Origin: Rhizomicrobium sp.
GTDB taxonomy: Bacteria; Pseudomonadota; Alphaproteobacteria; Micropepsales; Micropepsaceae
Assembly (NCBI GenBank): GCA_025451875.1
Contig: JANWJQ010000020.1
Coordinates: 28,998-92,997, forward strand
DNA: 64,000 nt
Reading direction: 5' to 3'
Below the pieces are notes generated by a model. It saw only the letters and a program-made list of their open reading frames with translations. It ran no database searches and was not told the origin of the DNA. Position numbers and translations under genes: made by a program. Below, in pieces: positions 1 to 64,000 of the stretch. Each line of letters starts with the position of its first letter. The first letter of the stretch is position 1.

Positions 1-50
1 AGGTACTGCAGCGCGACCATGGCGCCGGTGTTGGTATTGATGCTAATCAT
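1..50 (-). CDS. Flagellin, N-terminal fragment (gene continues beyond the left window edge)
   Basis: Minus strand from 50 reads MISINTNTGAMVALQYL, nearly identical to the start of the flagellin at 396-1226 (MLSVNTNTGAMVALQYL). Confidence 0.85.
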   Translation of the reverse strand, partial: MISINTNTGAMVALQY

Positions 51-91
51 TGAAGCCTCCGTTCTGGCGTATGTTGTGAGCGTTTTGCTCA

Positions 92-107
92 AGGGCATTC
101 TTGCCCT
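92..107 (-). promoter_or_regulatory. 5'-terminal leader stem-loop of the left-edge flagellin
   Basis: Minus-strand AGGGCA-AGAA-TGCCCT, about 12 nt after the sigma-54 -12 element; the same GGGCA/TGCCC stem occurs in the other flagellin leader. Confidence 0.5.
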
Positions 108-118
108 GCACCCACAAA

Positions 119-134
119 CGCAAGCGCCGTGCCG
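119..134 (-). promoter_or_regulatory. Sigma-54 (-24/-12) promoter of the left-edge flagellin
   Basis: Minus-strand CGGCACG-GCGC-TTGCG against consensus TGGCACG-N4-TTGCW, placed about 70 nt before the flagellin start. Confidence 0.75.
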
Positions 135-190
135 CGCGCGTTTTACGATTCGCTAACTTTGGATTTTCAGATCCGCGGCAAAACTTGGCC

Positions 191-279
191 CGGCGGCTTT
201 TGCCGGACACCCAATTCAACCGGGCAGGATTTACCGGTTAAGGGGAAATTCTTGCCGGGTGACGGCAATTTCTGCCGGG
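191..279. promoter_or_regulatory. Cluster of CGGCA/TGCCG inverted repeats, candidate enhancer (ftr/FlbD-like) elements
   Basis: CCGGCGGCTTTTGCCGG (191-207) and CGGCAATTTCTGCCGG (264-279), upstream of a sigma-54 promoter. Confidence 0.45.
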
Positions 280-395
280 AGTTTGAATCAAAACAGCGGC
301 GAAAAAGATGAAAAAGAACTTTGAAAAAGAAAGGAGCGGCGCGGGTTTTGCCCGGCCGCTCCGCCCCATTCTTCCCAAGGGTTTGGTCCTTGTCG

Positions 396-1226
396 TTAGT
401 TCTGGAATAGCGAAAGGATAACCTGCGGCGACTGGTTGGCGATCGACAGGGCCTGAACACCCAGCTGCTGCTTGACCTGCAGGGACTGCAACTGCGCGCT
501 TTCCTTGGCCATATCCGCGTCCACTAGGTTTCCGATGCCCGTGGTAAGGGTGTCGGAGAGGTTTTGGACGAATGTCGCCTGGACCGAGAGCTTCTTGGAA
601 CCGCTGCCAAGGCGCGCAAGGGCGCTGTTGACGTTGTTCAAAGACGCTTCGACCGTGTTGATCATCGCGGAAGCCTTTGACTGCGTCGAAATGGACGCGG
701 TCGAGGTCATCGTTATGATCGAGCCGCTCAGTGAGAGATTTTCGCTCTGGACCGTGATGCGCTTCGTTCCGTCTGACGATGCGAGCACGGAGATGCCGTT
801 GGTCGCCGAGCCGTCGATAAGATTGAAGCCATTGAACACGGCATTGTTGACGATGGAGGATATCTGATCGCGAAGCGCCTGGAAATCTTCGTTCAGTGCC
901 TGACGGCTCGCGGTGTCCATCGAGACGTCAGAAGCTGCAAGAGCCTTTTGCTTCATTTCGATCATCAGGTCGGAAATCGACTGGCCCGCGGAAAGAGCCA
1001 CGTCGACCGAGGAAATGCCGCGGTTTATGGAGTCGGTGACCGCGGAATACCCAGCGACATCGCCACGCATGTTCTGGGCGATGGCGTAAGTCGCGCCGTC
1101 ATCCTTTGCGCTGGCAACTTTCAGACCCGAATTGATGGCATTCTGGGTGGTCTCAAGCTGGGCTTTGGTTTTGTCCAGGTACTGCAGCGCGACCATGGCG
1201 CCGGTATTCGTATTGACGCTAAGCAT
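396..1226 (-). CDS. Flagellin
   Basis: 276 aa with typical flagellin N- and C-terminal domains (LNTGAMVAL..., ...QLGVQALSIANQSPQVILSLF). Confidence 0.96.
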   Translation of the reverse strand: MLSVNTNTGAMVALQYLDKTKAQLETTQNAINSGLKVASAKDDGATYAIAQNMRGDVAGYSAVTDSINRGISSVDVALSAGQSISDLMIEMKQKALAASDVSMDTASRQALNEDFQALRDQISSIVNNAVFNGFNLIDGSATNGISVLASSDGTKRITVQSENLSLSGSIITMTSTASISTQSKASAMINTVEASLNNVNSALARLGSGSKKLSVQATFVQNLSDTLTTGIGNLVDADMAKESAQLQSLQVKQQLGVQALSIANQSPQVILSLFQN

Positions 1227-1278
1227 TGAGGATTCTCCGTCCCGTTCTCGAGTGGTGGCCTGCTTTCTGCCTGCCGCA

Positions 1279-1291
1279 GGGCACTATGCCC
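1279..1291 (-). promoter_or_regulatory. Leader stem-loop of flagellin mRNA
   Basis: Minus-strand GGGCA-TAG-TGCCC at the predicted 5' end of the sigma-54 transcript. Confidence 0.5.
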
Positions 1292-1303
1292 CGCCCACCG
1301 CAG

Positions 1304-1319
1304 CGCAACCTTCGTGCCA
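1304..1319 (-). promoter_or_regulatory. Sigma-54 promoter of flagellin
   Basis: Minus-strand TGGCACG-AAGG-TTGCG, an essentially perfect match to consensus. Confidence 0.85.
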
Positions 1320-1432
1320 GCCCCTTAACCTGATAAGTATTTGATTCTATTAGTATAATTATAGACTCGAACCGCGTTTAGGCAGGCAATTTTTACCCTG
1401 CGGCAGAACCTGTCCGGCGTCCTTCGAACGCA

Positions 1433-1460
1433 AAACGCCGGCCCTTTCGGGCCGGCGTTT
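1433..1460 (-). terminator. Intrinsic terminator downstream of flaF
   Basis: CGCCGGCCC-TTTC-GGGCCGGCG hairpin flanked by A/T runs. Confidence 0.7.
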
Positions 1461-1488
1461 CGGAAGAGGCGGCGTCTTTGCAAAACCG

Positions 1489-1839
1489 TCAGGCAGCGCC
1501 TTGGAGGCCCTGCATAATGGTGCGGTTGATCTCGATCAGCGGATCCATCGGGGCGCCGGTGCGGGTGACCTGCTTGGAGTATTTGGACACCCACAAGGAG
1601 AGCGAGACGATCTGGGCGCGCACTTCCTTGGGCAGCTGGTTGCGATCGTCCAGGCAGTCGCTGGCAAGGGTGCGCCAGAGCTTGCGATTCCAGTCCACGG
1701 CCTCGGCCAACGGGCCGCCGCTGACGTGCTTCTTTTGCGCGTCGATCAGCGCGCCGGTTACCAGGCCGAACAGCCGGTACTCGGTGGCGCGGGGATCTTC
1801 AGTAGTTACTTGCGTGCTTTCGTAGGCTTTGTGCGTCAT
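1489..1839 (-). CDS. flaF: Flagellar biosynthesis regulator FlaF
   Basis: 116 aa with FlaF features (KAYESTQ...PRATEYRLFGLVTGAL...); next to flbT and flagellin. Confidence 0.92.
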   Translation of the reverse strand: MTHKAYESTQVTTEDPRATEYRLFGLVTGALIDAQKKHVSGGPLAEAVDWNRKLWRTLASDCLDDRNQLPKEVRAQIVSLSLWVSKYSKQVTRTGAPMDPLIEINRTIMQGLQGAA

Positions 1840-2224
1840 AGCTCAACCGCTCTCCTTCGAACTCAAATAGCTTTTTGCAGGCCATCAGGGCCTTGTAGTA
1901 GGCGCCGCTCATCACATCGCGGCTGATTTCCACGCAGGCCGCGAGCGCGGTGCGGTTGCGGATGGCGCCCATGAACTCGGTCATTCTGAGGGCGAAATCG
2001 TTGTAGTAGAGCTCGGTGTCCTCGGGGGCGAGGTACATCATCATGATCGGGAAATAGATGCGGCGGGCCGGAGTGGTGGCAGCCTCCGGCTGCATGATGT
2101 CCTTTTCGCGCAGCACGCACGCCTTGTTCTGCAGGACCAAGCTGGTGCGCTTGTCGCCATTCGCCAGCACCGCGCCGTTAAGCACGAACTTCTCACCCGG
2201 TTTGAGCGACAGTTTCAGCGGCAT
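1799..2224 (-). CDS. flbT: Flagellar biosynthesis repressor FlbT (start at MPLKLSLKPGEKF)
   Basis: Internal Met of the 169-aa ORF gives the canonical FlbT N-terminus MPLKLSLKPGEKFVLNGAV. Confidence 0.93.
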   Translation of the reverse strand: MPLKLSLKPGEKFVLNGAVLANGDKRTSLVLQNKACVLREKDIMQPEAATTPARRIYFPIMMMYLAPEDTELYYNDFALRMTEFMGAIRNRTALAACVEISRDVMSGAYYKALMACKKLFEFEGERLSYDAQSLRKHASNY

Positions 2225-2402
2225 CGGCGAATTCCTTTTGAATTCATTAAATTGAGCCGGGTGCGCAGTTCGCACCTCCCAATTCATGCACGTCACGCTA
2301 GCGCGCATTTCTTAACAAAGGCCTTGCAACACGAACGCTCGCGTTCACCGGGCCTTAAGCATGTTTGCCGTCTCATGCGCCCTGGTCTTGAAGGATTTTC
2401 AC

Positions 2403-4157
2403 ATGGCGCAGGCTGCCGTCGCACAAGGTTTGGACATGCTCGCGGGTGTAGGCGCCCATCAGACCGCGCTGGCAAAGCTCGAACGTCTCGAAGAAGAGCT
2501 CGATGCCGCGCTCGGCCGGCGCAAATCGAACGGCCTGGTGCGCCGCGCGATCAAGGTCTGGCGCCGCGGCGACATCGCCCGCGCCGGTCAACTCGCGCTC
2601 GCCGCCGTCGAAGCCGATGAAACCAATGCGCAGGCCTATCATGTTCTGGCGCTGGCGCTGGAAAAAATGGGTCATCTGCACAAGGCGCTGGTGACGTTCG
2701 AAAAGGCCTTCTCGCTTGATCCGGCGGATCCCGACCTGCTGCTTAATCTGGGGCTCACCGCCTGGAACATGAAGCTGCGCGAACAGGCGGTGAAGATGTT
2801 CCGCATGTTCATCACCGCCAACCCAAACTCGCCGCTCGGTTATAACAATCTGGGCATGGTGCAGTGCGAGCTGGGCGATCCGGCGACCGCGATCGAAACC
2901 TTGCGCAACGCGATCTATCAGATGCCGACCGAGCCGATGCTGTGGAATTCGCTGGCCACGGTGTTGGCCGAATCCAGCCGCGCCGATGAGAGCATCCAGT
3001 TCTATCAAGAGGCCGTGCGTCTGGATCCCGATTTCTCGCGTCCCTATCACAATCTGGGCTACGCCTATTCGCATCTTGGCATGCTGGAAGAAGCGCTCGC
3101 GGCCTATGACGGTGCGCTGGAACGCGCAACCGATCCGGGCGAACGCATCGAGGGACTTCATTCACGCAGCATCTGCCTCATCGGCATGGGACAGCTTGAA
3201 GAAGGCTGGCGCGAATATGAAATCCGCCGTGACACGCATTTCCGCGCTTATGTGAACCAGATGGTGAAAGCGCCTTATTGGAAGGGCGAAAATCTCGACG
3301 GCAAAAGGATTCTGGTGATCGGCGAGCAGGGCCTCGGCGACGAATTCATGTTCGCCAACATCATTCCCGATCTCATTCGCGCCGTCGGCGATACTGGCAA
3401 GGTGCAGATCGCGGTGGATCCGCGTCTTGTGCCGCTGTTTCAGCGTTCGTTTCCCGCCGCCGAAGTCGGCACCTATGACGACCGCATGCTCATCGACCGC
3501 GACCGCAACAAGGAACTGCGCTTCATTCCGTGGGCGATCGCCAATGGCGAGCCCGACTATCAGGTGCTGATGGGATCGGCGCTGCAATATTATCGCAACC
3601 GCCTTGAGGATTTTCCGAAGCAGGCGTTCCTCGTTGCGGATCCTGCGCGCACGGAAGCCTATCGCAAGCAGCTCGAAGTGTTGGGCAAAGGGCCGCTCGT
3701 CGGTATTTGCTGGCGCTCGATGATGATGGATGGCAAGCGCGGCAAGTACTACAGCGCACTCGACGAATGGGGTCCGATCCTGAAAACGCCAGGCGTCACC
3801 TTTATCAACGTGCAATATGGCAATGTCGCCGCCGAGCTGGAGCGCGCACAGGCGATGCATGGCGTGACGATCCACTCCATCGACGGTCTGGACCTGAAGA
3901 ACGACATCGAAGGCGCGGCGGCCTTGTCTGCGGCGCTTGATCTCGTCATCTCCGCGCCGACGGCTGCTGCCGCGACGGCGGGATCGGTCGGAACGGAAAC
4001 ATGGTTCCTGACGGCGGGCCGCACCTGGCCGCAGCTCGGCACCGAGGAATTTCCGTGGTACCGGTCGACCAAGGTTCTCAGCCCAAAGAAATTCGGCGAC
4101 TGGGCCTTCTTGATGCCTGAGGTCTCTGGCTTGCTTGCCGGCATCGCCGAGGCGTAG
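2403..4157 (+). CDS. TPR protein with C-terminal glycosyltransferase-like domain (FlmG-like flagellin glycosyltransferase candidate)
   Basis: Several TPR units (AYHVLALALEKMGHLHKALVTFEKAFSLDP...), then GEQGLGDEFMFANIIPDL; beside the flagellin locus; SD GAAGGA before ATG 2403. Confidence 0.8.
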   Translation: MAQAAVAQGLDMLAGVGAHQTALAKLERLEEELDAALGRRKSNGLVRRAIKVWRRGDIARAGQLALAAVEADETNAQAYHVLALALEKMGHLHKALVTFEKAFSLDPADPDLLLNLGLTAWNMKLREQAVKMFRMFITANPNSPLGYNNLGMVQCELGDPATAIETLRNAIYQMPTEPMLWNSLATVLAESSRADESIQFYQEAVRLDPDFSRPYHNLGYAYSHLGMLEEALAAYDGALERATDPGERIEGLHSRSICLIGMGQLEEGWREYEIRRDTHFRAYVNQMVKAPYWKGENLDGKRILVIGEQGLGDEFMFANIIPDLIRAVGDTGKVQIAVDPRLVPLFQRSFPAAEVGTYDDRMLIDRDRNKELRFIPWAIANGEPDYQVLMGSALQYYRNRLEDFPKQAFLVADPARTEAYRKQLEVLGKGPLVGICWRSMMMDGKRGKYYSALDEWGPILKTPGVTFINVQYGNVAAELERAQAMHGVTIHSIDGLDLKNDIEGAAALSAALDLVISAPTAAAATAGSVGTETWFLTAGRTWPQLGTEEFPWYRSTKVLSPKKFGDWAFLMPEVSGLLAGIAEA

Positions 4158-4179
4158 CCGCTTTCACGAAAACGGAATC

Positions 4180-4212
4180 AAAAAGCGCGCTGCCGCGCGG
4201 CAGCGCGCTTTT
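4180..4212 (+). terminator. Intrinsic terminator after the TPR-glycosyltransferase gene
   Basis: AGCGCGCTGCC-GCGC-GGCAGCGCGCT (11-bp stem) followed by TTT; A-run on the other side, so possibly bidirectional. Confidence 0.85.
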
Positions 4213-4228
4213 GTTCGTCGGCGCACCG

Positions 4229-5176
4229 CTATTTTTCGGCGTTGGTCAGAAACGCCTTCACATCCGCTGCCGACTGATCGGGCACTTCCTCCATCGGGAT
4301 ATGTCCCGTCGCCGGATAGACGATCAGCTTCGAGCCCGGGATGTCCTTGTGGAAGGCGTACGCGGATTCCACCGGGATCAGATGATCCTGCGCGCCCCAC
4401 AGGATCAGCGTGGGCGCTTTGATGTCGCCGATATGCTCTTTCACATCGTTGGTGAAAGGAAGCTGGAAGCGTTCGCCATTCGCCGCGCGCGAGCCTTCCA
4501 TGCGCGCGAACTCCCAATATTGGTCGATCATCTTGTCGGTGATGATTTCCTTATGGACGATCGCATCGTTCAAGCCTTCCTTCACAAGGCTGCGCGGCGT
4601 GATGTAGAGCAATATCTTGTTCAGCACCGGCATGCGCGCGATCTTGAAGACGAGCGGCACATGGTCGCCCATTTTGCCCGGCTCGCCGCCGGCATCGACC
4701 AGGATCAGCGCCGCCACCTTGTCCGGATGTTCTTCCGCATAGCGCGCGACAACGCCGCCGCCCATGGAATTGCCGCCCAGCGCGAATTTGGAAATGCCGA
4801 GCTTGGTGACGACTTCATCGACGAACTTCACCATGCCTTCCTGCGAATAATCATGGTTCGGCACCGCGCCGGTGAGCCCATGGCCCTGCAGATCCATCGT
4901 CACGATGCGATAGTTCTGGGACAGGCGCGTGACCCATGGCTCCCAGGTGAAGAGCGAGGCGTTGGAGCCATGGATGAGAACCAGCACGGGGCCGGACTTG
5001 TTGCCCTGATCGCGCACATGCGCGCGCGCGCCGTCCGGCAGCATGATGAATTCGGAAGGCGGCATGGCGTATTTGGCCTCGAGCGTGGCGCGGGGAATAT
5101 CCGGATCGCTGAAATACCAGAACGCGCCGGCCAGCAGCGCGAGAACGACAACCACGCCTGTCAGAAATCCACGCAT
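4229..5176 (-). CDS. Alpha/beta hydrolase with N-terminal membrane segment
   Basis: VLVLIHGSNASLFTW, GGNSMGGGVVARY nucleophile elbow and terminal GHIPMEE. Confidence 0.92.
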   Translation of the reverse strand: MRGFLTGVVVVLALLAGAFWYFSDPDIPRATLEAKYAMPPSEFIMLPDGARAHVRDQGNKSGPVLVLIHGSNASLFTWEPWVTRLSQNYRIVTMDLQGHGLTGAVPNHDYSQEGMVKFVDEVVTKLGISKFALGGNSMGGGVVARYAEEHPDKVAALILVDAGGEPGKMGDHVPLVFKIARMPVLNKILLYITPRSLVKEGLNDAIVHKEIITDKMIDQYWEFARMEGSRAANGERFQLPFTNDVKEHIGDIKAPTLILWGAQDHLIPVESAYAFHKDIPGSKLIVYPATGHIPMEEVPDQSAADVKAFLTNAEK

Positions 5177-5215
5177 CGCACACCCCCGAATTTGCGGGCG
5201 CGACTGTATCAGGCT

Positions 5216-5914
5216 TCAGAGAAGCTCCAAGAGCGCCTGCTGGTTCGGCGCTTTGGCGATGCGAATTTCACGAAAATGCAATGGCGAAAGCGCGTTGGCC
5301 GCCGCTTCGCTGATGCACACGGCAATCAGCTTTTCGCAAGCCGCCGCAAGGCCTTCGCGCGTCGCGCAGTCGGCGAACGTCCGGGCGCTGCGTGAAGAGA
5401 AGTGCATGACGGCGTCCAATTCGCCACTTTTCAAAGCTTCTGCCGCCGCGTTGGGAAGGCGCTGGACGGCCTGCGCTTCATAAAGAACCTCGCGGCGCAC
5501 GATGAAGCCATTCTTTTCTAATTCGGAAACGAGCAGCTTCGGCGCTTCCGCCCCCGCGGCATGAAGCAGCGCGCCGCCTTCCGGTTTCACCCATTCCGCC
5601 GTCGCGCGCGCCAAAGCCGCGCCGTCGCCATTTGCGTTCTTTATATGTGTGAAGCCTGCCGCGCGTGCTTCGGCTTCGGTTTGCGGGCCGACGGCAAAGA
5701 GCGGCACATCGCGGCGTGGTGTGCGCCGCGCGATCGCGCGCACGCCGTTCGCACTGGTGGCGAGAACCACCTGCACGCCGTCGAGTGAAATATCCGGGCC
5801 GTCATAAAACCGAATGTGAAGAAGCGGCGCAGAGACGACTCTGTGTCCCAGCGCTTCCAGCATCTGTGAAATCTCGCGCGAATCTTCTTGTGGCCGCGTG
5901 ACCAGGATTCGCAT
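5216..5914 (-). CDS. hemD: Uroporphyrinogen-III synthase (start [15 protein letters not shown] overlap with hemC)
   Basis: ILVTRPQED..., ATSANGVRAI, FSSRSARTF; directly downstream of hemC. Confidence 0.9.
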   Translation of the reverse strand: MRILVTRPQEDSREISQMLEALGHRVVSAPLLHIRFYDGPDISLDGVQVVLATSANGVRAIARRTPRRDVPLFAVGPQTEAEARAAGFTHIKNANGDGAALARATAEWVKPEGGALLHAAGAEAPKLLVSELEKNGFIVRREVLYEAQAVQRLPNAAAEALKSGELDAVMHFSSRSARTFADCATREGLAAACEKLIAVCISEAAANALSPLHFREIRIAKAPNQQALLELL

Positions 5915-6849
5915 CAGAGGGCGAGCCATTGCGCAACGCGTGGCTTCAACGCTTCGCCCAGTTCGCGGCCGAGCCGCTCGGCGTGGTTGCGTGGGTCATG
6001 GCCGAGATTCTGCTCCAGCGACGTTTGCACAAAATCGCTGCCATCCGGCGCCAGCACTTCGCCGCGAAAGCGCAGCACATTATTTTCGAAGGTTGCCAGT
6101 CCGCCGATGGAGGTACGGCACGAACCATCCAGCGCAAACTGGAACGCACGCTCGCAGTTCAGAACCACTTCTGCTGTCAGATCGTTGAGTTGCGATGTGA
6201 TTTCCCGTGCGTGGGTATCGGTCTCGCGGATTTCGATTCCCACCGCGCCCTGCGCCAGCGCGGGCAGCCAGTCCTTCGTGTCGAGATAAGAGGTGATGCG
6301 GCTCTCAAGCCCCAGCCGCTTCAAACCCGCCACAGCCAGCAACATGCCGTCATAGTCGCCAGCATCGAGTTTTGCGAGCCTTGTATCGACATTGCCGCGC
6401 AGAAGCTTGATCTGAAGGTCGGGCCGCGCGCGCGCCACTTGCGCATGGCGGCGCACCGAAGATGTGCCGAACACCGCACCCTTCGGCAATTCGGCGAGCG
6501 ATTTATGTTTATTGGAGATAAAGGCATCGCGCGGATCTTCGCGCGGCAGGAGAGCGCTCATCGCCAGCCCCGCCGGGATCGCCACCGGCACATCCTTCAT
6601 CGAATGCACGGCCAGATCGATGCGCTCGTCCAGCAGCGCTTCTTCCAGCTCCTTGGTGAAAAGCCCCTTGCCGCCGGAATCCGCCAGACTCTTGTCCTGG
6701 ATGCGGTCGCCGCTGGTCTTCAGCACCAAGATCTCGATGCGGGAAAAACCCTTGGCGGCGAGCCCCGAACGCACCATCTCGGCCTGCGCCAATGCGAGCT
6801 TGGAGCCACGGGTGCCGAGGCGAAGGGTTCGGGAATTGCTTTGCGGCAT
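5914..6849 (-). CDS. hemC: Hydroxymethylbilane synthase (porphobilinogen deaminase)
   Basis: [40 protein letters not shown] signatures. Confidence 0.97.
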
Positions 6850-7996
6850 GGCGGGTTTATCGGCTAGGGACAGGCGCGAAACTAGCAGGAAGATTGCGCC
6901 TTTGCGCGATTTCACCGTCCTCGGCCTTGAAACCAGCTGCGACGAAACCGCCGCCTCGGTGGTGCGCGGCCGTGCGCCCGGGCCGGGTGAAATCCTTTCC
7001 AATGTCGTGCTCAGCCAGCTCGAAGAGCACGCGCCTTATGGCGGCGTGGTGCCGGAAATCGCCGCGCGCGCCCATGTCGAGGTGCTGGACCGGTTGATCG
7101 AGGAAGCGCTCGCGCAAGCAAAGCTCGAACTTTCCGATCTCGATGCGATTGCCGCGACCGCCGGTCCCGGTCTCATCGGCGGCGTGATGGTCGGTCTCAC
7201 CACCGCGAAGGCGCTGGCGCTTGCATCCGGCAAACCGCTTGTCGCCATCAATCATCTGGAAGCACATGCGCTCACCGCGAGGCTGACGCATGGCGCAACG
7301 TTTCCGTTTCTGCTGCTGCTGATTTCCGGCGGGCATTGTCAGCTTCTTGCCGTCGAAGGCGTGGGCAAGTTCAAGCTTTATGGCTCAACGATCGACGATG
7401 CCGTCGGCGAAGCTTTCGACAAGACGGCGAAGCTGTTGGGTCTGGCTTATCCGGGCGGCCCCAATGTCGAGAAGCTTGCGAAAAACGGCGATGGCAAAAG
7501 GTTTTCCCTTCCGCGGCCCTTGCGGGGGCGCGGCATCGCGGACTTCTCGTTCTCCGGTTTGAAAACGGCTGTGCGGCAGATCGCCAAGGGTGAAAGTTTC
7601 AAGGAGAGCGACCGCGCCGATCTCGCAGCATCGTTCCAGCGCGCGGTGCTGGATATATTGATGGATCGCTCGCGCATCGCGATGGAGATGTTCCGCAAGG
7701 ATTTTCCGGACGAAGCGGCGCCGGATTTTGTCGTGGCGGGTGGCGTGGCCGCGAACCGCGCCATCGGCGATGCGATTCAGAAGCTTTGCGAGGAGAACGG
7801 TTTCAATAAAAAAATACCCCCGCCCGGACTTTGCACGGACAATGCCGCGATGGTCGCCTGGGCAGGGGTTGAACGAAGCCAGCTGGGTCTGTTCGACGGC
7901 TTGGGGGTCGCGCCGAGGGCCCGCTGGCCGCTTTCCGGGTCTTCGCAAGGCGGGGAGCCAGACCGCGAAGACACCGGGAAAGGGTTGGCCTGTTAG
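6848..7996 (+). CDS. tsaD: tRNA N6-adenosine threonylcarbamoyltransferase (start uncertain: ATG 6848 or TTG 6902)
   Basis: [58 protein letters not shown]. Confidence 0.96.
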
Positions 7997-8118
7997 CCGG
8001 CGAACAGTGCCAGCGACAGGAAGCCGGAAAGAACCACGGTCGCCGTCATCAGGAGGCTGGCGACGGTGCCGTTGAAACGGGAGCTCTGCTCGGGGCTGCG
8101 AAGATTGAACTTGGTCAT
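7993..8118 (-). CDS. 41-aa single-TM small protein of unknown function
   Basis: Below the 60-aa ORF cutoff; reads [50 protein letters not shown]; promoter-like TTGCAC-N16-TATATC upstream and two hairpins in the leader. Confidence 0.6.
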
Positions 8119-8643
8119 GACTGCCTCTCCAAAACTGGGCCGGATCAGGGAAAATCCGGCCGGGAATTTGTTTCCGGCTTCATTGCCGGACGGGAGTGAT
8201 ATAGGAGCGTTCCATGACAGTGCAATAAATAATTCTGGAAATATTCAGTGTTCATCGGGTATAAATTATTTCACAATCACAATTAAACCATTGAAGTAAC
8301 AACATAATATTAGACGGAGCGCGGAGACATGTTTATGCTGCATAGCAGCAATTCTTTTCCACAGGGCTAGAAATGAAGGGACCTACATACGAGTGTGACC
8401 CGCTAAAGGCGCGGTCAGGTCAGATATTTTGTTGCGCTGCACAATGGCCCATCTCAGAGGGCCGTCGTTGTTGATATATCGCCAGCCCATGGTGAAAGGA
8501 CAAATCGTAATGCTGAGTCGAATTGACACCCCTACCAATAGGGCCTCAAACTTGTTATGCATTTGTTCTACGTTCGTTCCAAAGTACGGAACGGGAACGC
8601 GAACAGACACTTATGACGCGGACTTAAAGCAATGAGGGGAAAA

Positions 8644-8922
8644 ATGGAGCAAATTCAGCCGGGCGACGAAATCGGTATTCGTTGCGAAGTCACCAAGGGG
8701 CCATTCTCCGGCGAGCATCTAATCAGTTTTGAAACTGTGGACGGCCCTGTTTCAGGCTTTGTGCGTGAAAGCGAATTGAAGAACGAAAACAAGGAATGGT
8801 TTGTGCGCGCTGAAGTTTTGCGTCTGCTGGAAGACAATATCGTGGAAGTCATGGTTGAGGGCTCGTTCTTTACAACCAATGGAATAGCCACTATTCCGCG
8901 AGAGATGGCTCTAGCGGCATAG
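8644..8922 (+). CDS. Hypothetical protein (accessory islet)
   Basis: About 92 aa; 7 nt upstream of the dCTP-deaminase-like ORF, so probably co-transcribed. Confidence 0.6.
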   Translation: MEQIQPGDEIGIRCEVTKGPFSGEHLISFETVDGPVSGFVRESELKNENKEWFVRAEVLRLLEDNIVEVMVEGSFFTTNGIATIPREMALAA

Positions 8923-8929
8923 GTTCCAG

Positions 8930-9300
8930 ATGGTCCTTTCTCAGCCCCAGATTCGCGAAGAGGTTGAGAAAGGGGCGATAAGATTCGATCCCCCCTTAGA
9001 AACAAAACAGTGGGGCGAAGCGTCTGTTGACCTTCGCCTCGGGTACAAGTTCACAAAATTTCGGCCAAATAAAAGTGTCGTCTTTTCTATGGCCGACGGA
9101 ATTGCCGCTCTGTCTGAAACAGGCCTCTACGATGAGGTGATCCTTGAAAAAAAGGATCGGATGGGAAAGCGGCCGCAATATATCTTGGATCCAGGTGAAT
9201 TCGTTCTCGCACTTACCTACGAGCACGTCTGGATTCCGAGACACCTAATAGGAATGGTCGAAGGCCGGAGCACATACGCGAGGGCCGGGCTTTCCAAGCG
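8930..9300 (+). pseudogene. dCTP deaminase/dUTPase-fold protein truncated by an IS remnant
   Basis: ASVDLRLGYKFTKF...LDPGEFVLALTYEHVWIPRHLIGMVEGRSTYARAGLS matches Dcd, then turns into unrelated sequence (KRFPSSMLRRL*) at the IS junction. Confidence 0.75.
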
Positions 9301-10152
9301 ATTCCCTTCCTCCATGCTGCGCCGATTGTAACGCCACGTCATCTCGGAAACGTAGCGGCCAAGGTGCTTGGGACTAACCCAATGGTGGATACCGAAAATT
9401 TGGCGCTTCAAAAGTGACCAAGCGCCCTCAATTCCGTTCGTATGGATATATCCGTCCCGCACATACTCGCCTTTGCTGTGGTTGACCGCGAAGTGCGTGT
9501 ATCCGTCCGGAAGGCCTTTGTAGGCGTTGTTTTCGTCCGTCAAAAGCGTCGCTCCCTTGGCAACGTAATAATCGATCATGAAGGGGATGCGCCCAGCGAC
9601 ACCGTATTTGAGATGGAATGCGCGCAGATCTCCCCCGCGCTGCAACATGCCGAGAACGACTTCCTTGCCTGCGCCACCCTGCGCCTTGCCGGTGCGCTTA
9701 GAACGGTGCTTGTTTCTTTCCTTACCCCCGATAAAGGTCTCATCCGCCTCCACGAAGCCGTCTAAAGGGGCATTGAAGGATTTCGTCTTGGACGCCTCCC
9801 TGAGCCGGTGCATGACAAACCACGCGCTCTTCTGGGTGATCCCTAGGTCCTTCGCGAGTTGGGTGCTGGCGATCCCCTTCTTGTGTGAGGTGATCAACCA
9901 GATCGCCATAAGCCATTTCCGGAGGGGGATTTTGGTCCCCTCGAAAATGGTACCCACCTTGATCGAAAACCGCTGGCGGCAATCCCCGCATTTATGGGTC
10001 CGCTTATCGGAGAAATGATAGACCTTGAGGGAGCCACAGTAGGGGCAGAAAGCACCGTCTTTCCAACGAATTGCGGTAAAATGCTCAATCGCCGCCTGTT
10101 CGTCCGGTATTGCCGTAACCAGTTGAATTAGGCTGTTAAATTCGGTTTTCAT
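9217..10152 (-). CDS. IS1595-family (ISXO2-like) transposase; C-terminus probably fused to flanking DNA
   Basis: CPYCGSLKVYHFSDKRTHKCGDCRQRFSIKVGTIFEGTKIPLRKW zinc ribbon and FVEADETFIGGKERNKH DDE core; last ~23 residues are antisense to the dcd-like gene. Confidence 0.88.
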   Translation of the reverse strand: MKTEFNSLIQLVTAIPDEQAAIEHFTAIRWKDGAFCPYCGSLKVYHFSDKRTHKCGDCRQRFSIKVGTIFEGTKIPLRKWLMAIWLITSHKKGIASTQLAKDLGITQKSAWFVMHRLREASKTKSFNAPLDGFVEADETFIGGKERNKHRSKRTGKAQGGAGKEVVLGMLQRGGDLRAFHLKYGVAGRIPFMIDYYVAKGATLLTDENNAYKGLPDGYTHFAVNHSKGEYVRDGYIHTNGIEGAWSLLKRQIFGIHHWVSPKHLGRYVSEMTWRYNRRSMEEGNRLESPALAYVLRPSTIPIRCLGIQTCS

Positions 10153-10187
10153 GGCTTCGTCCCATCGCTATAAGCGGATGATAGCCC
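9287..10187 (-). mobile_element. IS1595-like insertion element or remnant (boundaries approximate)
   Basis: Short imperfect ends GGGCTTTC (9287) and GATAGCCC (10180-10187); no matching 8-bp duplication seen. Confidence 0.55.
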
Positions 10188-10206
10188 TATCTTTGACTTG
10201 GGTCAA
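10178..10206 (-). promoter_or_regulatory. Sigma-70-like promoter reading into the transposase
   Basis: Minus-strand TTGACC-N17-TATCAT; the -35 lies in the TTGACTTGGGTCAA dyad (10193-10206). Confidence 0.5.
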
Positions 10207-10226
10207 TCTCGTATATAAGTCCCGAA

Positions 10227-11021
10227 ATGAAGCTGGCGACCTGGAATATCAACTCGGTCCGGCTGCGGTTTGGGCTGGTTTCCCGCTTCCTGGAGAAGGA
10301 GGCGCCGGACGTTCTGGCCCTGCAGGAAACCAAGGTCGTGAACGCGCTCTTCCCGGCGGAGGGCTTCGCCAAGCTGGGCTATGTCCACCAGGCCATCAAC
10401 GGCCAAAAGGGCTATCACGGGGTGGCGGTGCTCTCGAAACTGCCCTTCGCCAAATCCGAGGGCCGGGAGTTCTGCGCCAAGGGCGACAGCCGCCACATGT
10501 GCGTCACGCTCGAAAACGGCGTCGAGCTGCATGACTTCTACGTGCCGGCGGGCGGCGACATTCCCGATCCCAAGCTCAACGACAAGTTCGCCCACAAGCT
10601 CGCCTTCCTGCGCGAGATGGAAGAGATGTTCGCCAAGCGCCGCGACCGCAAATCAGTGCCCGCGATTCTGGTCGGCGATCTCAATGTGGCGCCGTTGGAG
10701 CATGACGTGTGGAGTCACAAGCAGCTCTTGGGCGTGGTCAGCCATACGCCGATCGAAGTGGAGTTGCTCGGCAATGTGCGCGAAGCCTTCGAATGGAATG
10801 ACGTGACGCGCCAGTTCGTGCCGGAAGATCAGAAAATCTATTCGTGGTGGAGCTACCGCGCGGCGGACTGGCAAGCGTCGGATCGCGGGCGGCGTCTGGA
10901 TCACATCTGGACCAGCCCGGCGCTGAAGGGCGCGGTGAAGTCACAGAAGATCCTGAAAGACATGCGCGGCTGGAAGCAGCCGTCCGATCATGTGCCGGTG
11001 GTGGCGGAATTCGACATCTAG
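10227..11021 (+). CDS. xth: Exodeoxyribonuclease III
   Basis: MKLATWNINSVRLR, ALQETKV, YSWWSYRAADWQASDRGRRLDHIW, SDHVPVVAEF. Confidence 0.96.
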   Translation: MKLATWNINSVRLRFGLVSRFLEKEAPDVLALQETKVVNALFPAEGFAKLGYVHQAINGQKGYHGVAVLSKLPFAKSEGREFCAKGDSRHMCVTLENGVELHDFYVPAGGDIPDPKLNDKFAHKLAFLREMEEMFAKRRDRKSVPAILVGDLNVAPLEHDVWSHKQLLGVVSHTPIEVELLGNVREAFEWNDVTRQFVPEDQKIYSWWSYRAADWQASDRGRRLDHIWTSPALKGAVKSQKILKDMRGWKQPSDHVPVVAEFDI

Positions 11022-12136
11022 TCACTGGGCATGAGAAACGGCGCACAGAGTTCGCTCGGCCCCATGCGCACAACCCGTGCGCGGCAAAGCGCGTCGGCCG
11101 CGTGCTTTTCGCCTCTGGCAGACAACAATGCGGCAAGACCGGCTGTGACTTCTTCGTGGAATGGCGAATAAGCGAGAACGCGGCGATACCAAGCCTCTGC
11201 CGCGTCAAGATCGCCGCGGCCCGCATGACGGTTCGCGATCATGTTGCCGAGGGCAGCATACCATGGGCGGATTTGCACCGGCTCTGTGCTATATTGCTCG
11301 CCCATGATCGCAAAAGCGCGTTCCAGATTTTGCAGCGCATCGGCATCGTGACCTTCGATACCGTCGACATCCGCCAGATTGATCAAAACGCCCCAGGCAT
11401 TCGGATCAGCAGCCAATGCGCGGCGATAGACAGCGCGCGCATCGCTGAAGCGCTGGTGCGCTGACAGCACGAGACCAAGCGCCCGCAAGGCCCCCGAATT
11501 TTCCGGTGCGATGATGACCGCACGTTCGGCCAGTTGCTGTGCCTGTGTCAGCAGAGACTGCGCGTCGGCGGTCGCCAACGTGCCGCTTTCCAGCGCACTT
11601 TTAAGATTGAACCGCGGCGAGGCTCCGTCCGCGATCCCGAGCCAGCGCACAGCACGCTGCACCAAGCCATTCGCAATGCCTGCCAACGCCACGGCATCGT
11701 CCGGGTTGCGTGAAAGTGCGCGCTCGTAAAGCGCGATAGCGGCTTCGTTGTCGGCGCGCGTGTACTGGAAATAGAATTCTTCCGCACGTCGGTTAAGGGC
11801 TGCAGACGGATCGGGATCCGCGACGATGAGCCGATAACCGCGTTTAGGGATGGTCTCGACAAAATGCGGTGTTTCGCGGTCGTCATCCAGCGCACGGCGT
11901 AGCTTGAACACATAACGCGCGAGCGTGTCCTCGCTCACCGTCACATCAGGCCAAAGCCTCGCCATGATCTCGGCGCGCGTGAAAACGCGCCCCGGTTCTT
12001 CGGCAAGCAGGAACAACAAGTCCATCACCCTGGGTTCCACACTGCGCGTTTCGCCCTCGCGGGTAAGGCGGGACGTGGCATGATCCGCAAGCCATTCGCG
12101 CAAGGTCAGCGTCTTGATGGGCGTTCTCTGATCCAC
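11018..12136 (-). CDS. Winged-helix (OmpR/CadC-type) transcriptional regulator with TPR domain
   Basis: N-terminal trans_reg_C (VEPRVMDLLFLLAEEPGRVFTRAEIMARLWPD...ETIPKRGYRLI), then TPR repeats; no receiver domain. Confidence 0.88.
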   Translation of the reverse strand: MDQRTPIKTLTLREWLADHATSRLTREGETRSVEPRVMDLLFLLAEEPGRVFTRAEIMARLWPDVTVSEDTLARYVFKLRRALDDDRETPHFVETIPKRGYRLIVADPDPSAALNRRAEEFYFQYTRADNEAAIALYERALSRNPDDAVALAGIANGLVQRAVRWLGIADGASPRFNLKSALESGTLATADAQSLLTQAQQLAERAVIIAPENSGALRALGLVLSAHQRFSDARAVYRRALAADPNAWGVLINLADVDGIEGHDADALQNLERAFAIMGEQYSTEPVQIRPWYAALGNMIANRHAGRGDLDAAEAWYRRVLAYSPFHEEVTAGLAALLSARGEKHAADALCRARVVRMGPSELCAPFLMPSD

Positions 12137-12230
12137 CAGGGCCTCAGTCAGGAAAACAGGAGCTTTACGTGCCTTCTAACATAGGCGGCCGTCGCTTAAT
12201 TACACGGGCGAGCAGGCAAGGGACGAACCG

Positions 12231-13685
12231 ATGCGCTTGGGATTTCTGGCAGGGTTAATGGCATTCATAGCGGTTGGCGCGCAGGCCGCGCCGGATGAGG
12301 CACGCTTTACGCCCCCACAACTGCGTTCCGATTTCGCGGCGATGTATGCCGGCCTCAAATCCGGCGACTACGACATTTACGCCTTCACGCCCAAAGGGGA
12401 GCTCGACGAGGAATATTCGCGGACGCTGGCCAGCCTCAACACGGCCCTGACGAAATTCGACGCCCAGATTCGCTTTGAGGAATTTGCGTCTCACATCCGT
12501 CAAGGCCATGCGCGAGTCGATTTTCCCTACGCCGTCTGGACGCGGCATCTGAAGAGTGGCGGCAAGGTATTTCCCCTGGCGATCCGCGTCGTTGGAGACA
12601 AGGTTTTTGTTGCGCAGAACAATAGCGGCCTTGATGCCATCACGCCGGGCGACGAAATCGTGGCGATGGATGGTGACACAGTGCAGACATGGCTTGCCCG
12701 CGCCGAACGGCACGTCTCCGCCGAAACCCCCTACATGGCGGGAACGCTCATGGAATATGACTTCCCCATCTATGTCTGGGTGGAGCTTGGCGACGTGGCG
12801 GCTTTCGATCTCACTTTTCGCAAAGCCGATGGCGCGCTCGTAAAGCTTCGCGTACCCGCGCGCGGCGATGCCGAAATGAAAAGCTTTGCCGCCGCGCAAC
12901 CCGTGCCGCTTTCACTCGATACGCCGATGCGCGAGGCGAAGATGCTGAGTGATCGCATCGCCTATCTGCGGCCCGGTCCTTTCTATAATGCCAATGCCAA
13001 GACCGGTGCAGATGAGTGGGATGTGTCGGGGTTTCGCGATTTCATTGACGGCGCGTTTCGCAGCTTCAAGGCCGCGGGTGCGGACAGGCTGATCATCGAC
13101 CTTCGCGGCAATCCGGGTGGCGATAATTTGTTCAGCGATGTGATGATTTCCTGGTTTGCCGACAAGCCCTTTCGTTTCTTCTCGAAATTCCAAGTGCGGG
13201 TCAGTCCGCAATCCACAAAGGCAAATGGGGACCGCATCCAGAACGACGCGGCCGCCGCCGGTCCCGTCTCACAGCAATATGCGCGCATGTATGCGGGCGC
13301 GAAAAATGGCGACGTCGTGGATTTCGAGATGACGCCCGCTCAGCCGCGGGCCGGCGAGCGTTTCAAGGGCAAGGTATTTCTGCTGATCGACCGGCAGTCC
13401 TATTCCAACACCGTATCTGTGGCGGCGTTGGTACAGGATTACAAGTTCGGCACGGTGCTCGGCGAGGCGACCTCCGACATGGCGACGACCTATGGCGCGA
13501 TGGAGACATTCGCTCTGCCCAACACCGGTATCGTTGTTGGCTTTCCCAAGGCGCATATCGTGCGGCCCAACGGCGATCTGCGCGCGCGCGGCGTGACGCC
13601 GGATATGCCGATCAATATCCCGGTCGTGCAAACACAGGCGGACGAAGTTCTTCAGAAAGCCGTTGCCATGGTGCGCGGAAACTAG
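12231..13685 (+). CDS. S41-family (C-terminal processing type) peptidase, exported
   Basis: Signal peptide, PDZ-like region, LIIDLRGNPGGDN, VFLLIDRQSYSNTVSVAALVQDY. Confidence 0.85.
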   Translation: MRLGFLAGLMAFIAVGAQAAPDEARFTPPQLRSDFAAMYAGLKSGDYDIYAFTPKGELDEEYSRTLASLNTALTKFDAQIRFEEFASHIRQGHARVDFPYAVWTRHLKSGGKVFPLAIRVVGDKVFVAQNNSGLDAITPGDEIVAMDGDTVQTWLARAERHVSAETPYMAGTLMEYDFPIYVWVELGDVAAFDLTFRKADGALVKLRVPARGDAEMKSFAAAQPVPLSLDTPMREAKMLSDRIAYLRPGPFYNANAKTGADEWDVSGFRDFIDGAFRSFKAAGADRLIIDLRGNPGGDNLFSDVMISWFADKPFRFFSKFQVRVSPQSTKANGDRIQNDAAAAGPVSQQYARMYAGAKNGDVVDFEMTPAQPRAGERFKGKVFLLIDRQSYSNTVSVAALVQDYKFGTVLGEATSDMATTYGAMETFALPNTGIVVGFPKAHIVRPNGDLRARGVTPDMPINIPVVQTQADEVLQKAVAMVRGN

Positions 13686-14131
13686 CGCTTCATCGGCGCG
13701 ATCATGATGGTCGCGGTGGCGGTCGCGATCACCTTGCCGTCTTCGCGCGTCATTGTCGCTTCAAGGAAGTTGATCTGACGGCCGCGTTTCAAAACTTTCG
13801 CTTCAGCGAAATGTTTTCCCGCGCCCCCCTGATTGAGATAGCTGACTTTCATTTCCAAAGTCGGTGCGATCTCGCCCCATTTGGCCACCATGCCGGCGGC
13901 GACGGCGAGGACATCGTCCATCACGCAGGCGATCGATCCGCCATGCAGCGCGCCGAAGCGGTTGAAATGCGCTTGTCCAAGATCGTAGCCGATCTTCACC
14001 CAGCCTTCTTCGACATCCAGTTCGAGGATCTGCTGGTTCAACCACGCGCTCGCGGGCGCTTGCCTTTTGACAATGGCTTGGATATTCGGCGGATAGCTTT
14101 CCGCCTTGGCGGGATCGAATGTTTCGCGCAT
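13682..14131 (-). CDS. PaaI-family hotdog thioesterase
   Basis: HFNRFGALHGGSIACVMDDVLAVAA hotdog motif. Confidence 0.85.
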   Translation of the reverse strand: MRETFDPAKAESYPPNIQAIVKRQAPASAWLNQQILELDVEEGWVKIGYDLGQAHFNRFGALHGGSIACVMDDVLAVAAGMVAKWGEIAPTLEMKVSYLNQGGAGKHFAEAKVLKRGRQINFLEATMTREDGKVIATATATIMIAPMKR

Positions 14132-14135
14132 GGGA

Positions 14136-15182
14136 TCAGTGTTTTGTTTCGCCCGACCAGAAAGGCTCGGTGGCTGCGAATTTCTTCCAGCGTTTCACGC
14201 TCTTCTTGAAGATGTGCGTGGAACGATCGAGGTGCCAGCCATAAACGATGCCCGCGGCGAAGGAAATTCCGGAATCGGAATGATCGTTCGCGCCCGCGGT
14301 GAGCCGCGCCAAAGTTTCGCGCGCCACGACAACGTCATGCACCGCGCCGAGGCTGTCCTGCATATTGGACAGCCGCGCGCCGAACTGTTCGACTTCGTCC
14401 TTGTCATAAAGCGGCGCGAAAAATTCGCCGGTGTAGCGCAGCTTCTTCAGCGCGATTCGCAGATGATGGATCTGTTCGTCGGACGCGCCGCCCAATCTTT
14501 TGGCGCATTTCTTCGCCGCTTTCAGCCGATGGCTGAGAACATGCGCCGCCAGTTCCTGGGCCGGCTGATCGAAGACGGACGTGTCCTTCGCCTCGTCCAG
14601 CCAGATGCGGCGTTCGACGGCGGAATTCAGGTCGGCCATGAAGCCGGCGAAGGCCGGGCTCATCACATGGGTAACCGCGAAATCCCATGCGGTGCGGCGT
14701 GCGTCGTTGGCGCGGGACCGCAGCAGCTCGAAGCTCTCCACCGCGCCATTGGCGTTGGCGGCCGGTTCAAGCAATTCGCCGATGAACACATCCAGATCGC
14801 GCGCGGGGCCGAGATTTTCCGCCATGCGTTTGGCGCGATCCTTCAGCTTGTCGAGTTCCGCGTTGCGGAAGGCGTGGCCGAAGGAGGTGAACGCCACACG
14901 CAACCGGCGAAAGCCGACGCGCATCTGGTGCAATCCTTCGGTCTCGCGCGCTTCGACCACGGCGGAGATGTTCGCCGCGATATGCCACTGGCACTGCAGC
15001 AAAGTGAGGCGGAACGCATCTTCGGTGGGAATGTCGCGCGGCAGGATCGCGGCGCGGGCTTTGACGGCGGCAGGATGGCTGCGCGTCTTGATCGGGCTGT
15101 CGATCAGTGCGGGAGGCGTGAAGCGCTTGGGCGGGAAGATCTCTTCCTGCACACCCAGCTTCAGTTCGATCTGCGGACCCAT
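14136..15182 (-). CDS. CHAD domain-containing protein
   Basis: EGLHQMRVGFRRLRVAFTSF, NLGPARDLDVF and HHLRIALKKLRYTGEFF conserved-His helices. Confidence 0.9.
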   Translation of the reverse strand: MGPQIELKLGVQEEIFPPKRFTPPALIDSPIKTRSHPAAVKARAAILPRDIPTEDAFRLTLLQCQWHIAANISAVVEARETEGLHQMRVGFRRLRVAFTSFGHAFRNAELDKLKDRAKRMAENLGPARDLDVFIGELLEPAANANGAVESFELLRSRANDARRTAWDFAVTHVMSPAFAGFMADLNSAVERRIWLDEAKDTSVFDQPAQELAAHVLSHRLKAAKKCAKRLGGASDEQIHHLRIALKKLRYTGEFFAPLYDKDEVEQFGARLSNMQDSLGAVHDVVVARETLARLTAGANDHSDSGISFAAGIVYGWHLDRSTHIFKKSVKRWKKFAATEPFWSGETKH

Positions 15183-15295
15183 GATGACAACCGCTCGCGT
15201 TTGTTTCGCGAGGTTTCCTTACCTTGAACGACCCCTGATTGCGGTCGATCAAGGCATGAAAAAAAACTGTCATCAATCGTGCGCGAAAATATCTT

Positions 15296-16054
15296 TCAGG
15301 GGCGGACGGCCACACCGGCCAAAGCCAGGTTTTCCTTGGCTTCTCCGATACTTACGTCGCCGAAGTGGAATATGGAGGCCGCCAGGACAGCAGATGCATG
15401 GCCACCCACAATTCCATCCACAAGATCATCCACAGACCCCACGCCGCCAGAGGCGATGACCGGAACCGTCACGGCATCGGAAACCGCGCGGGTGAGGGGG
15501 ATATTGTAGCCCTTTTTTGTTCCATCCCGGTCCATGGAAGTGAGCAGGATCTCGCCCGCGCCAAAGTCCGCCATGCGCTTGGCATGTTCCACGGCGTCGA
15601 TGCCGGTGGCGTTGCGCCCGCCATGGGTGAAGACCTCGAACCGGCCGGGCGCGGTCTGCTTGGCGTCGATCGCGACGGTGATGCACTGACTGCCGAATTT
15701 CTCCGACGCCTCGCGCACAAACTCCGGCCGCGTCACCGCTTCGGTATTGATGGAGACTTTGTCCGCGCCCGCCAGCAGCAGCGCGCGGATGTCATCCAAG
15801 GTGCGCACACCGCCGCCGACGGTGAGCGGCATGAAGCAGGCTTCCGCCGTTCTGCGAACAACATCGAGCAGGATGCCGCGCTTTTCATGGGAAGCGGTGA
15901 TGTCGAGAAAGCAAAGCTCATCCGCGCCCGCCTTGTCATAGATCATCGCCTGCTCAACCGGATCGCCCGCATCGCGAAGGCCCACAAAGTTCACGCCTTT
16001 GACGACGCGACCATCTTTCACATCGAGACAGGGAATGACGCGAACTTTGAGCAT
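15296..16054 (-). CDS. hisF: Imidazole glycerol phosphate synthase subunit HisF
   Basis: [34 protein letters not shown]...; ATGA overlap with the upstream holA stop. Confidence 0.97.
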
Positions 16055-17076
16055 CAGCGTGCCCGCGCCATCGCGGCAATGTTGAACAGCGCGCGGCCCA
16101 GCACCGCTTCGTTCGGAACCGCCGTTGTTTTGCACAAGGCCTCGGTATCCAGCAGCAGATCCAGCGCATCGCTGAGTTTGCCTTCGCTCCAGCGCGTCGC
16201 CTGCATCTTGAACGACGACGTGCGGCTGAAATGGATCGGCGGCCAGATCTTGCGCATGGCGGCATCGGCATTCTCGCCGCGCTCGCCGGCGACTTTCACT
16301 TGCAGGAGCTTCTGGAAATGCCCCATCACCGCACGCACCACCGCGATGGCAGAGATGTCTTCGCCCCACACCCGCTCCAGCGCCAGATCGAGCCGTTTCA
16401 GATCGCCTTCGCCCGCCGCATCGCAGATTTCGTCCACGCGCACCTCGGCTTCATCGCCCATCACCGCGCGTACGTCTTCGATGCCGACATTCTTTTTGCC
16501 GTGGGCGTAGAGCGCCAGCTTCTCCAGCTCGCGCCGCGTCACGCCGCGATCTGAACCCAGCCGTGACACCGCATCGTCCAGCGCTTCGGTGGAAATCGTC
16601 AGCCCTTCGGCTTTCAGCGCCTCGCGCACCACGCCGGAAAGATTCTGCGCCGTGTCGCCGTAGCAGGCGATAGCGGCGGCGTTATCGGCGTCTTCGAAGA
16701 TCTTGCGCAAGCTGGCGTTCTTGGCGAGATCGCCGCCTTCGACCACCACCAGCGCATCGCCCACGGCATCATCGAGAAAAGACTCGAACAGCTTTGCCAA
16801 TGCGTTGGCGCCGGTGCGGATACGGATCACACGGCGGCCGCCGAGCATGGAAATCGCGGCGGCTTCGTCGAACAGCTTGGCGCCGTCCGACGTCAGCACG
16901 GATTCCTCGAAGTCGATCACGCGGAAGGGATCGGAGAGATCGTCCACGATGCTCTTGGCCATTTTCTCGGCGCGTTCATGCACGAGGCCCTGATCGGGGC
17001 CGTAGAACAGCGCGGCTTTGAGCGTGGCGGGCGGCTTGGCCGCGAAGCGGTCCGCGTCGCCGGTCTTGACGATCAT
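16054..17076 (-). CDS. holA: DNA polymerase III subunit delta
   Basis: [22 protein letters not shown]..., [23 protein letters not shown]...; position lptE-holA. Confidence 0.9.
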
Positions 17077-17582
17077 CGCGACGAGGTGGCGCGCGCGAAA
17101 TACACGCCCAGATCGATCTGGATATGCTCGGCGATGTCCTGCGACGCGCGTTTTTCCGCTTCCTGTTGTCCGGTGACCGAAGCGTAGGGCGACTGCGCCA
17201 CGTCGAAGGATTCCAGCGTCGTTTCCTGGCCCTGTGTGACGGTGTTCAGCCTGGCATCCGTCAGCTTGTATTTTGCGGTGAAGGCGAGGTCGTAGCGCGT
17301 GATGGTCGAATCGTTCTGCAGCGCAACGCCTTCGCGAGTCTCGGTGACAATCACTTCGAGCCGATAGGTCGCGTCCTGCGCGCGGGCCGGGCCACGCAGA
17401 AGATCGATCAGCTTGTTGCGCAGCTCGTAACCCACGCGTTCCTGGTCGATCGGCTCGACATAGATGGAGGCGAAGATGCGCTGCGCGCCGGGATTGGCGC
17501 CTATCGTTCCATAAAGCGGACGGAAGCCGCAGCCCGAAAGGATGAGGGCGACGACCGTCAATCCGGCGATGCGCAGCTTCAT
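17073..17582 (-). CDS. lptE: LPS-assembly lipoprotein LptE
   Basis: [25 protein letters not shown] lipobox; between leuS and holA as is usual in alphaproteobacteria. Confidence 0.88.
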
Positions 17583-20122
17583 GCGACGATGTTCACAATG
17601 CGGTCCGGCACCACGATAACACGCTTGGGTGCCTTGCCGTCGAGGGCGCGCTGGATGGGCTCCAGCGCCAAAGCGGTCGCTTCGACGATCTCCTTGGGGG
17701 AGCCTTTGGCGATCTCGAAGGTGCCGCGCAGCTTGCCGCTCACCTGCACCGCATAGGTCACGGTGTCGGATTGCGTCAGCGCCAGTTCGGCTTTCGGCCA
17801 GGCTGTGTCGGCCACCATCGTCTTGTGGCCCAGTGCCTGCCAGCAGCTTTCCGCCAGATGGGGCATCATCGGGCCGCACAGCAGGACCAGCGCTTCCAGC
17901 GCCTCGCGCTTCGCCGCCGGGTCGACTTTCGCGTCCCCGCCGATAGCGCCTGCCAGCGTGTAGATCTGCGCCACGGCGCGATTGAAGCGCAGATGCTCCA
18001 GATCGTCCGTGACGGCGGCGATGGCCTTGTGCGTGGCGCGGCGCAATTCCAGCGATGCGCCTTCGACGATGCCAGGCTTTGTGCCGGGCGCCGCGAGTTC
18101 GCCAGCCTCATCGATAAGGCGCCAGATGCGCTGCACGAAACGCCAGCAGCCGGATGCGCCTTCGTCGGTCCATTCGATGTCACGTTCCGGCGGCGTGTCG
18201 GAGAGCATGAACCAGCGGATCGTATCGGCGCCATAGACGCCGATGATCGTTTCCGGCGCGATCACGTTCTTCTTGGACTTGGACATCTTCTCGGACGAGC
18301 CGATGGTCACTTCGACATTCGTGCCGGTCAGGAATGCCTTGCCGTCGCGCTTTTCGACTTCATCGGGCGTAACCCACTCGCCATTGCCGTTCTTGTAGGT
18401 CTCGTGACAGACCATGCCCTGCGTGAACAATCCCGCAAATGGCTCGTCGATCGTGGTGTATCCCAGCTTGTGCAGGCCGCGCGTGAAGAAGCGCGCATAG
18501 AGCAGATGCAGGATCGCATGCTCGATGCCGCCGATATATTGATCGACGGGCATCCAGTAATCGGTGGCATTTTTGTTGACCGGCGCTTCGCTCTTGGGAT
18601 CGGCGAAGCGCGCGAAATACCAGGATGAGTCCACGAAGGTATCGCAGGTATCGGTTTCGCGCTCGGCCTTGCCGCCGCATTGCGGGCAGCTGGTGTGCTT
18701 CCAGGTCGGATGCGAGGCGAGCGGATTGCCGGCGCCTTCGAACTTGATCTCGTCCGGCAGCTTCACCGGCAGTTGATCTTCCGGCACCGGAACATAGCCG
18801 CATTTTTCGCAGCGGATCATCGGGATTGGGCAACCCCATGGCCGCTGGCGCGAGACCAGCCAGTCGCGCAAGCGATAATTCACCGTGCGCGTGCCGCGTT
18901 TTTCACGCTCCATGCGATTGATGACTTCGGCTTTCGCCGTATCGACGTCGAGCCCGTCGAGGAATTGCGAGTTCGCCAGCTTTCCGGGGCCGGTATAGGC
19001 GTCTTTGCCGACCTTGAAGGCCTTGGCGTCTTCACCTTCCGGCACGACCACCGGCAACACGGGCAATTTGTATTTGTTGGCAAAATCCAGATCGCGCTGA
19101 TCATGTGCGGGGCAACCGAAGATCGCGCCGGTGCCGTAACCCATCAGCACGAAGTTGGCGATCATCACCGGAAGTTTCCAGTTTTCATCGAAAGGATGCG
19201 CCGCGGTGATGCCGGTATCGAAGCCCAGCTTCTCCGCCGTTTCGATGGCGGCTTCCGACGTGCCGATGCGATGGCACTCTTCGATGAACCCCGCAGCCTT
19301 CGGATTGCTCTTCGCAATTTCTGTCGCCAGCGGATGATCCGGCGAAATTGCGACGAAACTCGCGCCGAACAACGTGTCCGGTCGCGTCGTGAAGACGTCT
19401 ATCTTCCGGCCGTTCGACAGATCGAAGGTGAAGCGTAAACCTTCCGAACGCCCGATCCAGTTCTTCTGCATCGTGCGGACTTTTTCGGGCCAGCGGTCCA
19501 GCGTGTCCAAGGCGCTCAGCAGGTCGTCGCTATACGCGGTGATCCTGAAAAACCATTGCGAGAGCTTCTTGCGCTCCACCGGCGCGCCGGAACGCCAGCC
19601 CTTGCCGTCGATCACCTGCTCGTTGGCGAGTACGGTGTGATCGACCGGATCCCAGTTCACATCCGCTTCCGCGCGATAAACGAGGCCTGCCTTGAAGAAC
19701 TCCACGAACAGCTTCTGCTGTTGCGCGTAATATTCCGGATCGCAGGTCGCGAATTCGCGGGACCAGTCGATCGCCAAGCCCATCATCTTGAGCTCTTTGC
19801 GCATCGCTGCGATGTTGTCGTAGGTCCAGTCGCGCGGGTTCACGCCCTTGTCGCGCGCCGCGTTTTCGGCGGGCAACCCGAATGCGTCCCATCCCATCGG
19901 ATGCAGCACGTTGAATCCCTGCGCCTTGCGGAAGCGCGCGATAACATCGCCCATCGTGTAGTTGCGAACGTGACCCATATGGATGCGCCCCGACGGATAG
20001 GGAAACATTTCCAGCACATAGGCTTTGGGTTTGGTGAAATCGTTGGACGCAGCGAAGCTCTGGCGGGAATCCCATTCCCGCTGCCAATGCTGTTCCGATT
20101 CTCTGGCGTTATAGCGCGCCAT
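17579..20122 (-). CDS. leuS: Leucyl-tRNA synthetase
   Basis: [18 protein letters not shown] (HIGH region), EKMSKSKKN (KMSKS), editing domain. Confidence 0.98.
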
Positions 20123-20189
20123 GCGTCAGTCCCTCTTCGCCGCTTTCGCTGAAGCCGGCGGCGCAGATGAGGCTTACAGCGCGTAAAAT

Positions 20190-20636
20190 TTAGTTGCTAG
20201 GTGTGCTCGCAAGTCGAAGCTCGCGGGCCCGAACCAGGATCGCGTCTTCCAGCTTGTTGGCGGTGTCCGGATTGACCTGCGCGTCCACCCAGCCGTCGGC
20301 CGAATGGGTCTGGCGGAAGGTCGAGATCTTGATGCCGTCGGCCCGCAGGCGACGGTCGAGAATATAGACCGTCACGCGCATGCGCTCGTTGGGGTTGGAC
20401 GGGTCGGAATACCAGTCGGTGATGATGACGCCGCCGAACGGATCGGCCGAGTGCAGCGGCATGAAGGACAGCGTGTCCAGCGCGGCATGCCACAGATAGG
20501 AGTTCACCCCCAGCGTGACGTGGCCGCTGGACGAAGAGATGGTCGAGCCGGTGGTGGTGTCCGGCATGTCGTTGTCGTCGGAAGAACCGCAAGACGCGAG
20601 CAGCAGGGCGCAAAAGAGGACGGTCGGAACACGCAT
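20190..20636 (-). CDS. DUF3576-type lipoprotein
   Basis: Lipobox LLLASCGSS, SYLWHAALDTLSFMPLHSADPFGGVIITDWYS; upstream of leuS. Confidence 0.85.
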   Translation of the reverse strand: MRVPTVLFCALLLASCGSSDDNDMPDTTTGSTISSSSGHVTLGVNSYLWHAALDTLSFMPLHSADPFGGVIITDWYSDPSNPNERMRVTVYILDRRLRADGIKISTFRQTHSADGWVDAQVNPDTANKLEDAILVRARELRLASTPSN

Positions 20637-20791
20637 AGTCTTTTCAAACCCTTAGTGGTGGCCTTCGGTCGGCCCGGACCCCGGGGGCTTATACTGGGCC
20701 ATTTTGACCCGCGCAACATTGCCAGGAGGGCATCTGGCGCTGGGTTGCGCTTTGGTTATAGGGACTTAAGCAGCTTGTCGGGGATTGTTGC

Positions 20792-21973
20792 ATGGGTTTA
20801 AGGCCGGTCATCGCGCTTTTGGCGGTTCTCGCCACCGCGCTCGCGCTGCCTGCTCGTGCCGAGGACGACGCCATCTCGAAGCCGCAGGTGGCGCTGGGCG
20901 ACTGGACGGCCGATATGGGCACGGATCTGTCCGCCGCGGTCTTCAGCGACCGGCAGGGCGGAGGTATCGATCACACAGGCGCGCAGGCCTTCGCTGTCTT
21001 CACGCCCAGCCTGTGGCGGACCTTCGCCAGTGGTTGGGAAGCCGGCGCGAAGGGCAGCATCCTCGCCTGGCACGACAACCATTCCGGCGACAATTACGGC
21101 AATGATTTCTTTGAGCTCGCCTATCTGTATGTGCAGTCGCCTTATGGCCGGATCGAGATCGGGCAACAGAATGGCGTCGCCTACATGCAGGCCGTCGGCG
21201 CCCCGGTCGTGGATGGACCCGCGGCGATCAACGATGCGAACGTGACGTTCTTCCGCGATCGGGCCACGCATCTAGCCTTCATCAACATCTTCAATTTGCG
21301 CACGGGCGTCTTCACCTCCGCCAACCAGGGGAAGCTGTCTTACATTTCGCCGCGCTTTGACGGGTTCCAACTCAGCGGATCGTTCACGCCGTATCAGACC
21401 AAGGCCGTGCTGCCGTGGACGATGACGGGGCATCACGTGCCCAACCGCGTGAAGAACATCACCGAGGGCAATCTCAACTACACCGCGCTGTTCGGCAACT
21501 GGAGCCTGCAGGCCTCAACATCCTTTGCGACTGCGCAAAACGCTGCGCCAACCCTGGGCCATGACGATGTGTGGGATTGGGGCGCTGGCGTCGAAGCCGA
21601 GTACGCGCTCGACGACACGAACAAGCTTTCACTCGGCGCTGCCTATCGCGTCTCCAATGCCTATACCTTCAACGTCCAGCAGGCATTCACCAGCGGCACG
21701 ACGGGTAATTTCGATATTGGCGCGATGTGGACGCATGGCGACTGGATCGCCGGTGTCGAATATGAAACCGGAAAGGCCGATGCGGTGCCCGGTTCACCGG
21801 GGTTGCGTGAATGGGGCTGGAATCCTTCGATCGCCTACAATGTGAATGCCAATCTGCAAATGACGCTGGGTTGGCAATATCTGCATTTCCATCAGAGCAG
21901 CGGCGTTTTCTACAATGGCAGATCCGAGATCGGCATGAACGCCGCCTATCTGCATGCCAACTTCCAGATCTAG
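20792..21973 (+). CDS. Outer-membrane porin
   Basis: Signal peptide; beta-strand pattern with GRIEIGQQNG, YISPRFDGFQLSGSFTP; ends in aromatic-rich strand ...HANFQI. Confidence 0.82.
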   Translation: MGLRPVIALLAVLATALALPARAEDDAISKPQVALGDWTADMGTDLSAAVFSDRQGGGIDHTGAQAFAVFTPSLWRTFASGWEAGAKGSILAWHDNHSGDNYGNDFFELAYLYVQSPYGRIEIGQQNGVAYMQAVGAPVVDGPAAINDANVTFFRDRATHLAFINIFNLRTGVFTSANQGKLSYISPRFDGFQLSGSFTPYQTKAVLPWTMTGHHVPNRVKNITEGNLNYTALFGNWSLQASTSFATAQNAAPTLGHDDVWDWGAGVEAEYALDDTNKLSLGAAYRVSNAYTFNVQQAFTSGTTGNFDIGAMWTHGDWIAGVEYETGKADAVPGSPGLREWGWNPSIAYNVNANLQMTLGWQYLHFHQSSGVFYNGRSEIGMNAAYLHANFQI

Positions 21974-22572
21974 ACGGTGAGCGCGCCGATAGCGGCAAGG
22001 CCAACCAGCTTTGCGTCTGCGAGCTGTTGTGCGTTGTCCGCTGTAATGCCGCCGATGGCATAAACGGGCACGGGCGATTGCCGGGCGATCAGATCAAGTT
22101 GCGTTGCTCCAAGGGCGACTGTGCCGGGATGGCTTCGTGTTTCGAACACGGGGCCGACGAAAACGGCATCGACAGCCGAGATATGCGTAGCGGCGCGTGA
22201 GTGCGCTGCCGCAGTGATAATCCAGCCCGGATGCGCTGCGCGCCAATGCGATGCTTCATGCGCGCGGGCTTCCGAAAGGTGAATGCCGTCTGCGCCGGTG
22301 TGCGCGGCAAGATCGGCGTCATTGGCGATGAGAAGCTTGGTGTCGGCGGACAGGGCAGAGCGCAGTTCCGACGCAAGCTCGGCGCGGCGCGAGTCCTGGC
22401 GCGCACGCAGAATGACCATGCTTCTGGGCGGCAACGCGCGCGCTGCGGCAACCGGATCGATGAGCCGTTCGTCGTCGGTCATCAGCACCAGCGCGGGCAA
22501 AGCGGAACCGCTGCGCGCGTTCAGCGCAGCGGCCGCTCTTGCGAGTTTCACGCGGGCAAGCTTGTCTGTCAT
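21970..22572 (-). CDS. Thiamine phosphate synthase-like protein
   Basis: HTGADGIHLSEARAHEAS, GPVFETRSHPG, VPVYAIGGITADNAQQL. Confidence 0.8.
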   Translation of the reverse strand: MTDKLARVKLARAAAALNARSGSALPALVLMTDDERLIDPVAAARALPPRSMVILRARQDSRRAELASELRSALSADTKLLIANDADLAAHTGADGIHLSEARAHEASHWRAAHPGWIITAAAHSRAATHISAVDAVFVGPVFETRSHPGTVALGATQLDLIARQSPVPVYAIGGITADNAQQLADAKLVGLAAIGALTV

Positions 22573-22574
22573 CT

Positions 22575-23252
22575 ATGAGCGAATCCGCCGCCAATCTTTC
22601 GGACATTCTCGCGCGTATCGATGCCGCGCGGAAGAAGGCCGTTGCGCCCGCGCCGTCGACCACGCTTATTGCCGTCACCAAGACGCATGACGCCGATGCG
22701 ATCCGTCCGGTACTGGACGCAGGACATCGTGTTTTCGGTGAGAACCGGGTCCAGGAGGCGATGGGCAAATGGCCGGGCTTGCGCGCAGCCTATAGGGACA
22801 TCGAACTTCATCTGATCGGCCCGCTGCAGTCCAACAAGACGCGCGAGGCCGTCGAGACCTTCGACGCCATCCATTCGCTCGACCGGCCCAAGCTTGCTCA
22901 TGCGCTGAAAGCAGAACTGGAAAAGCAGCCCAAACCGATGACGATGTTCATCCAGGTCAATACGGGCGAAGAACCGCAGAAGGCCGGCGTCGCCCCGCAC
23001 GAGGCAGCGGCCTTCGTCGCGCTGTGCCGTGACGAACTTCACCTGCCGGTAAAGGGCCTGATGTGCATTCCGCCGAACAATGAAAATCCGGCGCCGCATT
23101 TCGCGCTGTTGCAGAAGCTTGCGCGCGAAAACACGTTGCCGCTTCTCAGCATGGGGATGAGCGGTGATTTCGAGAGCGCGATAAAATTCGGCGCGACACA
23201 TGTGCGCGTCGGCAGCGCGATCTTCGGCGAACGGTCAGTTGACGCTGGCTGA
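22575..23252 (+). CDS. YggS-family PLP-binding protein
   Basis: LIAVTKTHDADAIRPVLDAGHRVFGENRVQEAMGKW, LIGPLQSNKTREAV, SMGMSGDFESAIKFGATHVRVGSAIFG. Confidence 0.93.
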   Translation: MSESAANLSDILARIDAARKKAVAPAPSTTLIAVTKTHDADAIRPVLDAGHRVFGENRVQEAMGKWPGLRAAYRDIELHLIGPLQSNKTREAVETFDAIHSLDRPKLAHALKAELEKQPKPMTMFIQVNTGEEPQKAGVAPHEAAAFVALCRDELHLPVKGLMCIPPNNENPAPHFALLQKLARENTLPLLSMGMSGDFESAIKFGATHVRVGSAIFGERSVDAG

Positions 23253-23987
23253 GAGCGGTTTGGAATTCATGCTCATCGTGCGGCGATAGGCGTCCATCGC
23301 CTGCATCTGCATCTGGCCGGTGACGCCATTGCGCGCGAGTGCTTGCAGCAGTGCATCGGTATTTGAAGAGATATCGACCGGCGTCGAAGACGATACGGCC
23401 GTCTTTGCCGGAGCGGGTGCGTTGGCCGCCTCCGGCGGAATAATCATCGGTGCGATAGAGGCGAACTGGGAAAGCGGCGTCGGCGCGGTCTTGGCAGCGC
23501 GCGTGCTCGGAGCTGTATTGTCCGCGGCAACGGTCTTGGCCGATTCGGCCTTGGGCGTGTTGGCGGCCAGCACGGTGATGCTGTCATCGTGTTCTAGCCC
23601 GACGAAGGACATGACGGTATCGCCGAAATCCTTGCCGGTGATTTTCTCGAAGGCGAGATCGGCCAGCGATGAAACGAGACCGATCGGCCCGCCATAAAGC
23701 GTGTCGCCCGCGACCTTCTCCACATCGCCGATCTTATCGCCGGTGATGGCGCGATAGACGGCGCCGACGACAGGCAGATGCTGCAGCGGGTTCACCACAT
23801 CCAGCACATCGTCGAAAAAGGATTTTCCGGAATCGGGTTTCGCCGGCGCGGATGTGGAAGCGGTCTGCGTCGCATCCGACTTCGCGGCAGCCGTATGGGT
23901 CTGCGCCGCTTTGACGAAGCGCATCCAGTACGAGGCGTCTTTCACGCCATGGGCAAAATCGGGCACGGGCATTCTGCTGGCCTCCAA
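23235..23987 (-). CDS. Hypothetical Ala/Pro-rich protein
   Basis: Long ORF with low-complexity linkers and a conserved-looking core (FFDDVLDVVNPLQHLPVVGAVYRAITGDKIG); no family recognised. Confidence 0.6.
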   Translation of the reverse strand: MEASRMPVPDFAHGVKDASYWMRFVKAAQTHTAAAKSDATQTASTSAPAKPDSGKSFFDDVLDVVNPLQHLPVVGAVYRAITGDKIGDVEKVAGDTLYGGPIGLVSSLADLAFEKITGKDFGDTVMSFVGLEHDDSITVLAANTPKAESAKTVAADNTAPSTRAAKTAPTPLSQFASIAPMIIPPEAANAPAPAKTAVSSSTPVDISSNTDALLQALARNGVTGQMQMQAMDAYRRTMSMNSKPLSASVN

Positions 23988-24019
23988 CTGCTTATGGAAA
24001 GCAAGCCCCCTGCCAAGTG

Positions 24020-24045
24020 AAAACCCGCACCAGATATGGGTTTTT
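24020..24045 (-). terminator. Intrinsic terminator downstream of ribA
   Basis: AAAACCC...GGGTTTT hairpin with A/T runs on both sides. Confidence 0.5.
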
Positions 24046-24083
24046 CAGGGCGTCGGGGCGCTGGATCGGCAGAAATTGCCCGG

Positions 24084-25229
24084 TCAGAACAGATGGCCCG
24101 CGCGCGCCTTGGTGGCAATGTAACCGGCATTATGCGCGTTGGTCGGGAAGGCGTGCTGCACCCGTTCGGCGACGGTCACGCCGTATTTTTCCAGCGACGA
24201 TACCTTATCGGGATTGTTGGTCATCAGCCGCACGGATTTGTAGCCGAGCAGCTTCAGCATCTTCGCCGCGATTCCATAAAGGCGCTCATCGGCTTCGAAA
24301 CCGAGTCGCTCATTGGCTTCAAGCGTGTCGAAACCCTGATCCTGCAAGCGATAGGCGCGCAGTTTGTTGATGAGGCCGATGCCGCGGCCTTCCTGCGCCA
24401 GATAAAGCAGCACGCCGCCGCCATTCTTGGCGATCGCGTCGATGGCGCCGCGCAGTTGCGGGCCGCAATCGCATTTCAGCGAACCGAGCAGATCGCCGGT
24501 GAAGCATTCCGAATGAAGTCTCGCCAGCACCGGCGTGGCTGTCGATGGCGCATTGACGACGATGGCGTAATGCTCAGGCCCGCCATCGGCGGAGCGGAAC
24601 GCGACAAGCTCGGTATTCGCCGCGCCTTCCAGCGGAACGCGCGCGCGGGTAACGATCTTCAGCGTTTTCGCTGCTTCGTTTTCATAGTCGGCGATGTCTT
24701 TTGCAGTGATCGCAGCGACGCTGTTTTCGACGTTCGAAACGCGGCCAGCGACAATCGCTGGAAGCAAGCCGGACAATTTCGCAAGCTTGATACCCGCAGC
24801 GAACCCGGCCGGCAGTTTTGCGCGCTCGGCTTCGAACGGTCCCTTCATCGGTTCTGCCATGTCGTCGGTGGGGTCGGCGATGGCGCGAAGTTTTTGCACC
24901 CGATCCTTGGCGTCGATCGGAAGCGCGACGACATCCGGCGTATAGAGTCTGATCTTCAGCGTGTGCGCACGCGCGTGGGTGAGCACCAATCGCAGATGCT
25001 TAACGGCTTTGCGCGCGGCTGAAAGCTTCGCATCGCTCATGGTCTCGACAGCGTAAACGATCACGATTTCGCGACCGCTTTTGACAGCAACGGCTTTTCC
25101 TTCGCGCAAAGCATGGGCGGCGCGCTCCACCGGGCCTATGCTTTGCACGGGCTTGCGTCTGCGTGGGCGTTGGCGAGGGGCGGGTTTGCGTTTACCCCTT
25201 CGCGGGTTCGGTCTTGGCGATGGGGCCAT
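24084..25229 (-). CDS. ribA: GTP cyclohydrolase II (with degenerate N-terminal extension)
   Basis: LHSECFTGDLLGSLKCDCGPQL, YLAQEGRGIGLINKLRAY, MTNNPDKVSSLEKYGV. Confidence 0.92.
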   Translation of the reverse strand: MAPSPRPNPRRGKRKPAPRQRPRRRKPVQSIGPVERAAHALREGKAVAVKSGREIVIVYAVETMSDAKLSAARKAVKHLRLVLTHARAHTLKIRLYTPDVVALPIDAKDRVQKLRAIADPTDDMAEPMKGPFEAERAKLPAGFAAGIKLAKLSGLLPAIVAGRVSNVENSVAAITAKDIADYENEAAKTLKIVTRARVPLEGAANTELVAFRSADGGPEHYAIVVNAPSTATPVLARLHSECFTGDLLGSLKCDCGPQLRGAIDAIAKNGGGVLLYLAQEGRGIGLINKLRAYRLQDQGFDTLEANERLGFEADERLYGIAAKMLKLLGYKSVRLMTNNPDKVSSLEKYGVTVAERVQHAFPTNAHNAGYIATKARAGHLF

Positions 25230-25299
25230 AGTCCCCACATACACCGGCAGGGAAAAACCGGGTAGAGTCGTCTGCCCATACCGCACATAGGGAATAAGA

Positions 25300-25983
25300 A
25301 TGCCAAGCGCCAAGCGGGTTCTTCTGGTCGACGACGATACGATGCTGCGCAGCTCGCTAGCCGAGCAGCTTGCGGCGACGGGCGAATATGCGCCGGTCGA
25401 AGCCGGTTCCGTGGCGGAAGGCCGCGCCAAGGCGAAAGACGGCCTCTACGAATTCATGATTCTGGACGTGGGCTTGCCGGATGGTGACGGACGCAAACTG
25501 TGCCGCGCGCTGCGCGATGACGGCGTCTCCTGCCCCATCGTTCTTCTGACCGCTGCCGACAGCGATGCCGACACAATCGAAGGCCTGGAATCTGGCGCCA
25601 ATGACTACATCACCAAGCCATTCCGTTTCGCGGTGCTGATGGCGCGCATCCACGCGCATTTGCGCAATCACGAGCAGAGCGAGGAAGCGGTCTATCGCAT
25701 CGGGCCTTATACGTTCCGCCCCAGCGCGAAATTGCTGATCGATCCAAGCGAAAAGAAAATCCGTCTCACGGAAAAAGAAACCAACATCCTCAAATTTCTT
25801 TATCGCTCCGGCGACACGGTGGCGCGCGAGACGTTGCTGCACGAAGTGTGGGGCTATAATCCAGCCGTGACCACGCACACGCTGGAGACGCATATTTACC
25901 GTCTGCGCCAGAAGATCGAGAACAATCCCGGCCAGGCGCAGATCCTCGTCACCGAGAGCGGCGGCTACCGGCTGGTGGCCTGA
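25300..25983 (+). CDS. OmpR-family response regulator
   Basis: Receiver (VLLVDDDT...MILDVGLPDGDG...LLTAADS...NDYITKPF) plus winged helix; no kinase gene adjacent. Confidence 0.93.
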   Translation: MPSAKRVLLVDDDTMLRSSLAEQLAATGEYAPVEAGSVAEGRAKAKDGLYEFMILDVGLPDGDGRKLCRALRDDGVSCPIVLLTAADSDADTIEGLESGANDYITKPFRFAVLMARIHAHLRNHEQSEEAVYRIGPYTFRPSAKLLIDPSEKKIRLTEKETNILKFLYRSGDTVARETLLHEVWGYNPAVTTHTLETHIYRLRQKIENNPGQAQILVTESGGYRLVA

Positions 25984-25994
25984 ATCTGCGGTTT

Positions 25995-26020
25995 GAAAAT
26001 CCCGGAATCGGGGGATTTTC
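25995..26020 (+). terminator. Probable terminator of the response-regulator gene
   Basis: GAAAATCCC-N8-GGGATTTTC, perfect 9-bp arms. Confidence 0.55.
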
Positions 26021-26155
26021 GGCGGAAAAGACGCTATTTTGTTCTCCTGCGCGGGCCGCATCTCGGCCTTGCAAAATTACCGTTCTGTGCGCACGAGTGG
26101 GGACAGCCTATCTGTCTTTGTGAGGCGGGGAGCCGGTCAAGGAGACCAGAGTATT

Positions 26156-27226
26156 ATGCAGAGCAGGATGAAATCTTTTCTGGGCGGAGCGGCGGCTGCG
26201 GCGTTCCTGCTCTCGGCGGGGGGCGCCGATGCAGCACAGGACCGCAGTTGGACGAAACTTCCGCCGCAGAATTTCGATGCCCGCAATCTTGTTCTGGATC
26301 ATGTGATCGCCGACGTCACGGTGAGCGTGCGCGACGGCAAAGGGACATCGGTTCAAATCCAGGGGCCGCGCTATCTGGTCAACGACATGCACGCACAGGC
26401 CGGTGGCAGCACGCTTTCGATCACGGGTCCGTCCAACGACAACCACAATTTCAATGTCTGGGATGTGAGCAAGTGGTTTGACTATTCCGACGTCGGTGAC
26501 GACCAGAAGGTCCGGGTTTGGGTGACCGTTCCGCGCGGCAGCGATGTCAGCGCCAGGCACATGATCGGCGATCTCACCGTCGGTGACACCAACGGCCACC
26601 TCTATGTCGAAACCATCTCGTCTGACGTGAAGGTTGGCCGTGTCAGCGACGCCAAGCTCAAGGTTGTGGGTGGGGGCGACATCAGTGTCTCTTCGGTTCA
26701 GGGTATGCTTTCGCTCGACATCGCCGGTTCCGGGGATGTGCGGGTCGGCAATGTCGGCGGATCGGTCGCGATCACCGTTGCCGGTTCCGGCGACAGCTCC
26801 ATCAGCAATGTCGGCGGCGGCCTCAATGCGAATATCGCCGGTTCCGGCGATCTGAAGGTGGGCAACGTCAACGGCGCTGTCACGATTTCGATGGCTGGTT
26901 CGGGCGATGTGAGCATCGCCGGCGGCAAGGCCGATCCTTTGAAGGTCTCGATGGTGGGCGGCGGCGATCTGCGCTTTGGCGGCATGGCGGTCAATCCGAC
27001 GATCAGTTCGATGGGCGCGGGCGATGTCTGGATCAACGCCTATCAAGGCCATCTCAGTTCCAGCGGCATGGGCGACGTTCATATCGGCAGGGATAATGAC
27101 GATGGCGACCGTCACATTCCGGTGCCGCCCGCGCCTCCGGCTCCGCCTGCTGCCGTGAGCGCTCCGCCCGCGCCGCCGGCTCCTCCGGCGCCGCCCAAGC
27201 ATCACCGTCATGGCGACGACGACTGA
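26156..27226 (+). CDS. Exported DUF2807/GIN-type repeat protein with Pro-Ala-rich tail
   Basis: Signal peptide; regular GSGD repeats; C-terminal PPAPPAPPAA...PPAPPAPPKHHRHGDDD. Confidence 0.75.
   Translation: MQSRMKSFLGGAAAAAFLLSAGGADAAQDRSWTKLPPQNFDARNLVLDHVIADVTVSVRDGKGTSVQIQGPRYLVNDMHAQAGGSTLSITGPSNDNHNFNVWDVSKWFDYSDVGDDQKVRVWVTVPRGSDVSARHMIGDLTVGDTNGHLYVETISSDVKVGRVSDAKLKVVGGGDISVSSVQGMLSLDIAGSGDVRVGNVGGSVAITVAGSGDSSISNVGGGLNANIAGSGDLKVGNVNGAVTISMAGSGDVSIAGGKADPLKVSMVGGGDLRFGGMAVNPTISSMGAGDVWINAYQGHLSSSGMGDVHIGRDNDDGDRHIPVPPAPPAPPAAVSAPPAPPAPPAPPKHHRHGDDD
26663..26947 (+). repeat. In-gene tandem repeat, 57-bp (19-aa) period
   Basis: Units start at 26663, 26720, 26777, 26834 and 26891: [VIM][VA]G[GS]GD...V.G....; further 18-20-aa units follow. 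Confidence 0.8.
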
Positions 27227-27227
27227 G

Positions 27228-28427
27228 CTACTCGTGCCGTAGTGCCTCGATAGGATCGAGGCGCGCGGCGCGGCGTGCCGGGAAATAGCCGAACGCCACG
27301 CCGACACCCGCCGAGAACAGCACGGCAATCACAACGATGCCGGGCTGGAAAACAAAAGGCAGCTTGAGGAAGTGCGCGGCCGTTGCCGATCCCGACAGGC
27401 CGATGATGATTCCGATCACCCCGCCCAATGCGCTCATCACAACCGCCTCGATCAGGAACTGCAGCAGCACATCGCGCTCGCGCGCGCCGATGGCAAGACG
27501 GATTCCGATCTCGCGTGTACGCTCGGTCACCGACACGAGCATCACATTCATGATGCCGATGCCGCCGACAAGAAGGCTGACGGCGGCGACGGCGGAAAGA
27601 AACGCCGTAAGAATGGCCGTGGTGGATTCCACCGTGCGCGCGATTTCCTGCATATCGTTGACGTCAAAATTGTCGGCTTCGCCCGCCACCAGATGCCGCC
27701 GCTCGCGCATCAGCCGCTCAAGCTCACCCTTGATATGTGACACGTCATTGGCGTTCTGCGCCGATACCAGGACGATGTTGACGTTCGTGTTGCCCGCGAG
27801 CCGCCTTTGCACGGCAGACAGCGGCATGACAACAACGTCGTCCTGATCCTGGCCAAAGGTCGATTGCCCCTTGGATTCCAGAAGCCCGATGATCTCGCAG
27901 GAGACTTTGTTGACGCGCATCTTTTCGCCGATCGGATTGGCGGTGCCGAACAATTCCTTGCGCACTGTCTCGCCGACGACGCAGGCGGCCTTGCCGCTGC
28001 GCAATTCGCCGAGCGTGAACTGACGTCCCGATGCCAGACGCCAATCGCGGGCGATGAACACCGCATTGGTAGATCCCGTCACCTGCGTCGAATGGTTTTT
28101 GCTGCCGTTCACGGCGATGGCCGATTGCTCGGCTTCGGGCGCAACGGCCGCCAGGCCCGGAATTTCGCGGGCGATGGCGTCCGCGTCGGCCGCGGTGAAG
28201 GGTGTAGAGCCCATCGGGGGGCCGCGCCGCGAGCCGGGAATGATAACCAGCAGATTGCGGCCCATATTGGCGATTTCGGATGTCACGCCCTTCGTCGCCG
28301 CGGTGCCCAGCGACACCATCGCGATGACCGCGCCAACGCCGATGATGATGCCCAGCGTGGTGAGGGCGGCGCGCATCAGATTGTTGCGGATCTCGCGCAG
28401 CGCCAGAAGAAATGCGTTCGCGATCAT
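27228..28427 (-). CDS. MacB-type ABC transporter permease
   Basis: FtsX-like: LTTLGIIIGVGAVIAMVSLG..., LLVGGIGIMNVMLVSVTERTREIGIRLAIGAR. Confidence 0.93.
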   Translation of the reverse strand: MIANAFLLALREIRNNLMRAALTTLGIIIGVGAVIAMVSLGTAATKGVTSEIANMGRNLLVIIPGSRRGPPMGSTPFTAADADAIAREIPGLAAVAPEAEQSAIAVNGSKNHSTQVTGSTNAVFIARDWRLASGRQFTLGELRSGKAACVVGETVRKELFGTANPIGEKMRVNKVSCEIIGLLESKGQSTFGQDQDDVVVMPLSAVQRRLAGNTNVNIVLVSAQNANDVSHIKGELERLMRERRHLVAGEADNFDVNDMQEIARTVESTTAILTAFLSAVAAVSLLVGGIGIMNVMLVSVTERTREIGIRLAIGARERDVLLQFLIEAVVMSALGGVIGIIIGLSGSATAAHFLKLPFVFQPGIVVIAVLFSAGVGVAFGYFPARRAARLDPIEALRHE

Positions 28428-29122
28428 GCGGTCCCCTTCGCCGTGTCCGAAACGATCCTGCCGTCGTGGAAGCGCACCTGCCGCCTGGCATAGGCGGCGA
28501 CATCTTCTTCATGCGTCACCAAGACAATGGTGATGCCGCTGTCGTCGTTCAGCTTGCGCAGCAGCGCCATGATCTCGTGACTTTTCTGGCTGTCGAGATT
28601 GCCTGTTGGTTCATCCGCGAACACCACGGACGGATGGGTGACGAGCGCACGGGCGATGGCGACGCGTTGCTGCTGGCCGCCCGACAGCTCTGCTGAGGTA
28701 TGATGGGCGCGATTGCCAAGACCCACTTGCTCCAGAACCTTCAGCGCCTGCGCATGCCGCTCGGCCTTGGGGACGCCGCGATAGACGAGGGGCAGTTCAA
28801 GATTTTCCACAGCGGTGGTCCGCTTCAGAAGATTGAAGCCCTGGAAAACGAAACCGATATAATAGCGGCGCAGCAAGGCAAGCTGATCGCGCGAGAGCGA
28901 GCCGACATCCGTGCCGCGGAAGAAGTAATGACCGCCCGTCGGCGTATCGAGGCAGCCCAGGATATTCATAGTGGTGGACTTGCCGGAGCCGGACGGACCC
29001 ATCACGGCGACGAATTCGCCGTCCTCAATGGTCAGATCGATGCCATCGAGCGCGTTCACCTGCGCTTCGCCGCTGCCATAGATTTTGGTCACGCCGCGAA
29101 GCTGGATGAGCGGCGTGCTCAT
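28424..29122 (-). CDS. MacB-type ABC transporter ATP-binding protein
   Basis: Walker [25 protein letters not shown], Walker [13 protein letters not shown]. Confidence 0.96.
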
Positions 29123-30300
29123 TTTTTGGTGTCGGGTTGCTTGATGTCGGTGACGACTTTGTCGCCGGCCTTCAGGTCGCCGGAGAGAACTTGCGTCGAG
29201 CGGCCGTCGGTCGGGCCGAGCTTCAGATCGTGCGGCTTCAGGGTGCGCCCATCCTCGACCCAGACGCGGCCTTCACTCGCCTCGCTGGGCGGTGGCGGCG
29301 CCGTTTTGGAAACCTCTTCGGGCGCGATGAAGCGCAGCGCCGCGTTCGGCACCATCAGCGTTTCGGCGATCTTGGCGGCGGTGATCGTCGCCGTTGCCGT
29401 CATGCCGGGCTTCAGCAGCAAGCTCTTGTTCTGCACCAGCAGCACGCCGCGATAGGTGACGACGTTGTTGGTGGTCTGTGGCGCGTTGTGCACGGAGATC
29501 AGCGTCGCCGGGAAGTTGCGATTGGGATAGGCGTCCACGGTGAAGTTGGCATGCTGGCCGGGCCGGACCGCGCCGACATCGGCTTCGTCGATATCGACGT
29601 CCAGTTCCATCTGCGAAAGATCGCTCGCCAGCGTGAACAGCACCGGCGTCGTCATCGCGGCGACGAGCGTCTGGCCGACGGCGACTTTCTTGTCCAGCAC
29701 TACGCCATTGATCGGGGAGAAGATGGTGGCCTTGCTCAGCTGTGTTTCGAAAGACTTCACTTGCGCCTGCGCCAGCGCGACGCCGGCCTTGGCGCGGCCA
29801 AAATCGCCGGTGGCGACATCGTATTCCTGCGGCGACACGGCGTTGCTTTTGCGCAGCTTGGCATAGCGCGAGATCGTCTGTTGATCCTGCTGCAGCGTCG
29901 CGCGCGATTGCGCCAGCGTGGCGCGCGCCTGATCGAGTTGCGCCTGGATCGCGTCGGTGTTGATCTTGGCGAGCTTCTCGCCCTTGGTTACGTGGTCATT
30001 GTAGTCGGCATAGAGCGCGTCGATGCGCCCCGATACTTCCGATCCGACATCCACCTGGTCGCGCGGGGCCAGCGTGCCGGTCGCGCTGACCGTGATCGAC
30101 AAGGGCCCGCGCGTCAGCTCGGCGGTGACATATTGCTCGGGCTTCGAGCCGCCGAAGACGAAGAACAGCAGGATGAGAAAAGCGAGCGCGCCGCCGGCCG
30201 CGATGGCGATCTGCTTGCGCGAGAAGCGGGCGAGGCGGGTGTTCAACCCCAGCCGGCTGATCATGTCGGTATCGGGGGTGGGCGGCGTCTGATCGTTCAA
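29119..30300 (-). CDS. MacA-type periplasmic adaptor subunit
   Basis: RGPLSITVSATGTLAPRDQVDVGSEVSGRI, coiled-coil hairpin, barrel-sandwich domain; next to macB-like genes. Confidence 0.93.
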   Translation of the reverse strand: MNDQTPPTPDTDMISRLGLNTRLARFSRKQIAIAAGGALAFLILLFFVFGGSKPEQYVTAELTRGPLSITVSATGTLAPRDQVDVGSEVSGRIDALYADYNDHVTKGEKLAKINTDAIQAQLDQARATLAQSRATLQQDQQTISRYAKLRKSNAVSPQEYDVATGDFGRAKAGVALAQAQVKSFETQLSKATIFSPINGVVLDKKVAVGQTLVAAMTTPVLFTLASDLSQMELDVDIDEADVGAVRPGQHANFTVDAYPNRNFPATLISVHNAPQTTNNVVTYRGVLLVQNKSLLLKPGMTATATITAAKIAETLMVPNAALRFIAPEEVSKTAPPPPSEASEGRVWVEDGRTLKPHDLKLGPTDGRSTQVLSGDLKAGDKVVTDIKQPDTKK

Positions 30301-30326
30301 GAAATCGACTTTCGAAAACCCCGGCT

Positions 30327-30357
30327 CTTATCTCTGTATCCCCGTGGGATAGGTCAA
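30327..30357 (-). promoter_or_regulatory. Candidate macA promoter with dyad in a 19-bp spacer
   Basis: Minus-strand TTGACC-N19-GATAAG; the spacer contains TATCCC-ACG-GGGATA. Confidence 0.45.
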
Positions 30358-31886
30358 GTCCCGGAGCAGCGCCCCTTCTGGATTAAAATGTAATTCATCG
30401 TGTTGCGGTGCGTTTTGCTGGTCAGCAGGGCCGCATTCACGTCGCCGCGCGTGGTGGCATCCTTGATGGTGACCGCGTAGTTGGCGGCGAGATAGTCAGT
30501 GAGGTCTTTGGGCGGTGCGTGATCGCCGTCCCAGACCAGAAGGCAGGGGCCGGAAACCGGCGGCCCGAACACCTGCACCGGATAACCGGGCGTCACCACG
30601 CGCGCTTGCGGGAAGACGCCGCGCAGGTTACCGCCCAGATCATAGGTCCCCGCGAGGATCGTTCCATGGTCGAAACCGGCGCGGCTGAAGGCGCGCGCAT
30701 AGGTCTTCATCGGCCAGTATTCGCGGCATTCCTTGCAGTTCTTTGCATGCGTCTCATAGACGCCGACACGCGCGCCGACGACACCAAGTGCAAAGACCAG
30801 CGCGATGGCAGCGAAGATCTTGTTATTGCGATCGTTCACGCCAGCGATGCGCGCGCGCAGGAAGAGATAGATCGGTAGCGGCATCGCCACCTGATGCATC
30901 CAGCGCGCCTTGAAAGCTTCGGTGCCAATGAAGAAAACAGCCACCAGCATCATCAGCATGCCGGCGAGCATCGTGATTTCGTAAAGCCGCAGCCAATCAA
31001 GGTCGTCATTGTCCGTGACGACAAGCTTCTTGCAGGCGCGCCAATAGAGAAGCGGGAAGATAACGATGAAAGGCAGGCCGAAGCTGATAAGCGCCCAGAC
31101 GAGGTCACCCGTGCCGATCAGCCAGTTCACTGGCGAGAATTCCGGCCCCTGTCCCTTAGTGATGGTCTTGGCGAGAGTGAAGAGCGAATATTCATTCGCA
31201 TAAGACCACCACACATAAGGCGCGATGATCGCCAGCGTGAGGACGATCGCAAGTATCAGTGGCCCGATCTTTATGCGGGCGCGAAAGCGCGGGGTCAGAG
31301 CGACGCCGATGGCAAACGCCACCGGCAAAACCAGAAACACATACTTGGAGAGAATGCCCAGACCGGTGATTGCCGCCAGCAGCAGATAATCGCGCGGGCT
31401 TCCGTTTGTGAGCACGTGCGTGCCGACCCACAGGAACGCCGCCAGCATCGTCGCCAGCAGAACCGTGTGCATCAGATCGACAAGCGGTAGCCATCCCATC
31501 ACGAATGTGGTGAGCAGCCCGAAGGTCGCGAGCGCCGCCATGCGCGTGTCGCGGATAACGATGCGGGCGGCGGCAAAATAGGCGGCAAGGCCGCCCGCCA
31601 TGATGACGTATTTGAGCAAAAAGAAAGCGGCGCGGCTGTTGTTCGTTGCGGTCAGCGTTCCCCAACTCAACCATGTGATGAGCGGCGGATGGCGGAAGCG
31701 ATAACCCCATTGCAGGCTCTGGCCGAACAACATCTGTTCGGATTCATCCAGCGTGAAATTGGGAGAGAGCAGATAGCGCACCAGAAAATGCACGGCGCAG
31801 TAAAGAGCCAGGAAGGCGACGACGCTGGAAGGCTCCGCGAGGTCGGACCAGATATCGCGGCGCTTGCGCTTCGTTGCAGCCGTCAT
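30354..31886 (-). CDS. GT39/ArnT-like membrane glycosyltransferase
   Basis: Multi-TM protein with DESEQM and FRHPPLITWLSW near the N-terminus. Confidence 0.82.
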   Translation of the reverse strand: MTAATKRKRRDIWSDLAEPSSVVAFLALYCAVHFLVRYLLSPNFTLDESEQMLFGQSLQWGYRFRHPPLITWLSWGTLTATNNSRAAFFLLKYVIMAGGLAAYFAAARIVIRDTRMAALATFGLLTTFVMGWLPLVDLMHTVLLATMLAAFLWVGTHVLTNGSPRDYLLLAAITGLGILSKYVFLVLPVAFAIGVALTPRFRARIKIGPLILAIVLTLAIIAPYVWWSYANEYSLFTLAKTITKGQGPEFSPVNWLIGTGDLVWALISFGLPFIVIFPLLYWRACKKLVVTDNDDLDWLRLYEITMLAGMLMMLVAVFFIGTEAFKARWMHQVAMPLPIYLFLRARIAGVNDRNNKIFAAIALVFALGVVGARVGVYETHAKNCKECREYWPMKTYARAFSRAGFDHGTILAGTYDLGGNLRGVFPQARVVTPGYPVQVFGPPVSGPCLLVWDGDHAPPKDLTDYLAANYAVTIKDATTRGDVNAALLTSKTHRNTMNYILIQKGRCSGT

Positions 31887-32683
31887 GTTCGCGCTATTTC
31901 CTCGGCTTCGGCGGGCGTGCCGCGGCGCATCAGCCAGAATACGCCGAGCAGATCGAAGATGCCTGCCGCGAGGCGGTCGAAGAAGCCATATTTGGAAACA
32001 CCGGCCACGCGCGCGCGGTCCTCGATGTCCACCTGCAGAATGCTGTAGCCGCTACGCCGCGTCAGCGCCGGCAGGAAGCGATGCATGCCATCGAAAAACG
32101 GGAAGCGTTGCGCGACCGGTGTGCGGATCAGTTTGAATCCGCAGCCGGTGTCCTTGGTGTCGTCGCGCAGCAGGTTGCGACGGATCAGATTGGCGGTCCG
32201 CGACGACAGCCATTTGACCGCGCCGTCATTACGCCGCTTGCGGACACCCGCCACGATTCCGAGTTTGGGATCGGGCATCGGCGCGTGGATCATCTTCCAG
32301 ACGCGTGCGACGTCCTGGGGATCGTTCTGCCGGTCGCCGTCCAGCGTCTGCACCCAAGGCGCGCGCGCGGCGAAGAAGCCGGTCACAAGCCCCGCGCTTT
32401 TTCCCGAACGCTTCAAATGATGGAAGAGGCGTATATTGGGATCGAGCGCTGCGGCCTGCTCCATTTCCGCCGGCGATGAATCGGATGAGCCGTCATCGAT
32501 GAAGATGAGTTCATAGCGGCACACCCCCATGAGGGCTGCCCGGACCTCTTCGGCCAGGGGCAGGATGTTTCCGGCCTCGTTGAAGACGGGCACGATGACG
32601 GAAAGTTCGGGCGCGGGGTCTGCGGCCACAAGATGTGCCCTTTTGTCGAGGAATGGCGTCCATATCGTGGATCGCCGTCCCAT
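31883..32683 (-). CDS. GT2-family (dolichol-phosphate mannosyltransferase-like) glycosyltransferase
   Basis: [38 protein letters not shown]. Confidence 0.92.
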
Positions 32684-32765
32684 AGCAAGTTTGAGATGTT
32701 TAACGCCTGTTAACCCTCTGGGCCTAGAAAAATCGCTGCTTTTCAATGGTTGGCGGCGCGGGCCG

Positions 32766-34856
32766 ATGGCGAAGAAGAAAAAGTCCAAGCGCAAGGTCGA
32801 GCCACAGTTCGAGCGGCGCATCAAGACGATCGCCGAGCGCGAGCCGCCCGAGCCTGACTATTACGACGACGAAGAAGAAGACGATTACGAGCCCCAACAG
32901 CATTCGCGCCGCGCATCGCACGATGAAGAGGATTCGGGCAGGCCGCAGCGCAGCTGGCCTTATGTTCTGGCGCTATTGTTCGCCTGGGGCATCATTGGCG
33001 GTGCGGTGTTCTTCTCGCACTGGATTTCGGAGCTGCCCGATACGCGTGGCCTTCTCGCACAGGGCCCCTCACATGACATCACCATTCTCGATGTGCATGG
33101 ACGCCAGATCGCAAGGCGGGGGCTGACGCATGGAACGATGGTGGATGTGTCCAATCTGCCGTCTTATGTGCCCGAGGCATTTATCGCGATCGAGGATCGC
33201 CGCTTTCGCGATCATTTCGGTCTCGATCCCATCGGTCTTGCGCGTGCCGCCTTCGAGAACATGATCGCCGGGCATGTGACGCAAGGCGGATCGACGCTTA
33301 CGCAGCAGCTTGCGAAAAATCTCTTCCTCGATCCGAAACGCACCTTCGAGCGCAAGACGCAGGAAGCGTTCCTCGCGCTCTATCTGGAGTCGCGCTACAC
33401 CAAGGATCAGATTCTCACGCTCTATCTCAACCGCGTCTATTTCGGCGATGGGGTGACCGGCATCGAAGCGGCCGCGGAGGCTTTCTTTGGAAAGCCGGCA
33501 TCGCAGCTCACGCTTCCCGAAGCGGCCATGCTCGCGGGTTCTGTGAAAGCGCCTACACGCTACAATCCGGTCTTCCATGCAGATGCATCGGTGACGCGTG
33601 GCGCTGTTGTGCTGCGCGCGATGGAGAATGCGGGCTTCATCACCGATGGTCAGCGCGCGGCAGCGCAGGCCACGCGGCCGCGCGTCGTGCGCGATACGGC
33701 CACGGATGGCTCGGGCTATTTTTCCGACTGGGTCGTCAGCCAGATCGACAATTATGTCGGAAGCATCACCGAACCGGTTGTCGTGCAGACGACATTTGAT
33801 TTGACGACACAAGAAGAAGCCGAGCGCGCCGTGGCGCGGAATTTCGCGCAATATGCCGCCAAGCTTCATGCAAGCCAGGCCGCACTTGTTGCGATGACGC
33901 CCAATGGCGCGATCCGCGCCATGGTCGGTGGCCGCGCATACGCACAGAGCCCTTACAACCGCGCGACGTCCGCGTTGCGCCAGCCGGGATCGGCGTTCAA
34001 GCCGTTCCTCTATCTCACCGCGTTCGAACACGGCCACAAGCCATCCGACATGATGAATGACGGGCCTATCAATATTCACGGCTGGAAGCCCGGTAATTAC
34101 GAAGGTCACTTCGAAGGGGAGATGACTCTCACGCATGCCTTCGCGAAATCGTCCAACGTCGTGGCGGCGCAACTAATTGTCGAAGTCGGTCCGAAGGCGG
34201 TTGCGAAAACCGCGCATCGTCTCGGCATCAATTCCAGCCTGCTTGCGGTGCCGTCGCTGGCGCTGGGCTCGTCCGCCGTGACGCCGCTCGAGCTCACAGC
34301 CGCTTATGCACCCTTCGCCAATGGCGGCAATGCCGTTATTCCTTATGGCATCAGCGCCATCGCGACGAAGAAGGGCAAGCTGATCTGGGAGCGCAAAGGC
34401 TCCGGCCGCGGCCGCGTGATGTCGGAAGAGAATGCGGCGGAAGTCGTGAGCTTGATGACGGAAGTCGTCGCAACCGGCACTGGCAAGGCGGCGCGATTGG
34501 ATGAACGCCCAAGCGCCGGCAAGACCGGCACAACGCAGGACTTCCACGATGCCTGGTTCGTCGGCTTCACTGCCGATCTTGTCACCGGGGTTTGGGTCGG
34601 CAATGACGACAACTCGTCCATGGTGCATTCGACCGGCGGCGTGTTGCCTGCGCATGTGTTCCACAGCTTCATGGAAGACGCTGAGAAGGGCCTTCCCGTG
34701 AAACCGCTTTCGGCCATTGCTGCGATGCCGGTTGCCGAAGTGCCGTCCGACGCAACACCGGTTACTCCGGCAGCCGAGAAGCCGCCTGCGACCATTGAGG
34801 ATATCCTCAACCGTCTCGCGGGCACGGGAACGCAATCGTCGGTTACGCCGCAATAA
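32766..34856 (+). CDS. mrcA: Penicillin-binding protein 1A (transglycosylase/transpeptidase)
   Basis: [58 protein letters not shown]. Confidence 0.95.
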
Positions 34857-34892
34857 GTTGCGAAGAGAAGCAGCGCTCAATAGGTTGCGCGC

Positions 34893-35507
34893 ATGCGCTC
34901 GCCTACCGAGATTCTCTACAATTTTCACTGGGTCGTTCCCGGCGAGGCCGCGCGTTCCGCGCAGGCCTATCTTGGGTTTCTCGGACCGTTTCTGTCGGGG
35001 CATGGCATTCGCAGCGTCATCAATCTGCGTGGGCCGAACGAAGATTTCCGCTGGTGGCGTTCCGAAAAACGTGTGACCGCTGCGCGCGGCATCGCTCATT
35101 TCGATACAATGCTGAATTCGCGCCGCCTGCCGACAAAGCAGATGCTGCTCGATCTCATCTCCGCCTTCGATACTGCGCCCAAACCTTTGCTCGTCAAATG
35201 TTCGGGCGGGCAAGATCGCTCAAGTTTCGCGGGCGCGCTTTATATCGTGCATCGCAAAGGCTGGACGGCATTCGATGAAGCGCTGATGCAATTTGCGCGC
35301 TGGCCCTATCTGCACCGTCCCAAGGCGCAGCAACGCTGGTTGAAGCCATTCCTGACATTCGCGCGCGACGACGCCAAGGGAAAGCCGATCGCGCAATGGA
35401 TTGGCGAGAGCTATACCGACAAGCGGCTCAAGGCATGGCTGGAAGCAAACGATTTGGGCGATGCGTTTCGCGGTCTCTATCTGCCCGGAACGGCGCCCGG
35501 AGCCTGA
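34893..35507 (+). CDS. Protein-tyrosine/dual-specificity phosphatase-like protein
   Basis: VINLRGPNEDF and Cx5R loop KCSGGQDRSS. Confidence 0.8.
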   Translation: MRSPTEILYNFHWVVPGEAARSAQAYLGFLGPFLSGHGIRSVINLRGPNEDFRWWRSEKRVTAARGIAHFDTMLNSRRLPTKQMLLDLISAFDTAPKPLLVKCSGGQDRSSFAGALYIVHRKGWTAFDEALMQFARWPYLHRPKAQQRWLKPFLTFARDDAKGKPIAQWIGESYTDKRLKAWLEANDLGDAFRGLYLPGTAPGA

Positions 35508-35510
35508 GCG

Positions 35511-36134
35511 ATGCTGCGCGCATCGAAGCTCACCGTTGCCGACGGCGTGTTCCTCTGGCCCGGCGCCCTGGACATGAAAACTCAAAGCGATCTCGTCGCG
35601 GAGATTTTCCGGAAAATCGAAGATGCGCCGTTCTATCGGCCGGTCATGCCGGGATCGGGCAAAGCCTTCTCCGTGGAAGAGACGAATTTTGGTCCCCTCG
35701 GTTGGATATCCGACCGCAGCGGCTATCGCTACGAGCCTGCGCATCCGGTGACGAAGCGGCCATGGCCTTCGATTCCGAAACTGCTGCTGAATTTATGGGA
35801 CGAAGCGACGGGTTATGCCGCGCCGCCGGAGTGTTGCCTGGTCAATCTCTATCGCGGGCCGGCGAAGATGGGCCTTCATCAAGACAGGGACGAGGCGGCG
35901 CTCGGTGCGCCCGTGCTTTCCGTGTCGCTGGGCGAGGAGGCCGTCTTCCGGATTGGGGTCACCAGCCGCAAAGGGCCTACCAGGAGCGTGAAATTGGCTT
36001 CTGGCGACGTCCTGACTTTCGGAGGACCTGCCCGGCTGGCCTATCACGGGATCGACCGGGTCGTGGCCGGGACGTCTCGACTCATTCCGGGTGGGGGACG
36101 GATCAACCTGACCCTGCGTCGGATAACATCCTGA
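35511..36134 (+). CDS. AlkB-type 2OG-Fe(II) dioxygenase
   Basis: VNLYRGPAKMGLHQDRDE (HxD), SVSLGEEAVFRIG, YHGIDRVVAGTS..., INLTLRRI. Confidence 0.92.
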   Translation: MLRASKLTVADGVFLWPGALDMKTQSDLVAEIFRKIEDAPFYRPVMPGSGKAFSVEETNFGPLGWISDRSGYRYEPAHPVTKRPWPSIPKLLLNLWDEATGYAAPPECCLVNLYRGPAKMGLHQDRDEAALGAPVLSVSLGEEAVFRIGVTSRKGPTRSVKLASGDVLTFGGPARLAYHGIDRVVAGTSRLIPGGGRINLTLRRITS

Positions 36135-36141
36135 TCTTGCA

Positions 36142-36176
36142 AATAAAAAGACGCCCGATCGGGGGGCCGACCGGGC
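36142..36176 (-). terminator. Intrinsic terminator of the sRNA candidate
   Basis: GCCCGGTCGG-CCCC-CCGATCGGGC, then GTCTTTTTATTT on the minus strand. Confidence 0.75.
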
Positions 36177-36290
36177 GCCGTGCGCCGTTACGCGCGGGTA
36201 CCGGGAGGGGATGACCGGTACCTTCGAAGGGGCGACGCCCAGCGTGCGAGCGGGGGGGCAGTGCCTGCTGGACGATGATCGCCCTTCCGA
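36143..36290 (-). ncRNA. Candidate orphan small RNA (about 148 nt)
   Basis: Minus strand has -35/-10 TTGCAA-N17-TAGGTT (36296-36324), GAAGGGCGA/TCGCCCCTTC outer stem, CGTCCAGC/GCTGGGCG inner stem, GGTACCGG/CCGGTACC hairpin, then GC-rich terminator with TTTTTATTT. Confidence 0.6.
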
Positions 36291-36396
36291 GGACAAACCT
36301 ATGCACGAAAGCCACAGTTTGCAAGAATTCTTTTAAGAAATGGATTTAATGAAAATTTCCTAGTGACAGTCACTTTTTTGTGACGGGTATTTCGAA

Positions 36397-37053
36397 TCAA
36401 CCCTGACGTGCAGCAAGCCGTCGGTCCACAGCCGCTCGCCAGCTTTCGGCAAGCCCCGGCGCAGCCAGAACGTGTTTTAGAATTTCGTTGGGCGCCCGGC
36501 CCAGCACGGCAAAAAAGGCTTCGCGTACATTCGCCGCACCGCTGGAGTGGACGCGTTCCAGCCACGCATTCTCAGCCGGCGCAAAACCTTCCTGCGTCAC
36601 GCGCAGATAAAATCCGCAACGTCCTGCGAGCGTCATCAGCTGCGGCGCGTCGCTGCGCTGCGTGTGGATCGCGAATTTGAAACAGGGCGCGCGTGGTTGC
36701 GCGACTTCCATTTCCACATCGCCCCAGCGAAAGCGGTCACCGATGCAGATCTCCGTTTCATCGCCGGATTCGAGCGTGAGATTTTCGCCGAAGGTTCCTG
36801 GCGAACAGGGCAACTGGTGCTCGGTTTCCCACCACGGCCAATGGGAGGTGGGATAGGCATAGACCGCCTTGTCAAAACCGCCATGGACGGTGAGATCGGC
36901 CTGGCCGTCGCCGTCGATATTAAGCTTGTCCACGAAGACCCGGTCACGCCCCACCGGCCGCTTGCCAATCCCCGACCGGACTGGCTCGCCGTTCATCAAG
37001 GCCACAATCTTTGGCCGGCCGACATTGACGGACAGAATGCGAAGCCTCATCAC
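36397..37053 (-). CDS. MOSC domain protein (YiiM-like)
   Basis: VNIDGDGQADLTVHGGFDKAVYAYPTSHWPWWE, GTFGENLT, QPRAPCFKF. Confidence 0.92.
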   Translation of the reverse strand: MMRLRILSVNVGRPKIVALMNGEPVRSGIGKRPVGRDRVFVDKLNIDGDGQADLTVHGGFDKAVYAYPTSHWPWWETEHQLPCSPGTFGENLTLESGDETEICIGDRFRWGDVEMEVAQPRAPCFKFAIHTQRSDAPQLMTLAGRCGFYLRVTQEGFAPAENAWLERVHSSGAANVREAFFAVLGRAPNEILKHVLAAPGLAESWRAAVDRRLAARQG

Positions 37054-37098
37054 CGTAGAATAGGCGCGCCCGCGCCGTACTCAATAACCGGACCTTGC

Positions 37099-38523
37099 AT
37101 GTCTTCTCCCCGCCGTTCCTTCGATCCGCGCCTGCTGGAAGGGTCGATTGTCAGTTCACTTGTGCTGCTCGCGGTGCCGATCATGGGCGCCAATATCTTG
37201 CAGGTGGCTTATCAGCTGGTCGATGCCTTCTGGGTGGGACGGCTGGGCGCCGCGGCCGTTGCGGCTGTCTCTCTCTCCATGCCCATTATGTTCGTGCTCA
37301 TTGCGGCCGGAATGGGCTTCGCCATCGCGGGCACCACGCTCATCGCGCAATATACCGGCGCGCGCGATCACGCGATGGTCGATCATGTGGCTGCGCAGAC
37401 ATTGCTCACGATTCTTGCCGTCTCGATTATACTGGGCGCGCTCGGCTTTGCGGTTGCGCCATGGCTTCTGCATCTGATGGGCGTTGCGCCCGATGTCTTC
37501 CGCAAGGCGCTTTCTTTCGTCCGTGTCGTCTTCATCGCGCTGCCTTTTACGTTTCTCTATGCGATGGCACAGGCACTGATGCGCGGCGTGGGCGAGGTGA
37601 GAGTTCCGCTCTACATCGTGGCCGGCACGGTGGTCGTGAATTTCTTTCTCGATCCGGTCCTGATTTTCGGCCGCTTCGGCATGCCTGCCTGGGGTGTCAC
37701 GGGCGCCGCTATTGCAACGCTGATCGCGCAGCTGTTGGCGGCGGTTGTCGCGCTCTGGCTGTTGTTCGGCGGTCGGTATGGCATCCATGTGCGCTGGCGC
37801 GACTTCAAGCCGGACTTTGCCTTCGTGAAGCGCGCGTTCCTGCTGGGTTATCCTGCGTCCATCGAGCAATCGGCGCGCGGCGTCGGCATGACGGTTATGA
37901 CGTTTCTCATCGTGAGCTTCGGAACCATCGTGACGGCAAGCTTCGGTGTCGCAACCAACGTGATAAACGTGATTGTTATCCCGGCGATGGGATTCTCGAT
38001 GGCCACCTCCACGCTGGTGGGCCAGAATATCGGTGCTGGAAACATCCCGCGTGCGGAGCAGACGGCGCGGCTTTCCGCGCTTGTCACCTTTGTCTCGTTA
38101 AGTCTGCTCGGATTGCTTTGTCATTTCCTGGCGACACCGATCGTGCGTTTTTTCGTTCCAGAGTCGCCGTCGGTCATTGCCGAGGGTGCGCACCTTCTGC
38201 GCATTGTCTCCTGGAGCTTCGGCTTCGTCGGTTTGCAATTCGCGTTACTGGGCGTATTGCGCGCCGCGGGTGAGATGCTGGCCGCCATGGCCACCAGCCT
38301 TGTCTCGCAGTGGATTTTACAGCTTCCGCTCGCCTATCTGCTCTCAAAGCACACGATGTTGGGCGCCGACGGACTGTGGTGGGCGCTCCCGCTGTCCAAC
38401 GTCGCGACAGCATGCATCGCCGGCGCTCTGTTCCTCTGGGGACCGTGGAAAACCCGCAAGCTCACGGGCCGCCCTTCCCTCGTCGTCCAACAGGAAGCCG
38501 TCGAGGAACAGGCGCAGATGTGA
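37099..38523 (+). CDS. MATE-family efflux transporter
   Basis: ILQVAYQLVDAFWVGRLGAAAVAAVSLSMP..., VGQNIGAGNIPRAEQTARL. Confidence 0.95.
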   Translation: MSSPRRSFDPRLLEGSIVSSLVLLAVPIMGANILQVAYQLVDAFWVGRLGAAAVAAVSLSMPIMFVLIAAGMGFAIAGTTLIAQYTGARDHAMVDHVAAQTLLTILAVSIILGALGFAVAPWLLHLMGVAPDVFRKALSFVRVVFIALPFTFLYAMAQALMRGVGEVRVPLYIVAGTVVVNFFLDPVLIFGRFGMPAWGVTGAAIATLIAQLLAAVVALWLLFGGRYGIHVRWRDFKPDFAFVKRAFLLGYPASIEQSARGVGMTVMTFLIVSFGTIVTASFGVATNVINVIVIPAMGFSMATSTLVGQNIGAGNIPRAEQTARLSALVTFVSLSLLGLLCHFLATPIVRFFVPESPSVIAEGAHLLRIVSWSFGFVGLQFALLGVLRAAGEMLAAMATSLVSQWILQLPLAYLLSKHTMLGADGLWWALPLSNVATACIAGALFLWGPWKTRKLTGRPSLVVQQEAVEEQAQM

Positions 38524-38527
38524 GGCA

Positions 38528-39916
38528 CTACATCTTCTTGTAGTCGCGTGCCGTGCTGTCGATCGCGGCTTTTAGCTTGACGATGATCTCTTCCACTTCG
38601 CTTTCCGAGATGATGAAGGGTGGCGCCAGAACCATCGTGTCGCGGATAGCGCGGCTCACGAGGCCGGAACTGAAGCAGTAATTGCGGCAATGCGTACCGA
38701 CATCGCCGATGTTCGGAAAGAACTCGCGCTTGCTCTTGTCGGCGACAAGCTCGATAGCGGCGATCAGGCCGATGCCGCGCACTTCGCCCACAATGGGATG
38801 GTCTTCGAAAGTCTCACGTAACCGGCGCTGCATATAGGGGCCGATGTCGTTCTTCACACGCGGCACCATTTTCTCGCGTTCCATCACTTCGAGATTCTTC
38901 AAAGCAACGGCGCTTGCTACCGGGTGGCCGGAATAGGTGTAGCCATGCACCAACTCTTCATTGGCATGCACGATGGCATCGCCCATGCGTTCGCCCAGCG
39001 AGATCGCGCTGATCGGCTGATAGCCCGACGATAGACCCTTCGCCATCGTCATGATGTCGGGTTTGATGCCGTAAGTGATGGAGCCGAACCATTCGCCCGT
39101 GCGTCCGAAGCCGGTGATGACTTCGTCGGTGTGCAGCAGCACGTCGTGCTTCTTGCAGATGCGGTTGATCTCTTCCCAGTACCCTGGGGGTGGGAAGATC
39201 ACACCACCCGCGCCATGCACAGGCTCGGCGGAAAAGGACGCGACATTGTCTGCGCCGAGCTCGAGAATCTTCTTCTCAAGTTGTTCGGCGACCTTGCGAC
39301 CGAGTTCTTCCGGCGTGATGTCGCCATAAGCCGCCTTTGAGCCATACCAGTAAGGTGTCGGCACTTTCTCGAAGCCCGGCAGCGGCAGGTCGAATTGCGG
39401 ATGCATCGGCGTAAGCCCGGAAAGCGACGCCGCAGCCATCGTCACGCCGTGATAGGCCAGCTCACGCGACAGATGGATCTTCTTGTGCGGCTTTTTCTTC
39501 AGGTTCCAGTAATAGCGGATCAGTTTCAGCGCGCTGTCATTGGCTTCGGAGCCGGAACTGGCGAACAGCACATGCTCATGGCCTTCCGGCAGGAGCTTGG
39601 CGAGCTTGTCGGCAAGTTCGGCGGTGTAGGGGTTCGTCGTCTTGAAGAAGTGGTTGTAGTAGGGGAGCGTCTTCAGCGCTTCATAGCCCGCCTCGGCCAG
39701 TTCCTTGTTGCCGTAGCCCACCTGCACGCACCAGAGGCCGGACATGCCGTCGATGATCTTGTGGCCTTCGGAATCCCATAGATAGACGCCATCGGCGCGG
39801 GTGATGACGCGCACGCCCTCCTTGTTGAGAGCGGCGGTGTCGGAGAAGGGATGGATATGATGGGCGGCGTCGATTGCCTGCCAATGTTTGGTGAGATTGT
39901 GTTCGCGCGTGTTCAT
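38528..39916 (-). CDS. Class III aminotransferase (putrescine-pyruvate / omega-amino acid type)
   Basis: LFASSGSEANDSALKL, LLHTDEVITGFGRTGEWF, MTMAKGLSSGYQPISA. Confidence 0.93.
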   Translation of the reverse strand: MNTREHNLTKHWQAIDAAHHIHPFSDTAALNKEGVRVITRADGVYLWDSEGHKIIDGMSGLWCVQVGYGNKELAEAGYEALKTLPYYNHFFKTTNPYTAELADKLAKLLPEGHEHVLFASSGSEANDSALKLIRYYWNLKKKPHKKIHLSRELAYHGVTMAAASLSGLTPMHPQFDLPLPGFEKVPTPYWYGSKAAYGDITPEELGRKVAEQLEKKILELGADNVASFSAEPVHGAGGVIFPPPGYWEEINRICKKHDVLLHTDEVITGFGRTGEWFGSITYGIKPDIMTMAKGLSSGYQPISAISLGERMGDAIVHANEELVHGYTYSGHPVASAVALKNLEVMEREKMVPRVKNDIGPYMQRRLRETFEDHPIVGEVRGIGLIAAIELVADKSKREFFPNIGDVGTHCRNYCFSSGLVSRAIRDTMVLAPPFIISESEVEEIIVKLKAAIDSTARDYKKM

Positions 39917-40083
39917 AGGATTTCACTCTCTGCAGTCGGAATGGAGAAGTGGTGGCAAAGCCGCCGGACGCGCAAAAGCGCGTTATCCCAGGCGCGGCGG
40001 ATTATAGCCGATGCGGGCGCAGAGGATCAGAAGGGTGTTCTTGGACGTCATGAGCGGGAGCCTAGCAGCGCCCGCTCCAAACG

Positions 40084-40737
40084 TCACGCCGCGTTGGCTT
40101 TTGGCCCCACGCCCTGTTTTGCCAACGCGCGCTGATAGGCCGGTCGCGCATGGCAACGCTCGAGATAGGCGCGGATCGCAGGGTGATTCTCGAATATCTT
40201 CGGCTCGTGCCGGGCGAAATCCAGCACCGTGGTCATCAGAATATCGGCCGGCCCGAAGACGTTGCCGACGAGATAATGCTTGTCGCCCATGGCGCGCGCC
40301 AGATCGGCAAGCCGCTCGTCTGCGAAGCCCATGAGTTCAGGGTAACGCTCGGCGCGACCCGTTTTCTCCATCCAGAACTTGTCCCAGCGCAAGATATCGA
40401 GGAACACCGGCTCGACGGTGTTCAGCGCCGCGAAGCACCATTGGTTCACTTCGGCGCGGGCGTGCGCATCCTGCGGCGCCTTGCCCGCGTTTTCATAGAG
40501 ATAAAGAACGATCGCGCCGGTTTCGAACATGCGCTGTCCGCCGTCCACCATGGACGGGATTTTTCCGAAAGGGTTGATCAGGCGGTTCGAATTTTCGCGA
40601 TGCTCGCCTTTGGACGAGTCCATCCAGTGGATGTCATAAGCAAGGCCGAGCTCTTCCAGCGCCCAGTAAACGCGCAGGTCGCGCACGATGCCTTTCAGGA
40701 AAGGCGGGAAGCCATAAGCGCCATAGACTGTGATCAT
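40084..40737 (-). CDS. Glutathione S-transferase family protein
   Basis: NPFGKIPSMVDGGQRMFETGAIVLYL, C-terminal GST helical domain. Confidence 0.92.
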   Translation of the reverse strand: MITVYGAYGFPPFLKGIVRDLRVYWALEELGLAYDIHWMDSSKGEHRENSNRLINPFGKIPSMVDGGQRMFETGAIVLYLYENAGKAPQDAHARAEVNQWCFAALNTVEPVFLDILRWDKFWMEKTGRAERYPELMGFADERLADLARAMGDKHYLVGNVFGPADILMTTVLDFARHEPKIFENHPAIRAYLERCHARPAYQRALAKQGVGPKANAA

Positions 40738-40780
40738 CGCGTCACCTCTTTCAAAATGCTAGCAGGCGGCTTTGCATCCG

Positions 40781-41344
40781 TCACTTCGCGGGCGGAGGAG
40801 ATGGCATCGGCTTGCCGTTCTCCGCGTAATATTTCAGATGCGCGACCAGATCCGTCATCATCTCATCCGCGGCCTGCGGCCACCGGCCCATGCCGCCTTT
40901 GACGAACCCGCCGACATTGTTGTCCAGAACAAGATCGGTGCCGTCGCCGCCGGCCTTGAGTGTGAAGGTGAGCGCGCCATCCACGCCCTGACCCTGGAAG
41001 GGTCCCATAGCGCCGCGAAATCGGATCGTCTTGCCAGGCATCGTGAACGCAACTGTCAAATGCTGCACCGATCCGCCTCCAGGCAAGATCTCACACAAGC
41101 AACCACCGGCCTTCGGATCGAGCGAAAGATTTTTGGCATCCTGCGAAAAGGTGTGTTCGGAATCCCACCAATTCTCTGGACGGATCAACGCGGCATAGAC
41201 TTTCGCAGGAGAAGCCTTGATCTGCACCGTCTCCTCGATGGCGAAACCTTGCGCATTGGATTCCACGACGGCGGCTTTCGCGCCACCGGCGATCAGAAGC
41301 AGCGCCACCGCGCCGCCGACGGCAAATTGCTTTATCATTCTCAT
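40781..41344 (-). CDS. Exported SRPBCC-fold protein
   Basis: Signal peptide, then IEETVQIKASPAKVYAALIRPENWWDSEHTFS. Confidence 0.85.
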   Translation of the reverse strand: MRMIKQFAVGGAVALLLIAGGAKAAVVESNAQGFAIEETVQIKASPAKVYAALIRPENWWDSEHTFSQDAKNLSLDPKAGGCLCEILPGGGSVQHLTVAFTMPGKTIRFRGAMGPFQGQGVDGALTFTLKAGGDGTDLVLDNNVGGFVKGGMGRWPQAADEMMTDLVAHLKYYAENGKPMPSPPPAK

Positions 41345-41814
41345 CCCTCCGCTGCTTGCTTGAACAATTCCATGATGCCCGGCCAGCCGCTATTGAGCTC
41401 GTCGCGCATCTTCTGGCCTGCCTCCTGGCCAAGGCTTTCGAAGTCGCGATGTTCGACTTCAACGCGCGTGGTATTGGCGTCCACGGCAATAAAGCGAACT
41501 TCGACTTCAGAGCCGACCGTCGTGTCGGGCTTCCACATCGCGTTGATCTCCCAACCGAAGACGATGCGTGATGGCGGCTCCCACACCCGCATATGCCCGA
41601 TCACGGCTTCGGAGCCGTCTTCATGCGTGGAGTACCAGCGACCACCCTTGCCCGGTTCGATCACGTTCGACACCACCGGCCCATTGCCCACGCCATGCGT
41701 CTTCGGCCACCAGCGATCGATGCCGTTGGTGAAGACATCGAATGCCTTCGCTTGAGAAGCCTTCACGGTGACCACCTTGTTCACCGGTGCAATCTGAATG
41801 GTCTTGGTATTCAT
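41341..41814 (-). CDS. SRPBCC/AHSA1 domain protein
   Basis: VNKVVTVKASQAKAFDVFTNGIDRWWPKTH, GGRWYSTHEDGSE; ATGA overlaps with neighbours. Confidence 0.9.
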   Translation of the reverse strand: MNTKTIQIAPVNKVVTVKASQAKAFDVFTNGIDRWWPKTHGVGNGPVVSNVIEPGKGGRWYSTHEDGSEAVIGHMRVWEPPSRIVFGWEINAMWKPDTTVGSEVEVRFIAVDANTTRVEVEHRDFESLGQEAGQKMRDELNSGWPGIMELFKQAAEG

Positions 41815-42116
41815 TTTCCGTCCTTCTCCACCTCGGCGCGGAACGCATCCAGCGCCGTATCCCAGAACTGATCGAGCCAGCGGCGCAACTGTCCGAGGCC
41901 CTTCGGATCGATTTCATAGATGCGGCGCGTACCGTCGCGTGTTTCGCGCACAAGACCCGCCTCCTTGAGAATTTTCAGATGCTGCGACACCGCAGGACGG
42001 CTGACGGGCAAGCCCTTGGCGATTTCGCCAACCGCCCGCCCCCCCGGTTTCAACCTTTCGAACACCCGTCTGCGAGTGGGATCGGAAAGCGCCGCCAATG
42101 CTCTATCGTAAGCCAT
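41811..42116 (-). CDS. ArsR-type HTH transcriptional regulator
   Basis: ALSDPTRRRVFERLKPGGRAVGEIAKGLPVSRPAVSQHLKILKEAGLV. Confidence 0.94.
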   Translation of the reverse strand: MAYDRALAALSDPTRRRVFERLKPGGRAVGEIAKGLPVSRPAVSQHLKILKEAGLVRETRDGTRRIYEIDPKGLGQLRRWLDQFWDTALDAFRAEVEKDGK

Positions 42117-42147
42117 TGCTTACCGTAAGCTATAGCTTACGATAGAG
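42101..42147. promoter_or_regulatory. 47-bp nested palindrome, candidate autoregulatory operator overlapping the arsR-type start codon
   Basis: CTCTATCGTAAGC-CATT-GCTTAC-C-GTAAGC-TATA-GCTTACGATAGAG; 21 of 23 positions symmetric. Confidence 0.8.
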
Positions 42148-42165
42148 TCAAGCGCTTTTGGTTTC

Positions 42166-43575
42166 TCAGGATTTCTGCAGGTTCAACGTGGCGTGCACTT
42201 GTCCATGCGCGGTGAATAGGGCGAGGAAACCCTTGTCGGTCCAGCCCAAGGTCGGCTGACTGAAGCCCTGCACCTCGCCATAAATGACCACGTCCTTGCC
42301 CTGCGGTTTGGCGAGCGCGCGGGTGACGCTGGCTTCCAGCTTGTCCATGTCATGCGCAACGTTGAAAACGAGATGCTGCTGAAGCTGCTGCGCCAGTTCA
42401 TCGCCGGCGAGCCAATGCATCGCTTTCAGCAGCAGATCTTCGGTGCCGGTATCATAATGCACATCGGCAATCCGCACATTGTTCGTTGCCGCGTCGAACA
42501 CCGGGCGCCCGCGCAGATAGCCATCACCACAGGAATTAAACCAGCCGAACACATCCCATCTCTGCGCTACGCAGAAGCGCAACGCGACGACGACATCATC
42601 ATGTGAGGGGAGGATTTCCAGTTTGGTGATCTTGATCTGTGTGCTGCCCACATGCGGTGGCCGCTTGTTCAGCCGTGCCAGAGCAAGCGTCGCCGCTTCT
42701 TCATAGGGCAACGTTACGGGGATTGTGAACGCAAAAGCGTTGGAAGGCGCGCCCAGCGCCGCCGGACGCGGCAGCGGAACCGGCTTTACGACGGGTGGCG
42801 TATCGGAAATCACCACATGTCCGCGCACATCGGCGGCAAGCGAAACTTGCAGCGTGTTGTTGACGCTCTCGACGCGCCCGATGCGCAGCGCCTGCGGTGT
42901 CAGAAGCAGCCAGGACAATGGCTTTTTGCCAACACGGATCGGCTGTTGTACCCGCGCCCACAACTTCTCCGCCTGCGGTTTCAGCTTGATCGCAGGGCCG
43001 AGTCTCTTGTCGAGTTGTTTGAAGATCTCGTCCGACAGATGTTCGTCGTTGTGGTTCCACAAATCGGTTACGCTCATATTGATCGGACCGAGCTGCAGAT
43101 GGGAATCGGAGAGCTGCACATCTCCATGGGTGTGCGTCTGCACATGCCAGTCCGGCGTCAGCGCGAGCGTGGAAAACGCGCGCGCTTCGCCGATGGCATT
43201 CGCGTCAGCGCCGCTCTTGAAGAACCCGCCCAGCTTCGCATGCGCCATAACGGAAAAGGGCAGGTCGATAGCGATGCCGCCATTCTGCGCCTGCGCGGTG
43301 ATCGGTCCCGTGCGCGTAGCGATCAAATCCATTTTGCATTTGGCGACGAAGCAGCTGACTTTTTTGCCGTTGATCTGTGCGATCTGCCGCTCGGTCTTGG
43401 CATTTAGCATGGCAGCGAGGTCGTTCACCGGCACGGCGAGCGATACCGAGACCGTGGAGACGGGCGGCTCCGGCATTTGCGGTGGCGGCGTGCGCTTCGG
43501 CGCGGGAGCCTCGAAGCCGCAGCCGGCGAGCGAGATCAGGAGTGCCGCACAGAGCGGCCAGGAAGGGGTTCGCAT
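42166..43575 (-). CDS. DUF4403-like lipoprotein
   Basis: MRTPSWPLCAALLISLAGCGFEAPAPKRTPPP lipobox, DUF4403-like VPVNDLAAMLNAK... and repeated beta-rich domain. Confidence 0.8.
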   Translation of the reverse strand: MRTPSWPLCAALLISLAGCGFEAPAPKRTPPPQMPEPPVSTVSVSLAVPVNDLAAMLNAKTERQIAQINGKKVSCFVAKCKMDLIATRTGPITAQAQNGGIAIDLPFSVMAHAKLGGFFKSGADANAIGEARAFSTLALTPDWHVQTHTHGDVQLSDSHLQLGPINMSVTDLWNHNDEHLSDEIFKQLDKRLGPAIKLKPQAEKLWARVQQPIRVGKKPLSWLLLTPQALRIGRVESVNNTLQVSLAADVRGHVVISDTPPVVKPVPLPRPAALGAPSNAFAFTIPVTLPYEEAATLALARLNKRPPHVGSTQIKITKLEILPSHDDVVVALRFCVAQRWDVFGWFNSCGDGYLRGRPVFDAATNNVRIADVHYDTGTEDLLLKAMHWLAGDELAQQLQQHLVFNVAHDMDKLEASVTRALAKPQGKDVVIYGEVQGFSQPTLGWTDKGFLALFTAHGQVHATLNLQKS

Positions 43576-43621
43576 GGCGCAAGTGTGGCCCATGCGGCAT
43601 GGCAAAAAAATGGTGAGAGGA

Positions 43622-44386
43622 TTAGGCCGCTGTAATGTGACGGGATTTCTCGCGGACTGCCTCGCCGAAGGCGGCGAAGATCGCGCGGCTTTGCGGGTTC
43701 TCTTTCCAGCGCCACTCCGGATGCCATTGCACCGCAAAGAGGAACCCTTTTGCGCCGGGCATGGAAACCGCCTCGATCTGTCCGTCTGGCGCGATCGCAT
43801 CGGCATGCAGGCCAGGCGCAATCTTGTCGATGCCCTGGCTGTGCAGCGAATTCACCCTGAAGGTTTTCTCATGCACCATTTTCGACAGAAGCCCGCCATC
43901 CTGCACCGTCACGTCATGCGCCGGCCCGTATTGCGTACCGAGATCGGTGTCCTTGTTCTCGCGATGATCCATGCGGCCGGCCACTTCCTGCACATGCTGA
44001 TGGAGCGTGCCGCCGAGCGCGACGTTCAATTCCTGAAAACCGCGGCAGACACACAGCGTCGGCGTTCCATGTTTGATGGCGGCTTCTAGCAGCGGCAAGG
44101 TAGTCGCGTCGCGGTTCTCGTCCTGCATCACGCCTTCGCGCGGTGCCGTGCCGTTGTACCGCTTGGGCGAAACATTCGAAGGCGAGCCGGTGAAGAACAA
44201 GCCATCCACGCTCGCCAAAATTTCAGATGCCGGAATGGAGTCCGGCAACACCGGGATGAGCAAAGGCAATGCGCCCGCGCCATCGCGCACAGCGGCGATA
44301 TATTTTTCCCCGACCATGTGAAATGGATGATGGCCGACCATGCGGTGGTCACAGGGAATACCGACGATGAAAGGTCGTTTGCTCAT
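43622..44386 (-). CDS. Gamma-glutamyl-gamma-aminobutyrate hydrolase-like class I glutamine amidotransferase
   Basis: PTLCVCRGFQELNVALGGTLHQHV, GFLFAVQWHPEWR. Confidence 0.92.
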   Translation of the reverse strand: MSKRPFIVGIPCDHRMVGHHPFHMVGEKYIAAVRDGAGALPLLIPVLPDSIPASEILASVDGLFFTGSPSNVSPKRYNGTAPREGVMQDENRDATTLPLLEAAIKHGTPTLCVCRGFQELNVALGGTLHQHVQEVAGRMDHRENKDTDLGTQYGPAHDVTVQDGGLLSKMVHEKTFRVNSLHSQGIDKIAPGLHADAIAPDGQIEAVSMPGAKGFLFAVQWHPEWRWKENPQSRAIFAAFGEAVREKSRHITAA

Positions 44387-44464
44387 GGCCGAAAACCTTG
44401 CATGGCGCCGCGCGGAGCGGCAAGGCGCGTAACCTGCGTTGCCGTCATGCTGCCGCGGCAGAGG

Positions 44465-45058
44465 TCATTTGTGATTGATCTTGAAGGCGGATTCCGGAAG
44501 GTCCACGCCTTGCTGCACATTGTTGAGGCTGACGGTTGTGGGTAGCCCTTGCGCATCCACGATCGTCCACTGGCGCAGCTCCATCCCCGGATCGGTGAAG
44601 ACGATGGTGATGTTGCCCGTGGTATTGCGGTCGCTGGCGCGCGCGGTGAGGATCAACTGGCCGGGACTGTGCTGCACATTGGTGACGTTGGCGCTGCGTT
44701 TCAGATCCAGATGATCTGAGAGCAGAAGATTGAGCGGCGTGCCTGTCAGCGGATAGCGCGTCGCGGTGTTGAGCTTGGTGTTGTAAACCGCGATGCCGAT
44801 ACCGTCGCTGATGACCAACGTCGGATTGGGCGGCGTGTAGTCGAAGCGGATCTTTCCTGGCTTCAGAATATAGAACTTGCCCTGATCGACCTGGCCTTGC
44901 GCTCCGATCTGCGTGAAGCCGCCGCGCATCGTCTTGATCGAATTCAGATAAGCGCTGACGCGATCCAGATCGGCGCTTTGCTCAGCGGTCCATTTCGCCG
45001 CCTGGGCAGGTCCGGCTGCGGCAAGCGCAAGCAAGGCGGCAAGAATCAATCGGCGCAT
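44465..45058 (-). CDS. lolA: Outer-membrane lipoprotein carrier protein LolA
   Basis: Signal peptide; SAYLNSIKTMRGGFTQIGAQGQVDQGKFYILKPGKIRFDY. Confidence 0.92.
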   Translation of the reverse strand: MRRLILAALLALAAAGPAQAAKWTAEQSADLDRVSAYLNSIKTMRGGFTQIGAQGQVDQGKFYILKPGKIRFDYTPPNPTLVISDGIGIAVYNTKLNTATRYPLTGTPLNLLLSDHLDLKRSANVTNVQHSPGQLILTARASDRNTTGNITIVFTDPGMELRQWTIVDAQGLPTTVSLNNVQQGVDLPESAFKINHK

Positions 45059-45099
45059 GGCTCGCGTGGATAGAGAAGTTTTGTGGCGGAATGAAGAGG

Positions 45100-45732
45100 C
45101 TAGGCCGCGTGCGTCGTCTTGCGCTCGGCTTCGCGTTCCGATTCGCTACAGGGGCACAGGCCCTGGAACATCAGGTTCAGCACACCGTCCAATTCGCGTT
45201 CCAGCTTGGCGAGGCTGAGCTTCGACCAGAGCTGCGGATAGCGGAACTTCATCGTCGCCGACTGGATCATCTCGGCGATTTCGTCCTTGTCGCCCGGCGG
45301 CATCATCTCGCCGCGCTTCTCGGCTTCTTCCATCAGCTCGACGAGGATCTTGCGCTCGTTGGCGAGCATCCAGTTCACATATTGGGGGCGCTCATGGCCG
45401 ATCTGCGTGGCCATCTCCAGCACGCGTGGATCCTTCTCCAGCTTCTGATAGGTACGCCGCAGCTCAGCGAAGAGCAGATCGCGCAGTCTTTCACGCGCGG
45501 ATTTGCCCGGCGCCAGCGCGATCTTGCGGGCGTTCACAAGATGGGTTTCATAGTCCTCGCTCGCGATCGCTTCGGCGATATCGAGCTTGCCGGGAAAGAA
45601 GCGATAGAGATTTCCGGGCGACATGCCGCAATCGGTGGCGATTTCCGCCATCGTGGTCTTGCCGTACCCAAAATGCGAAAAGCGCTTTTTGGCGGCTTCG
45701 ACGATCTTGTCGCGCACGTTGTCCTTGGTCAT
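45100..45732 (-). CDS. TetR-family regulator
   Basis: KIVEAAKKRFSHFGYGKTTMAEIATDCGMSPGNLYRFFPGK. Confidence 0.94.
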   Translation of the reverse strand: MTKDNVRDKIVEAAKKRFSHFGYGKTTMAEIATDCGMSPGNLYRFFPGKLDIAEAIASEDYETHLVNARKIALAPGKSARERLRDLLFAELRRTYQKLEKDPRVLEMATQIGHERPQYVNWMLANERKILVELMEEAEKRGEMMPPGDKDEIAEMIQSATMKFRYPQLWSKLSLAKLERELDGVLNLMFQGLCPCSESEREAERKTTHAA

Positions 45733-45854
45733 GGCGTCGCCTTCTCCCCCGGTTTGTTGTTCTTCGTTCTGACACGGAATGTAGGAGGTTTCTGTAAATA
45801 ATCAACAAAGCGTTCAGTCTTTTGCGCAGCGTTTTGGGCCGGAAATTCTAAGAA

Positions 45855-46859
45855 ATGCCAGAAAAAACAGCATCTTATAACAATATTGCAGTTATCGGGT
45901 CGGGTGCCTGGGGAACGGCGCTAGGGGCCGTCGCGGCCCTCGCCGGACGCAAAGTCACGCTCTGGGCGCGCGAAACCGCCGTGGTCGAGTCGATAAATTC
46001 GAAACATGAGAATGTTGGCTTTCTTCCGGGGTTCACGCTGCCGGCGAGCATCGTGGCGACGGCGGACATCGCGCAGGCCGCGCAGGCCGACGCGCTTCTG
46101 ATCGGCGCGCCAGCGCAGCATCTGCGCAGCACGCTCGCGCTCTTAAAGCCGCACCTCACCGCGAAGAAACCGCTGGTGCTTTGCGCCAAAGGCATCGAGC
46201 GCGACACACACAAGCTGATGACAGAGGTGCTCGTCGAATGCATTCCCGATTGCGAGCCCGCGATCCTGTCCGGGCCGTCCTTCGCGAAAGACGTTGCACG
46301 CAACCTTCCCACCGCCGTCACCATCGCCGCGAAGCTGGATGTCGCGCGCACGCTTCAGGAAGCATTCGGCCATCTCACCTTCCGGCCCTATGCGAGCGAC
46401 GATCTTACCGGCGTCGCGCTCGGCGGCGCGGCGAAGAATGTTTACGCCATCGCCTGCGGTATCGTCGCCGGCATGGGGCTGGGCGAAAGCGCCCGCGCGG
46501 CGCTTCTGTCGCGCAGCTTCGCCGAATTGTGCCGTCTCGGCGAAGCGATGGGCGCGCGCAGCGAAACGCTGATGGGGTTGTCGGGGCTTGGCGATCTTGT
46601 CCTTACCGCCACCAGTGCATCCTCGCGCAACTATGCGTTCGGCCTCGATGTCGGCAAAGGCTTGCCGCGCGAAGAACTCTATAAAGCTGGACGGCCGTTG
46701 GCCGAAGGCATCGCCACCGCGCCGGCCCTGGCCGCGCGTGCACATGAGCACAATATTGAACTTCCCATTGCGGAGACGACATCGGAAATTCTGCAAGGCA
46801 AGATCGCACTCGCCGATGCCATCCCGCGCCTGATGTCGCGCCCTCTCAAAACGGAGTAG
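45855..46859 (+). CDS. gpsA: NAD(P)H-dependent glycerol-3-phosphate dehydrogenase
   Basis: IAVIGSGAWGTALGAVAA, CAKGIERDT, GPSFAKDVARNLPTAV, GGAAKNVYAIACGI. Confidence 0.97.
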   Translation: MPEKTASYNNIAVIGSGAWGTALGAVAALAGRKVTLWARETAVVESINSKHENVGFLPGFTLPASIVATADIAQAAQADALLIGAPAQHLRSTLALLKPHLTAKKPLVLCAKGIERDTHKLMTEVLVECIPDCEPAILSGPSFAKDVARNLPTAVTIAAKLDVARTLQEAFGHLTFRPYASDDLTGVALGGAAKNVYAIACGIVAGMGLGESARAALLSRSFAELCRLGEAMGARSETLMGLSGLGDLVLTATSASSRNYAFGLDVGKGLPREELYKAGRPLAEGIATAPALAARAHEHNIELPIAETTSEILQGKIALADAIPRLMSRPLKTE

Positions 46860-46862
46860 AAA

Positions 46863-47153
46863 ATGCTGTTCGTGCTGACCGCCATCGACAAGGACAATTC
46901 GCTGGATTTGCGCATGAGCGTGCGCGAGCAGCACATGGCGTTCGTGAAAGAAACCGGCGTTGTGCGTCTTGGCGGACCGTTCCTCGATGCCAAAGGCGGC
47001 ATGGCGGGTAGCCTTATCATCTTCGAAGCTGCGGATATGGACGCGGCGAAAGCCTGGAATGCCAAGGATCCCTATATGAAAGCGGGCTTGTTCAAATCCA
47101 CCGACATCCGTCCGTGGAAGATGACGGCCAATTTCTGCGAGGCGAAACTCTGA
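46863..47153 (+). CDS. YciI-family protein
   Basis: MLFVLTAIDKDNSLDLRMSVREQHMAFV..., GGPFLDAKGGMAGSLIIFEA. Confidence 0.9.
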   Translation: MLFVLTAIDKDNSLDLRMSVREQHMAFVKETGVVRLGGPFLDAKGGMAGSLIIFEAADMDAAKAWNAKDPYMKAGLFKSTDIRPWKMTANFCEAKL

Positions 47154-47569
47154 TGGCGTATTGGCTGTTCAAGACCGAGCCGGAAACCTTCTCCTGGCAG
47201 ATGCAGAAGAAAAAGGGTGCCAAGGGCGAGCCGTGGAGCGGCGTTCGCAACTTCGCCGCCGCCAAGCATATGAAAGCAATGAAGAAGGGCGATCTCGGGT
47301 TCTTCTATCACACCGGCGATGAGAAGCAGATCGTCGGCATCGTGGAAGTCATCGCCGAATACAAACCCGATCCTACCGATGAGACCGGCCGGTTTGGCCT
47401 TGTCGATGTCAAAGCGGTCAAAGATGTGCCCACGCCGGTGACTTTGGCGCAGGTGAAAGCCGATCCCAGGCTCAAGACGATGGTGCTCGTGCGCGAAGCG
47501 CGGCTGTCCGTCCAGCCGGTAACCGACGCGGAGTGGAAGCATATCTGCAAGCTGGGCGGCGTGAAGTAA
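47153..47569 (+). CDS. EVE domain protein
   Basis: MAYWLFKTEPETFSWQ, WSGVRNFAAAKHMKAMKKGDLGFFYHTG; TGATG overlap with the YciI gene. Confidence 0.94.
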   Translation: MAYWLFKTEPETFSWQMQKKKGAKGEPWSGVRNFAAAKHMKAMKKGDLGFFYHTGDEKQIVGIVEVIAEYKPDPTDETGRFGLVDVKAVKDVPTPVTLAQVKADPRLKTMVLVREARLSVQPVTDAEWKHICKLGGVK

Positions 47570-48061
47570 TCAGCTCTTGGCCTGATAGAGAACCGTGCCG
47601 TCATCGCTCTTGATGCTGTGCAGGTGCACGCATTTCGGATCGTTGATTTGGCGGCACACAAGATCGGCCTCGATCACATATTTCGAAACCTCTGTTGCGG
47701 CGAGGCAGGCATAGCGGCCTTGCGTAGCGGTCCTTCTCGGCAAGGGGCTGGCGAGTTGTCCGAACTGCGGCACGATTCCCATGTTCTTGGCGTTCACCAG
47801 TTCCATGGCGCAGAACAGCATGGCGCCTTTGGCCTTCTCGTCCTGCGTGGTTTCCTTGAACGCCGGGCGTGGTTGCTGTGCGCGTGCGAGCGCTGCCATC
47901 TGTTGTGCCTGCTCCTGTTGCGCCGCGACGGTTTCGACGTGACGCTGCCATGCGAAGTAACCGGCGACGACGATCGCGATCGCAAAGCCCCCGATCAAAA
48001 CAATACGCGCCGCAGCCCATTCACGCGCGGTGGCGCGTTTCATGTCATCGTATTCCGTCAT
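47570..48061 (-). CDS. Hypothetical single-TM protein
   Basis: N-terminal TM segment (ARIVLIGGFAIAIVVAGYFAW), Cys-containing C-terminal domain. Confidence 0.7.
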   Translation of the reverse strand: MTEYDDMKRATAREWAAARIVLIGGFAIAIVVAGYFAWQRHVETVAAQQEQAQQMAALARAQQPRPAFKETTQDEKAKGAMLFCAMELVNAKNMGIVPQFGQLASPLPRRTATQGRYACLAATEVSKYVIEADLVCRQINDPKCVHLHSIKSDDGTVLYQAKS

Positions 48062-48087
48062 TTCAGTCCCCGATAGATATCTGAATC

Positions 48088-49587
48088 TCAGCGCATGGTC
48101 GGAATGTTGAAATCCACATTCTCGCGCACGCCGCCCTTGGGCCAACGTTGCGTGACTGTCTTGATCTTGGTCCAGAAACGCACGCCCTCGGTGCCGTGCT
48201 GGTTAACATCGCCGAAGGCCGAGCGCTTCCAGCCGCCGAAAGTGTGATAGGCCAGCGGCACCGGGATCGGAATGTTGATGCCGACCATGCCGACATTCAC
48301 CTTGGCGGCGAATTCACGCGCTGCATCGCCGTCGCGCGTGAAGATGGCGACGCCGTTGCCATATGTGTGGTTGGAGGGCAGGGAGATAGCCTCGTCGAAA
48401 TCCTTCGCCCGCGCAATCTGTAGCACTGGCCCGAAGATTTCTTCTTGATAAGTTTTCATGTTGGGCGTCACGCGGTCGAACAAGGAGCCGCCGAGGTAAA
48501 ACCCCTTGTCATAGCCCTGCATCTTGAAGCCGCGGCCGTCGACGACGAGTTCGGCGCCTTCCTTCACGCCCATCTCGATATAGTCCTTCACCTTGTCGCG
48601 CTGCTGCGCGGTGACCATCGGACCGTAGTCGGATTCCGGATCGGTCGGGATGCCGACGCGCAAGGCTTCCACGCGGGGCTTGAGCTTCTTCACCAGCGCA
48701 TCGGCGGTCTTCTCGCCCACCGGCACGGCGACGGAGATCGCCATGCAGCGCTCGCCGGCGGAGCCGTAACCCGCGCCGATCAGTTCGTTCGTGACCTGGT
48801 CCAGATCGGCGTCCGGCATGATGATGGCATGGTTCTTCGCGCCGCCCATTGCCTGCACGCGTTTTCCGTGGCTCGTGCCGCGCGAATAGACATATTCGGC
48901 AATCGCGGTGGAACCGACGAAACTCACTGCCTTGATATCTGGATCTTCGAGGATCGCATCGACCGCTTCCTTGTCGCCGTTGACGACCTGCAGCACGCCG
49001 GCCGGCGCGCCCGCTTCCATCATCAGTTCGGCAAGACGCAGCGGAACGGACGGATCCTTTTCGCTGGGCTTGTTGATGAAACAGTTTCCGCAGGCGATGG
49101 CGACGCCGAACATCCACATCGGGATCATCGCCGGGAAGTTGAACGGCGTGATGCCGGCGACGACGCCGAGCGGCTGGCGCATCGAATAGATGTCGATACC
49201 GGGGCCTGCGCCCTCGGTGTATTCGCCTTTCTGCAGATGCGGGATGCCGCAGGAGAATTCGATCACTTCAAGGCCGCGCTGCACGTCGCCGCGCGCATCG
49301 GCCAGCACCTTGCCATGCTCGTCGGAGAGCATGCGGGCCAGCTGGTCCATGTTCTTTTCGACCAGCGATTTGAAATTGAACATCACCCGCGCGCGGCGCT
49401 GCGGATTGACGGCCGCCCATTCCGGGAAAACCTTCAACGCGGCATCCACGGCCTTTCGCATTTCGGCGCGGCTGGCGAGGGCGACCTTGGCCTGGACTTC
49501 GCCGGTCGCCGGATTGAACACGTCGCCGAAACGGCCGGACGTGCCTTTTACTATCTGGCCTGCGATGAAATGGGAAAGCTCTTTCAT
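48088..49587 (-). CDS. mmsA: Methylmalonate-semialdehyde dehydrogenase (CoA-acylating)
   Basis: GVVAGITPFNFPAMIPMWMFGVAIACGN, GYGSAGERCMAISV, INIPIPVPLAYHTFGGWKRSAFGD. Confidence 0.95.
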   Translation of the reverse strand: MKELSHFIAGQIVKGTSGRFGDVFNPATGEVQAKVALASRAEMRKAVDAALKVFPEWAAVNPQRRARVMFNFKSLVEKNMDQLARMLSDEHGKVLADARGDVQRGLEVIEFSCGIPHLQKGEYTEGAGPGIDIYSMRQPLGVVAGITPFNFPAMIPMWMFGVAIACGNCFINKPSEKDPSVPLRLAELMMEAGAPAGVLQVVNGDKEAVDAILEDPDIKAVSFVGSTAIAEYVYSRGTSHGKRVQAMGGAKNHAIIMPDADLDQVTNELIGAGYGSAGERCMAISVAVPVGEKTADALVKKLKPRVEALRVGIPTDPESDYGPMVTAQQRDKVKDYIEMGVKEGAELVVDGRGFKMQGYDKGFYLGGSLFDRVTPNMKTYQEEIFGPVLQIARAKDFDEAISLPSNHTYGNGVAIFTRDGDAAREFAAKVNVGMVGINIPIPVPLAYHTFGGWKRSAFGDVNQHGTEGVRFWTKIKTVTQRWPKGGVRENVDFNIPTMR

Positions 49588-49683
49588 GATGGTTCCACCC
49601 TGTTCTAAGCGAAAACTAAGCGCCACCCGACCGGCGGAGTGGTTTACCGAAGCGGGGGTGTATGGGCAACGCACAAGCAAAAA

Positions 49684-49707
49684 GGGCCGCACCCGAAGGT
49701 GCAGCCC
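49684..49707 (-). terminator. Intrinsic terminator of the Inh-like gene
   Basis: Minus strand GGGCTGCACC-TTCG-GGTGCGGCCC followed by TTTTTG. Confidence 0.7.
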
Positions 49708-49734
49708 TCTTCACCCGAAGAGCCGGATTTGCGT

Positions 49735-50073
49735 TTAGCGGGCGAGCGCCACGGTGCGGCCGTCGGCCACGCGCTTGCCTTCATAGTTGTCGCCCTTGGG
49801 TTGCAGATAGGCGACCAGTTCGTTGTTGTTGGACAGCAGCTGCAGCCGGGAGCCGACCGCTTTCCAGTGACCGACCGCCGCACCGCCATTGGTGCAGTCG
49901 CCGGCATTGGTGACATCGCCGCTGTCGGCGAGGGTCAGTGTGCAGGCAGCATCGGCAGCGCCGACCGTCAGCTTCCAAGCGCCGGTGACGGCGGCTGTAT
50001 CGGCCGCGTGAGCAGCACCGATGAGACCGAGGGCGACGACGCTACCGAGAGCGATTGAGTGAAACTTATTCAT
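49735..50073 (-). CDS. AprI/Inh-family-like exported protease-inhibitor domain protein
   Basis: Signal peptide; GAWKLTVGAADAACTLTLADSG...GHWKAVGSRLQLLSNNNELVAYLQPKGDNYEG. Confidence 0.8.
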   Translation of the reverse strand: MNKFHSIALGSVVALGLIGAAHAADTAAVTGAWKLTVGAADAACTLTLADSGDVTNAGDCTNGGAAVGHWKAVGSRLQLLSNNNELVAYLQPKGDNYEGKRVADGRTVALAR

Positions 50074-50075
50074 GA

Positions 50076-50106
50076 CTGAATGCCTCCGTAAGTATTTAGC
50101 ATTCAG
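50076..50106 (-). promoter_or_regulatory. Leader hairpin of the Inh-like gene enclosing the SD
   Basis: Minus strand CTGAATGC-N15-GCATTCAG; ACGGAGG lies at the loop/3' arm, ATG 2 nt after the stem. Confidence 0.5.
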
Positions 50107-50372
50107 GAGAGTAGGAACTGCCCCCCGGAATGAGAAGTGCCAAAACCGCATAGGTGCAGATTTTTTTTGCATGACAGGTTTTTTTGTTCCCAACCAATTG
50201 ATTCTAAAAGGAATGATTATTTGACAATCTGTCAGTAAAATCGCCGCGCTGCAGCATTCCCTTCGCACTCGCACAATAAAATTACCGCGAAGGTGCAGTC
50301 TTGTGCATTGCAGCGATTCTTGACGAGGGAGGCCGGTCGGCTCCTGATAGGCAAAAGCCATCGAGGACTGCC

Positions 50373-51251
50373 GTGCCCCGCATCACCATCACCCCGCTTA
50401 CGCCCACCATCGGCGCCGTCATCGGCAATGTGGATCTGTCGAAAAATGTGGATGACGAACTGGTCGCAGACATCCGTGCGGCCCTTCTCAAACACAAGGT
50501 GGTGTTCTTCGAGGATCAGCACATCAGTGCCGTACAGCATCGCGATTTCGCCGCCCGCTTCGGAGACCTGCACACCCATCCGCTTTATCCCGGCGTGCCG
50601 GAAGCGCCGGAAATGTTCATCCTCGACAACCACGCCAACAATCCAACCGACAACGATGCGTGGCACACCGATGTGACGTTCATCGAGACGCCGCCGCTGG
50701 GCGCGATCCTCTATGCAAAGCTGTTGCCGGAAAATGGCGGCGACACTTGCTGGGCGAATATGCAGGCGGCTTATGAAGCACTGTCGAAGCCGTTGCAGCG
50801 CTTTCTCTCCGAACTCGATGCCGTGCACGATTTCAATCGCGGCTTTCCGCAACAAGGCCAGGTCGCCAAACAAGCCGGCAGCGACAAGGCAGCGAAAGCG
50901 CGTGAAGAACATCCACCTGTCATCCATCCCGTCGTGCGCACCCATCCGGAAACCGGTGCGGACAGCCTGTTTGTGAATTACGGCTTCACCGACCGCATCA
51001 AGGGGCTGCGCCGCAATGAAAGCGAAGCTCTGCTCAACATGCTCTTCGTGCATGTGCAGAAGCCGGAATTCCAGGTGCGCTGGAAGTGGAAGCCGAACGC
51101 CATCGCCTTCTGGGACAATCGCATCACGCAGCATTACGCGGTGAACGATTATCTGCCCGCGCGACGCGTCATGCACCGCGCCACGATCATCGGCGACCGG
51201 CCCTTCAATCGTGCCCGCAAGCCTGCCGATGTGAAGATCGCGGCGGAGTGA
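50373..51251 (+). CDS. TauD/TfdA-family dioxygenase (probable GTG start)
   Basis: AWHTDVTFIETPPLGAILYAK, GDTCWANMQAAYEAL, VNDYLPARRVMHRATIIGDRP. Confidence 0.92.
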   Translation: MPRITITPLTPTIGAVIGNVDLSKNVDDELVADIRAALLKHKVVFFEDQHISAVQHRDFAARFGDLHTHPLYPGVPEAPEMFILDNHANNPTDNDAWHTDVTFIETPPLGAILYAKLLPENGGDTCWANMQAAYEALSKPLQRFLSELDAVHDFNRGFPQQGQVAKQAGSDKAAKAREEHPPVIHPVVRTHPETGADSLFVNYGFTDRIKGLRRNESEALLNMLFVHVQKPEFQVRWKWKPNAIAFWDNRITQHYAVNDYLPARRVMHRATIIGDRPFNRARKPADVKIAAE

Positions 51252-51263
51252 TCGGCGGTTCCG

Positions 51264-52175
51264 TCAGCGTCCTCCAATGAAGGCTTCGAGATCGGCGTTG
51301 AGCTTGTCCATATGGGTGAACATCAGCCCGTGCGGCGCACCGTCATAGATGATGAGAGCACTGTCGGGGATCAATTCCGCGGTGCGCCTTCCGGTCAACG
51401 GCAAGGGTGCTGACGCATCGGCTGTACCCTGCGCGATCAATGTCGGAACCTTCACCGAACGGCAGTCGGGCCGGAAGTCGTTATCCGTGATGGCTTTGTT
51501 GCAGGCGATTGCCACATGGAGCGGTATTTGCGCCATCGTCGCCATGCCCCAGTCGATCATCGCCTGAGATGTCTGCGGCACGAAGAACGGCCTGGAATTG
51601 TCGATCAGCCATTTTGGAAAATCCCTGCGCCATTGTTCGCGCATTCCTTCGAACAGGGCGCCATCCATGCCGTCCGGATTGTCGGCGGTCTTCAGGAGGC
51701 AAGGTGTTGTCGGCGCGATAAGCGCGATCTTCGCCACGCGCGATGCACCGTGCCGCGAAAGATACCGCACGATCTCATTGCAGCCCATCGAGTGCCCGAT
51801 GAGCGTGGCGTCCTTCAGGTCGTGCGCCTCCAGAACGGCGGCGAGATCGTCGGCCAGCGTGTCGATGCGATAATCGTAAGGCTGGTCCGAGCGGCCGTGA
51901 CCGCGCCGGTCGAAGGCAACGACGCGATAGCCGCGCTCGAGGAAATGCGCGTGCTGGTATTGCCAGATGTCGTTGGTCACGGCCCAGCTATGCAAGAAGA
52001 CCAGTGTGCGGCCTTCGCCCCAATCCTTTGAGAAGAGTTCGATGCCGTCTTTTGTCTTCACCTTGGTCATGGGTCTGTTCCTTGTTGCGATTTGCCCGCG
52101 CGCGGGCGGGATATCGGTGATTGCGGCCAGCGCGGCCGCGGTTTTCATAAGCGTTCTGCGGTTCATGGCGTTCAC
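51264..52175 (-). CDS. Alpha/beta hydrolase (chloroperoxidase/esterase type), possible Tat/Sec signal
   Basis: TLVFLHSWAVTNDIWQYQ, FDRRGHGRSDQP, LIGHSMGCNEIVRYLSR. Confidence 0.92.
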   Translation of the reverse strand: MNAMNRRTLMKTAAALAAITDIPPARGQIATRNRPMTKVKTKDGIELFSKDWGEGRTLVFLHSWAVTNDIWQYQHAHFLERGYRVVAFDRRGHGRSDQPYDYRIDTLADDLAAVLEAHDLKDATLIGHSMGCNEIVRYLSRHGASRVAKIALIAPTTPCLLKTADNPDGMDGALFEGMREQWRRDFPKWLIDNSRPFFVPQTSQAMIDWGMATMAQIPLHVAIACNKAITDNDFRPDCRSVKVPTLIAQGTADASAPLPLTGRRTAELIPDSALIIYDGAPHGLMFTHMDKLNADLEAFIGGR

Positions 52176-52540
52176 CGCGAGAAATCGATGAACTGGTAAT
52201 CCGCCTGGATGCGGCCATCGTCGGCGAGCACGAGGAATTCAAATCCCGTAGCCACGATTTCTTCGGTCGCCTTGCGCAACATGTGCCAGTTGAAGCGCAC
52301 GACATTGTGGTGCGCCTGCGCATTGCCGGCGGCGCGGAAGATGTTCAGTCCCGGCGCGATGGAGCGTTCATAGGAACCGGCGACGCGCGCTTCGAGCGCG
52401 GCATAGCCGTGACAGGTGTGGGATTTGGAATAATGCAGTCCATCCGGCGCCCACAATTCGACGATATCGAGCCGGCGCTGGTCGATGTCCGGTTCGTTCC
52501 ACAACGCTATGTAGCGGTCAGTAAGGTTCTCGATATCCAT
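52172..52540 (-). CDS. SnoaL/NTF2-like protein
   Basis: LTDRYIALWNEPDIDQRRLDIVELWAPDGLHY. Confidence 0.82.
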   Translation of the reverse strand: MDIENLTDRYIALWNEPDIDQRRLDIVELWAPDGLHYSKSHTCHGYAALEARVAGSYERSIAPGLNIFRAAGNAQAHHNVVRFNWHMLRKATEEIVATGFEFLVLADDGRIQADYQFIDFSR

Positions 52541-52579
52541 GTGTCTCTCCTTCGCTGAGGAGAGATTGGGAGCGCGCCC

Positions 52580-52598
52580 CGCGTAAAACGATTACGCG
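52580..52598. promoter_or_regulatory. Inverted repeat upstream of the NTF2-hydrolase operon
   Basis: CGCGTAA-AACGA-TTACGCG, perfect 7-bp arms. Confidence 0.5.
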
Positions 52599-52615
52599 CG
52601 AGGTAAGAAAAAGAC

Positions 52616-53407
52616 CTATGCCGAAAGTTTTTTCACCAAAGCGCGCGTCGCGTCGTCAGCGGGGAAGAAGGACTCGATGGCAAGTTCGCTGAGCGTCACA
52701 TCGACGGGCGAACCAAACACCATGGTGGTGGTGAAGAAAGACAGAAGGCCTGCCTTGATGCGCACCTTGAAGGGAATGACGATCGCGTCGCCGGGCGACA
52801 CGTGTGTGGGCGCGGACGGCGCGGGATAGGAAAGCATCTCCTTCTGCAGCGCGATCAGCTTCGGATCGGCGGTAAGCTCCACGCGTTCGCGCAATTGATG
52901 CAGCAAATGGGCGCGCCATTCGCCGAGATTTTCCACGCGCGGTGCCATGCCGTCGGGATGCAGCGTAAGCCGCATGCCATTGACCGGCGGCTTCAGCAAT
53001 TCTTCCGCGACGCCTTCATAGAGTTCCTGCAATGCGCTGTTGCTCGCCACCACGTTCCAATACCGGTCGATGGCAAAGCAGGGATAAGGCTTCTGGCTTT
53101 CGATGATGGCGTCGATCGCGGCGCGCGCCGGGCCTAGCGCCGGGTCATTCAGATTGCGTTCGGAAAAGATCGGCGCATAGCCCGCCGCCACCAGCAGCAC
53201 ATTGCGCTCGCGCATCGGCACTTCGAGCTGCTCGGCCAGATGCAGGATCATCTCGCGGCTGGGTTGCGAGCGCCCGGTTTCCACGAAACTCAGATGCCGC
53301 GCGGAAATCCGCGCGTCACCGGCAAGATCGAGCTGGCTCAGATGGCGGCGCTGGCGCCATTGCCGCAACTGGCTTCCGACGGGCTGAACGGTCATGCCCC
53401 AAACCAT
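52616..53407 (-). CDS. XRE-family regulator with MmyB-like ligand-binding domain
   Basis: LRQWRQRRHLSQLDLAGDARISARHLSFVETGRSQPSREMILHLAEQL; MmyB-like C-terminal region. Confidence 0.93.
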   Translation of the reverse strand: MVWGMTVQPVGSQLRQWRQRRHLSQLDLAGDARISARHLSFVETGRSQPSREMILHLAEQLEVPMRERNVLLVAAGYAPIFSERNLNDPALGPARAAIDAIIESQKPYPCFAIDRYWNVVASNSALQELYEGVAEELLKPPVNGMRLTLHPDGMAPRVENLGEWRAHLLHQLRERVELTADPKLIALQKEMLSYPAPSAPTHVSPGDAIVIPFKVRIKAGLLSFFTTTMVFGSPVDVTLSELAIESFFPADDATRALVKKLSA

Positions 53408-53431
53408 AAGTCCGGAGCGGCGCCAATTCCA

Positions 53432-53446
53432 TTACCTCACAGGTAA
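53432..53446. promoter_or_regulatory. Inverted repeat upstream of the XRE gene
   Basis: TTACCT-CAC-AGGTAA, perfect 6-bp arms. Confidence 0.45.
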
Positions 53447-53447
53447 G

Positions 53448-54254
53448 CTATCGGCCTTTGAATTCGGGCGTGCGCTTTTGCACGAAGGCCAGCATGCCTT
53501 CCTTCGCGTCTTCGCTGCGGATCAACGGCAAAAGCTGCAGATAGACGTGATGCACATGCTCGCCGAACGCCTCGCTCAATCCCATCCGCATCATGCGTTT
53601 GGCGGCCTGCACCGCCAGCGGCGCATTGGCCGCGATCTCCGCCGCGAGCGCACGGGCTTCCTTCATCAGATCCGCATCGGGAACGACCTTCGCGACCAGT
53701 CCCAATTCCAAAGATTGTTCGGGCGAGAGCGTGCGTCCGGTGAAAATGAGTTCCGCGGCTTTTTGCCAGCCGAGCAGGCGCGGCAAAAGCCAGGTGCCGC
53801 CGGATTCCGGAAGGATGCCGCGTTTGCAGAAGGAGAGGGCGAGTTTCGCCGATTGACCCATGATGCGAATATCGCAACCGATGGCAGTGTCCGCGCCGTA
53901 ACCCGCCGCGCCGCCATTGATGGCGCAGATGATCGGCGTGTTGATGTCATGCAGAACGGTCGGCGGCGCGGAGCGCAGGTCGATATCGGTCGCGCTCACG
54001 CCGCTTTCGCCAACCGATTGCTGGCCGGAAGTCTGAAGTTTGAGATCGAGGCCTGCGCAGAACGCGCGACCTTTGCCGGTCAGGATGATGCAGCGGACTT
54101 CAGGATCGCGGTCGGCTTCAAGCAGATGGTCGGACAGTGCGCGCAGCATTGGTCCGGAAATCGTGTTCATCCGATCAGGCGCGTTCAGCGTGATGGTCGC
54201 GATATGCTCCGAAACTTCGTAGAGCACTTCATCGCCGTCGATGCGCTTGTCCAT
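53448..54254 (-). CDS. Enoyl-CoA hydratase/isomerase
   Basis: IILTGKGRAFCAGLDLK, AINGGAAGYGADTAIGCDIRIM, RGILPESGGTWLLPRLLG. Confidence 0.94.
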   Translation of the reverse strand: MDKRIDGDEVLYEVSEHIATITLNAPDRMNTISGPMLRALSDHLLEADRDPEVRCIILTGKGRAFCAGLDLKLQTSGQQSVGESGVSATDIDLRSAPPTVLHDINTPIICAINGGAAGYGADTAIGCDIRIMGQSAKLALSFCKRGILPESGGTWLLPRLLGWQKAAELIFTGRTLSPEQSLELGLVAKVVPDADLMKEARALAAEIAANAPLAVQAAKRMMRMGLSEAFGEHVHHVYLQLLPLIRSEDAKEGMLAFVQKRTPEFKGR

Positions 54255-54329
54255 GGCGTCTCTCCCGTTTTGTTCGGAAAAGATTAGGCCTGAAAATTCC
54301 CGCTGACGAGATTTACGCTACGTCTGCCG

Positions 54330-55112
54330 CTACGTCGGTGGCGGAGAATGCATGTAGGATTGCACCAGCGATCCGGCGATCAGCCGCCATCCGTCCACCA
54401 GCACGAAGAATATGAGCTTGAAGGGCAGGGAGATGATTGTCGGTGGCAGCATCATCATACCCATCGACATCAGGATCGAGGCAACCGCCATATCGATGAT
54501 GAGGAACGGTACGAAGATCAGAAATCCGATCTCGAAGGCACGTTTGAGCTCCGACAGCATGAAAGCGGGTGCCAGCGTGGTCACTTCCACCTGTAGCGGA
54601 TCCTTCGGCACCGTTTCCTTGCGCATGTCGAGGAAGAGCTTGAGATCGGCGTCACGCACATGGGCGAGCATGAATTTCTTCACCGGCACGATGGCTTTGT
54701 TCATCGCATCTTCGGTGGTCATGGTGCCAGCCATCATCGGCTGAACGCCGGCCTGATAAGCCTCGTGCAATGTTGGCCCCATCACGAACAAAGTCAGGAA
54801 CAGTGAAAGCGAAACGATCACCGCATTGGGTGGCGAGGTCTGCACGCCGATGGCGGTGCGCAGCAGCGACAGCACCACCACGATGCGCACAAAGCTCGTC
54901 ATCATGATGAGAATGGATGGCGCCAGGCTCAGAATGCTGATGAGCGCGATGATCTGGACCATGCGGTCCGTGAACATGCCGCCTGACATATCGATGGAGA
55001 GCGTGGACGAACCTGCGCCCGTGGCGGCCATGGCCGGTGCGGCGGCAAAGGCCACGCTCGGCACGAGCAGAAGCATCGCCGCGATCGCGAATCCGAGAAG
55101 GCGCTTGTTCAT
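54330..55112 (-). CDS. fliP: Flagellar biosynthesis protein FliP
   Basis: LSLAPSILIMMTSFVRIVVVLSLLRTAIGVQTSPPNAVIVSLSLFLTLFVM..., MGMMMLPPTIISLPFKLIFFVLVDGW. Confidence 0.97.
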   Translation of the reverse strand: MNKRLLGFAIAAMLLLVPSVAFAAAPAMAATGAGSSTLSIDMSGGMFTDRMVQIIALISILSLAPSILIMMTSFVRIVVVLSLLRTAIGVQTSPPNAVIVSLSLFLTLFVMGPTLHEAYQAGVQPMMAGTMTTEDAMNKAIVPVKKFMLAHVRDADLKLFLDMRKETVPKDPLQVEVTTLAPAFMLSELKRAFEIGFLIFVPFLIIDMAVASILMSMGMMMLPPTIISLPFKLIFFVLVDGWRLIAGSLVQSYMHSPPPT

Positions 55113-55435
55113 ACGGCGCTCTCCGGTGACATCAAGGGCTGCGTCTGCAGCGACTGTGTGTGTTCTTGCAGAAGTGCTGCGGGAATTCCGTTCTCGACGA
55201 CATCGGCGCCTTGCGGCCCCACAAGAAGAAGATGTTCGACGCCATCGCGGCGCAGAAGAAAGAGTTTGTGGCGTGGACCGATCATCAGGGTCTCCACGAC
55301 GCTCAATCTTTTCTGCGAACCGCCGCCCATAACGCCGGGCACACCGAAGCGCCGCGCCGCAAGCCATGCACCGCCGAGAAGCCCGCCGACGAGAAGCAGG
55401 GAAGCGAAATATCGTCCGAGATCGAGAACATCCAT
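55109..55435 (-). CDS. fliO: Flagellar biosynthetic protein FliO
   Basis: N-terminal TM, then RLSVVETLMIGPRHKLFLLRRDGVEHLLLVGPQGADVVE; overlaps fliP. Confidence 0.85.
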   Translation of the reverse strand: MDVLDLGRYFASLLLVGGLLGGAWLAARRFGVPGVMGGGSQKRLSVVETLMIGPRHKLFLLRRDGVEHLLLVGPQGADVVENGIPAALLQEHTQSLQTQPLMSPESAV

Positions 55436-55460
55436 GGACCGCATTCAAGACGCGGTAACC

Positions 55461-55475
55461 TTAAGCGGCGGTTAA
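55461..55475. promoter_or_regulatory. CtrA-type box 1
   Basis: TTAA-GCGGCGG-TTAA (TTAA-N7-TTAA). Confidence 0.7.
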
Positions 55476-55513
55476 AGGCGGGAAGAAATTGCCGGGCAGA
55501 AACATCCACGTCG

Positions 55514-55528
55514 TTAAGCGGCGCTTAA
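55514..55528. promoter_or_regulatory. CtrA-type box 2
   Basis: TTAA-GCGGCGC-TTAA (TTAA-N7-TTAA). Confidence 0.75.
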
Positions 55529-55585
55529 TCGTTCGGGCGCAATCTGGTGATCCTTAAGGCTAACACTTCGTAAAGAGAGGGGCTC

Positions 55586-55996
55586 ATGCAGATTGCCGAT
55601 ATCCCGCTTCTGGGAATGTTGCGCGAGCGCATGTCATGGCTCAACGCCCGTCAGGACACGCTTGCGCAGAACGTCGCGAACGCGGATTCGCCGGGCTATC
55701 TCGCACGCGATCTGAAGCCGATGAGCTTCGATGACATGATGAAGCGCGTGAACGGGGGCGATCGATCTTCGGGTCTGCTCACCACCGATCCACGCCACAT
55801 CAACATCACAGGATCGCAATCTGACAGCTTCGACGGACAGGACGCGCCCGACACCGAGGCCAGCGTCACGGGAAATACCGTCTCGCTCGAAGCCGAAATG
55901 ATGAAGGTCTCCGACACGCAGGCGCAATTCCAGGCGGCGACCAATCTTTATTCCAAAGCGCTCTCGATGATGCGCACCGCCATCGGCAACGGCTGA
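55586..55996 (+). CDS. flgB: Flagellar basal-body rod protein FlgB
   Basis: LNARQDTLAQNVANADSPGYLARDLKPMSF; first gene of a rod/export operon. Confidence 0.95.
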   Translation: MQIADIPLLGMLRERMSWLNARQDTLAQNVANADSPGYLARDLKPMSFDDMMKRVNGGDRSSGLLTTDPRHINITGSQSDSFDGQDAPDTEASVTGNTVSLEAEMMKVSDTQAQFQAATNLYSKALSMMRTAIGNG

Positions 55997-56012
55997 AGAA
56001 AGGTGAAATGAT

Positions 56013-56423
56013 ATGGATCTGAATGCTTCTCTCCAGATTGCGGCCTCCGGTATGCGGGCCCAGTCCAACCGGATGCGCATCATCGCGGAGAATATCGCCA
56101 ACGCGAATTCGACGGCGCAGACACCGGGTGCCGATCCCTATCGCCGCAAGGTGGCGACGGTCACGTCGAATTTCGACCGCGATCTCGGCGCTACGCTGGT
56201 AGAGGCGGGAAAGCCGATACAGGATTCAAGCCCATTCCGCTCGCAATACGATCCGGGCAACCCCGCCGCCGACAAGCAGGGCTATGTGAAGCTGCCAAAT
56301 GTCAATCAGCTCGTCGAAGTGATGGACATGCGCGAAGCGCAGAACTCCTACGAAGCCGACCTCAATGTGATGCAGACGACGAAGTCCATGTTGTCGGGCG
56401 TCATCAATCTTCTCAAACGCTAG
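56013..56423 (+). CDS. flgC: Flagellar basal-body rod protein FlgC
   Basis: IAASGMRAQSNRMRIIAENIANANST..., GYVKLPNVNQLVEVMDMREAQNSYEADLNVM. Confidence 0.97.
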   Translation: MDLNASLQIAASGMRAQSNRMRIIAENIANANSTAQTPGADPYRRKVATVTSNFDRDLGATLVEAGKPIQDSSPFRSQYDPGNPAADKQGYVKLPNVNQLVEVMDMREAQNSYEADLNVMQTTKSMLSGVINLLKR

Positions 56424-56434
56424 GAGACTAAGCG

Positions 56435-56740
56435 ATGGCCATAGCAGCAGTCGCATCCGCCGCTTATCAGGCCGCCGCGAAAATGGGCGGCGGCGCGGCA
56501 TCATCCGCCGCCTCGCCCACAGGCGCAGGCTTCGGCGACTTTCTCACCAGCGCCATGAAAGACGCCATCGGCACCATGAAAAGCGGCGAACAGGCTGCGG
56601 CCCAACAGGTTGCGGGCAAGGGCGACATGGTCAGTGTCGTCAATGCCGTCAATCAAGCCGAGTTGACGTTGGATACCGTCGTCGCTGTCCGCGACAAGGT
56701 GATCACGGCCTATCAGTCCATCATGCAGATGCCGATCTAA
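56435..56740 (+). CDS. fliE: Flagellar hook-basal body protein FliE
   Basis: VSVVNAVNQAELTLDTVVAVRDKVITAYQSIMQMPI. Confidence 0.95.
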   Translation: MAIAAVASAAYQAAAKMGGGAASSAASPTGAGFGDFLTSAMKDAIGTMKSGEQAAAQQVAGKGDMVSVVNAVNQAELTLDTVVAVRDKVITAYQSIMQMPI

Positions 56741-56753
56741 CGAAAGCGCCATC

Positions 56754-57017
56754 ATGACATCCGCCGATTCCATCGACTTCGCGCGCCAGAGCATTTGGGT
56801 TCTTCTGGAGGTCGCTGCCCCCGCAATGTTGGCCGCGCTCGTCGTCGGCCTTGCCGTCGGCCTGTTGCAGGCGCTGACGCAGATCCAGGAACAGACGCTG
56901 GTCTTCGTGCCGAAGATCATCGCGATCTTCCTTGTGCTTCTGATCTCGCTGCCTTTCGCGGGTTCGGCGATGAATTCCTTGATGACCGATGTCGCCACGC
57001 GTATCGCAGCCTATTAG
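56754..57017 (+). CDS. fliQ: Flagellar export protein FliQ
   Basis: 87 aa, two TM: VGLAVGLLQALTQIQEQTLVFVPKIIAIFLVLL. Confidence 0.96.
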   Translation: MTSADSIDFARQSIWVLLEVAAPAMLAALVVGLAVGLLQALTQIQEQTLVFVPKIIAIFLVLLISLPFAGSAMNSLMTDVATRIAAY

Positions 57018-57026
57018 CGGGCGCCC

Positions 57027-57794
57027 GTGACCGTCCATCTCAACGACCTCTCTGGTCAGGTTCTTCTCTACTTCCTCGTCTTCGCGCGGGTGGGCAGCAT
57101 GGTCATGTTGCTGCCGGCGATCGGCGATGCGGGCGTGCCGCCGCGCGTGCGCCTTGCGCTGGCGCTGGCAATTTCTTTCGCGATGGCGCCCGCGCTTGTC
57201 GGCACCTACCCCCATGTTACAAACAATTCGCCTCTCGCGCTCGGCGTGCTGCTGATGCAGGAAGTCGTCGCCGGCCTTCTCGTCGGCGGCATGGCGCGCA
57301 TCATCATGGCGGGGCTGTCCGTCGCCGGTCAGTTGATCGCCACGCAGACCGGCCTTGCCTACACGCAGACCATCGACCCCACCTTCGGTGAACAAGGGGC
57401 TATTGTCGGCACCTTCTTCAGCATGCTGGGCGTGGTTCTGATTTTCGCAACCAATCTGCATCACCTTGCCATCGGCGCGATCCATGGCAGCTATGTGATG
57501 ATCCCGCCCGGCGCGCCGCTTCCCTATGGCGACATGGCGCAGGAAGCGATCAATCTGGTCAGCGGCACGTTCGCGCTGGGGCTTGAACTGGCCGCGCCGT
57601 TTCTGGTGTTCGGCGCCGCCGTGAACGCCGCCATCGGTTTGCTGGCGCGTCTTGTGCCGCAGATCCAGGTCTTCTTCATCGCGCAACCGGTCAACATTCT
57701 CTCGGGCTTCTTCCTGATGATGTTGCTGATGGGCTCGCTGATGACGCTGTTCCTCAATTATTACGCCACCGAGATGGGACGCTTCCTGAGCTGA
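57027..57794 (+). CDS. fliR: Flagellar export protein FliR
   Basis: FARVGSMVMLLPAIGDAGVPPRVRLALALAISF...; between fliQ and flhB; GTG start. Confidence 0.95.
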   Translation: MTVHLNDLSGQVLLYFLVFARVGSMVMLLPAIGDAGVPPRVRLALALAISFAMAPALVGTYPHVTNNSPLALGVLLMQEVVAGLLVGGMARIIMAGLSVAGQLIATQTGLAYTQTIDPTFGEQGAIVGTFFSMLGVVLIFATNLHHLAIGAIHGSYVMIPPGAPLPYGDMAQEAINLVSGTFALGLELAAPFLVFGAAVNAAIGLLARLVPQIQVFFIAQPVNILSGFFLMMLLMGSLMTLFLNYYATEMGRFLS

Positions 57795-57798
57795 TCCC

Positions 57799-58875
57799 AT
57801 GGCAGACAACGAAGACAAATCCTCACAAACAGAAGAACCTACCCAACGAAGGCTAGACGACGCCGAAAAACACGGTGACATCGTCAAATCCACCGAGGTT
57901 ACGACCTTTGTGGTGCTTCTGGGCGGCACGCTCTCCATCGCGATCTTCGGCCATTCCACGGCGCAAACCTTCACCCGCACCTTCCAGATGTTTCTGGAAC
58001 AGCCCGATCAGATCACCGTCGATTCCGCCAGCGCGCTCGCGCTCTTTCGGCACATCGTCCTGGCAGTTGCCGCGATGCTCGGACCTGTCTTCGCCGTGCT
58101 GGCGGGGATGGGGCTGGCCAGCCATGTGTTGCAGCATCGGCCGTCGATTTCGCTGGAGCGCATCGCACCGAACTTTGCAAAGCTCTCGCCACTGTCCGGT
58201 CTCAAGAAGATGTTCGGGATGGATGGCGTCATCAATCTGGGCAAGGGCGTCATCAAGATCGCCATCATCGGCACGGTCTTGTGGACGGTGCTGTGGCCGG
58301 AGCGCGGCAATCTCGAAGCGCTGTTGACACACGGACCCGAACAGATTGCGAGCGACATGATCTATCTGATCATGAAGCTTCTGATCGCGACGCTCAGTAT
58401 CCTCGCCGTCATTGCCGTGCTGGACTATGCACTGCAACGCTTCCGCTTCCTGCAGCGCAATCGCATGAGCAAGCAGGAGATCAAGGAAGAATACCGCCAG
58501 ACCGAAGGCGATCCGGCGGTCAAGGCGAAGGTGAAGCAGATCCGCACCGAGCGTTCGCGCCGCCGCATGATGGCCGCGGTGCCCGAAGCCACGGTCGTGA
58601 TCATGAACCCGACCCACTATGCCGTGGCGCTCAAATACGAGTCCGGCAAGATGGCCGCGCCGATCTGCGTGGCCAAGGGCGTGGATGCGCTCGCGCTCAA
58701 GATCCGCGCGGTTGCGGAGGAACACGATGTCCCCGTGGTCGAGAATCCGCCATTGGCCCGCGCGCTCTACGCCACCGTCGAACTCGACGAGCCGGTTCCG
58801 GCCGAGCAGTACAAGGCGGTGGCCCAGGTCATCGGTTACGTCATGAAGCTGACCGGCAAGATGCGGGCGAACTAG
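57799..58875 (+). CDS. flhB: Flagellar export protein FlhB
   Basis: EDKSSQTEEPTQRRLDDAEKHGDIVKSTEV; autocleavage motif VIMNPTHYAVALKY. Confidence 0.98.
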   Translation: MADNEDKSSQTEEPTQRRLDDAEKHGDIVKSTEVTTFVVLLGGTLSIAIFGHSTAQTFTRTFQMFLEQPDQITVDSASALALFRHIVLAVAAMLGPVFAVLAGMGLASHVLQHRPSISLERIAPNFAKLSPLSGLKKMFGMDGVINLGKGVIKIAIIGTVLWTVLWPERGNLEALLTHGPEQIASDMIYLIMKLLIATLSILAVIAVLDYALQRFRFLQRNRMSKQEIKEEYRQTEGDPAVKAKVKQIRTERSRRRMMAAVPEATVVIMNPTHYAVALKYESGKMAAPICVAKGVDALALKIRAVAEEHDVPVVENPPLARALYATVELDEPVPAEQYKAVAQVIGYVMKLTGKMRAN

Positions 58876-58925
58876 CTGCCCCAAAACGGGGCGAAAAGCC
58901 CCGCGCTTTCGCGTAATATCGATTC

Positions 58926-61004
58926 GTGACGGTCCGCGCGCTTACCCTTGGAAATTACGGCCTTCCCGCCGGCGCCTGGCGCTGGGCGGCGCTGGGCTTT
59001 GTCCTTCTTGCGCTAGCCGCAGCCGGTCTTGCGGTCGGTGCGCCGGATGCCGCGCGCTGGGCGGGCGTTGCGCTGCTGGCCGGTATCGGCGCCGTCGCCT
59101 CCATCTTTTTATATGCAATCTGGCCCCGCGAAACGGTGAGCGCCGACGAAGCGCGCCTCATCGCGGAAGCAGCTGCGCGCGCCAATGTCGCCTGGGCGGT
59201 GACGGGCGCAGATGGCGCGGTCATCGATTGCAACGACATCTATCGCGGGATGTCCGGCACACCGAAGGGCGAAGCGCCGCCGCCGCCGGAACTGGCGCTC
59301 GGCAATGAAACCAGCGCCGCTACGCTTTATCGTCTGACCAAAAGCGCCGCCGATCGCGAACAGCGCGAAGAGGTCTTCTCCATTGGCGGCGGAATCGAAA
59401 TTACCGCCGCGGTGCGTCCGCTAGCGAACGGCACCTCGGCCTGGTGGTTCGCACCGCGCCTCGTCATGCACGATGCCGCGCCGCGCGCACCCATCGCCCC
59501 GACCGTTTCTTCGCAGCTTGCCACCGCCGTATTCCGCGATGCGCCGGTCGGTGTCGCCATCGCCGACGCCGATGGCCGCATCGTCGAAGCCAACAATGCT
59601 TTTGTCGAATTTTTGAACGCAGGTGCGGGCCGCAATATCGGCGATCTCGTCGAGCCCGCCGACAAGGCGACGGTGCTGGATCTGCTGCTGAAGGCGAAAG
59701 ACACGGCGCATGGCAACGCCGCGGAGCTTCGTCCCGTCGGCCAGCCGGAGCGCATGGCCGAACTTTATGCCGCGCCCACCAATGGTGGCTCGGGTCGCGT
59801 TATTCTTTATCTCGTCGATGTGTCCGACCAGAAGGCGCTGGAGACGAAATTCGCGCAGTCGCAGAAGATGCAGGCGGTCGGCAAGCTTGCGGGCGGCGTG
59901 GCGCATGACTTCAACAACATCCTCACCGTCATCATCGGCAATTCTGAATTCCTGCTGATGCGCCACACCGCGGGCGATCCGTCATTCAACGAGATCAACC
60001 TCATCCATCAGGATGCATTGCGGGCCGCCAATCTGGTCAAGCAGCTTCTCGCCTTCAGCCGCGAACAGACGATGCAGCCCAAGGTGCTGGCGCTGAACGG
60101 CGCCATCGCCGAGATGCATCAACTGCTCAGCCGTCTCGTCGGCGAAGGCATCGAGATCAAGCTGGAGAACGCGCCGGATCTGTGGCCGATCAACGCCGAT
60201 GAATCGCAGCTCACCAATGCGATCATGAATCTTGTCGTGAATGCGCGCGACGCCATGCCCAAGGGCGGCGCGATCACCATCCGCACCGCGAACCAGGTCG
60301 TCCCGCAGGCAATGGCACTAGGGGCTGCGATCATGCCCGCGGACGACTACGTGCGCATCGATGTTTCCGATCAGGGCACGGGCATCGCCAAAGAGCATAT
60401 CGGGAAAATCTTCGATCCGTTCTTCACGACGAAACCCGTCGGCTCCGGCACGGGCCTTGGCCTTGCGACGGTGTATGGCATCGTCAAGCAGACCGGCGGC
60501 TACATCACCGTCGACAGCGAACTCAACAAAGGCACGACGTTCTCCATCTTCCTGCCGCGCTTCAAAGGCGAGATGCCGGTGGCGCAGGTGGAATCGGCGC
60601 CCGCGCGCGACATCACCGGACAGGACACCGTGCTGCTGGTGGAAGACGAAGAAGCCGTGCGCAGCTTCGCGGCGCGCGCCTTGCGCGTGCGTGGTTACAA
60701 GGTTCTGGAAGCGCCTGGCGGCGAGGAAGCGCTGGAGCTGGTGCGCAACCACCCCGCGCCGATCCATCTGCTCATCACCGACGTGGTGATGCCCAATATG
60801 GATGGTCCGACATTGGTGCGGAATCTGAAGCGCATCCGTCCGGAGATTTCGGTAATCTTCATGTCCGGCTATGCGGAGGAAGCCTTCCGCCGCAACGATC
60901 AGAACACCGCCGACATGCACTTCCTGCCCAAGCCTTTCGGCCTCAAGCAACTTGCCGCCAAGGTGAAGGATGTTCTGTCCGCCGCACCGGCGGCGAAGCC
61001 GTAA
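58926..61004 (+). CDS. cckA: CckA-type hybrid histidine kinase (PAS-HK-receiver)
   Basis: KLAGGVAHDFNNILTVIIGNSEFLL, ATP domain, receiver LITDVVMPNMDGPTLV...VIFMSGYAEEAFR...HFLPKPFGLKQLAAKVKDVL. Confidence 0.88.
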   Translation: MTVRALTLGNYGLPAGAWRWAALGFVLLALAAAGLAVGAPDAARWAGVALLAGIGAVASIFLYAIWPRETVSADEARLIAEAAARANVAWAVTGADGAVIDCNDIYRGMSGTPKGEAPPPPELALGNETSAATLYRLTKSAADREQREEVFSIGGGIEITAAVRPLANGTSAWWFAPRLVMHDAAPRAPIAPTVSSQLATAVFRDAPVGVAIADADGRIVEANNAFVEFLNAGAGRNIGDLVEPADKATVLDLLLKAKDTAHGNAAELRPVGQPERMAELYAAPTNGGSGRVILYLVDVSDQKALETKFAQSQKMQAVGKLAGGVAHDFNNILTVIIGNSEFLLMRHTAGDPSFNEINLIHQDALRAANLVKQLLAFSREQTMQPKVLALNGAIAEMHQLLSRLVGEGIEIKLENAPDLWPINADESQLTNAIMNLVVNARDAMPKGGAITIRTANQVVPQAMALGAAIMPADDYVRIDVSDQGTGIAKEHIGKIFDPFFTTKPVGSGTGLGLATVYGIVKQTGGYITVDSELNKGTTFSIFLPRFKGEMPVAQVESAPARDITGQDTVLLVEDEEAVRSFAARALRVRGYKVLEAPGGEEALELVRNHPAPIHLLITDVVMPNMDGPTLVRNLKRIRPEISVIFMSGYAEEAFRRNDQNTADMHFLPKPFGLKQLAAKVKDVLSAAPAAKP

Positions 61005-61088
61005 TTTTGCGCTGCACCTAACGCGAATGTGTGCGCGCCTCCTGGCGATGCGCCGCTAGAGTGCGCGCGTCTTCGGGAGAACCATTCC

Positions 61089-61817
61089 ATGAAAAAGACT
61101 TTGATCGGCGCGGCGCTGTTTGCGCTCACACTGACGGGCGCGGCTTTCGCGGCAGCGATACCGGATTATGTTTCAAAAGCGGTGTCGGACACGGCACGCC
61201 CCGCCGGCGATAGCAGCCGCGATGCGGTCCGCATGCCAGGCGAGACCATTGCCTTCGCCGGTGTAAAGCCCGGCATGACGGTTGCCGAGCTGGCGCCCGG
61301 CGGCGGTTATTTCACGCGCATGCTGAGCGATGTGGTGGGACCGACAGGCCATGTTTATGGCCTCGAAAACATCAAGTGGGATGACGGCTCCGACGCCAAG
61401 GTTGCGGCTGCCCACAAGAACGTCACCATGGCGGACGGCCAGTTCGGCGCTGTGAAGCTGCCGGAAAAGGTCGACCTTTTCTGGATCACGCAGAACTATC
61501 ACGATCTTCACATCGCAAAATACAATCCCGTCGCCATCCCCGCGTTCAACAAAAGCGTCTTCGATGCGCTCAAGCCCGGCGGCACATATTTCATCGTCGA
61601 TCATCAGGCCAATGATGGCACGACGGAAGCAGACATCGAAAAGCTGCATCGCATCCCGAAGGCACAGGTCATCAAGGAAGCTGAAGCCGCCGGTTTCAAG
61701 CTGGTTGCGGAAGGCGACGCACTGCATCACCCGGCGGACGACCACACCAAGACGATCTTCGATCCGGCCATCAAAGGCCACACCGACCAGTACATGCTTA
61801 AATTCGTAAGGCCTTGA
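61089..61817 (+). CDS. Exported SAM-methyltransferase-like protein (COG4798-like)
   Basis: Signal peptide, then GVKPGMTVAELAPGGGYFTRMLSDVVGPTGHVYGLE. Confidence 0.85.
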   Translation: MKKTLIGAALFALTLTGAAFAAAIPDYVSKAVSDTARPAGDSSRDAVRMPGETIAFAGVKPGMTVAELAPGGGYFTRMLSDVVGPTGHVYGLENIKWDDGSDAKVAAAHKNVTMADGQFGAVKLPEKVDLFWITQNYHDLHIAKYNPVAIPAFNKSVFDALKPGGTYFIVDHQANDGTTEADIEKLHRIPKAQVIKEAEAAGFKLVAEGDALHHPADDHTKTIFDPAIKGHTDQYMLKFVRP

Positions 61818-61902
61818 TCATGGTGGGTTCGTTTAAGCGTGGCGGGATGGTGCTGTCTCTCCGGAAGGCGTAATCTGTGCCTCTTTGCCGGGGAGCACTT
61901 CC

Positions 61903-62106
61903 ATGAGGAACGCTGTTTCTGTCACCTGCATAGGAATCATATTCACAGCTGCCATTTCAACAGCAGCGCTTGGTCAGACGGCCAGTGGTTCGACCGTAAC
62001 GGGATGTCAGCCGGGAGAAGGTTGCTGGCACAATCCGCCGCCGCCACCACCAAAGCCACCTGTCTGTCACATCGAACAGGGCATCAAGATTTGCGATCCC
62101 GGCTAA
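61903..62106 (+). CDS. Small exported Pro/Cys-containing protein
   Basis: MRNAVSVTCIGIIFTAAISTAALGQTASGSTVTGCQPGEGCWHNPPPPPPKPPVCHIEQGIKICDPG. Confidence 0.6.
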   Translation: MRNAVSVTCIGIIFTAAISTAALGQTASGSTVTGCQPGEGCWHNPPPPPPKPPVCHIEQGIKICDPG

Positions 62107-62486
62107 CGATCGCGATTTTCGTTGCGCTTTTCGCTTTACCGCCTGCTGCGCCGGCGGTGGCGTCCTGCCCGTCGCATGGCTCCGAAATGGCGCGCACCGA
62201 ATTGCTGTTCGGCGCGGGGCAGGTCGGCATGGCGCGATGGAAGACGTTCCTCTCGCACGAAGTGACGCCCCGCTTTCCGGACGGGCTGACGGTCCTCGAT
62301 GGCTACGGCCAATGGAAAGCGCCGAACGGAAAAATCTCGGCCGAGCGTTCGCGCGTTCTTCTTCTGTGGCATGCGCCGGGTGCGGATGCGGACGCCAGGA
62401 TCGATGTCATCCGCGACGCCTATAAAAAGCAATTTCACCAGCTCTCCGTGATGCGGGTGGACAGCGTGGATTGCGTCTCCTTCTGA
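62091..62486 (+). CDS. DUF3574-like exported protein (probable TTG start)
   Basis: MRSRLTIAIFVALFALPPAAPAVA signal; RTELLFGAGQVG...FLSHEVTPRFPDGLTVLDGYGQWKAPNGKISAERSRVLLLWH. Confidence 0.75.
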   Translation: MRSRLTIAIFVALFALPPAAPAVASCPSHGSEMARTELLFGAGQVGMARWKTFLSHEVTPRFPDGLTVLDGYGQWKAPNGKISAERSRVLLLWHAPGADADARIDVIRDAYKKQFHQLSVMRVDSVDCVSF

Positions 62487-62504
62487 CACGATCATCCGCT
62501 CGAT

Positions 62505-62810
62505 GTGCCGCCGACCAGCGTCGGCTTCTGGACGCAATATGAATTCCAGGAGGGCGCGCTGAAGGGCGTCGGCATCGGCGGCGGTGTCTATCGCTATTCT
62601 TCACAAGAAGGCGATCTGCCCAACACCTTCAAGCTGCCGAGCGTCACGCTGGTCAACGGTCTGTTGAGTTACGATTTCGGCCCGGCGGAACTGCAGCTCA
62701 ATGTGAAGAACATCTTCAATGAGCGTTACTTCCTGGGCTCTTACGACATCGCCTATATCCAGCCCGGCCTGCCGCGCAATTACGTGCTCACGCTGCGCTG
62801 GAAGATGTGA
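62505..62810 (+). pseudogene. C-terminal remnant of a TonB-dependent receptor
   Basis: VGFWTQYEFQEGALKGVGIGGGVYRYSS...LPSVTLVNGLLSYDFGPAELQLNVKNIFNERYFLGSYD...GLPRNYVLTLRWKM, the last barrel strands only. Confidence 0.85.
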
Positions 62811-63418
62811 TGCGTGCGCTTCTCGTCCGCCTTCATCGCACCGGGGGATTGAGCCTTGCGCTCTTTCTCACGCTGGCGGAACTGACGGGAAGCGCCATCG
62901 TCTTCAACGGGGAAATCGACGCCTTCATCAATCCGTCGCTGTTCCACACTAAGACCCGTGGCGCGCCGCTCTCGCCGGATTTGCTCGCGAACAAGGTTCA
63001 ACGCGCTATCCCCTTGGCGCAGGTCACCCTTATTCCGCTCACGACCAAGTCCGGCGAGGCGGCCGTTCTTCGCGTGGAACCGCGCGCCGGCAAAACGCTG
63101 CTTTAAGATCAGGTCTTCGCCTATTATTATTTCGATGATCGCAATAGGGCCTTGCTCGATGCGGACATCGCAGGCCAGGGCAGCGCCGGCGACATCTATA
63201 TGTAGGCGCAGTGCCAGCTTCACACCGGCCGCATCCTCGGCTTGCCGGGGTGCATTTTGATCTGCCTCACCGGGCTTCTGGTCGCCATGCTGTCCATGAC
63301 TGGCGTCTATATCTGGGCGCACAAAAGCCAGTGGTTCCGGCACCTGTTGGCCAGCCGGGGGGGGCGGAGTCGGCCTCGCGATTCGGCTCCCATGGGCCAT
63401 CCGGCAGCGGCGGAATAA
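62807..63418 (+). pseudogene. PepSY-associated TM protein with two in-frame nonsense codons
   Basis: Same frame through TAA (63104-63106) and TAG (63203-63205): LHRTGGLSLALFLTLAELTGS...[74 protein letters not shown]. Confidence 0.88.
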
Positions 63419-63424
63419 ATCCGC

Positions 63425-63439
63425 GAACGTCCCCGGAAC
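63425..63439. promoter_or_regulatory. LexA-type SOS box of recA
   Basis: GAAC-GTCCCCG-GAAC, matching the alphaproteobacterial GAAC-N7-GAAC operator, about 120 bp before the recA ATG. Confidence 0.8.
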
Positions 63440-63561
63440 AACATCCGGTATTTCCAAGCCGAATCAGCACTTTGGCTAGCGGCTTGCCAACGAGAACAAA
63501 AGCGATACATTCGCCTTCGTTGCGCGCCGGTGGGCGGCATGCAAAGAAGGAGAAACCAGTC

Positions 63562-64000
63562 ATGGCAGCCTCGAAGGAAGCGGTTTTGCGCGTTGTGGGC
63601 AAAGACAAAGGCAAGGACGACAACAGCGAACGCAAGCGTGCGCTGGAAGCGGCACTGAGCCAAATCGACCGCGCCTTCGGCAAGGGCAGTGTGATGAAGC
63701 TGGGCGCCCGTGAGGCGGCGGCCGATGTGCAGGATGCGGTTTCGACCGGATCGCTGGGCCTCGATATCGCGCTCGGCATCGGCGGATTGCCCCGCGGCCG
63801 CGTGATCGAAGTTTACGGTCCTGAGTCTTCCGGCAAGACGACCCTCGCGCTGCATGTCGTGGCCGAGATCCAAAAGAAGGGCGGCATCGCGGCCTATGTG
63901 GACGCGGAACATGCGCTCGATCCGATTTACGCCCGCAAGCTCGGCGTCGATATCGACGAAATGCTGATCTCCCAGCCGGACACGGGCGAGCAGGCGCTGG
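63562..64000 (+). CDS. recA: Recombinase A, N-terminal part (truncated by the window end)
   Basis: [54 protein letters not shown]. Confidence 0.98.

Follow-up and report, generated by a model that had tools for sequence, protein, structure and literature searches.

A genuine small RNA (sRNA) gene in the genome of Rhizomicrobium sp. is confirmed by analysis of its sequence, and the evidence goes far beyond chance because the element is present in a single copy, is conserved throughout the order, and carries compensatory changes. The earlier note on this DNA called the sRNA an orphan; instead, it belongs to an old and widespread family with conserved synteny, the best-known probable relative of which is RusT from Caulobacter. 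It is fairly probable that the gene encodes the Micropepsaceae form of the sRNA from the lolA–xth locus (RusT in Caulobacter), a trans-acting RNA of approximately 150 nucleotides that has its own sigma70-like promoter and silences mRNAs through the loop of stem-loop 2 (SL2). The kind of molecule is already known, from RusT and from anti-Shine-Dalgarno sRNAs generally; what is new relative to the open-licence literature is the Rhizomicrobium member, the class-wide spread of the locus, and an enlarged form in which a second loop is also invariant. The collected loci suggest that RusT belongs, as a single branch, to a far broader sRNA family outside Rfam 15, in which the chromosomal address and the loops stay fixed and the stems evolve freely.

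Architecture of the sRNA gene

The sRNA unit is located on the minus strand of the window, the whole stretch of 64,000 nucleotides that was analysed, and extends from approximately position 36289 to 36141, with promoter elements reaching up to position 36369. The minus-strand segment 36302–36141 contains a sigma70-like promoter followed by three hairpins and an intrinsic terminator, and lies in a gap of 262 nucleotides between the stop codons of two convergent genes. The predicted fold of 168 nucleotides of this strand has an energy of −82.6 kcal/mol, compared to −65.1 kcal/mol for shuffled sequences (z −4.1; 0 of 200 shuffles). The presumed transcript is approximately 150 nucleotides long, with its start deduced from the −10 box.

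Stem-loop 1 (SL1, 36225–36289, minus strand) begins at the presumed transcript start and has a two-part stem with an internal loop; its arms CGGAAGGGCGA/TCGCCCCTTCG and CGTCCAGC/GCTGGGCG close the C-rich loop GCACTGCCCCCCCGCTCGC (36264–36246). It is followed by the perfect hairpin SL2, GGTACCGG/CCGGTACC (36197–36222, minus strand), the loop of which, TCATCCCCTC (36214–36205), is predicted to be unpaired in homologues and is the presumed seed. The small hairpin SL3, GCGC-GTAACG-GCGC (RNA GCGC-GUAACG-GCGC; 36182–36195, minus strand), separates SL2 from the terminator hairpin (36141–36177, minus strand), which has a CCCC loop and ends with the U-tract TTTTTATTT (36149–36141). The promoter TTGCAA-N17-TAGGTT, long SL1 stem, C-rich loop, perfect hairpin, and terminator reported in the earlier note are all present in the sequence. 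The interval given there, 36143–36290, leaves out the promoter, and the third small hairpin at 36195–36182 was missed. A small protein was rejected as the product of the gene: a closed ATG or GTG frame of at least 20 codons occurs in just 25 of the 81 homologue transcripts, and the median is 7 codons.

Promoter and upstream elements

The core promoter (36296–36324, minus strand) consists of the −35 box TTGCAA (36324–36319) and the −10 box TAGGTT (36301–36296), and the motif CTGTGGC-N5-TGCATA in its spacer (TTGnAAnnTGTGnC-N5-TGCATA) is kept across 62 homologues. The promoters of homologues have in common TTGnAA-cTGTGgC-TGCATA and an upstream CTGTCA element, which in the window reads CTGTCAC (36363–36369, minus strand) and is positioned approximately 45 nucleotides upstream of the −35 box. 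The conserved form of this possible regulator site, CTGTCA[TC], was found in 46 of the 62 family promoters in the order, mostly at an identical distance, and in 48 of 81 upstream regions, compared to 2.5 expected after shuffling. No promoter-defined regulon was detected in the genome; the extended promoter pattern occurs there once when up to two mismatches are allowed.

Motifs of several regulators were sought in the regions upstream of the homologues. The patterns GCAn9TGC and CAAn2-5TTG served as motifs of the NtrX type. Neither of the NtrX-type motifs, which are themselves tentative, nor those of ChvI and CcrM were enriched, and the EcfG/sigma-T motif was present in none of the 81 upstream regions. 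Control of the sRNA may differ from that in Caulobacter, because no published NtrX or ChvI motif and no EcfG motif is enriched. The sequence TTAA-n7-TTAA, of the CtrA type, occurs in four of the 81 upstream regions, compared to 0.3 expected.

Conservation of loops and covariation of stems

A covariance model built from 52 homologues (R1) detected the element in 92 of 96 genomes of the order, including 59 of the 60 of good quality, and 36 of 61 relatives gave a BLAST match. When named genomes were scanned for an exact pattern, the element was seen in Rhizomicrobium electricum DSM 21034 as well as in many metagenome-assembled genomes of Alphaproteobacteria. The check for compensatory changes suggested in the earlier note gave a positive result: 17 of 27 stem pairs have changes on both sides, and the covariation score of 0.395, compared to 0.168 for shuffled alignments, was reached by 0 of 500 shuffles and was lost when the partners were slid. 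Double compensatory changes affect all five counted pairs of SL2 and seven of the 11 terminator pairs. The native arms of SL1 fold with −27.3 kcal/mol, compared to −16.8 kcal/mol when arms are swapped between homologues, and 79 of 81 homologues are better than their swap mean; the penalty for swapping is 10.5 kcal/mol for SL1 and 3.7 kcal/mol for SL2.

By contrast to the drifting stems, the C-rich loops GCACUGCCCCCCCGCUCGC (SL1) and UCAUCCCCUCCC (SL2, in a loop with AUCCCCUCCC) are nearly invariant. Their predicted mean probability of being unpaired is 0.74 for the C-run of SL1 and 0.86 for the SL2 loop over 81 homologues; these had been picked by loop pattern, and the invariance of the loops was therefore judged on alignments made with the covariance model and with BLAST. 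Such a combination of constant loops and changing stems is characteristic of an RNA whose loops do the pairing or binding. Both the original call of a structured sRNA and the proposal that its C-rich loops face Shine-Dalgarno regions are supported by the structure, the covariation, and the invariant loops.

Distribution and synteny in Alphaproteobacteria

A search of 385 genomes of the class produced 93 matches with model R1 and 96 with R2, a second model based on a diverse alignment. About nine further alphaproteobacterial families contain clear homologues. Both loops are present in full-length relatives from f4, f91, f116, f121, f123, and f126; f9, f177, and f178 also exceed 50 bits with R2, and f39 has the synteny and a similar layout in common at a lower score. 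Covariance-model matches outside the class reach 35.8 bits, and scores below approximately 40 bits prove nothing by themselves. The assignment of weak members rests on synteny, because scores below approximately 36 bits are also found outside the class. The comparison with Rfam asked for in the earlier note identified no family at gathering cut-offs of Rfam 15 in the window and 40 locus slots. The permissive Rfam matches P15, to the terminator only, and TUG1 were attributed to chance, as was a match (L296) within a coding frame of a phage-like viral contig. Two genomes of family f9 (G044 and G178) contain a second, weaker copy (L265, L266), a possible paralogue with a GCAGC-ACCCCCC(C)TCCC-GCTGC hairpin and terminator, adjoining a weakly aminotransferase-like frame.

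The common address of the sRNA, with all genes on one strand, is ftsK-lolA-[sRNA]-conserved 200-residue protein gene-xthA; an alternative address, also on the same strand, is class-III aminotransferase-[sRNA]-(conserved gene)-xthA. Once duplicates had been removed manually, 71 class loci of other families remained, and 52 of these had at least one marker neighbour within about 2 kb (ftsK-lolA, a class-III aminotransferase gene, xthA, or the conserved gene without a name), compared to none of seven non-class controls. Loci that score low and differ in their loops, among them L172, L174, L176, and L256, occupy the identical address, and nearly all low-scoring syntenic loci have YCCCC hairpin loops. 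Synteny offers a route to the RNA where sequence fails. Six syntenic loci of other families (L172, L174, L176, L177, L242, and L256) have in common a different layout, with a TCCCCTGCC-type loop, a GGCTCC...GGAGC third hairpin, and a C run in the terminator loop. In many families, the conserved gene that separates xthA from the sRNA (downstream of the sRNA at L109, L101, L116, L119, L158, L179, and others) encodes a protein of approximately 200 residues with an end resembling ...DHPFxxKFxLFExGRWPIGIxGxSFNLF; one form of it had no match in Pfam and another form had none in NCBIfam.

In the window, the convergent neighbour of the sRNA encodes an AlkB-like 2OG-Fe(II) oxygenase (35511–36134, plus strand; Pfam PF13532, E 9.7e-54) that scores below the NCBIfam AlkB equivalog cut-offs. 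The gene upstream of the sRNA encodes a MOSC-domain protein (36397–37053, minus strand; PF03473, E 1.1e-28); it is not a constant neighbour and is missing beside many homologues. The class-III aminotransferase gene (38528–39916, minus strand; PF00202, E 1.4e-85), which many relatives have immediately upstream of the sRNA, and lolA (44465–45058, minus strand; PF03548, E 4.1e-33, and tblastn) are retained farther upstream. The lolA gene is the ancestral upstream neighbour, kept on the sRNA strand at a distance of 8 kb, and xthA is 26 kb from the sRNA. The locus looked like an orphan because MOSC, MATE, and other genes were interposed between the sRNA and the aminotransferase and lolA genes, with order and strand kept. 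The alkB/MOSC surroundings are a local arrangement; there are relatives without MOSC or alkB that have lolA, aminotransferase, and xthA. Genes for a DUF4403 protein and for a peptidase C26/glutamine amidotransferase occupy the segment 42166–44386, between lolA and the aminotransferase gene.

Probable relationship to RusT

RusT (CCNA_R0199) of C. crescentus is a 118-nucleotide sRNA encoded in the lolA–xth gap, with four stem-loops, the fourth of which is a terminator with poly-U (PMC11005374). Its SL2 region, nucleotides 45–57 including C53, is the seed that pairs with mRNAs, and Hfq is bound through SL3, published as the hairpin of nucleotides 72–87 (PMC11005374). RusT is repressed by NtrX, is induced by iron starvation or zinc, and silences mainly TonB-dependent receptors and OmpW; its authors described homologues in Caulobacteraceae (PMC11005374).

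The Rhizomicrobium sRNA resembles RusT in its predicted fold of four stem-loops, the last being the terminator, in its conserved SL2 loop, and in the SL3 hairpin ahead of the terminator, which is nearly invariant in alignment A2; its homologues in several families have the lolA–xth address. By contrast, it is approximately 150 rather than 118 nucleotides long and has a large SL1 with an invariant poly-C loop, and the accessible text of the RusT report does not describe such a loop in SL1 (PMC11005374). The window sRNA is flanked by alkB and MOSC genes, with lolA and xthA only linked to it, and no NtrX-type motif was found enriched upstream of its homologues. Homology of the two RNAs is probable from position and architecture and not from direct sequence comparison.

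Families f63 and f116 are presumably the closest sampled families to Caulobacter, with identities of 72–76% to C. crescentus CcrM, and on this identity alone f63 is probably Caulobacteraceae. Family f116 has RNAs strongly homologous to that of the window, encoded at ftsK-lolA-[sRNA]-gene-xthA. In f63, one RNA (L295) is encoded directly between lolA and xth and contains TTTCATCCCCTTCCCGG, resembling TCATCCCCTCCCGG of the window. Counted as a 118-mer ending at the U-run, it has ACGGATTTCATCC at nucleotides 45–57, with C at position 53, but folds differently; in another f63 locus (L294), nucleotides 72–87 form a hairpin as in the published SL3, and nucleotide 53 is two off. The agreement of f63 with the RusT numbering is suggestive of homology but is not proof. 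Family f37 was rejected as Caulobacter, since the RusT numbering does not fit and the CcrM identity is just 62–63%.

Comparison with other sRNA families

It is unlikely that the window RNA is an anti-Shine-Dalgarno sRNA without common descent with RusT, such as a remote offshoot of Rhizobiales ar7 (RF02342), whose locus type matches by coincidence. C-rich loops are carried by many alphaproteobacterial sRNAs (PMC3927594, PMC7143759), and ar7, which also has a C-rich hairpin loop (AUCCCCCUCUCC) and a C-rich terminator loop, aligns end to end with the window sRNA; in genome G044, one locus is matched by both ar7 and model R1. However, the alignment scores 16.7 bits against a gathering cut-off of 60 bits, which no genome reached among 61 relatives and 289 class genomes, and ar7 was rejected as the home family. 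Furthermore, lolA/xthA synteny on the same strand is conserved from family to family, which speaks for a single locus inherited by descent. The best ar7 match in G044 (L119/L091) is the locus hit by the new model at 47.7 bits, which raises the possibility that ar7 of Rhizobiales has branched off from the family of the window sRNA and diverged.

The sRNAs of the alphaR8 family (SisA-D, MmgR) also have an anti-Shine-Dalgarno single-stranded stretch and a terminator (PMC12559287, PMC7143759); however, the 10-mer that defines them, UUUCCUCCCU, is missing from the window sRNA and from the alignment, and they are short RNAs adjoining an FGase gene, unlike the window sRNA. GsrN has an exposed C-rich loop in common with it (PMC5869019) but differs in having a sigma-T/EcfG promoter, the motif of which was found in 0 of the 81 upstream regions, and a general-stress-response locus. 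RFMSmelA075/A099 are similar in having several hairpins with variable stems and fixed anti-Shine-Dalgarno loops (PMC3927594); however, they are multi-copy and have the loop motif CCUCCUCCC, which is missing from the single-copy window sRNA.

Proposed function

We infer transcription, pairing, Hfq binding, targets, an inducing signal, and NtrX control. In the proposed mechanism, rigid stems of freely varying sequence would hold out the C-rich loops, and the SL2 loop UCAUCCCCUCCC would base-pair with mRNAs at G-rich ribosome-binding regions, outer-membrane transporter mRNAs most likely among them, and block translation. Hfq would probably be contacted by SL3, which takes the position that the Hfq-binding hairpin has in RusT, and the terminator tail may complete the binding site. 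The SL1 poly-C loop could serve as a second, lineage-specific contact surface. The genome encodes 18 TonB-dependent receptors. Predicted pairing of the loops to the leaders of their genes is better than that to window genes (p 0.005 and 0.014), and it is not above that of shuffled seeds (21 and 29 of 100).

The RNA might instead be a sponge or decoy whose poly-C loops mainly bind a protein or a different RNA, in place of silencing mRNAs. The 19-nucleotide SL1 loop is conserved more rigidly than simple anti-Shine-Dalgarno pairing needs, and sRNA sponging through C-rich and G-rich partners is known in Caulobacter for CrfA with SisA-D (PMC12559287). Nevertheless, such a role is decidedly improbable, as RusT, the nearest characterized relative, pairs with mRNAs through SL2, and no partner was identified here. 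That the element is a structured terminator or REP-like repeat of two convergent genes, without its own function, is scarcely credible: it does sit between convergent genes and include a terminator, but its single copy refutes the repeat, a possibility named in the earlier note, and it has its own conserved promoter and invariant loops and is kept where the flanking genes differ.

A tentative evolutionary scheme is that one ancestral lolA–xth sRNA already existed early in Alphaproteobacteria and has persisted in much of the class with rewired loops. Its two-seed form in Micropepsaceae and several other families might have gained or kept an SL1 poly-C loop that is more tightly constrained than the mRNA seed and that would contact a conserved partner such as a protein, rRNA, or one fixed RNA. 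The collected homologues can be used for target prediction, and the second invariant loop is a feature open to testing. The perfect complement of the SL2 loop, GGGAGGGGAT, occurs at three sites in the genome, one of which is the sRNA gene itself.
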